Shown: positions 1 to 32,064 of the stretch, piece after piece
Layout of the letters: each line of letters begins with the position of its first letter
Numbering within the stretch: position 1 is the first letter of the stretch
Source of the DNA: Planctomycetota bacterium
GTDB taxonomy: Bacteria > Planctomycetota > Planctomycetia > Gemmatales > Gemmataceae
Assembly: GCA_016872605.1 (NCBI GenBank)
Contig: VGZI01000058.1
Span: 1-32,064 of the forward strand
Length of the DNA: 32,064 nt
Direction: 5' to 3'
Program-made: the position numbers and the translations under genes
Notes under the pieces: generated by a model
What the model saw: only the letters and a program-made list of their open reading frames with translations
Databases searched by the model: none
What the model was told of the DNA's origin: nothing

Positions 1-233
1 CAATTTGGAGGGGGGTGCATTAGGTGAATTAGACGAAATCACGGGGACTCAGCATTGGTCCAGGATTCGTTGCATTTCGCAAGGGGGTGTGTGAGTGTGG
101 CGGTGCAACGAATCCACCGAGTCGCTGTCGGTATAAGCGGTTACAACCCAAAAAAGCGTTGCACGCTTGCAAAATGACAAAACAGCGGCCACACTTGACG
201 GAGTTGCGGACGCCCCCGCAGTAAACCGAGTCG
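1..233. other. Intergenic left edge, no gene seen
   Basis: This stretch lies downstream of the pyruvate carboxylase stop codon. The short open frames in it are overlapping, lack recognisable domains and have no good ribosome binding site. I see no clear hairpin terminator and no RNA gene. It may hold the 3' untranslated part of the carboxylase gene. Confidence 0.5.
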
Positions 234-3200
234 TCACTCCAAACGCAATAACAAATCTCCCGACTCAACCTGCGCCTGCGGGCGCACCAAGACCTCGGCG
301 ATCTTGCCGGCTCGCTCCGCATAAACCGTCGTCTCCATCTTCATAGCTTCGAGCGTGACCAGCTTTTGGCCAGCCGACACCATTTCGCCGGCGACGACGT
401 TGACGCGGACGACCAGGCCGGGCATCGGCGCGCCGATCTGATTCGGATTGCCCGGCTCCGCCTTCGGATGTGTGTGCACGTCAGCGGCCAATGATTGATC
501 GACGACCGATACCTCGCGCGGCTGGCCGTTCAGTTCGAAGAACACCATGCGCCGGCCATCCAGATGCGGATCGCCCACCGTAAGGAACTTGATGAACAGC
601 GTCTTGCCTGGCTCGATGTCAACGCTGATTTCGTCCCCTTTTTCCATGCCGTAGAAAAACACCGGCGTCGGCAGCACGCTGACATCCGAACACTTCGCCT
701 CGTGCGCCAGGAATTCTTCGTGCACGCGCGGATAGAGCACATGCGTGACGGCATCGCGCTCGCTTGCCGGACGTTTCGCCAGCGTCTCAACACGGCGCCG
801 GGCATCGTCGATGTCGGCCGCCGGCAGCTTCGCGCCGGGCCTGGTCGTTAACGCCTTGCGCCCCTTGAGCACGCGATTCTGCAACGCGTCCGGAAAGCCG
901 CCTACCGGCTGCCCGAGCTTGCCCTCGAAAAACTCGACGACCGATTCGGGAAACGCCAGCTCACGCGTGCTATTCGTGATATCGTCCGGCGTCAGGTTAT
1001 TCGCGACCATGAACAGCGCCATGTCGCCGACGACCTTCGACGTCGGCGTCACCTTGATGATGTCGCCGAAGAGTCGATTGACTTCCGCGTACATGCGGCA
1101 ACAGTCGGCCCAGCGCGATTCGATGCCGAGCGCTTGCGCCTGCTGATACAGATTCGTGTATTGCCCGCCCGGCATCTCGTGACGGTAAACCTCGGCGCTC
1201 GAGGCGAACTGGCCCGATTCGAACGGCAGATAGTAGCGCCGGACGCCTTCCCAGTACTGCGCGGTTTCCAGCAGGGCGTCGAAATCCATGCCGGTGTCGC
1301 GCTCCGTGAAGCGCAGGCACTCGACTAGCGTGTTCAGATTCGCCTGGCTCGTCACGCCCGAGAGCGGCCCCATGGCGGCATCGACGATGTCCACGCCTTC
1401 TTGTGCCGCCATCAGAAGCGACGCGATCTGCCCGCCCGCGGAATCGTGGGTGTGAAAGTGAATGGGAATGCCGATCTCTTGCTTGACCGCGCGGACCAAC
1501 TTCTGAGCAGCGTACGGCTTGCAAAGACCGGCCATGTCCTTGATACCGAGCATTGTCGCGCCAAGCTTTTCCAGTTGCTTGGCGAGGTCGACATAGTACT
1601 TGAGGCTATATTTGTCGCGCTTCTTGTCGAGGATATCGCCGGTGTAACAGATTGCCGGCTCGCAGACCTTGCCTTCTTTGCAAACCGTCTCGATGGCCAG
1701 CTTCATGTTGGGAAGCCAGTTGAGCGCGTCGAAGATGCGAAAGACATCGATCCCGGCCCGTGCCGACTCGCGGATGAAGAGTTCGACAACGTTGTCGGGA
1801 TAGTTCGCATAGCCGACGGCGTTGTTGGCCCGCACCAGCATCTGCATCAGGACGTTCGGTATGGCGGCACGCAAGTCGGCGAGACGCTGCCAGGGGTCTT
1901 CCTTCAAGAACCGCATGGCCGTATCGAAAGTCGCGCCGCCCCACATCTCCAGGGAGAAGAAGTCGGCATGGCGGCTCGCATACACCGGCGCAATCTGCAG
2001 CATGTCATAGGTGCGCATGCGCGTCGCCAAGAGCGATTGATGCGCGTCGCGAAATGTCGTGTCGGTGAGCAGCAGCTTTTTCTGCTTACGTACCCATTTC
2101 GCCAGGCCGTCGGGACCTTGCTGGTCCAGTATCTGCTTCGTGCCATCGGTGATCGTAGGCGTCACGCTCCGCGTGACGAGTTCCTCACGCGGAGCGTGAG
2201 GCCTACATTTCGGCAGCGGCGCCGGCGCTCGCGGGACTGCTTTGCGTTTCTCAGGCGACAAGCTCTTCACCGCGGCCTCGTGATGCCCGTTGACAATGAC
2301 CTCGGCGATGTACGTCAGCACCTTGGTTGCGCGATCCTTGCGTTCCGGCAGATGAAACAACTCCGGCGTCTCGTCGAGAAACCGCGTCGTGCAGTTGCCG
2401 GCCAGGAACGCATCATGCTGCACGAGGTTGATCAAAAAAGGGATGTTCGTCTTGACGCCGCGTACGCGGAATTCTTGCAGGCAGCGTTCCATGCGCCGGG
2501 CAGCATCGATGAACCGCAAGCCATGCGCCGTCACCTTGACCAGAAGCGAATCGTAGAACGGCGTGATGACGGCGCCGGAAAACGCCGTGCCCGCGTCGAG
2601 CCGTATGCCCAACCCGCCCGCCGAGCGATAGTGGCTCAGTCGGCCATGATCGGGCACGAATTTGTTGGCTGGGTCCTCGGTCGTCACGCGGCACTGAATC
2701 GCGTAGCCATGCTGGACGATCTTGCTCTGGTCGCCCAGGCCGATCTCCGGGTCGGAAAGCGGCTTTCCCTGCGCGACGAGGATTTGCGATTTGATCAGAT
2801 CGTAGCCGGTGATTTCTTCCGTTACGGTGTGCTCGACCTGGATGCGCGGATTGACTTCGATGAAGTAGAACTGCCGGGTCTCGACGTCAAACAGAAACTC
2901 CACGGTGCTGGCGTTGTCCAAGCCGACAGCACGGCCGATGGCGAGGGCGGAGTCCCAGATGCTCTTGCGAATGCCGTCGTCGAGATTGGGCGCCGGCGCA
3001 AGTTCGACGACCTTTTGGTGCCGGCGCTGCAGCGAGCAATCGCGCTCAAAGAGGTGCACGATGTTGCCGTAGCGATCGCCGATGAGTTGCACTTCGATGT
3101 GGCGTGCACGGGGGATGAATTTTTCGAGGAAGACGTCAGCGACGCCGAAGGCTGTGCCGGCCTCGCGCTGTGCCTGGTCGATGGCGTCGTCGAGTTCCGC

Positions 3201-3755
3201 CTGGGACAGAGCGACTCGCATACCGCGCCCGCCGCCGCCCATCGATGCCTTGACGATGACGGGGTAGCCGAGTGATTTGGCGAGCTTCCGCGCCTTGACC
3301 TTGTCGCCGATCGGTTCATCGCCGCCGGAGAGGATCGAAACGTTGGCGATGCGGGCCAGCTTGCGGGCAGCCAGTTTGTCGCCGAGTTGTTCGAGAACCT
3401 CCACGCGCGGACCGACAAAGGTGATGCCGGCATCGTGACACGCTTGGGCAAAACGCGGATTCTCCGAGAGAAAGCCGTAGCCCGGATGTATCGCGTCGAC
3501 TTCGTGCTCCTTGGCGAGTCGCACAATGGCGTCGATGTCGAGATAGGAACGCAGGGGCTCGCCGGCGGCGCCGACGCGGTACGCTTCATCTGCTTTGAAG
3601 CGATGCAGCGCGAAGCGATCCTCGTGTGCGTAGATTGCGACTGTGCGAATGCCCAATTCGTGAGCGGAACGGAAGACGCGAATGGCGATCTCGCTGCGAT
3701 TCGCGACCATCAATTTGCGAAATGGACGACTGGCCGTAGCCTTCTCTTCCGGCAT
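234..3755 (-). CDS. pyc: Pyruvate carboxylase, with in-frame palindrome insertion
   Basis: Biotin-dependent pyruvate carboxylase (pyruvate + bicarbonate + ATP to oxaloacetate), cytoplasmic and anaplerotic. It is a single-chain enzyme of 1173 aa, the usual family length. The biotin carboxylase domain comes first (KLMVANRSEIAIRVFRSA, glycine-rich ATP loop GGGGRGM, VEFLFDV, IEVNPRIQVEH). The carboxyltransferase domain follows at about residue 555 (LLLTDTTFRDAHQS, FHTHDSAGGQ), and the C-terminal biotinyl domain carries EAMKMET with the biotin lysine near residue 1139. The linker between the first two domains (residues about 517-534) is encoded by a 52-bp palindrome also found elsewhere in the window (HAPREELVTRSVTPT). 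I chose the ATG at 3755, 15 residues before KLMVANRSE; an in-frame GTG at 3788 would add 11 residues with no better ribosome site. No operon partner is visible. Confidence 0.95.
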   Translation of the reverse strand: MPEEKATASRPFRKLMVANRSEIAIRVFRSAHELGIRTVAIYAHEDRFALHRFKADEAYRVGAAGEPLRSYLDIDAIVRLAKEHEVDAIHPGYGFLSENPRFAQACHDAGITFVGPRVEVLEQLGDKLAARKLARIANVSILSGGDEPIGDKVKARKLAKSLGYPVIVKASMGGGGRGMRVALSQAELDDAIDQAQREAGTAFGVADVFLEKFIPRARHIEVQLIGDRYGNIVHLFERDCSLQRRHQKVVELAPAPNLDDGIRKSIWDSALAIGRAVGLDNASTVEFLFDVETRQFYFIEVNPRIQVEHTVTEEITGYDLIKSQILVAQGKPLSDPEIGLGDQSKIVQHGYAIQCRVTTEDPANKFVPDHGRLSHYRSAGGLGIRLDAGTAFSGAVITPFYDSLLVKVTAHGLRFIDAARRMERCLQEFRVRGVKTNIPFLINLVQHDAFLAGNCTTRFLDETPELFHLPERKDRATKVLTYIAEVIVNGHHEAAVKSLSPEKRKAVPRAPAPLPKCRPHAPREELVTRSVTPTITDGTKQILDQQGPDGLAKWVRKQKKLLLTDTTFRDAHQSLLATRMRTYDMLQIAPVYASRHADFFSLEMWGGATFDTAMRFLKEDPWQRLADLRAAIPNVLMQMLVRANNAVGYANYPDNVVELFIRESARAGIDVFRIFDALNWLPNMKLAIETVCKEGKVCEPAICYTGDILDKKRDKYSLKYYVDLAKQLEKLGATMLGIKDMAGLCKPYAAQKLVRAVKQEIGIPIHFHTHDSAGGQIASLLMAAQEGVDIVDAAMGPLSGVTSQANLNTLVECLRFTERDTGMDFDALLETAQYWEGVRRYYLPFESGQFASSAEVYRHEMPGGQYTNLYQQAQALGIESRWADCCRMYAEVNRLFGDIIKVTPTSKVVGDMALFMVANNLTPDDITNSTRELAFPESVVEFFEGKLGQPVGGFPDALQNRVLKGRKALTTRPGAKLPAADIDDARRRVETLAKRPASERDAVTHVLYPRVHEEFLAHEAKCSDVSVLPTPVFFYGMEKGDEISVDIEPGKTLFIKFLTVGDPHLDGRRMVFFELNGQPREVSVVDQSLAADVHTHPKAEPGNPNQIGAPMPGLVVRVNVVAGEMVSAGQKLVTLEAMKMETTVYAERAGKIAEVLVRPQAQVESGDLLLRLE
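2155..2206. repeat. Palindromic repeat family A, copy 1 (inside pyc)
   Basis: A 52-bp imperfect palindrome starting GTAGGCGTCACGCTCCGCG and ending GCGTGAGGCCTAC. It contains two TCACG(C)...GCGTGA modules, so each half can fold on itself or pair with the other half. The same element, also 52 bp, occurs at 27007-27058, and a longer version at 6730-6824. Here it lies wholly within the coding region of pyruvate carboxylase. It is read in the only one of the three frames on that strand that has no stop. Confidence 0.9.
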
Positions 3756-3815
3756 GTTCCTGGTCCCGTAGTGCCGAGAACTTACCACGGTCCGGCTACA
3801 TCTTGCGACCGAGCA

Positions 3816-3839
3816 CCGAGTACTCGGTACTGAGTACCC
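3816..3839. repeat. GTACTC-type palindromic element
   Basis: Short run of overlapping inverted GTAC-centred words (GAGTACTCGGTACTGAGTAC). It lies about 60 bases upstream of the pyc start codon. Only one copy is seen in the window, so family status is inferred from its similarity in style to the other palindromes. Confidence 0.5.
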
Positions 3840-4121
3840 GTGGTCCCTTCCTGGCCGCCGGTACTTCGGACTCGGCTTTCAGCACGCGGCATCGGCGCCG
3901 TGGCTTGTTGTCTTATGCACGGATGCCGTCATCGGAAACAGGCGTCGTTGCAGCCGACTCAAAGCGTCTCACTCGACAGCGTGGGGTGTCGCTTCCCGAT
4001 GGCATTGCCCGAACGTGGGTCGGCGGATGCGCACGGCATGTGATCTACGCTGTGGACCTGGCGCGCGTAAGCCAGGACTGCCCTCCCATGCGCGTCTGGT
4101 TAGTTGAACAGCGCTACATAA

Positions 4122-4195
4122 GTGGCTAGGCTTTTCAGCATGACGCAGAGCACCCAAGGTCGTCAAAATGCGTCAGGCTGGAAAGCCTAACCTAC
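4122..4195. repeat. Inverted repeat, TAGGCTTTCCAGCCTGACGCA type
   Basis: Two arms of 21 bases (TAGGCTTTTCAGCATGACGC... at 4127-4147 and its complement at 4169-4189) match with two mismatches around a loop of about 21 bases. The element ends about 45 bases downstream of the propeller gene stop, reading on the minus strand. It could act as its transcription terminator, though no T-tract follows. Confidence 0.75.
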
Positions 4196-4239
4196 GAACT
4201 AGCGCTGTCGTGTTACGTTGCCTACGCCGAACCAAGGCG

Positions 4240-5466
4240 TCACTTGCCGGCGATATCGAAGCAGTACACGTTGCTGTGATCGCGGACGTACATACGTTTG
4301 TCTGCGATGGTGACGGACGTGCGGTTCTTTTGGCCGATCCCTTTGAAGCGAGAGACTTCATCGTACTTCGACGAATTGCAATTGGCCAACACGAGGTCGC
4401 CGTTGTGCATACTGATGTAGAGGTGGCCGTCGGCTTGGGTGAGGGCGCATTTCCCGAAGTTCTTGACAGTCCACATCAACTTGCCGTTCTTGGCGTCGAC
4501 GCAGTTGAGGTGCATTTTCTTGACGTCGAAATGGCCGGTGATGCCGTAGAGGTAGCCGTCGTGGTACACCGCGTTGGCCCAGTAGTTTTCCATGACGCTC
4601 TTTTTGCCTTTGCTCTCCCAGGCGATCTTGGGATCGGCGGCGGAAAGCTCAAACATGGCACAGCCGACGTCCTCGCCGGAGGAGACGAAGAGGCGGTCCT
4701 TGCCGATGAGAAGCGGGGTGCAGATGTTGCACTCGTAGCCGGTCTTCCATTGAACGCGCCAGAGTTCTTTGCCGGTGTCGGCGGTCATGGCGAAGAGTCC
4801 GTCGGCGTTGAAGAAGACGATCTGCTTTTGGCCCGCGATGGTGATGGGGTGCGGAGTGGCGTACCCGGCCTGGTCGTCTCCGCCGCCTTTCCAGACGACC
4901 TTGCCATCGGCCTTGTTGAACGCGGCGGCGGCGGCGCCTTTGGCGCCGGGCAGTGCATAGACGAGGTCGCCCTGAACTAGCGGCGAGGCGGCTAGGCCCC
5001 AGTTCAGCTTCTTGCCTCCCAGGTCCTTGAGCAGATCGACCGACCAGACAATGGCCCCCTTCTCCACCTCAAGGCAGACGAGCGGACCGCTGGGGGAATG
5101 GACGTAGACGTGCTTGCCGTCGATACTCGGCGTGCCGCGCGGACCGTTGCCGTACGTGTTGTCGTACGCAGAGGCGATCTTGGTCTCCCAGAGCTTAGTG
5201 CCTTTGACGGGATCGAGCGCAAGGACAAACTCGCCGCCGTCGTGCTGGACCTGGGTGATGGCCCGTCCTCCGGAGATGGCGACGGTGGAGTAGCCTTCGC
5301 CACCGGGGACCTTCCAGAGCAGCTTCGGACCTCCCTTGGGCCAGGAGCTGAGTAATCCGGTTTCCGGCGAAGTGCCGTTGCGATTCGGACCAAGCCAGTG
5401 CGGCCAATCGGCGGCGCTCACGGGGAGCACGACGGCCAGCAAGACGATGATTGCGAGTTTCTTCAT
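4240..5466 (-). CDS. Secreted PQQ-like beta-propeller protein
   Basis: Protein of 408 aa made of repeated beta-propeller blades of the PQQ/BamB-like type (for example GTKLWETKIAS, GKELWRVQWKTGYE, NGKLMWTVKNFG). It opens with a signal peptide (MKKLAIIVLLAVVLPVSAA), then the segment DWPHWLGPNRNGTSPETGLL, which is typical of planctomycete secreted propeller proteins. It is probably periplasmic or exported. A binding or scaffold role is likely, because the residues of a true quinoprotein alcohol dehydrogenase are not evident. The start at 5466 is supported by GGAGG seven bases upstream; the longer frame to 5496 is not. It stands alone, diverging from the dehydrogenase gene at 5620. Confidence 0.85.
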   Translation of the reverse strand: MKKLAIIVLLAVVLPVSAADWPHWLGPNRNGTSPETGLLSSWPKGGPKLLWKVPGGEGYSTVAISGGRAITQVQHDGGEFVLALDPVKGTKLWETKIASAYDNTYGNGPRGTPSIDGKHVYVHSPSGPLVCLEVEKGAIVWSVDLLKDLGGKKLNWGLAASPLVQGDLVYALPGAKGAAAAAFNKADGKVVWKGGGDDQAGYATPHPITIAGQKQIVFFNADGLFAMTADTGKELWRVQWKTGYECNICTPLLIGKDRLFVSSGEDVGCAMFELSAADPKIAWESKGKKSVMENYWANAVYHDGYLYGITGHFDVKKMHLNCVDAKNGKLMWTVKNFGKCALTQADGHLYISMHNGDLVLANCNSSKYDEVSRFKGIGQKNRTSVTIADKRMYVRDHSNVYCFDIAGK

Positions 5467-5542
5467 GGTAATTCCTCCAAAGGTTTGAGATGGCATTGTA
5501 GTCGGCGTGCTGATGGATTGATAGGAAAATCCTTCCCTTCCT

Positions 5543-5580
5543 CGTTTAGCGCCCGCCTGACGGCATGCGGGCGCTAAACG
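5543..5580. repeat. Palindromic repeat family B, copy 1 (38 bp)
   Basis: Perfect-arm hairpin starting CGTTTAGCGCCCGC and ending GCGGGCGCTAAACG, 38 bp in total. It lies between two divergent genes, so it cannot be the terminator of either neighbour. Two other copies with the same outer arm and the same length are at 14501-14538 and 20205-20242. Confidence 0.9.
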
Positions 5581-5619
5581 AATACTCTGATACGGTCATG
5601 CCCTGGGAAACCTAACACC

Positions 5620-6729
5620 ATGCCGACCAAGAATTCGTTTCACATCGCAGTTTTGCCCGGCGACGGCATCGGCATCGACGTGACGGCCGAGGCGGTGCGC
5701 GTGTTGCGTGCTGTCGAAGCCAAGCTGGGCGGCTTCACGCTGACGACGACGACACACGAATCGGGAGCGATCTGCTACAAGCGCACCGGCGAAGATTTGC
5801 CGGCCGACACGCTCGACGCCTGTCGCCGCGCCGACGCCGTGCTGTTGGGCGCCATGGGGCATCCCGACATCCGTAAGCCGGACGGCACCGAGCTGACGCC
5901 GCAAGTGACGTTGCGCGTCAAGCTCGACCTTTACGCCGGCGTGCGTCCGTGCAAGCTCTACGCCGGCGCGCAAACGCCGCTCGTCGATACCAAGCCGGGC
6001 GACATCGATTTCGTCATCTTGCGTGAGCAGACCGAAGGGTTGTTCGCCTCGTTGCAAGCGGGAATCCTGCTGCACGATCAGGTCGCAACCGACACGCTCG
6101 TGATGACACGCCGCGGCATTGAACGCATCTGCGAGTTCGCGTTTTGCCTGGCCCAAGAGGGCACATCTTCACGCCCACCGCGCGCCTCGCCGAGCGTGAC
6201 GTGCGTGGACAAGGCGAACATCTTCAAGAGCTATGCGTTCTTCCGAAAGGTATTCGACGAGGTCGCAGCGGCATATCCGTCGATTCGGAAACAGCACGCC
6301 TACATCGACGCGATGGCGCTTCACTTGGTGCAAAAGCCGGCGCGGTTCGACGTGATCGTGACGGAAAACATGTTCGGCGACATCCTCTCGGATCTTGGCG
6401 CCGGCTTGATCGGCGGAATGGGCATGGCGCCGTCGGCGGACATCGGCGACGATCACGCGGTGTTTCAGCCTGCGCACGGGACGGCGCCCGACATCGCCGG
6501 CAAAGGAATCGCCAATCCGATCGCGGCGATTCTGTCGGCGGGCATGATGCTCGATTGGCTTGGCCGGCGCCACGACCATCGCGACCTCCGACGCGGCGGC
6601 GAGCTTATCGAGCAAGCGGTCATGGATATCCTGGCGAACGGAAATACGTTGCCCGTGGATCAAGGGGGATCGGCATCGACGCAACAGGTTGGAGGAGCCA
6701 TCGCGGAACGTCTCGGCACTTTGAGTTAG
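5620..6729 (+). CDS. Isocitrate/isopropylmalate dehydrogenase family enzyme
   Basis: NAD(P)-dependent beta-hydroxyacid oxidative decarboxylase of 369 aa, the usual size for the family. It has the N-terminal LPGDGIG motif, the substrate helix region [27 protein letters not shown], the lysine segment [10 protein letters not shown], and the metal and nucleotide signature [18 protein letters not shown] followed by [15 protein letters not shown]. The last motif and the length fit 3-isopropylmalate dehydrogenase (leucine synthesis) best, but tartrate- or isocitrate-type substrates cannot be excluded, so no symbol is given. An unusual short insert, [13 protein letters not shown], precedes VDKAN where the family normally has a tight turn. 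No other leu genes are adjacent. A family A palindrome starts at the first base after its stop codon. Confidence 0.85.
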
Positions 6730-6824
6730 GTAGCCATCACGCTCCGCGTGATGAATTGCAGCCGAAAAACACCATGCCTGAATGGGGCCTCCTGCCCCAC
6801 CATCACGCGGAGCGTGATGTCTAC
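6730..6824. repeat. Palindromic repeat family A, copy 2 (long loop)
   Basis: Arms GTAGCCATCACGCTCCGCG and CACGCGGAGCGTGATGTCTAC flank an interior of about 45 bases, giving 95 bp against 52 bp in the other two copies. It begins immediately after the TAG of the dehydrogenase gene and ends 23 bases before the stop of the convergent hybrid kinase. It may therefore serve as a two-way terminator for the convergent pair. Confidence 0.85.
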
Positions 6825-6847
6825 GATTCATCATCGCGGCCGGCTCG

Positions 6848-8770
6848 TTAGTCTTGCGTTGTTGGCGACAGAGCATTATGAACCGCGTACCAGAGTTCAT
6901 TCATGCGGAACGGCTTGCGGAGGAGTCCGGCCGCCCCTTCACTCAGGAGCGCCGAAGCCTGTTCCGCTTGTACAAGGCCGGTGCAGAGCAGGACTGGGAT
7001 CGCCGGATAGGTCCGGTGGATGCGTTCGAAGTTCGCCCGGCCATCCTCCTTCGGGATCATCCAGTCGAGCACGATGAGGTCAACGGGCTGTGTCGCGAGT
7101 ATCTGCCACGCCTCGACGCCATTGGCCGCCGCGATGACGGAGTGCCCGGCGATTTCCAGGAATCGGCGAATGACGTCGAGGACGGCTCGTTCGTCATCGA
7201 CAACGAGGATTTGTTTTCGCGGTGAAACGTCCGGCTCAAGGACCGTGACATTCGCTGCCGTAAGATCGGGGACCGGCTGGGCCAGGCGAGGCATGTAGAG
7301 CCCCATCGTCGTGCCTTTGCCGGCTTCGCTGTCAATCGTCAAGAACCCGTTATGCCCGGTGACGATGCCGAAGGCGACGGGGAGCCCGAGGCCGGTGCCT
7401 TGGCCGACGTCCTTGGTGGTGAAAAAAGGATCGAGCGCCTGCGCCAGGATTTCTGGAGTCATGCCGGCGCCGCGGTCTTGCACCTCGATGACCATATAGT
7501 CGTCGGGGGGCACGTTTTGCGGGAACGCGGGCAACTCGCCGGCGAGTGTCCGATGGTACAATCGGTACATGATCGGCGCCGGCTGCGGCTTAGGCATGGC
7601 GTCGCGGGCGTTGAGTGTCAGGTTGATCAACACTTGCTGCATCTGGTTGGCGTCCGCCAGCGCCATCCATGCTTCGTTTTCGGCGGGCGGCTCGATTTGG
7701 AGGGCGACTTCGATGTTCAAGCTTCGTTGCGCCAGGTTACGCGTGCCTTCAAGTAGTTTGATCAAATCGGTCGGACCGCGAACCAGCGATGGCTTTCGTG
7801 CGAATGCCAGGAGTTGGCGCGTCAAATTGGCCGCGCGATCGGTGAGCTGAACGATAAACTCGAGAAATTCTTTGATGTTGGGGGCCACGTTGCGTTCGCG
7901 CAGGCCCAACGACGCATATCCTTGAATGCCTGCGAGAAGATTATTGAACTCATGCGCAACGCCGCCTGCAAGCGTACCCACGCTATGCATCTTCTGGGCC
8001 TGCACCAGCTGGCGTTCCATCTGCTTGCGTTCGGAGATTTCGCGGTAGATGCCGACAAAATGCGTCATCTGCCCGCGTGAATCGAAGATCGGCGAGATGG
8101 TGAGCGACGTGTCCAGCAGGGTGCCGTCTTTGCGCTGATTGACCAATTCGCCCTGCCAGCTACTGCGATCGCGGAGCACCTTCCACATGCTGTCGATGGC
8201 TTTTTTCGACTGCTGCTCGCTGCGAAAAAGTTCGCTGGCGTTTTTTCCGAGCACTTCGAGTCGACTGTACCCGAACATGTGTTCCAGCGCGGCGTTGACG
8301 TGGTGGACCGTTCCCTGCAGGTCGGTGATGATGATGCCGTCGCGTGTCGATTCGAGGGCTGCGATCAACAGATTGTTGGTCTGCTGCAGCCGATGCCGAG
8401 TGACCGCCTCGCCGACGCGCTTGGGCAGCTCTTCGAGATACGAACTGGACTGGTCGCGGACAACGTAATCGAGAGCGCCTTCGCGCAGAACGCGCGTGGC
8501 GAGTTGCTGGTCGCCGTAGGCCGTGATCATCAGAATCGGCGTGCGCACACTGTCTGCCGCCAGGCGCTGCAACAGTTCGCTTCCCTTCATGTCCTCGAGA
8601 AAATAATCCAGCACGACGAGGTCGAAAGGAAGCTGATTGAGCACGATTAGGGCGTCGGCGCCGGTATGACAGACGGTCACGTCGTGGCCGGCGCGCTCCA
8701 GGCAGCGCCGAGTCACGAAGGCGATGTCGTCGTTGTCTTCCACCAAAAATAACCGCAGCGGTTCTGCCAT
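6848..8770 (-). CDS. Hybrid sensor histidine kinase (REC-PAS-HK-REC)
   Basis: Cytoplasmic 640-aa hybrid kinase with no membrane segment. A receiver domain spans about residues 5-125, with acidic pair E11/D12 and phospho-acceptor D55 in LVVLDY. Its conserved lysine appears to be arginine (R105 in DYVVRDQ). A PAS domain follows (about 135-245, NAALEHMFGYSRLEVLGK). The HisKA domain has H273 (AHEFNN). The ATPase domain has an N box (NLTLNARDAM), DRGAGM, and DPFFTTK with GTGLGL. The second receiver has D569 (LIVLDW) and K619 (RKPF). ATG 8770 has GGAA upstream and starts just before the receiver fold; an ATG at 8794 is possible. It follows the histidine-protein gene by 37 bases and is probably co-transcribed with it. 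No transmembrane sensor means the signal is probably cytosolic or received through the first receiver. Confidence 0.92.
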   Translation of the reverse strand: MAEPLRLFLVEDNDDIAFVTRRCLERAGHDVTVCHTGADALIVLNQLPFDLVVLDYFLEDMKGSELLQRLAADSVRTPILMITAYGDQQLATRVLREGALDYVVRDQSSSYLEELPKRVGEAVTRHRLQQTNNLLIAALESTRDGIIITDLQGTVHHVNAALEHMFGYSRLEVLGKNASELFRSEQQSKKAIDSMWKVLRDRSSWQGELVNQRKDGTLLDTSLTISPIFDSRGQMTHFVGIYREISERKQMERQLVQAQKMHSVGTLAGGVAHEFNNLLAGIQGYASLGLRERNVAPNIKEFLEFIVQLTDRAANLTRQLLAFARKPSLVRGPTDLIKLLEGTRNLAQRSLNIEVALQIEPPAENEAWMALADANQMQQVLINLTLNARDAMPKPQPAPIMYRLYHRTLAGELPAFPQNVPPDDYMVIEVQDRGAGMTPEILAQALDPFFTTKDVGQGTGLGLPVAFGIVTGHNGFLTIDSEAGKGTTMGLYMPRLAQPVPDLTAANVTVLEPDVSPRKQILVVDDERAVLDVIRRFLEIAGHSVIAAANGVEAWQILATQPVDLIVLDWMIPKEDGRANFERIHRTYPAIPVLLCTGLVQAEQASALLSEGAAGLLRKPFRMNELWYAVHNALSPTTQD

Positions 8771-8807
8771 GACTCGGTTCCGTATCAGACCCATCCATCG
8801 CGCCTGG

Positions 8808-9449
8808 TCAACTTCGCGGCGTGCGAATCGAGAACGTACTCACGCCATCGCTCGCTTGCTCCGCCGACACCGTCGCGCCGCACAGGTGAAGCCATTCGCG
8901 CGCGATCGTGACTTCGAGACGCTGGTCGATGGGCTCGAACGGCATTGCGGCCTTTCCGGGCATCCGCTCGTCAATGCGCAACAGCAGCATAACGGCGCCG
9001 TCTCGCAGCTCCGACGTTCCGGACACCAGGCAACGCTTCGATTGCGGGCTCGTCGCTGCGGCGACAAGTTCGAGCAGAGCGCTTAGAAACACGCGCGAAT
9101 CGCCGTGGATCGTCTTCTCGCTCCAGCGCCAGTCGAACTCAAAATGCCGATCGGCATGGATCCGCTGCAATTCGCCCTGCAGCTCTTGGCTGAGCGCAGC
9201 CAGCGAAACACTCTCGGCTTTGCACGCAAGCGTCTGGATCCGACACAACTCCTTGAGAAATCGCGCCAATTCACCCGCGCGCCGCGTCGCATGAATCAGG
9301 CGCCGAACGTATTCTCGCCCTTCATCGCCGAGCGCGTCGGATTCTTCCTCACGCAATAACTGCAACAAGCTCTGCAGCACGATGATCTGATTGGGCAGAT
9401 CATGACTGATCGTCTTCTGCATGGCCTGCAAAAGCCGCTCGGACTGCAT
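8808..9449 (-). CDS. ChpT/Spo0B-like histidine phosphotransferase or degenerate kinase
   Basis: Protein of 213 aa with a histidine-kinase-type helical hairpin (QKTISHDLPNQIIVLQSLL, H16 in the H box) followed by a Bergerat-like domain. That domain shows no N box (no NxxxN), no DxGxG and no GxGxG. A DHp plus a dead ATPase fold is the architecture of ChpT and Spo0B phosphotransferases. Together with the adjacent hybrid kinase, this suggests a phosphorelay in which this protein moves phosphate to or from a receiver. That role is inferred. ATG 9449 is preferred because GGGGAG sits about eight bases upstream; the frame also allows a GTG at 9458. The gene is first in a likely two-gene transcript. 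Confidence 0.75.
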   Translation of the reverse strand: MQSERLLQAMQKTISHDLPNQIIVLQSLLQLLREEESDALGDEGREYVRRLIHATRRAGELARFLKELCRIQTLACKAESVSLAALSQELQGELQRIHADRHFEFDWRWSEKTIHGDSRVFLSALLELVAAATSPQSKRCLVSGTSELRDGAVMLLLRIDERMPGKAAMPFEPIDQRLEVTIAREWLHLCGATVSAEQASDGVSTFSIRTPRS

Positions 9450-9533
9450 GAAATCCACTCCCCAGCCTCAATGCCGCAAACCTTACGTCCCAAAGTACCA
9501 CAAAGGCGTCGAATGTGAAAGCAGGAAAAACCC

Positions 9534-9598
9534 GTGGGGCACGTTTCCAACGTGCCATGAAAGTCACGCTACTTTGGCACGTTGCAAACGTGCCCCAC
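9534..9598. repeat. Inverted repeat, GTGGGGCACGTT type
   Basis: Arms GTGGGGCACGTTTCCAACGT (9534 on) and its near-complement ending in AACGTGCCCCAC (9575-9598) form a stem of about 24 bp, with one or two mismatches, around a 17-base loop. Each arm contains a smaller ACGTT/AACGT dyad. It lies in the gap between the unknown gene ending at 9622 and the histidine-protein gene starting at 9449. Both genes read leftwards, so it could end the upstream transcript. Confidence 0.85.
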
Positions 9599-9621
9599 CG
9601 GAGCTCGTCGGAAAACCCTGC

Positions 9622-10533
9622 TCAGTGCATGGCCGCGTATCGGGCTTCTTCGATCATCTCGCGGTTGAGCACTTGATCGAAGGCGACGCCCGTGACCATC
9701 TTCTCGGGCGGTTTCCTTTGACGAATGAACGTGGCGATCTCCGACGGCGTGTCATCGTAAAAAAGCTTGTAGCATGGGGGCGATCCGCCCAGGCATGGGT
9801 ACTTCACAATGAGCTTCTCCATTTCCCGCCAACCGACGACGACAATATCATCGATCTCCTCGATTTTGTCGGCGCGTACTGCAGGGGCCGACAATCGCTG
9901 CCGGGGAATGATCAAGTAGTCGACCGTGGGCAGGAGAATTGGAATTCCGTCGCCCCAAGCGACGGCTGTTCGAACGGCGCCGGCATCGTCGAGGAACATG
10001 ATGCGCGGCACAAAAGCTTCTTCACCGACTTTGTCTTGGCGCGCCTCTCGGCGAAAGTTCCAGGTCCAGGATGCTTCGATCTCGCTTGTCGGCAAGGTCA
10101 GCACCTTGGCGTCGCCCTGCTGGGCAGCCAGTGCGCGATAGCCGAACTGGTTGCCCGCGTTCCAACCCTTGAGAAATCCACCGGGCGCGTACTCGCCGTC
10201 GCCCATTCCGTCCATCTGCGGGTCGGACACCAAGAGATCGAAGCTCTTTACGAAGGCCGTGACTTCCGGCTCCGCTTCCAGGCCAAACGCATGGGGCCGG
10301 AAGAAATTCAGATTGAACGCAACGGGGATCAAGCGATGTTGATCGCTTTCGTTCTCGGCCTGCTCGGATTCGCTGTAGTCAAAGGAAAAATAGACGCCCG
10401 TGTCCTCGTTCTCATACCATGCTTGCGTTTCGCTGATCTTGTAGTTCCTGCGCGATCCGAAGTAGTCGACGAAGTCCTCGCGGGACACTGTGTCGCCGTC
10501 GGAGCGGCAGTAGAAGAACAGATCAAAGCTCAT
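9622..10533 (-). CDS. Uncharacterised protein, 303 aa
   Basis: I do not recognise this protein. It begins MSFDLFFYCRSDGDTVSR and shows no signal peptide or membrane segment, so it is probably cytoplasmic. It is rich in acidic and aromatic residues, with a stretch of strands and turns but no catalytic motif I can name. The C-terminal part has a proline-rich hinge (RQRKPPEKM). The ATG at 10533 is chosen because AGAGG precedes it by about eight bases; the open frame runs on to 10944, but that extension is a shadow of the divergent gene. It shares a 142-base divergent promoter region with the PPC-domain gene at 10676. Confidence 0.7.
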   Translation of the reverse strand: MSFDLFFYCRSDGDTVSREDFVDYFGSRRNYKISETQAWYENEDTGVYFSFDYSESEQAENESDQHRLIPVAFNLNFFRPHAFGLEAEPEVTAFVKSFDLLVSDPQMDGMGDGEYAPGGFLKGWNAGNQFGYRALAAQQGDAKVLTLPTSEIEASWTWNFRREARQDKVGEEAFVPRIMFLDDAGAVRTAVAWGDGIPILLPTVDYLIIPRQRLSAPAVRADKIEEIDDIVVVGWREMEKLIVKYPCLGGSPPCYKLFYDDTPSEIATFIRQRKPPEKMVTGVAFDQVLNREMIEEARYAAMH

Positions 10534-10675
10534 TGAAATGCCTCTGGGAATATCAATCGATGAAGCAGATTGCGTCGAGGCGTCGCCAGTCAATGTACTT
10601 ACTCCACTGCAATGTTCCAGGCAGATCGCCGGGCCGCGCCGTAAAATGAGCATACCCCCACTGATGGAGCTTGTC

Positions 10676-12973
10676 ATGAGAACCGGCTTGCTGCGCAATG
10701 GTCCGATACTTGTGGTTCTGCTGTTGGGCCTTACCGCACCGTGCCGGGGAGAGGCCTTTGTCGGACATTTCGAACCGCCCGTACTGGAGCGAGGCAAGAC
10801 GACGCGCATGAAAGTAGTCGGCTCGGGCTTTGGCAAACCGGTCGGCCTGTGGTCGACCCTGCCGTCCGGATCAGTCAGAGCGGTCCCCGTCGGTGAATCA
10901 TCCGCGACCAGCGCCGTCTTCGATGTCACCGTCGCCGCCGACACACCCGTGGGAATCTGCGGTGTTCGCCTGGCGACCGAAGACGGGCTGGCGAACGCAT
11001 GTCTCGTATTGATCGACGACTTGCCGGTGCGACCGGGTGAGAAGGCCGACGTCGTCGCGCTGCCCGCGTCCGTCTGGGGGAGATTCCGCCAAGCGACGGT
11101 AGATCGCTACGCCATCAATGTGGCCAAGGGGCAACGCGTCACGTTTGAAGCCGTTGGAAATCGTCTCGGCAAGGATGTCGATCCGCTCATCACGCTTCGC
11201 GATGCCAAGGGCAAGATCGTCGCCCAGCGCGACAACGATGTCGGTTTGTTCTACGACTGCCGATTCGAGCACACCTTTGCCGAGGCGGGGAAGATCACCG
11301 TCGAGATTCGCGATGCCCGATTTCACGGTTCCGCCGACGGCATGTACGTGTTGCGCATGGGGCGATTTCCGGCAGCGCGCAACGCGATTCCGACGGCGGT
11401 CCGCGCCGGCCAGCGCGCTGAATTGGGTTCGCCGGAATCGAGCCTCTCGACGTCGCTTTCGATAGACGTGCCGAAGAATGCATCGGGTCTGTTCATCGGC
11501 ACGGTCAAACGCACAGGCGACGACGGATCGGCCTGGCTGCCCCTGGAAGCAACCGACGCCGACGTGACCATACATCAATCGCCAGGCGCCACGTTCGAGG
11601 AATCCACGCTTGCCAAGGTCCCAGGCATCCTGTGCGGCATCTTGAACAAATCAGGCGACCGCCATCTCTTTCGCGTCGAGTTGATGAAGGGGCAACGCAT
11701 ACAGATTCGCGCCGAGGCGCGGGCGTTTCAGTCGCCGGCTGAGCTCGAAATCGCAGTCACCGACGCGAAGGGGAAAGAAATTCGTCGCGCGGCCGAGAAT
11801 GCCCAGGAAGAGACGATGCTCGATTTCACCGCAGGTGCTCCAGGCGTCTATGGTATTGCAGTGCGCGATGTTTATCGCGATGGCGGGCCGGCTTTCGCCT
11901 ATCGCCTCGATGTCCGCCCACCTCAGCCAACTGTGCAAGTAATCGCTGAAGTCGAAGGGATCACCGTGCCCCGAGGCGACTATCAGCCGATGCCGCTGAC
12001 GATTGCACGCAGCGAGTACGGCGGCAAGATTGCGCTCAGTTTGCTCGGAGCGCCGCCAGGCGTCACGCTCTCGCCCACGGAGATCGATGCCGGCGTCAAC
12101 GCCATCGTATGCAAATTGCACGCCAAGGATGACGTGCCCGCCGGCATCCACACGATTCAGATCCAGGCGCGTCTGGTGGACGCCAAAGTCGATAACCCGG
12201 CGCTCGTTCGCACACGTCCGCTGATCGATCGGCAGATCGTCAATGTCGATCTGATCCCGCACGCCCTGCGCGACGATCAACGCCGCCCGCCGCCGGCGCT
12301 GACCGATCGATTCGCCCTGCAGATCACGCCGGCCGCTTTCTTCACCTTCGAGTTGCCCAATGCGTCGGCGACGCTCGGGCGTTACCAGCTTGTCGAGTTT
12401 CCGATCGCGCTGAAGCGTGCGAACGGTTTCGCCGGCGCTATCGCTTACTCTGCCAAGGGCGGCCAAATCGCTCCGAAGGAAGAAGGGCGAACACGCGTCT
12501 ATGCCGAGTTCACACAGGACAAGGGCTCGATCCATTCGAAGATCCTGACGAACCTGACGAAACATCGCGTCGAGGTGACCGGCATCGCCATGCACGGCGG
12601 ACGCAAGGTGGCGCTGACACGCACGTTTGATCTCGACGTTAAGGCGGCGTACACGGTTCGCGTCGAACCGGCCCTGGTCAAGCTGGAACCGGGCACATCG
12701 GCCAAGGTTCTGTTCCATGCCGATCGCTTGCCGACGTTTGACGGCGAAGTGGCCATCCAGCTTTCGCCGGCGCCGGGTCTGGAATTGCCGCTAATGGTTG
12801 TGATCCCTCGAGGAAAGAGCAGCGTCGAGGTGACCGTCAAGGCCGACGCGTCGCGCACGCCGGGCCGGCAGGGCGTGAACCTCAATTTCGCCGCCCTGGT
12901 GAATACCTTCGAGGAGGAACAGCGCGGGCGGCTCGATGTCGAGATCGTCAAGACGCCGTCGCCGAAGAAGTGA
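10676..12973 (+). CDS. Secreted PPC-domain / Ig-like repeat protein
   Basis: Exported protein of 765 aa. A signal peptide is clear (MRTGLLRNGPILVVLLLGLT, cleavage near CRGEA). The first part (about 25-120) looks like an IPT/TIG-type strand domain (ERGKTTRMKVVGSGFG). Two pre-peptidase C-terminal (PPC) like domains follow, around residues 130-230 (DRYAINVAKGQRVTFEA ... DPLITLRDAKGK) and 315-425 (GDRHLFRVELMKGQRIQIRA). The C-terminal half is beta-rich with Ig-like features and no enzyme motif. Such proteins are common in planctomycetes and are thought to be structural or binding modules of the cell surface. ATG 10676 has GGAG six bases upstream; the upstream ATG at 10538 would remove the signal peptide from the N-terminus. 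Confidence 0.85.
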   Translation: MRTGLLRNGPILVVLLLGLTAPCRGEAFVGHFEPPVLERGKTTRMKVVGSGFGKPVGLWSTLPSGSVRAVPVGESSATSAVFDVTVAADTPVGICGVRLATEDGLANACLVLIDDLPVRPGEKADVVALPASVWGRFRQATVDRYAINVAKGQRVTFEAVGNRLGKDVDPLITLRDAKGKIVAQRDNDVGLFYDCRFEHTFAEAGKITVEIRDARFHGSADGMYVLRMGRFPAARNAIPTAVRAGQRAELGSPESSLSTSLSIDVPKNASGLFIGTVKRTGDDGSAWLPLEATDADVTIHQSPGATFEESTLAKVPGILCGILNKSGDRHLFRVELMKGQRIQIRAEARAFQSPAELEIAVTDAKGKEIRRAAENAQEETMLDFTAGAPGVYGIAVRDVYRDGGPAFAYRLDVRPPQPTVQVIAEVEGITVPRGDYQPMPLTIARSEYGGKIALSLLGAPPGVTLSPTEIDAGVNAIVCKLHAKDDVPAGIHTIQIQARLVDAKVDNPALVRTRPLIDRQIVNVDLIPHALRDDQRRPPPALTDRFALQITPAAFFTFELPNASATLGRYQLVEFPIALKRANGFAGAIAYSAKGGQIAPKEEGRTRVYAEFTQDKGSIHSKILTNLTKHRVEVTGIAMHGGRKVALTRTFDLDVKAAYTVRVEPALVKLEPGTSAKVLFHADRLPTFDGEVAIQLSPAPGLELPLMVVIPRGKSSVEVTVKADASRTPGRQGVNLNFAALVNTFEEEQRGRLDVEIVKTPSPKK

Positions 12974-13045
12974 AATCCGTCCCGATTTTCATTGCAATCG
13001 CACGCGATCGTCGCGATGATAACGAGTACTGCATTACCGCCTTGC

Positions 13046-13064
13046 CTCGCCTCGTAGAGGCGAG
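13046..13064. repeat. Small perfect hairpin CTCGCCTC-GTA-GAGGCGAG
   Basis: A 19-bp hairpin with 8-bp arms and a 3-base loop. It lies 72 bases after the PPC gene stop and 36 bases before the oxidoreductase start. It may be a weak terminator, or part of a leader structure of the downstream gene. There is no T-tract. Confidence 0.6.
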
Positions 13065-13100
13065 CGGTTCACAACGCTATCTCACGAAAGGGCGAACCTC

Positions 13101-14489
13101 ATGAGCAAAGAACAGAAATCGCCATCTCGCCGCGACGTCATGGCGGCGACGGGAGCGGCCGTGGCGACATCAGTGCTGGCCAATGTGCCGCTCGTCCATG
13201 CCGGCGAAAACAATCTCATTCAAATCGCCCTCGTCGGCTGCGGCAGTCGAGGAACCGGGGCGGCCGAGAATGCCCTTCTCGCCAGCGGAGGACCGACACG
13301 GCTCACCGCCATGGCCGACGTTTTCGCGGGCCGGCTTGGCACCAGCCACGGCTATTTGCAGCGCACCCTGGGTCGGCAAGTCGACGTGCCCGAAGCGCGC
13401 CGCTTCATCGGCTTCAACGCCTATCGCCAGGCCATGGATAGCCTTCGCGCCGGCGACGTCGTCATCCTGGCCACGCCTCCCGCCTTCCGCTGGCCGATGT
13501 TTGCTTATGCCATCGAGAAACGGCTGCACGTTTTCATGGAGAAACCCATCAGCGTCGATGGACCGAGCACACGGCGCATGTTCGCCCTCGGCGAGCAGGC
13601 GGCTCGCGCCAACCTCAAGGTCGGCGTCGGCCTGATGTGCCGGCATTGCGACGCTCGCAAGGAACTCTATCAGCGCATCCGTGACGGCCAAATCGGCGAT
13701 ATCACGCTGATGCGCGCCTACCGTATGCATGGACCGATCGGCTTCTTCAACTCGCCGCCCAAGCCCGACAACATGACGCACTTGATGTACCAGATTCAGC
13801 GCTTCCACTCATTCCTCTGGGCGAGCGGCGGTTGCTTCAGCGACTTCTACATTCACAACATCGATGAATGCTGCTGGATGAAAAACGCTTGGCCGGTGCG
13901 GGCGCAAGCATCGGGAGGCCGGCATTTCCGACGCATCGAAGCCGGCAACTATCGCGGCGACTCCGTCGATCAGAACTTCGACAGCTATTCCGTCGAATAC
14001 ACCTTTGGCGACGGGACCAAACTCTTCCTCGAAGGCCGATGCATCGCCGGTTGCCATGGCCAATTCGCCAGCTACGCCCACGGCACTCGTGCGGCGGCGA
14101 CGATTTCACGCTCAGGCCATTCGCCGAGTTTCTGCCGCATCTTCCGAGGGCAGAACATCACCAACAATAACGATGACGCCGCCTGGCGCTTTGCCCGCGA
14201 GGAACCGGTTCCGTATCAGCTCGAATGGAATCACCTGATGGACGCAATCCGCAATAATCGCCCGTTCAATGAAGTGGCCCGTGGCGCGGAAGCGAGCCTG
14301 ATCACCGCAATGGGCCGCTATGCCGCCCATACGGGACAAGTCATCACTCGCGACGAGATGTTGGCCCACCAGCACGAGTTCGCGCCGAACGTGGACCGCT
14401 TGACTGTCGATTCGCCGGCGCCGCTGGAATGGGCCAACGGCCGTTACCCCGTCCCGCAGCCGGGCATCACGACGACGCGGGAGTATTAG
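13101..14489 (+). CDS. Tat-exported Gfo/Idh/MocA family oxidoreductase
   Basis: NAD(P)-dependent sugar-type oxidoreductase of 462 aa. It carries a twin-arginine signal (SRRDVMAATGAAVATSVLA), so it is probably folded in the cytoplasm and exported. The Rossmann fold follows with VALVGCGSRGTG-like glycines (ALVGCGSRGTG), then the family signature EKPIS after FM, which closes the cofactor site. The C-terminal half forms the open-sheet substrate domain, with DFYIHNIDECCWMKNAWP. The substrate is not predictable; planctomycetes carry many paralogues. The start ATG is preceded by AAAGGG, and the Tat motif fixes the N-terminus. It lies 127 bases downstream of the PPC gene on the same strand and may or may not be co-transcribed. 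Confidence 0.9.
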   Translation: MSKEQKSPSRRDVMAATGAAVATSVLANVPLVHAGENNLIQIALVGCGSRGTGAAENALLASGGPTRLTAMADVFAGRLGTSHGYLQRTLGRQVDVPEARRFIGFNAYRQAMDSLRAGDVVILATPPAFRWPMFAYAIEKRLHVFMEKPISVDGPSTRRMFALGEQAARANLKVGVGLMCRHCDARKELYQRIRDGQIGDITLMRAYRMHGPIGFFNSPPKPDNMTHLMYQIQRFHSFLWASGGCFSDFYIHNIDECCWMKNAWPVRAQASGGRHFRRIEAGNYRGDSVDQNFDSYSVEYTFGDGTKLFLEGRCIAGCHGQFASYAHGTRAAATISRSGHSPSFCRIFRGQNITNNNDDAAWRFAREEPVPYQLEWNHLMDAIRNNRPFNEVARGAEASLITAMGRYAAHTGQVITRDEMLAHQHEFAPNVDRLTVDSPAPLEWANGRYPVPQPGITTTREY

Positions 14490-14495
14490 CCGGCT

Positions 14496-14543
14496 GTTTA
14501 CGTTTAGCGCTCGCTTCGCGCCATGCGAGCGCTAAACGTAAAC
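14496..14543. repeat. Palindromic repeat family B, copy 2
   Basis: Core of 38 bp (14501-14538), CGTTTAGCGCTCGC ... GCGAGCGCTAAACG. The pairing extends outwards to GTTTA/TAAAC, giving 48 bp in all. It lies between the convergent oxidoreductase and sigma-factor genes, ending four bases before the sigma-factor stop codon. A two-way terminator role is plausible here, unlike at the other copies. Confidence 0.9.
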
Positions 14544-14546
14544 AAA

Positions 14547-14984
14547 CTACCCCTCCTGCCCTTCGAGTGCCCGGCTCAATTTCGATTGAATCCGCTTGAA
14601 CACGCGACGCACGGTGCGTTCCGAGATTCCGAGTTGCTCGGCGATCTCGTCGTGCGTGCACTCCTGCAATTTCAAGTCGACGATTTGCCGTTCTTCCTCC
14701 TCCAGCGATCCCAATAACTTCTCAAACGAGTCGGCGAATTCGGCCATCTCCGCTGGATTAGGCGCGTCGTCGGCGGGTTGGAAGCCGACGCTGCTCTGAT
14801 GGGCCGGCGGAGCGATCGGCACCTCCTGATCGAGCCCTCGCTTCTTGCGCGTGTGAAAGCGCACCTGCTTACGGACTTTTGTCAACGTGATCGCGCACAA
14901 CAACCGCCATAATCCCTCGGCGTCGTCGAGATCGAACTCGCCGCGCGACGGGTCGGCAGCGCAAATAGCGCAATCGATTCGCGC
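14547..14984 (-). pseudogene. 5'-truncated ECF-type RNA polymerase sigma factor
   Basis: The frame keeps the end of region 2 (GEFDLDDAEGLWRLLCAITL, TKVRKQVRFHTRKKR) and an intact region 4 (IVDLKLQECTHDEIAEQLG, ISERTVRRVFKRIQSKL), the promoter -35-binding helix-turn-helix. It is of the planctomycete ECF kind that is usually linked to Ser/Thr kinases. The first half (regions 2.1-2.2) is missing. The frame runs back only to a TAA at 14985-14987, with no ATG, and the only early start-like codon (TTG 14903) falls inside region 2. I therefore call it a remnant. An alternative is a region-4-only protein started at a weak codon. It diverges from the kinase-WD40 remnant that begins at 15340. Confidence 0.75.
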
Positions 14985-15135
14985 TTACTACCACGCTGGC
15001 GTCATGGCTCCGCCGGACACGCAGGCAGCCATGACCACGCTGCCCAACCTCGTCCGCATGATCCAGCCGACGCTGCGACCGATGGCGACGCCTATCTTTG
15101 GTGGCGCAACGTTGCCACGGCGATAACGAACCATG

Positions 15136-15163
15136 CGAGGCCAGGTTTTCGAGCCTGGCCTCG
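15136..15163. repeat. Perfect hairpin CGAGGCCAGG...CCTGGCCTCG
   Basis: 28-bp hairpin with 10-bp perfect arms and the loop TTTTCGAG. No gene ends directly next to it, so it does not look like an ordinary terminator of a present gene. Only one copy is seen in the window. Confidence 0.7.
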
Positions 15164-15277
15164 TGAATTCGTTGATGTCGCATGCCGGGCGCGGTAACTT
15201 GATAAACGAATAGTTCCGCAAGACGCACGGCAAACGGTCATTGAGCAGAAGCTACCGAGTGGCCCTCGGAGAAACGG

Positions 15278-15303
15278 CCCCCTCCCCCCGTGGTGGGGGA
15301 GGG
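15278..15303. repeat. C-rich/G-rich palindrome CCCTCCCCC-GGGGGAGGG
   Basis: Arms CCCTCCCCC and GGGGGAGGG flank CGTGGT. The G-rich strand continues as GGGAGTGGGAGGG, so it has runs of three or more G that might also form a four-stranded structure. It sits about 25 bases upstream of the AGGAG ribosome site of the kinase remnant. Confidence 0.7.
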
Positions 15304-15339
15304 AGTGGGAGGGTAAACGTAGCAACCAGGAGCCCACTT

Positions 15340-17158
15340 GTGGCGGAGCAATCGACCTACGCATCGGTCAACGAAACCGCTCGCCAGCACTTTGAAGCGG
15401 CCTGGCGCGATGGCAAGACCGTGCGCATCGAGGAGCACCTGCCGCACGCTGACGACCCGCGCTATCTCGCCACGCTCGAGGAACTTGTCCACATCGACCT
15501 GGAAATGAGCGGATGGCCGATATCTGGCCATCGGCTATCGCAACAATCAGGCGGTCATCTGGGACGCGAACTCAGGTGAGAAACTTCACGTACTAACCGG
15601 GCATGACGATCTCGTCCAATCGCTCGCCTTCAGTCCCGACAGCAAGACTCTGGCATCGGCGAGCGGCCTGCTCAATGCACGGAGCCAAATCCGCCTGTGG
15701 GACACCGCTACAGGCAAGCCGATCCGCACGCTCACCGGCCATCCGAACCGCTGCACCGCCGTCGCCTTCAGCCCCGATGGTAGCAAGCTCGCCGGTGTAT
15801 GCTGGTCCGGCGTCATCAAAACGTGGGAAGCCGACACGGGCAAAGAACTTCACACGATGCAAGTCAGCCCGCAATTCGCCTTCGCTGTCGCCTTCAGCCC
15901 CGACAGCAAGGTCCTTGCCGTCGGCATCCAGGACGGCACAATCGTCCTCTACGACGCCGACAAAGGCGCACACGTCCGTAATCTCGTCGGCCATCGCGGC
16001 ATGATCCGCGCGCTTGACTTCAGCACCAAGGAGCCGATGCTCATCTCGGCTTCCGAGGATCGCATCGTCGGCGTCTGGAATTGGCAGACCGGTCAAAACC
16101 TCGCCGCTCTGCGCGGGCATTCACAGATGGTCCTCGGCGCCGCCATCTCCCCCGATGGCGCTCGCATTGCCTCCGCAGGCGAAGATGTCAAGATTTGGAA
16201 CCCCAAGGTCAATCAATTCGGCAGCCGCATGATCGCCGGCAGCGTCTTCGCCTTCGCCTTCAGCACCGACGGTAAATATCTCGCCATGACCCACGGCATG
16301 CATGGCCACGACATCACGGTCAAGGATATGGCCACGGACATGACGATCGCCGAGTTGAATGGCCATGACGGATCGATCAAAGACCTTGCGTTCAGCCCAG
16401 ACAACAAGCTCTTGGCGTCGGCGAGCCTCGATTGCACCGTCAAGATTTGGAATCTGGCCGAGAGGAAAGCGATCGTCACGTTTCGCGATCACGGCGAACT
16501 GGGCGTAACGCAAGTCGCGTTCAGCGCGGACGGGAGATGGGTCGCATCCGGCGCGCCGGAGCTTTTGAAAGCCGACGTGCCGCTCGGACCTCTGCGCATC
16601 GTGCCGGCGCAGGTCAAGGTATGGGACCCACACACCGGCAAGATTCGCCGGGCAATGGCGCTCGACAAGCGCGTCACGATCGGCCGTCTGGCGTTTGGCT
16701 CATCGCCCGATCGCCTGGCCGTCACCTGTTCCAACGTTATGACACAGGCTTACACGATTCGCCATTGGGACATAGCAACCGGCAACGACATCTTCGTCGC
16801 GCCGACCTCGGCAAATGGGCTCACCGGCCTGGCTTACGAGCCACGCCGCAAGATCTTCGCCAGTGCCTCGGGCAAGCTCCTCGACGAAGCGACCGGCAAG
16901 GAAGTGCACACGCTCGTCGGCGGCGGGTTCTCGGACATCGCCTTCTCGCCAGATGGCCAGCGCATCGCCACAGTTGCGGGCGGCACGGCCACACTCTGGG
17001 AACCGGAGACCGCCGTCGAGATCATGCAACTCCACCTGGCGGCGCCAACGCTCGGCTTCGTCCGCTTCAGCCCGGACGGACGCACCATCGCTGTCAGCAC
17101 CGCGCTCGCCTCATCGCAAGGCAGCGGCGCCTTGTGGGTCTGGCAGACTCCGCGTTGA
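15340..17158 (+). pseudogene. Disrupted Ser/Thr kinase-WD40 gene, kinase domain deleted
   Basis: The frame from GTG 15340 (AGGAG seven bases upstream) encodes VAEQSTYASVNETARQ, FEAAWRDGKTVRIEEHLPHA and LATLEELVHIDLEM. This is the N-terminal leader typical of planctomycete Ser/Thr kinases. It then leaves the kinase reading and stops at 15579. In the next frame, open from 15509, a WD40 propeller begins in mid-repeat (ADGRYLAIGYRNNQAVIWD) and runs uninterrupted to the stop at 17158, about 550 codons with some twelve repeats (SPDSKTLASASG, TVKIWNLAERK, QVKVWD). No kinase motifs (GxGxxG, VAIK, HRD, DFG) occur. The two parts meet out of frame near 15505-15510, so the kinase domain appears deleted. 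A shortened WD40-only protein from ATG 15857 (433 aa) remains possible. Confidence 0.75.
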
Positions 17159-17219
17159 ATAAGAAAAAAAGGTGTCAGAACAAGCATGTAACCGTTCGCT
17201 GGTGCTCAGGCTCGGACGG

Positions 17220-17260
17220 TACTCCGCGGTGGGAAATTCCGGCGAGGCGCTCGCGGAGTT
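17220..17260. terminator. Hairpin between convergent genes, possible terminator
   Basis: Arms ACTCCGCG (17221-17228) and CGCGGAGT (17252-17259) with a 23-base interior. It sits between the WD40 stop and the stop of the convergent DUF1559 gene, where a shared terminator is expected. There is no clear T-tract, so the assignment is tentative. The 14 bases just before it (TCAGGCTCGGACGG) recur at 31997-32010. Confidence 0.4.
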
Positions 17261-17270
17261 TCTTGCTGGA

Positions 17271-18224
17271 TCACTCCAACGGCCCCACCGGCTCGGCGGC
17301 CTTCATGGTGCAGAGTGCGGCAAGCGTGGAGAGCGGGATGGAGTCGCGGAGGAATTGCACGTGGCCGTCGGCGAAGAGGAAGTTGCCGCCGCCGGAATGA
17401 AAGCTGTACGGCTCGTTGTCATTCTTCTTGTTCATCGGGAAGGTACAGCCGGCCGCCAGGCCACAGCCCTCGGCCCATCCATCTGCGCGGGCGCCGTCCA
17501 GGCTGAAGGGGCCTTCACTGTCGGCCCAGCCGATCCCCTGATCGTTGTTGAGGCCTGGTTGGGCCGACCCATTGCGGTATACGAACGGCCTGGCCGCGCA
17601 TTCGACGATCATGATCGTCGACGCGGCGCCGTCGGTCACGTCAACCATGCGAGTCATCGAGTTGCGATACATGACCGAAAAGCGATTGTCGGCGTTGTAT
17701 ACGGATGCCCACAGGTGCGGGTTGATGGAGGCCGGCTGCACGCCCATGATCGCTTCGTAATCGACCGGAGCGATCGGGTTGGCGAACATCATGGCCGGGC
17801 GCGGCGGCTTCGCAACGGCGGACATCACCTCAATTCGTTCCGGGACACTGGGGCATCGGAATACTTTCACCGGGACCGCGGCGGCGGCGGGGTTTGTCCC
17901 CTCCCACCAGTGCGCATTGAAATCGTACAGCTTCTTGAGGTTTTCTTGCTCGAGGTAGGGCAACGTCAGCGGGCGCCAGCCGACGAACTTGCCGCCGGCA
18001 TTGCCCGGCCCCGCCTGTGTCCAGCCGGACGCCGGGAACACGCGATGGGTGTCGTGAAAGCCATGCAAGGCCAGGCCGAGCTGTTTCATGTTATTGAGGC
18101 ATTCACTTCGGTTGGCGGCCTCGCGCGCCTTTTGCACGGCAGGCAACAACAGGCCTATCAATATCGCGATGACGGCGATGACGACGAGCAACTCGATCAA
18201 AGTAAAACCGCGACGCCGACGCAT
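17271..18224 (-). CDS. DUF1559 protein with prepilin-type N-terminus
   Basis: Planctomycete-type pseudopilin-like protein of 317 aa. The N-terminus RRRRGFTLIELLVVIAVIAI is a type IV prepilin/type II secretion cleavage and methylation motif, with processing expected before F7 and the glutamate at +5. It is followed by the hydrophobic helix and AVQKAREAANRSECLNNMKQ. The C-terminus carries the DUF1559 signature NFLFADGHVQFLRDSI. Members occur in dozens of copies in planctomycete genomes and are probably secreted or assembled at the cell surface; the exact role is unknown. ATG 18224 places the basic residues right before the cleavage site, as the family requires; the longer start at 18260 is not supported. 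Confidence 0.95.
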   Translation of the reverse strand: MRRRRGFTLIELLVVIAVIAILIGLLLPAVQKAREAANRSECLNNMKQLGLALHGFHDTHRVFPASGWTQAGPGNAGGKFVGWRPLTLPYLEQENLKKLYDFNAHWWEGTNPAAAAVPVKVFRCPSVPERIEVMSAVAKPPRPAMMFANPIAPVDYEAIMGVQPASINPHLWASVYNADNRFSVMYRNSMTRMVDVTDGAASTIMIVECAARPFVYRNGSAQPGLNNDQGIGWADSEGPFSLDGARADGWAEGCGLAAGCTFPMNKKNDNEPYSFHSGGGNFLFADGHVQFLRDSIPLSTLAALCTMKAAEPVGPLE

Positions 18225-18420
18225 GATGAAACCTGGCCGATGGAGTCGAGCGTTATCCACACATCGATTCTACAGGAAGGTAGGCCGCCCGGAGAGTTGA
18301 TTCGCAAGGTTGGGGAGTCGGCACGAATTCGCGCGATAGGAGTTGCTCTCGCGGATTTCTCTGGTACGATTTCACTCTGTATCGCAACAGGTCATGCCCT
18401 TTGTAATTCGAGAATGCACG

Positions 18421-19497
18421 ATGACGTCTTTTCGTTCACCATCGCGTTCGTTCTGGTTCGCATTGGTCCTTGTGCCGCTCGCCGCGGTCGCCTACGGCCA
18501 GGACGATAGCGAGCGGCAAGCGCGGTCGCCGCGGCAAGTGGCGGAACAACTCGCTGCGGTTTATGGCAAGAAGCTCGATCAGGTCGCGTATATCCCGGCG
18601 CTGCCATTGGTCGCAAAGCTGCGTCTGAGCGAGTTGACGCGCGATGCAAAGTACGCAGAGGAAGTCGACACGATCGTCGGGCCGTACCTGCGCGGAGAGA
18701 AGGCGCCGATTCCGAAGTCGGGAAGTGAACAAGCGGGGCATCTGATCTTCGCGGAACTGGCACGACGGGCCAAGGGGAACGATCGCCAGCGCTGGATTCA
18801 ATTGTGCCGAAACGCCGCCGATCAGATTTTCGACAAAGCCGGCAAGGCAAAGCCGCTCATGCCCTACCACAGCGAGATGAGCGACGCCGTCTTCATGGCC
18901 GGGCCGATATTGGCGGCGACAGGCAAGCTCACCGGTGAGCGAAAGTACTTCGACGCGGCCGTTACCCATTTCGCATCGATGCGCAAACTCTGTGTCCGGG
19001 CGGATGGCCTCTACCGCCATTCGCCCCTGTGTGACGCCGCCTGGGGGCGAGGCAACAGCTTCCCGGCACTCGGCCTGGCGCTCGCCCTCAGCGATTGGCC
19101 CGACGATCATCCCGCGCGCAACGACCTCATTGTCGCGTTCCAAAAGCACCTGGCCGCTCTGAAGCCGCATCAAGACGCCAAGACCGGCTGCTGGCATCAA
19201 GTGATCGACCATCCCACGAGCTATGACGAGTACTCGTGCACCTGCATGATCGGGTTCGCCATGCAGCGAGGCATCCGCCGGGGCTGGCTCGCCAAGGACG
19301 ATTTTCAGCCGAGCATCGACCGAGCCTGGCGCGCCATCAAGGATCGCACCAGCGCCGATGGCAAGCTCGTCAACGTTTGCACGGGCACCGGCAAACAGAA
19401 GACGCTGGAAGACTACTTCAAACGCCCCGCCATCAATGGCCGCGACGACCGCGGCGGCGCCATGGGAATGCTTTTCGCCGTCGAGTTGATGAAGTGA
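18421..19497 (+). CDS. Secreted GH105/GH88-like glycoside hydrolase
   Basis: Exported protein of 358 aa with a signal peptide (FWFALVLVPLAAVAYGQ). The mature part resembles the (alpha/alpha)6-barrel hydrolases of families GH88/GH105, which remove unsaturated uronic acids from rhamnogalacturonan or similar oligosaccharides. Matching segments are SDAVFMAGPILAATGKL (with the likely catalytic Asp), DGLYRHSPLCDAAWGRGN (the W-x-RGN-like motif, here GRGN), and a C-terminal GRDDRGGAMGMLFAVELM. Sugar-polymer degradation fits a planctomycete lifestyle. ATG 18421 is chosen for the signal peptide; the frame is open further upstream. It stands alone between the DUF1559 gene and the GrpE-like gene, which it meets tail to tail. 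Confidence 0.75.
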   Translation: MTSFRSPSRSFWFALVLVPLAAVAYGQDDSERQARSPRQVAEQLAAVYGKKLDQVAYIPALPLVAKLRLSELTRDAKYAEEVDTIVGPYLRGEKAPIPKSGSEQAGHLIFAELARRAKGNDRQRWIQLCRNAADQIFDKAGKAKPLMPYHSEMSDAVFMAGPILAATGKLTGERKYFDAAVTHFASMRKLCVRADGLYRHSPLCDAAWGRGNSFPALGLALALSDWPDDHPARNDLIVAFQKHLAALKPHQDAKTGCWHQVIDHPTSYDEYSCTCMIGFAMQRGIRRGWLAKDDFQPSIDRAWRAIKDRTSADGKLVNVCTGTGKQKTLEDYFKRPAINGRDDRGGAMGMLFAVELMK

Positions 19498-19575
19498 GTT
19501 TGCCGGCGCCGAGGCATGGTAGCGAAGCGAAAAACGGACTCTCATTGCTAGCGCATCAGGCTCTGAAACTGCCGG

Positions 19576-20181
19576 TCACTCGGTCACGAGCACCTTCGGC
19601 CGACGCAAGATGAACTCCGGCTGTTGGCTGGCGTATCCCAGTTCTTTTGTCTCGGCGATCATCAGGGCCGGCAAGCCTTCGACGCGCGTGCTGCCGACGC
19701 GCTCGTGCATCGCCGGGTTGTACGGCGTGCCCACGGGAGCTTCGTAGGTGTGGATGCCCAGTTTGCGAATGTCGTCCCAGAGTTTGCGATTCTGCACTTC
19801 CAACCCCTTGATCCAGCCGGCCATCGCTTCGCCTTCCGGACCAGTCGGCAGATGCTTCGGCTTCGAATCCAGAATGTGATTCATCTCGATGCCTAGATCG
19901 AGAATGAGATTGAGCATGACGAGGCTGAACTTCTTTTCGCCGAGAATTTCTTGGCGCAGGCTCTGAAACGCCTTCTGCGTGTCTCCGGCAAACGTGTTAA
20001 AGCTTGACTGCAGGGCGTCGCGCGCCCGTGCCTGAGTCTGCTCGAACGACTTGTGTTGCCGATCGTTCTTCTCGCGCATGGCGATGAACGCTTCGAACAA
20101 GCGATAGACACTCGACATGCCCATCGTCGGCAGTTCGGGATCGGTGGGGGCGCTGACCGGAAGTTTGAAATCGTCGTTCAT
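19576..20181 (-). CDS. GrpE-like nucleotide exchange factor homologue
   Basis: Protein of 201 aa with the GrpE layout. A long charged helix comes first (residues about 25-80, FEAFIAMREKNDRQHKSFEQ), then a middle helical part, then a small beta head ending in TPYNPAMHERVGSTRVEG and ELGYASQQPEFILRRPKVLV. This matches the GrpE signature (F-[DN]-P-x-x-H-E-x-V, then GY...LRPA.V). GrpE proteins release ADP from DnaK-type Hsp70. The sequence is clearly diverged from housekeeping GrpE: the middle region has no classical two-GrpE dimer motif that I can recognise, so I give no symbol. It is last in a four-gene minus-strand run with a J-like protein and two TPR proteins. ATG 20181 has AAGGA upstream. 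Confidence 0.7.
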   Translation of the reverse strand: MNDDFKLPVSAPTDPELPTMGMSSVYRLFEAFIAMREKNDRQHKSFEQTQARARDALQSSFNTFAGDTQKAFQSLRQEILGEKKFSLVMLNLILDLGIEMNHILDSKPKHLPTGPEGEAMAGWIKGLEVQNRKLWDDIRKLGIHTYEAPVGTPYNPAMHERVGSTRVEGLPALMIAETKELGYASQQPEFILRRPKVLVTE

Positions 20182-20204
20182 GAAGGGTATCCTTGCTGGC
20201 TCGT

Positions 20205-20242
20205 CGTTTAGCGCTCGCGCGGCGCCGCGCGAGCGCTAAACG
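20205..20242. repeat. Palindromic repeat family B, copy 3 (38 bp)
   Basis: 38-bp hairpin, CGTTTAGCGCTCGCGC ... GCGCGAGCGCTAAACG, with a GC-only centre. It sits between the J-like and GrpE-like genes of the same run, 24 bases upstream of the GrpE-like start codon. In this place it could reduce expression of the last gene, or stabilise the upstream part of the message. Confidence 0.9.
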
Positions 20243-20305
20243 ATGAATCCGAGTTATTGCCGGTTTCGAGGACCGTGATATTCAACCACGGTCAGCGGGG
20301 AAAAA

Positions 20306-20812
20306 TCAAGCGTCAAGTTCTACCTTCCAGGGGTCGATGCGCTCCTCGACGAAATCCTCCAGCATAACCCGCACCGCCGGCACTTCCCGCGGAATCTCCG
20401 GAATCTGCACGATGCCGCGAATTTCCTCGACGGTGGGCACCGGCGTCGGCGGCACGTAGTCGGCGAGCCATTTCTCCGTGTCGATCGGTTTGCAGCGGAC
20501 CTCCACCTGCGTCTTGCCCTGGTAACGTTCTTTGAGCTTCTTCAACGTCCCGTCGGTCGTGTCCACGTTGAATGCGACCGCGTCGCAGCGAATGCGCGAC
20601 TCCTTGCTGGAGAGCATCTCGCGGGCCCAGTTGATGTCCTCCAACGGCGTCTTGATGGCGCCGCGCCGCGCTTGCTTGATCTTCTCCGCCCAGGCGGCTT
20701 CGATCACTTCCTTGGACGCGTCCTTGTCGACGCCGAGAATCAAAAACGGCCCGATCTGCGTCCTCGGCAAAGGCGCTAATTGCAACACAACCGGCGTGTT
20801 CGGCGGCGGCAT
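20306..20812 (-). CDS. J-domain-like protein lacking HPD
   Basis: Protein of 168 aa. The N-terminal 70 residues read like a J domain: PFLILGVDKDASKEVIEAAW (cf. Y-x-I-L-G-V-x-x-x-A-s-x-x-x-I-k-x-A-Y), then a basic helix (EKIKQARRG) and a closing helix DINWAREMLSSKESRIRCDA (cf. INEAYEVLSDPEKRxxYD). The HPD tripeptide that activates Hsp70 ATPase is absent and the helix II-III loop is shortened, so it should be a J-like protein that binds but does not stimulate Hsp70 in the usual way. The rest has a proline-rich segment (PPTPVPTVEEIRG) and an acidic C-terminus. Start ATG 20812 has GGAGG seven bases upstream. It lies 66 bases after the TPR gene and 124 bases before the GrpE-like gene. Confidence 0.6.
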   Translation of the reverse strand: MPPPNTPVVLQLAPLPRTQIGPFLILGVDKDASKEVIEAAWAEKIKQARRGAIKTPLEDINWAREMLSSKESRIRCDAVAFNVDTTDGTLKKLKERYQGKTQVEVRCKPIDTEKWLADYVPPTPVPTVEEIRGIVQIPEIPREVPAVRVMLEDFVEERIDPWKVELDA

Positions 20813-20878
20813 GATGACCTCCGGTTCTCCGCATTACGATCACCCGGCGCCGTGTGGGCGCCGAGCGAAGACGGTTCG

Positions 20879-22561
20879 TTATTCAGCCAACGAATGACAC
20901 TGATCGATCTTGCGGTCGCAATGGCTGATCAGGCGATGCAACTCACGGCGTGTATCGTCGCTCGTCACATGCGCCAGGCACTTCTGGGCTACGCGACGCA
21001 AGAACAAGTACTTATCCTCCATGTCGTGCATGATCTCGCGCACCGTCGGCCAATTGATCTGGTAGCTCGGCAAACGGCGCATCTGATCGACCACCTTGTT
21101 CACCTGGCTCGCGTATTGGTCGGCGATGCGGTCCAGAATCGGCACCAGGTTGTGCACAATCGCCGCGCCGCGCTCCTCGACTCGCGTGTCGTTTGGGAAC
21201 CGCTGGGCGATTCGCTTCAGGTCGGTCAATAGGGCATCGACCTCGTCCAACTTGCGGGCTTCGCGAACCTCAAGTTCAAACAACTCGGCTTGCGGGTCGT
21301 TGGGCCTGACCTCGCGCAGCCGACGGAGCACCTTGCGAGCGTCATCGGTGCGCTTCATCTGCGTGTACATATGGAAAAGCCGTTCGAGAGTCTCGTAGTC
21401 GGTGGGCCGAATGCGATGTGCCCGTTCGAGAAAGCGAGCGGCAGCGAGCCATTTCTCCTTGCGCGAGAACAGATCGGCCAGCCGGCTGGCATTTGCGAAA
21501 GCGAGGTTCTGCAAATAATCGGGAGGAAGCGAACGCGGAAAATAGTGCTCGAGGTAATCGAAGTAGCGATTCCAGTGAGCCTCGGCGATTTCCAATCGGC
21601 CCAGCGCTTCGTTGGCGAGGGCGAGATTCTGCTCCAGCCAGGCGCCGATGTAGACGCCCTGGGCGTTGACGTAACGGTCCGCCTTGTTCGCGGGGCCGGC
21701 GGTGTTGAAATCGCGCTGAAACGCTTCGGCCGCCGCACGGAAGTGCACGAGGCCTCGTTCGAAATCTTGCGACATGCACGCCGCCGTGCCGAGCATATTG
21801 AGGATCGAAATGAGATAGAACGCGTCGAGGCGAACCTGGCTCGATTCCAGCCGACGGCGCAAGGGCGACAATAGCAACTCGGCGTCGCTCCACTGGCAGC
21901 GATCGACGAGGTTCTTGGCCTGGACCAGCGCCGCGCCGATGTAGGCGCGGAAGGCCGGTTCGCTATTGGGCCGAGCCGACACAAGCTTGGCCAACAGCCG
22001 ATAGACGACCTCGAACTGATTCAGGCCGACGATCATGTCGAGCAGGCGCTGTTCCTCGTCGGTGGTGATCGTGCTGAGATAATGAATCTGCTCGGCGCTG
22101 GCCTCGGCTCCGGGTCGGCCAAGTAAGCCTCGCAATACGGTCAGAAATCGATTCTCAGCCGGCGACGGAGCGAGCGGCACAAGCTTGTCGAGAGTCTCGA
22201 GCGCTTGGTCAAGCTGCCCCGTGCAAAGACGCGTCAGCATGAGGTTGTATGCAGCCGGGAACGATGACGCGTCCTTTTCCCAGGCCTTGGCGAAATTGTC
22301 GCCGGCGTCGGCCCACTCCCGCTCGTTGAACGCCAGAACGCCCCGCTGCAGGTAGACATTGGCATCGGGGTCGGCGATCCGTGCCAGCGTGGCGCGAGCG
22401 TCGGCAGGCCGGCCTTGGTGCTTGTAGGCCATCGCCAGCATGTACAGGCCGTTCGGATCCTGATTGCCCGCCTTGACGGCTTGCTCCAATAATCGCACTG
22501 CCTCGGCCCAATCAGGCTCCGCCACGGGAGCAACAGAGATCACATCGTGGACGTTTGCCAT
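20879..22561 (-). CDS. TPR-repeat protein (soluble)
   Basis: Helical repeat protein of 560 aa, mostly tetratricopeptide (TPR) repeats. Examples are NGLYMLAMAYKHQGRPADAR, WADAGDNFAKAWEKDASSFP, and KWLAAARFLERAHRIRPTDY followed by KRTDDARKVLRRLREVRPND. The last 100 residues are helical, not TPR, and contain a possible coiled coil (VNKVVDQMRRLPSYQINW). No signal peptide is seen, so it is probably cytoplasmic; TPR proteins commonly bind chaperone or other partner tails. I favour ATG 22561; earlier ATGs at 22591 and 22618 lie in or beside a palindromic repeat, and none of the three has a strong ribosome site. It belongs to the run with the J-like and GrpE-like genes. Confidence 0.85.
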   Translation of the reverse strand: MANVHDVISVAPVAEPDWAEAVRLLEQAVKAGNQDPNGLYMLAMAYKHQGRPADARATLARIADPDANVYLQRGVLAFNEREWADAGDNFAKAWEKDASSFPAAYNLMLTRLCTGQLDQALETLDKLVPLAPSPAENRFLTVLRGLLGRPGAEASAEQIHYLSTITTDEEQRLLDMIVGLNQFEVVYRLLAKLVSARPNSEPAFRAYIGAALVQAKNLVDRCQWSDAELLLSPLRRRLESSQVRLDAFYLISILNMLGTAACMSQDFERGLVHFRAAAEAFQRDFNTAGPANKADRYVNAQGVYIGAWLEQNLALANEALGRLEIAEAHWNRYFDYLEHYFPRSLPPDYLQNLAFANASRLADLFSRKEKWLAAARFLERAHRIRPTDYETLERLFHMYTQMKRTDDARKVLRRLREVRPNDPQAELFELEVREARKLDEVDALLTDLKRIAQRFPNDTRVEERGAAIVHNLVPILDRIADQYASQVNKVVDQMRRLPSYQINWPTVREIMHDMEDKYLFLRRVAQKCLAHVTSDDTRRELHRLISHCDRKIDQCHSLAE

Positions 22562-22590
22562 TGCATTCAACTCGACCGAGCCAAAAGGCA

Positions 22591-22720
22591 TTAGCAATTG
22601 ACAATTAGCGATTGTCAATTTGGGATTCGGATCTCAATTACGATCTCGCAGCGGACGCATCGTTGCCGTCCAGGCTTCCGCGTCTGTCAATTTGCAATTG
22701 CTAATTGCTAATTGTCAATC
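22591..22720. repeat. AT-rich inverted repeat, TTGACAATTAGCAATT type
   Basis: A left arm (22591-22621) and a right arm (22684-22720) contain complementary TTGACAATTAGC / GCTAATTGTCAA words, repeated more than once in each arm, around a GC-rich spacer of about 62 bases. The AT-rich arms contrast sharply with the GC-rich surroundings. The element fills most of the gap between the two TPR genes, and its left arm overlaps the possible longer start of the downstream TPR gene. Confidence 0.75.
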
Positions 22721-25677
22721 TTCGCAAGAACCGTTGCCCGCACCGGCGCCGTTTCGCCGACGTAGATCGACTTCTGCCCGGCCTTGAACAGGGCCAAGAG
22801 CAAAAGCGGTCCGAGTCGGCGGTCGCGGTAGCCGAGCCGGCCGGCCTGGCGAAACTTCTCGGCCGCCTGTTCGTAGTCGCCGGCCAACAGCGCGTCCAAA
22901 GCACTGATGAACGTCGTCTGCGCCAACGGCTCGACCAGCTTCCATTCGTGGCGCTTGCCCGCGTCGAGTGATTGCCAGGCATTGATAGCTTCGTCATGGC
23001 GACCGCCGGCAAACAACACGTTGCCCAACAGCGCCTGCGCAAAGCTCAAGGTGGGGCTGGACGTGTTGTAGGTAATTTTCTTGAGCGGGTCGATGGCCAG
23101 CGCCAGTTGACGCAAAGCGATGTGGGCGAGCCCGGCGAGGTATCCCGCTTCGATCGCCAGGTGTTTTCGAGAAACGGCAGACTCAGTGGCGACCTGGTTG
23201 GCGGCACGTTCGCAGATACCAATGACGGCGGGATAGTCGCCGCCAACGAGATGACACAGTGCTGCCAGGAGATGATAGCGCAGGTCGGCTACGTCGGCAT
23301 TCTGCATATCCTTGGCCTGGGCCGACAGCGCGGGGATATCGCCTTGCAGGCAGCGCACCGCGGCCAAGCACCAGAGCCCGTGGGGCTGGCTCGGGTCGTG
23401 CGCCAGGCAATCAAGCAAGAACGCATGCACGGTAGCCAACATGTCGATGACGCCGGCCGGTGTGTCGGCGCCGGGTAGTGCCTCCATGTCGGAGGCAATC
23501 TCTGTTGCGCCGGAGGCCGCCGGGGAATCGGCGTTCCGCGCGGGCGGCACGAGAAAACGCCGCAGCGCCAACCGCGAGCCCAAGAAGGCGATGTTGGCGC
23601 GACGTCGGCCGCTTGCCAACGCCATCGCTGCATGCAGCTTGGCGAAGCACGGCGCGTCGGCCCCCCCTTCATGCAGCAAGATCGCTTGCCGAACCAGAGG
23701 CAACGGCTCCATCGGCGCGGCGCGATGCCATTGCTCAAGCAGATCGTATGCCGGCCGCAATCGGCCGGCGCGGTAGTGCAGCCCGGCGGCGCGATCCGTG
23801 GCACTGGTGTTGTTCGGCGACAGTTTGACCAGAATCTCAATCGTTTGTAGAGCGGCGTCGCGTTGCCCGGCGTCTTCTTGTTCTTGCGCCTTGGCCAGCA
23901 GGAGTTGCTCGCCACGCGGCGTATAGTCCGCGCCGAGCACATCGGGGAATCGACCCGGCACTCGCTCGGCGGCACGGCGCAGAAACATGCGTTCGACGTC
24001 GTCAAGACTCCAGCCCTGCGCTTCGTAATAGGCCCTGGCGGCGTCGCGGTCAGCGAAGGTTCGGATGTACAACGCCAGAGCCCGATCGCCGCCGACATCG
24101 TGCAGTTGATCCGCCTGGCAAAAAAGCCAAGCATACTCCGGGTGCATCAACTCGGGAGCGGTCGCCAGGAGATGATGAAACGCCTGGGCCGCCAGCTTGT
24201 CGGTCGCCTTCACGCTGGTCAAGTGCTCGCACAGGTAAAGTTGATCGTCGTTGGTGAACGGAATCTGGTCCGTTCGTGCCGCGGCGAAGATGCGTCCGAG
24301 CAGGTCGGCCCACTCGGCATCGCGCGGAGCGTTGAACTGCGTCACCAGCCGAATCGCCCAGGCGATGTTTTGCAACTTCGCTTCGGGCCGCGACGGCTTG
24401 CCCGACGCTCCACACAGCGCCAGATAGCCGGCCGTGATGCGATCCTTGTCACTCTCCATCTCATGGGCTGTCTTCAGGTGAACGAACGCGTCGTCATATC
24501 GACTCAGCTTGGCGAGCGACAAACCCAGGCCGCGCAGCACAGGCAACGACGGGGCGCCTTCCTTCATCACCTTGTCGAATAGTTCGGCCGCCTCCTTGAA
24601 ATTGCCCAGCTTGAACTGCCCTTGGGCAAGTGCGAGATTACCCTGGTAGAACAAGTACTTCATGTCCTCGCCAAAGAGCGGGCAGGTGAACGGAAACTCG
24701 CTGGCGAGCTTGCGGATGTACGAGTGGTGCTCGGGGAATGAGTTGATCCAGGCCTGAGCCGGCTTGTCGAGGTACTGACCGAGCCCCTTGGGGCCGAGGG
24801 CAAACTGCAAGGCGCGGACGGCCATGTTCGTGTCGCCGCCGGCCGTCACGATGGCTGCGCCGAGCTGCAAGCGGATGAACGGGCAGTTCGGGTCCATGCG
24901 GTTGGCTTCCGTGAGAAAGCGCAACGCTTCCTTGGCTCGGCCCATGCGCAAGAGCACCGCGCCGAGGTACAAAGGCGGGTCGAGAAACGGCGACGGCGGA
25001 GCGGCCGGCGTTGGTGAATCGGCATGTTCCTTCTCGCCGTCCTCAAGACCGACGCCGCCCGGCTGGCCCGTCCGCGCCACTTGCAAGTGAATCAGCACCG
25101 GCTCGAGCGCTCCCAGGCGAATCTCGCACATCGCCAGCCAGAACGACGCCTCTCGGCACGGCGATTGAACCTTCAGCGTCCGCGTGATGAGGTCAAGTGT
25201 CGCGTCGGTTTCGCCCGGCTTGGAAAACAACCGGCGGATCTCGCGAAGCATGGCGTTCTGCACCGCGATGCGAACCTCGTGTTCCGGCTGGTCGAGCAGT
25301 TTGGCCGCTTGCTGTCCGTGCTTGAGCGCATCCTCGAACTTCTTGTCGGCGAGGGCGGCGTTCATGCCGGCCTGCAAGCATTCGGCTTCGAACTCGTCGA
25401 AGGTCTTGATCCATGATTCCGACGACATGCCGATGGCGCGAACCTGCGTGAGTTGTTCGAGCGCGCCCTGCCAGTTGCCTTCCGCCAGCAGCGCCTGGGC
25501 GGCGCGCAGACCACGCCAGCGGCGCGGACCGGCGCCCCAGAGCATCCAAAGGCCGACCAGGACGCCGAGGATCAACACCACGATCGCGCCGTAAATGATC
25601 GCGAACACGCCGGGACGATCCTGGTGCAGCTTCCAGATGACTTCAGTGAGTGTCAGATTCTGAGGAGTATCATCCAT
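22708..25677 (-). CDS. Membrane-anchored TPR-repeat protein
   Basis: Large protein of 989 aa. A single transmembrane helix lies near the N-terminus (residues 24-47, VFAIIYGAIVVLILGVLV) after a short cytoplasmic-type leader MDDTPQNLTL. The remaining part is made of TPR-like helical repeats (AAQALLAEGNWQGALEQLTQ; YDDAFVHLKTAHEMESDKD; QRDAALQTIEILVKLSPNNT). Two low-complexity Pro/Ala/Asp-rich linkers interrupt it (about residues 230-255, HADSPTPAAPPSPFL, and around 735-755, ADSPAASGATE). It is probably anchored in the inner membrane. I chose ATG 25677 because it precedes the anchor directly; the frame upstream to 25755 runs through a long palindrome. It is the first of the four-gene run, with a gap of 146 bases to the next TPR gene. 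Confidence 0.85.
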   Translation of the reverse strand: MDDTPQNLTLTEVIWKLHQDRPGVFAIIYGAIVVLILGVLVGLWMLWGAGPRRWRGLRAAQALLAEGNWQGALEQLTQVRAIGMSSESWIKTFDEFEAECLQAGMNAALADKKFEDALKHGQQAAKLLDQPEHEVRIAVQNAMLREIRRLFSKPGETDATLDLITRTLKVQSPCREASFWLAMCEIRLGALEPVLIHLQVARTGQPGGVGLEDGEKEHADSPTPAAPPSPFLDPPLYLGAVLLRMGRAKEALRFLTEANRMDPNCPFIRLQLGAAIVTAGGDTNMAVRALQFALGPKGLGQYLDKPAQAWINSFPEHHSYIRKLASEFPFTCPLFGEDMKYLFYQGNLALAQGQFKLGNFKEAAELFDKVMKEGAPSLPVLRGLGLSLAKLSRYDDAFVHLKTAHEMESDKDRITAGYLALCGASGKPSRPEAKLQNIAWAIRLVTQFNAPRDAEWADLLGRIFAAARTDQIPFTNDDQLYLCEHLTSVKATDKLAAQAFHHLLATAPELMHPEYAWLFCQADQLHDVGGDRALALYIRTFADRDAARAYYEAQGWSLDDVERMFLRRAAERVPGRFPDVLGADYTPRGEQLLLAKAQEQEDAGQRDAALQTIEILVKLSPNNTSATDRAAGLHYRAGRLRPAYDLLEQWHRAAPMEPLPLVRQAILLHEGGADAPCFAKLHAAMALASGRRRANIAFLGSRLALRRFLVPPARNADSPAASGATEIASDMEALPGADTPAGVIDMLATVHAFLLDCLAHDPSQPHGLWCLAAVRCLQGDIPALSAQAKDMQNADVADLRYHLLAALCHLVGGDYPAVIGICERAANQVATESAVSRKHLAIEAGYLAGLAHIALRQLALAIDPLKKITYNTSSPTLSFAQALLGNVLFAGGRHDEAINAWQSLDAGKRHEWKLVEPLAQTTFISALDALLAGDYEQAAEKFRQAGRLGYRDRRLGPLLLLALFKAGQKSIYVGETAPVRATVLAKIDN

Positions 25678-25703
25678 CAGTGGAAAGTCGGTAACTTGGG
25701 GTT

Positions 25704-25766
25704 TGTTTAGCCGCTTGCCTTTGGCGAGCGCGACGTCCGCGCTCGCCAAAGGCAAGCGGCTAAACA
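25704..25766. repeat. 63-bp perfect inverted repeat with 29-bp arms
   Basis: Arms of 29 bases, beginning TGTTTAGCCGCTTGCCTTTG, are perfectly complementary around the 5-base centre ACGTC. One more base-pair step outside also nearly matches. It lies between the hydrolase stop at 25799 and the TPR start at 25677, both on the minus strand. The outer bases (TTTAGC ... GCTAAA) resemble family B, so it may be a longer relative. Such perfect long arms indicate recent origin or active correction. Confidence 0.95.
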
Positions 25767-25798
25767 GACATCGTCGTGTCTTTCGTGGATCATCTCAG

Positions 25799-26707
25799 TT
25801 ATTTCGCCGAGCCGAGAAAACCGCGATCTTTCATCCAGGCGACACAGCGATCGGGCCAACTCGAATACGGCAATTCCTTGGGGCCCAGACCGAGTCCGTG
25901 GCGTCCCTTCTCGAAAATATGCATCTCGACGGGGACATTGTGCTTTTTGCACGCGAGATAGAACAACACACTGTTCTCGGGCCGAACGCCGGAGTCTTCG
26001 CTGGTGTGAACAAGAAACGTCGGCGGCGTTTCTTTTGTGACCTGCTTGTCGTTGCAGAGCGATTCGACAAGCTTGGGATCGGGGTTCTTTCCCAAGAGAT
26101 TATTGCGCGAGCCGACATGGGCGAACGGGGATTCAAACGTAATGACCGGGTACATCAGGACCGCGAAATCCGGACGCGACCTCTCTTTGTCGATCGGGTC
26201 CTTTGCGTCCTTGTCGCCTTTGTCAAAGTGTGTTGCGGCGGTGGAGGCCAGATGTCCGCCCGCGGAGAATCCGAGAATGCCTACCTGGTTGTCCTGAACA
26301 TTCAGATCGAATCCGTGTGCGCGCACATAGCGGATCGCTCGCTGGGCGTCGGTCAACGGGATCGGATGATTGTATTTGGGGCCAAGGCGATACTTCACGA
26401 CAACCGCGGTAACGCCGTGCTTGTTAAGCCATTCAGCGATTTGCTTGCCTTCGTGGTCCATGGCCAAGGCTCCGTACCCGCCGCCGGGACAGACGACGAC
26501 GGCCGCGCCGTTGGGATTCTTGGCCTGGTAAATGTAGACGCCCGGAATGTCGGCGGGGTCTTTTCCCTTGGCGCCGGGAGCGTCTCCCTGCCAAAGCGGC
26601 GTGAACGGAACGCCCATGTCAAACGGCTTCTTCTTGTCCTTGCTCGAGGCACTGTTTGTGCCGAGCGAAACCACCACCAACAGGGCGATCCCAATGAAGC
26701 GTAGCAT
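25799..26707 (-). CDS. Secreted alpha/beta hydrolase (esterase/xylanase-B-like)
   Basis: Exported alpha/beta-hydrolase of 302 aa. The signal peptide is MLRFIGIALLVVVSLGTNSA. The fold shows the oxyanion-hole segment VVCPGGGYGAL, the nucleophile elbow GFSAGGH (Ser between G-x-S-x-G), and a catalytic-His region KGRHGLGLG. The likely acid is Asp in HTSEDSGV. This resembles the xylan/acetyl esterase-like and 'endo-1,4-beta-xylanase B' hydrolases common in planctomycetes, acting on ester groups of polysaccharides. The substrate is inferred. ATG 26707 has GAGG six bases upstream; the longer frame to 26776 would put 23 extra residues before the signal. It diverges from the outer-membrane protein gene. 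Confidence 0.9.
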   Translation of the reverse strand: MLRFIGIALLVVVSLGTNSASSKDKKKPFDMGVPFTPLWQGDAPGAKGKDPADIPGVYIYQAKNPNGAAVVVCPGGGYGALAMDHEGKQIAEWLNKHGVTAVVVKYRLGPKYNHPIPLTDAQRAIRYVRAHGFDLNVQDNQVGILGFSAGGHLASTAATHFDKGDKDAKDPIDKERSRPDFAVLMYPVITFESPFAHVGSRNNLLGKNPDPKLVESLCNDKQVTKETPPTFLVHTSEDSGVRPENSVLFYLACKKHNVPVEMHIFEKGRHGLGLGPKELPYSSWPDRCVAWMKDRGFLGSAK

Positions 26708-27088
26708 GGATAACCTCATCAACGAAGATGGATTAGCGCTCATGAAATTGTAAGGGCTTTGACGCCGGAAATCCAATTACTTGGCGATGCAGGGCAAAAA
26801 AGCGCGGGCATGAGGCTGGGCAAGATGCGCCGACGATCCGGACTGTTCAGCTTGCACACACGACGCACGCGGTAGATTCAGAGCGTCCGGATTTGCGCGA
26901 TGTGATTGGGATGACGATGAACGAAGACGGACCCGGAGACGGACAAGGATACGTCTATTTCCGGATGCCCGAACAATCGTTCAAGTTTCGCCAGTCTGCC
27001 AGCACGGTAGGCGTCACGCTCCGCGTGACGGATTCCTCAGGCGGAGCGTGAGGTCCACGATCTCGCGGTGGGCGACAAGGAGGTCCCG
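26708..27088. other. Divergent promoter region
   Basis: About 380 bases between the hydrolase (-) and outer-membrane (+) genes, so both promoters should lie here. I cannot mark confident -35/-10 boxes. A family A palindrome at 27007-27058 ends 19 bases before the strong AAGGAGG ribosome site of the + gene, so it would form part of that gene's 5' leader. Confidence 0.5.
27007..27058. repeat. Palindromic repeat family A, copy 3 (52 bp)
   Basis: GTAGGCGTCACGCTCCGCG ... GCGGAGCGTGAGGTCCAC, the same length as the copy inside pyc and differing at only a few bases. It sits in the leader of the outer-membrane protein gene, just upstream of the ribosome site, where a stem-loop could affect message stability or translation. 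Confidence 0.9.
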
Positions 27089-28495
27089 ATGAGACGAGGA
27101 TTCGCGTGGGTGTTGGGCGTTGCCGCGATCTTGGGTGCGACGTCGACCGCGTCGGCACAGTACCCCTATCCGTATGCGCCGATGCCGTACGGTCCGATGC
27201 CAATGCCGGCGCGGCCGATGCACTACTCGCCGGCGCCGATGATGATGCCCCCCGCGCCGATGTGGCAAGCGCCGACGACGCGAAACACGAACGTGTTCAT
27301 CTACGGCCCGTTGGACGGCACGCCGACCCCGCCGCCGAATCCGCTCATGTACGGCCAACCCCAGCCTCGTCCGACGAAATCGGCTGAGCCGAAGAAGGAC
27401 GCCCAAGCGAAGGAACCGGCGTCCGGCGTAGTGCAACCGCAAGGCACGTTTGTCTCGCGCATGTTGCCGACCTATTCGAAGGCCGAGCTGCCTCCATCCC
27501 ACGCCTGCGCCGGCGCCGACTGCGGGCCGGCGTGCGGTCCGACGGGATGCGGTCCGGCGCCGTATGAGCCGCCGATGCGCGGCAAAGGGCATTTCATCGG
27601 CGAGGTCGGCGCGTTCTTCCTCGTTCCGCTGACCAATTCGCGGAGCGCTTACAACGTCACGGCCGGCGGCGCCACCACGACGACCGATTTCCAGCGCCAA
27701 CTCGACTGGGGTCCGGTCGCTTCCCTCGGTTACGTCTTTCACACCGGCTGGGGTGTTCGTGGCAGTTACCAATACCTGCGCGGCAGCACGAGCTTGAGCA
27801 CGGCCAACGCCGACCCCGCCGTCGGCATTACGACACCATTCGCCGCCTTCCCGGTCGCCTCCCCCGGCGCCACGCTTCTCGCGGGGCTCGGCGTCGATCA
27901 GTACAACTTCACACAACGCCTCGAACGCCACATCGCCGACATCGAGGCGATTCGCGAAGGGCACTTCCTGGACACGACGCTGCTTTTTAGCGTCGGCGCT
28001 CGTTTCGCCCGCCTGGCCCAGAGCTACAACGCCATTCGCCGCAACGCCGGCGGAACCAACGGCGCGGTTTCCGTCGCTCTCGATCGCGAAGAGCTCGATT
28101 CCTACAACCGCTTCGAAGGCTGGGGGCCCACCGTCAGCTTTGAGATCATTCATCCTCTGCGCTGCGGTTTCTCCCTCTATGGCAACGTGCGCGGCTCGTT
28201 CCTTTGGGGCACCGACAAGTTCACGCAGACCTACCACAACGAGAATCGCACGACCAATGCCGGCGTGCCCAACTTCATCGACACGACAACCGTTGCCGAA
28301 ACCTATGACGTCCGTTATGCGTCGATCTTCGAAACGGAGTTCGGCATTCAGTACGGCCATCGCCTGGGCCGTTGCTACTTCTACGCCCGCGCCGGCGGAG
28401 TTTATCAACACTGGTTCGATGTCGGCAATCCAACGAATTCGACAGGCAACATGAGCTTCGTCGGCGGCACGCTCCGCATGGGAATTTCGTACTGA
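27089..28495 (+). CDS. Outer-membrane beta-barrel, Lpg1974/BBP7-like
   Basis: Exported protein of 468 aa. It has a signal peptide (MRRGFAWVLGVAAILGATST, cleavage after ASA), a Pro/Met/Tyr-rich spacer (residues about 25-110, repeats such as PMPYGPMPMP), and a Cys-rich patch (ACAGADCGPACGPTGCGP). From about residue 165 an amphipathic beta-barrel follows, with alternating aromatic strands (GAFFLVPLTNSRSAYNV, GWGVRGSYQYLRGS, GFSLYGNVRGSFLWG, CYFYARAGGVYQHW), ending in an aromatic residue (RMGISY), as barrel proteins do. It matches the Legionella-MOMP-like/BBP7 class, known planctomycete pore candidates. ATG 27089 has a perfect AAGGAGG seven bases away. The spacer's length and Cys patch suggest surface or envelope attachment, which is inferred. 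Confidence 0.8.
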   Translation: MRRGFAWVLGVAAILGATSTASAQYPYPYAPMPYGPMPMPARPMHYSPAPMMMPPAPMWQAPTTRNTNVFIYGPLDGTPTPPPNPLMYGQPQPRPTKSAEPKKDAQAKEPASGVVQPQGTFVSRMLPTYSKAELPPSHACAGADCGPACGPTGCGPAPYEPPMRGKGHFIGEVGAFFLVPLTNSRSAYNVTAGGATTTTDFQRQLDWGPVASLGYVFHTGWGVRGSYQYLRGSTSLSTANADPAVGITTPFAAFPVASPGATLLAGLGVDQYNFTQRLERHIADIEAIREGHFLDTTLLFSVGARFARLAQSYNAIRRNAGGTNGAVSVALDREELDSYNRFEGWGPTVSFEIIHPLRCGFSLYGNVRGSFLWGTDKFTQTYHNENRTTNAGVPNFIDTTTVAETYDVRYASIFETEFGIQYGHRLGRCYFYARAGGVYQHWFDVGNPTNSTGNMSFVGGTLRMGISY

Positions 28496-28564
28496 GCCCT
28501 CGGGGCAGTCGCTCACCCGGAGCTGCGTGTGGGTCGGTGATGGCAAGAAGCATGTGGCTCGCGA

Positions 28565-30685
28565 TTACGAAGCTTTGGCGAGCCGGTGCTCGACGTGCCG
28601 TTTGATCCAGGCGAGGTTGCCGGCGTCGCCCCAATCGCGGGCCAACAGCGTGAGCCTCTTCTGATTGCGCGGCTGCTCCTTGGCGAAGCGATCCTGCGAA
28701 AGCGTCTTGATGTCGGCGGCAACGGCGCCATTCTTCAGCAGCGTCTCGATCTCCGCCTGAATCGCGCGCAGGCGGGCGGGCGTTCCTTTCGCTCCCTCCA
28801 TGCGTTCCAGACACTCGACCTGCGCCAGCTTGGCATGGAAATACTTATGAATCGTCAGATGCAGCGTTTCCAAGAGACCGATCTGCCGATCGATCTGGTC
28901 AAAGGGATTCTTGGGGTTTGGGACGACGGCACGAGCCTTCCTGAGAATGCGCTCGATAGCTGACTCGATGGCCACACGTTCGACATAGAACCGCCAGCCC
29001 GACGCCGCCCGGTCCCAATCCTCTTGCACGCGCAATTTCGCGGCCGCGTTCGCCGCTTGCTGACGCCGCAGCAGCGATTGGGCGACCTCGGCTTTTTCCT
29101 GATGCAGGGCAGCCTGGACATACAACAGCTCCGCTTCGAAGTGCTCGCGCATGCCGACGGCCAGCACTTTCGTCAACACCGTCTTCTCGTGTTTTTTTTC
29201 AAGTCTTTCTTCCTTGTCCAGTGCCAGCATCCAGCCGATGAACTGATCGCGATTCCACAGGGCTTGCATGTCCTGTTGCGCCTTCGCCCGCATCTTCGGA
29301 TCCTCGTGGCTGGCGTTGGCATTGGCATCGATGAGCTGTTTCTGCCATTCGCGAAGGTCCGTACGGAACTGCTCATTGTCAACCAGGCCGAAGAGCGATT
29401 CATCCTGAGCAAACGCTTGCAACCGTTCGAACCGGCGCAGCAAGGGGTCGAATTGGCCTCGCAAGAACATTTCGCGCGGCTGCAACTCGTATTTGTTGAG
29501 CAAACTGACCGTGATGTTTGTCATGATGGCATGAGCGGTCGGAGGAAGAAGCCGGTCGGTGAATTGAATCTCGGCGTAGTTGGCGAAGATGTCGGCGAGC
29601 GGCAAGCGAGCTAGTCCGGCCAACGTCGCTCGGTGCGATTCGTCCACTCCCCCCTCTTGCTTGGGCAGGAACATTCGCAAGCAACGCGTAGGCGAGTTCT
29701 CCGCGGCGCCCGCCTCCTTGCGCGGGTTCCACACTTTCGTCGAGAGTCCCGACGCTGTGCGGACATTCTTGGCCAGATCCATGGCTCTCAGATGGGTGGT
29801 GACCGCCAGATGCCGGCTTAGCCCCTTCTGCAACTCTGCCATGCGCGGCGCCATGGCGTACAAAGGACAAACTAGCCAGGCTTCCAGCTTCTTGGCGTGA
29901 TCCGCGGTGATTTGTGATGCCGACAGGATGGTCGGTTCGGCCAGGGCGTCGTGGAGGGAAGCCGGACGTTGGCCGTCCTTGGTCCAAATCGCCAGACCGA
30001 GGCGTGTATCGAACAGGCGCAACCGGGACGATTTCTCATCACCCGCGACAACGCCGACCAAAAAGTGCTTGACATCTTTTTCCGGCAGAACGATCAGGCA
30101 GCCATCGATGCGTGCTTGGCGAAGCATCGCGAGAAAAACCAGGGCACGTTCGATCGCACTGCCACGGCCTCGCCGAAGCGTGAAGGCGGGCGGCGTCCAC
30201 GAATCGCCCTGCTCGTGCAAAAGCACGTTGCGGGTCATCCAGCGAAAGATGTCCTCCGCACGTTGCTCGCTCGGGGTTTCGTCAAGTTCGAGCGAGCGCA
30301 GGGCCTCATTCAAGAGGAAACACTCATCGAGATAATGGGCGTCGGCGGACCGAAACGTTGTCGACTCCACCTCGGCGATCTCATCTTCCGTCAGGTCCGC
30401 TTCGGATTTCAAGAAAAGACGCTGCTCGGCGGACTGTTCGCGGGCGGATTTGACCACATCCGCGCTGGCGAAATGTCCTGAAAGAAGATCGAGCGCGCTG
30501 CGAAAGCGGGTCCATTCTTCCCCGGCCGTCGTGTGCTCGTGATACCGCACTGAATCGACAAATCGACGAAATGCGTCCCCCTTCTCGATGCTTACATTCT
30601 TGGGCTTGGCAGGTCGCACGGGGTCGCGGCCACAGCCAACGACGACGAGCGGCAGCAGAATTGCAAGCAAAAGGAGATGTCGCAT
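28565..30685 (-). CDS. Lipoprotein with transglutaminase-like core, Cys missing
   Basis: Envelope lipoprotein of 706 aa with a lipobox (LLPLVVVGC, lipidated Cys18). Residues about 140-240 resemble a transglutaminase/protease-like fold: AEDIFRWMTRN, then GRGSAIERALVFLAMLRQAR where the catalytic Cys is expected but Ser176/Ala177 is found, then KHFLVGVV (His207) and LFDTRLG (Asp226). The His and Asp of the triad are kept, so it is probably a non-catalytic binding domain or uses Ser. The C-terminal 450 residues are long, charged and helical (AEVAQSLLRRQQAANAAAK), with likely coiled coils. ATG 30685 gives the lipoprotein signal; the longer frame upstream (to 30775) is encoded by an inverted repeat. 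Confidence 0.75.
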   Translation of the reverse strand: MRHLLLLAILLPLVVVGCGRDPVRPAKPKNVSIEKGDAFRRFVDSVRYHEHTTAGEEWTRFRSALDLLSGHFASADVVKSAREQSAEQRLFLKSEADLTEDEIAEVESTTFRSADAHYLDECFLLNEALRSLELDETPSEQRAEDIFRWMTRNVLLHEQGDSWTPPAFTLRRGRGSAIERALVFLAMLRQARIDGCLIVLPEKDVKHFLVGVVAGDEKSSRLRLFDTRLGLAIWTKDGQRPASLHDALAEPTILSASQITADHAKKLEAWLVCPLYAMAPRMAELQKGLSRHLAVTTHLRAMDLAKNVRTASGLSTKVWNPRKEAGAAENSPTRCLRMFLPKQEGGVDESHRATLAGLARLPLADIFANYAEIQFTDRLLPPTAHAIMTNITVSLLNKYELQPREMFLRGQFDPLLRRFERLQAFAQDESLFGLVDNEQFRTDLREWQKQLIDANANASHEDPKMRAKAQQDMQALWNRDQFIGWMLALDKEERLEKKHEKTVLTKVLAVGMREHFEAELLYVQAALHQEKAEVAQSLLRRQQAANAAAKLRVQEDWDRAASGWRFYVERVAIESAIERILRKARAVVPNPKNPFDQIDRQIGLLETLHLTIHKYFHAKLAQVECLERMEGAKGTPARLRAIQAEIETLLKNGAVAADIKTLSQDRFAKEQPRNQKRLTLLARDWGDAGNLAWIKRHVEHRLAKAS

Positions 30686-30712
30686 GTCGAATCGTAGCCC
30701 TCTCGCATGGTA

Positions 30713-30793
30713 GTGGTGAGTGACGAGTGGTGAGTGGCGAGAGAAGAAGTCCAATCTTATTCTCACCACTCGCACTCACCACTCGTCACTCAC
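30713..30793. repeat. Inverted repeat, GTGAGTGACGAGTGGTGAGTG type
   Basis: Perfect 21-bp arms (30716-30736 and 30773-30793) around a 36-base interior, with further partial pairing. It fills the gap between the lipoprotein start (30685) and the kdsA stop. The kdsA stop codon (30790-30792) lies inside the right arm, so the repeat supplies the end of the kdsA reading frame. Confidence 0.9.
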
Positions 30794-31614
30794 ACGGCGA
30801 GCGCGGCCCGCAAGCGCAAGCAGCAGGCGATGGTTGTCGGCAGGTCGGCAAGGGCTATCATATTAGGCCCATCGCTGAGCGCCTCGTCGGGACGCGGGTG
30901 CGTTTCGATGAATACCCCGTCACATCCGCATGCTACCGCCGCCTTGGCCAAGAACGGCACCATGCGGCGGTCGCCCGTGGTGCGGTCACCGCCGCCCGCT
31001 GGTTTCTGTACGCTGTGAGTCGCGTCAAAGATCACCGGGCAGCCGAATTCTTGCATCATCGGGATGGCCCGCATGTCGTTGACGAGTTGGCCGTAGCCAA
31101 ACGTCGAGCCTCGTTCGGTGAGCATGACCTGATGGTTGCCGACTTCTTCCATCTTGGTGACGACGTTCTTCATGTCCCAGGGCGCCATGAATTGGCCCTT
31201 CTTGACGTTGACGGGTTTGCCGGTCCGAGCGGCGGCCTGGATAAGATCAGTCTGCCTGGCCAAGAATGCGGGGATCTGCAAGACGTCGCAGATCTCTCCG
31301 GCAGGTTCGGCATGCCAGCACTCGTGAATATCGGTGGTCACGGGGAGGCCCGTACGTGCGCGGACGGCCGCCAGCGTCTTTAGACCTTCGTGTAGCCCGG
31401 GACCACGAAACGACTTGCCCGAGGTGCGGTTGGCCTTATCGAACGACGCCTTGAAGATGAGCGGAATCTTGAGCCGATCCGCCAGGGCCGCCAGTTGGTC
31501 GCCCATCCAGAGCGTGAATTCGTGCGATTCGATGACGCATGGCCCCGCGATCCAAACGAGCGGCAATCCCTGTCCGCAGGCGACGTTGCCGATATGAACG
31601 ATCTTGGCTGGCAT
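30790..31614 (-). CDS. kdsA: 3-deoxy-8-phosphooctulonate synthase (KDO-8-P synthase)
   Basis: KdsA, 274 aa, condenses arabinose-5-phosphate with phosphoenolpyruvate to Kdo-8-phosphate, for lipopolysaccharide inner-core synthesis in the cytoplasm. Landmarks are [32 protein letters not shown]-like [40 protein letters not shown]-like [24 protein letters not shown] and [18 protein letters not shown]. Cys26 stands where metal-dependent (class II) KdsA enzymes have their metal-ligand Cys, while the E. coli type has Asn. Together with the later His and Glu/Asp this predicts a metal enzyme. A protein of the usual length ends inside a palindromic repeat, with no truncation of the core motifs. The lipoprotein gene follows on the same strand, across that repeat. 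Confidence 0.95.
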
Positions 31615-31996
31615 GATTGAGTCCCTCCGTGGTATCCATTGATGGACAGTAGATTAATCGAAACAGGCTGTTTGTGGAAGCCCAGGGGCGAGGTACACCG
31701 AGCCCCTGGGGTCCAAAGGACCGCATCAATTCCAGCGGCAGTCCGCCGATTTTCGCCGCCGAAATGAAATCACGGTAGCGCCACTCGCCGCGCATCCGCT
31801 TGCCGTCGCTGGATAACGTCCGCCGGGCCATTGAAGGGCGAAGAGTACGAACCTGATCGTTCGTCAACGGCGCAAGGCCGGCCATACACGAGATGTACTT
31901 TTTTTTCGTCAAGTCTTCGACAGACTTGGCAGCCCTCTCGCGATGCACGTCAGAGCCTGAAGGGTAAGCGAATGACGCCCGGCCTTGGCCTACTCT
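31615..31996. other. Intergenic region upstream of kdsA
   Basis: About 380 bases with no gene I can support. It should carry the kdsA promoter. A 30-bp hairpin lies at 31681-31710 and another inverted repeat at 31953-32004. A minus-strand frame starting at 31948 spans much of it, but it has no recognisable domain, runs through a palindrome and continues as a shadow of kdsA. Confidence 0.5.
31681..31710. repeat. Hairpin CCCAGGGGC...GCCCCTGGG
   Basis: 30-bp palindrome with 9-bp perfect arms and an interior (GAGGTACACCGA) that also has partial symmetry. It lies about 65 bases upstream of the kdsA start, on the promoter side. Only one copy is seen here. Confidence 0.75.
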
Positions 31997-32004
31997 TCAG
32001 GCTC
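31953..32004. repeat. Inverted repeat, GAGCCTGAAG type
   Basis: Arms GAGCCTGAAGGGTAAGC (31953-31969) and the complement of GAGCCTGAAGAGTAGGC (31988-32004), two mismatches in 17, around an 18-base interior. Directly following it on the minus strand is the upstream region of kdsA, so it may be the terminator of the partial gene at the right edge, whose stop codon lies in its arm. Confidence 0.75.
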
Positions 32005-32063
32005 GGACGGCTTTCGCCGTACCCGTTTCCTCGGTCTTTTCCCCTACTTCCGCCAGAATTTCG
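31997..32063 (-). CDS. Possible 3' end of a gene running off the window
   Basis: A minus-strand frame entering from the right edge reads EILAEVGEKTEETGTAKAVR-A and then TGA. The composition (acidic/Ala-rich, with GC-rich third positions) is plausible for the C-terminus of a real protein, and the stop codon falls in the arm of an inverted repeat. Only 21 codons are visible, so neither the family nor reality can be settled. It would be the gene upstream of kdsA on the same strand. Confidence 0.3.
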   Translation of the reverse strand, partial: EILAEVGEKTEETGTAKAVRA

Positions 32064-32064
32064 T

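Follow-up and report, generated by a model that had tools for sequence, protein, structure and literature searches.

A GTAG-type REP dimer in frame in the interdomain linker of a planctomycete pyruvate carboxylase, and other palindromes in the same linker

GTAG-tagged REPs and their head-to-head dimers have been described from carriers that include PVC bacteria, Planctomycetes and R. baltica (Di Nocera et al., 2013, PMC3733652). According to the passages of that paper considered here, these repeats combine the GTAG tag with a short stem, loops of 2-3 nt are common, and most copies are intergenic, with some intragenic copies in frame; flexible linkers have been proposed as tolerant sites for the latter. 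The described case nearest to the pyc linker reported below is recB, where two Xanthomonas species have REPs that differ from each other but sit at nearly the same position (PMC3733652, same passages). In REPINs, two REPs and a spacer can form one hairpin and constitute a single mobile unit (sections of Bertels and Rainey, 2011, PMC3116915), and GTAG beside a short hairpin is the substrate recognized in vitro by REP transposases of the TnpAREP/REP type (parts of PMC8266576). Palindromic repeats of about 150 bp that are translated in frame in unrelated genes are known from Rickettsia (Ogata et al., 2000, 2002, as covered in part of the review PMC10969869). Small mobile palindromes are usually regarded as intergenic, whereas the family presented here is part of several enzyme genes, including genes of central carbon metabolism.

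The window, the whole stretch of 32,064 nucleotides that was analysed, belongs to a draft genome of 6.7 Mb (G000; 372 contigs, 92.8% complete). It contains pyc, assigned by domain matches and its open reading frame to a pyruvate carboxylase of 1184 aa (234-3788, minus strand), which is the single match in that genome at E <= 1e-200. The Pfam domains biotin carboxylase, HMGL-like (carboxyltransferase), PYC_OADA and biotinyl are all matched, and the gene is intact, including the EAMKMET motif that the original prediction had described as preserved downstream of a palindromic insertion. That palindrome was located wholly within pyc at 2155-2206, in the linker that joins the biotin carboxylase domain to the carboxyltransferase domain, as predicted. 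It is a GTAG-type, REPIN-like dimer of 52 nt, read on the minus strand, whose parts follow one another in the order GTAG, hairpin, short spacer, inverted hairpin, CTAC. Sequence and half-site matches delimit a first REP half at 2155-2178 on the plus strand (GTAG tag, GC, and the hairpin GTCACGC-TCC-GCGTGAC) and a second, inverted half at 2183-2206 on the minus strand (GTAG tag and hairpin). The calculated folding energy of the element is -28.2 kcal/mol (shuffle mean -9.7, z -9.5), a value that none of 200 shuffles equalled. The frame count also agrees with the original prediction: one frame in three is stop-free on each strand, and pyc reads the open frame of its own strand, which encodes (C)RPHAPREELVTRSVTPT. 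Counted from the GTG at 3788, the element occupies residues 528-545; the earlier numbering, about 517-534, fits an ATG start at residue 12.

By anatomy, this 52-nt unit is a REPIN, made of two GTAG-tagged REP hairpins placed head to head. Like the REPINs of PMC3116915, in the sections drawn on here, it consists of two inverted REPs and a spacer that are foldable as one hairpin; with 52 nt and an 8-nt loop it is shorter than the GI doublets of P. fluorescens, in which 71 bp separate the starts of the 16-mers. It shares with the GTAG REPs, as presented in parts of PMC3733652, the tag, the short stem, the 2-3 nt loops, the head-to-head dimers and a mostly intergenic distribution with in-frame intragenic copies. 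The GTAG beside a short hairpin likewise recalls the TnpAREP/REP substrate (PMC8266576, in part); here it was recognized from the sequence, and no linked transposase was found. As with the palindromic elements of Rickettsia, the family is found in frame in unrelated proteins, namely pyruvate carboxylase, enolase, pyruvate phosphate dikinase (PPDK), QueA, transketolase and a Gfo/Idh protein; size and ends set it apart from those elements, most copies being 51-55 nt long with GTAG ends instead of about 150 bp (PMC10969869, in part). Intragenic GTAG repeats, coding palindromes and planctomycete carriers are thus already known, and the element is a further member of that kind.

The same dimer recurs in the window at 27007-27058 (plus strand), upstream of the ORF at 27068-28495; this copy, already noticed in the original prediction, is 90% identical to the one in pyc. 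A long-spacer REP dimer lies at about 6730-6824 (plus strand), its first base directly following the stop codon of the ORF at 5620-6729, which appears dehydrogenase-like by eye. In the genome as a whole, the half-site pattern, with up to 2 mismatches allowed, had 43 matches on many contigs and the reversed-pattern control 0, and scanning 46 loci for dimers produced a list of 41 (with one place entered twice). The family is multicopy, dispersed and mainly outside genes, as is typical of the GTAG REP superfamily. GTAG/CTAC ends are common to 26 aligned copies, with conservation ending 3 nt beyond them; the GTAG columns (G7-G10) are at least 90% identical, and the tag at the hairpin end that marks the superfamily is present. 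Most copies measure 51-55 nt and the long-spacer copies 77-96 nt. Covariation between the arms of the 26 copies is weak: cells with changes on both sides number 3, compared with 0.7 in shuffles, and 11 of 500 shuffles reach that number. From these copies a covariance model (R1) was derived, which matches every one of the 7 genus members and, among 79 genomes overall, 22, including G000; the family is present in more than one species. In G001, one and the same perfect palindrome of 52 nt accounts for 11 of the 23 sampled copies, taken from the best-scoring matches; this is suggestive of a recent burst.

Comparison with relatives shows the pyc linker filled in some genomes and short in others. 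Between conserved anchors, it measures 61 codons in G000 and G004, 58 in G002, and 47-48 in G001, G003, G005 and G006. The wider set comprised 86 linkers, from 82 Gemmataceae genomes, 3 genomes of a sister family and one G006 paralogue, with 4 family genomes left out for their partial genes; the median is 48 codons, and 79 of the 86 have at most 54. In G004 the element has the same site, strand and phase as in G000, with five base differences over 17 codons. The peptide was seen only in these two genomes and, by eye, is absent from the other 84 linkers; an ancestral conserved linker peptide is thereby ruled out, and the conservation in distant pyruvate carboxylases that had been named as contrary to an insertion was not observed. 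The sister comparison proposed in the original prediction thus gave a short linker lacking the peptide in G001, G003, G005 and G006, and the peptide itself in the sister G004. The predicted gain over close relatives is real, but it amounts to a net 13-14 codons (39-42 nt) from a 52-nt element and not to 17-18 residues. Against the best solved relative, 2qf7 from R. etli, the linker is longer by about 18 residues, divided among three gaps. Among relatives about 80-85% identical in protein, whose linker lengths differ, no precise empty site was found for the pyc element. As 52 nt of element brought a net gain of only 39-42 nt, the insertion was less than clean: either 10-13 host bases were lost or the ancestral linker was of another length. 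On a tree of pyc and enolase from which the linker columns were excluded, G000 and G004 pair with a support of 86/89. The G002 linker (L047) contains an imperfect palindrome; the pattern used matches once in G002, in pyc itself, and this single-copy insert was rejected as another repeat and not counted.

The search for other proteins with the element, also proposed earlier, yielded further in-frame copies. Pfam evidence for the host gene was obtained for 7 of the 41 listed dimers of G000, with 21 of 28 crossing ORFs of at least 150 aa scanned; besides pyc, the hosts are enolase, PPDK, QueA, a Gfo/Idh oxidoreductase, the transketolase N-part and an MMPL protein. The verified hosts exclude the MMPL gene (L185), for which no relative was aligned, and a PQQ/BamB-like ORF (L022), an uncertain case with the element upstream of the domain. 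The filled/empty contrast is clear in enolase, in which an insert of 12 to 13 codons between the N- and C-terminal domains is present in G000, G001 and G004 and absent from G002, G003, G005 and G006. The filled species are split on the tree, G001 joining G006 weakly (67/78) and not G000/G004, in a poorly resolved region. For QueA, the element is present in G000, adding 16 codons, and missing from five genus members; for PPDK, it is present in G000 and missing from G008 and G051. In the PPDK gene (L263), a second, different hairpin adjoins the REP dimer, and the two add 35 codons. The transketolase N-part is filled in G000 and G004, the comparison being with paralogues about 45% identical, and the Gfo/Idh gene is filled at the same place in both, compared with filled relatives only. 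In G001, G002, G004 and G006, where the sampled loci were the best-scoring of the listed matches, 40 of 42 ORFs of at least 150 aa crossing them were scanned with Pfam, and only Gfo/Idh was aligned with a relative. Taken as a comparison of sites rather than of movement itself, the contrast is three filled to four empty in enolase, and two filled to four short in pyc, with G002 longer. By impression, central carbon metabolism is prominent among the seven hosts, with pyc, enolase, PPDK and transketolase as its four members.

Other palindromes also lie in the pyc linker. G035 and G041, which belong to two other genera, have in-frame GTAG dimers there, with two other stem sequences. Half-sites of the G041 dimer matched 242 times in their own genome and those of the G035 dimer 132 times, both at up to 3 mismatches and with controls of 0. 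There were also 35 matches of the G041 pattern in G035, and the reversed G035 control gave 2 matches in G002, where the G035 pattern itself has 0. A common origin of these two families and that of the window is possible, since R1 finds matches in both genomes (at least 57 in G035 and at least 49 in G041 among the scored candidates, at most 67) and the G035 stem has the TCC loop in common with the window family. An automatic scan for GTAG-CTAC pairs recovered G000, G004 and G041; in G035 the tags overlap, and this case rests on inspection of the linker and the half-site count. Seven pyc linkers exceed 54 codons, four of them with a GTAG dimer; length alone does not indicate a GTAG insertion, since those of G002, G010 and G100 have none. 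Long hairpins without GTAG ends were also seen in pyc linkers (L208 in G094, L206 in G092, L220 in G037, L216 in G087). In a comparison designed after the inserts had been seen, and with linkers that are not independent, hairpins with stems of at least 12 (one mismatch allowed) occurred in 10 of 86 linker windows vs 3 of 366 flanking windows, and those with stems of at least 17 in 6 of 86 vs 0 of 366.

What is newer in the present observations, and worth following, is that one interdomain linker has been occupied repeatedly, and by different palindromes. No enzyme linker filled by different REP families in several genera appears in the passages of PMC3733652 considered here, and pyruvate, enolase and transketolase are not mentioned in its main text. 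Among the papers listed, from a literature with few subscription journals, none dealt with REPs in pyc or with one linker used repeatedly. Filled and empty sites within one genus, together with other GTAG families in the same linker, form a natural series for studying how a protein withstands, and then retains, an insertion of mobile DNA. This series also bears on the question of whether new coding sequence repeatedly enters proteins at interdomain linkers.

Very probably, a non-autonomous REPIN of the GTAG superfamily, resident in a Gemmataceae genus, entered the pyc linker in an ancestor common to G000 and G004; the same process is seen in other enzyme genes. Entry between the biotin carboxylase and carboxyltransferase domains would have cost about 10-13 host bases. 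The gene survived, now with 13-14 extra linker residues, since its overall gain in length is divisible by three and the element is read in its open phase. By analogy with REPINs, movement would have been driven by a RAYT-type Y1 transposase acting on a single-stranded DNA hairpin. The original prediction that the element is mobile or was mobilised is supported by the multicopy family and the filled and empty relatives; active mobility itself remains an inference, with no RAYT tied to the family. REPINs have a RAYT partner in the sections of PMC3116915 drawn on here, whereas none was found for this family: the 8 Y1_Tnp loci of draft G000 had no GTAG-tagged half-site within flanks of up to 1.5 kb (shorter at contig ends), their best NCBIfam RAYT score was 73.7, below the cut-off of 80, and no Y1-like ORF occurred in the sampled element loci. 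Tolerance is the likeliest reason for the persistence of the pyc insertion; insertions elsewhere or out of phase would have been purged, and the linker may have been occupied repeatedly because it is length-tolerant. The one open phase, which tolerated insertions were earlier suggested to keep, need not be an adaptation, as it follows from where stop triplets fall, which leaves an open frame in 199 of 200 copy-strands; special selection for it was rejected on this ground.

Copies shared by G000 and G004 have changed little at third codon positions. These differ at 1 of 17 in the pyc element vs 35.6% in the gene (P 0.006; 11 of 999 gene windows as low), at 2 of 17 vs 36.0% in transketolase (P 0.027; 12 of 234) and at 4 of 17 vs 48.6% in enolase (P 0.032; 44 of 422), the enolase case being weak on its own. 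Simple neutral ageing does not explain these figures; arm-to-arm correction, DNA-level constraint or, for pyc, parallel insertion could lie behind them. Consistent with arm correction, the two arms of the G000 enolase copy carry a paired change when set against those of G004 and G001. Separate gains of the pyc element by G000 and G004 at the same site, favored by the third-position figure for pyc and by the use of this linker as a recurrent landing site, are decidedly unlikely, given that the two agree in orientation, phase and linker length, that the transketolase and Gfo/Idh copies are also common to both, and that the shared G004 copies are 52-nt whereas 12 of 21 sampled G004 copies are 51-nt; the pairing of G000 with G004 on the tree points the same way, with a support that is not of the top level.

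The palindromes of the pyc linker might instead be kept for a function, for instance as an mRNA hairpin that lies between the coding halves of the two domains and slows ribosomes during folding, or for a preferred linker length, and have been recruited repeatedly by selection. The excess of linker hairpins over flanking ones would fit, as would stem sequences that differ between genera, the few third-position changes in shared copies and the location of the enolase insert, likewise at a domain boundary. Such retention is nonetheless unlikely: 76 of the 86 linker windows lack such a hairpin, the hairpin has decayed in G004, where 16 of the 20 outer pairs are left (19 in G000) and the reading frame is intact, and linkers accept insertions anyway. 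In-gene copies of G000 are also paired no better than others (mean arm mismatches of 3.1 of 22 in 7 copies vs 3.4 in 29, p 0.58), and neither was faster decay of in-gene copies borne out by these values. It is similarly doubtful that the Gemmataceae pyc linker is a convergent landing pad on which mobile palindromes serve as raw material for an interdomain control element, aiding folding or regulation through a strong mRNA hairpin or through the spacer length that comes with it. A chance palindrome in ordinary coding sequence or an assembly artefact, in favor of which only the draft status of G000 can be cited, is scarcely conceivable in view of the z-score of the fold, the 43 vs 0 matches and the presence of the element in a second genome, G004.

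Two further observations concern variants and neighbors of the inserted REPIN. In versions of 51 nt (L185 in G000; L290, L305 and L342 in G004), it is another frame that is open (for example VDLTLRVR); as their length is a multiple of three, they could insert into genes with no frameshift. A separate family of 38-nt palindromes (CGTTTAGCGC...GCGCTAAACG) lies between the main ORFs of the window at 5543-5580, 14501-14538 and 20205-20242; these are possibly terminators or another repeat.
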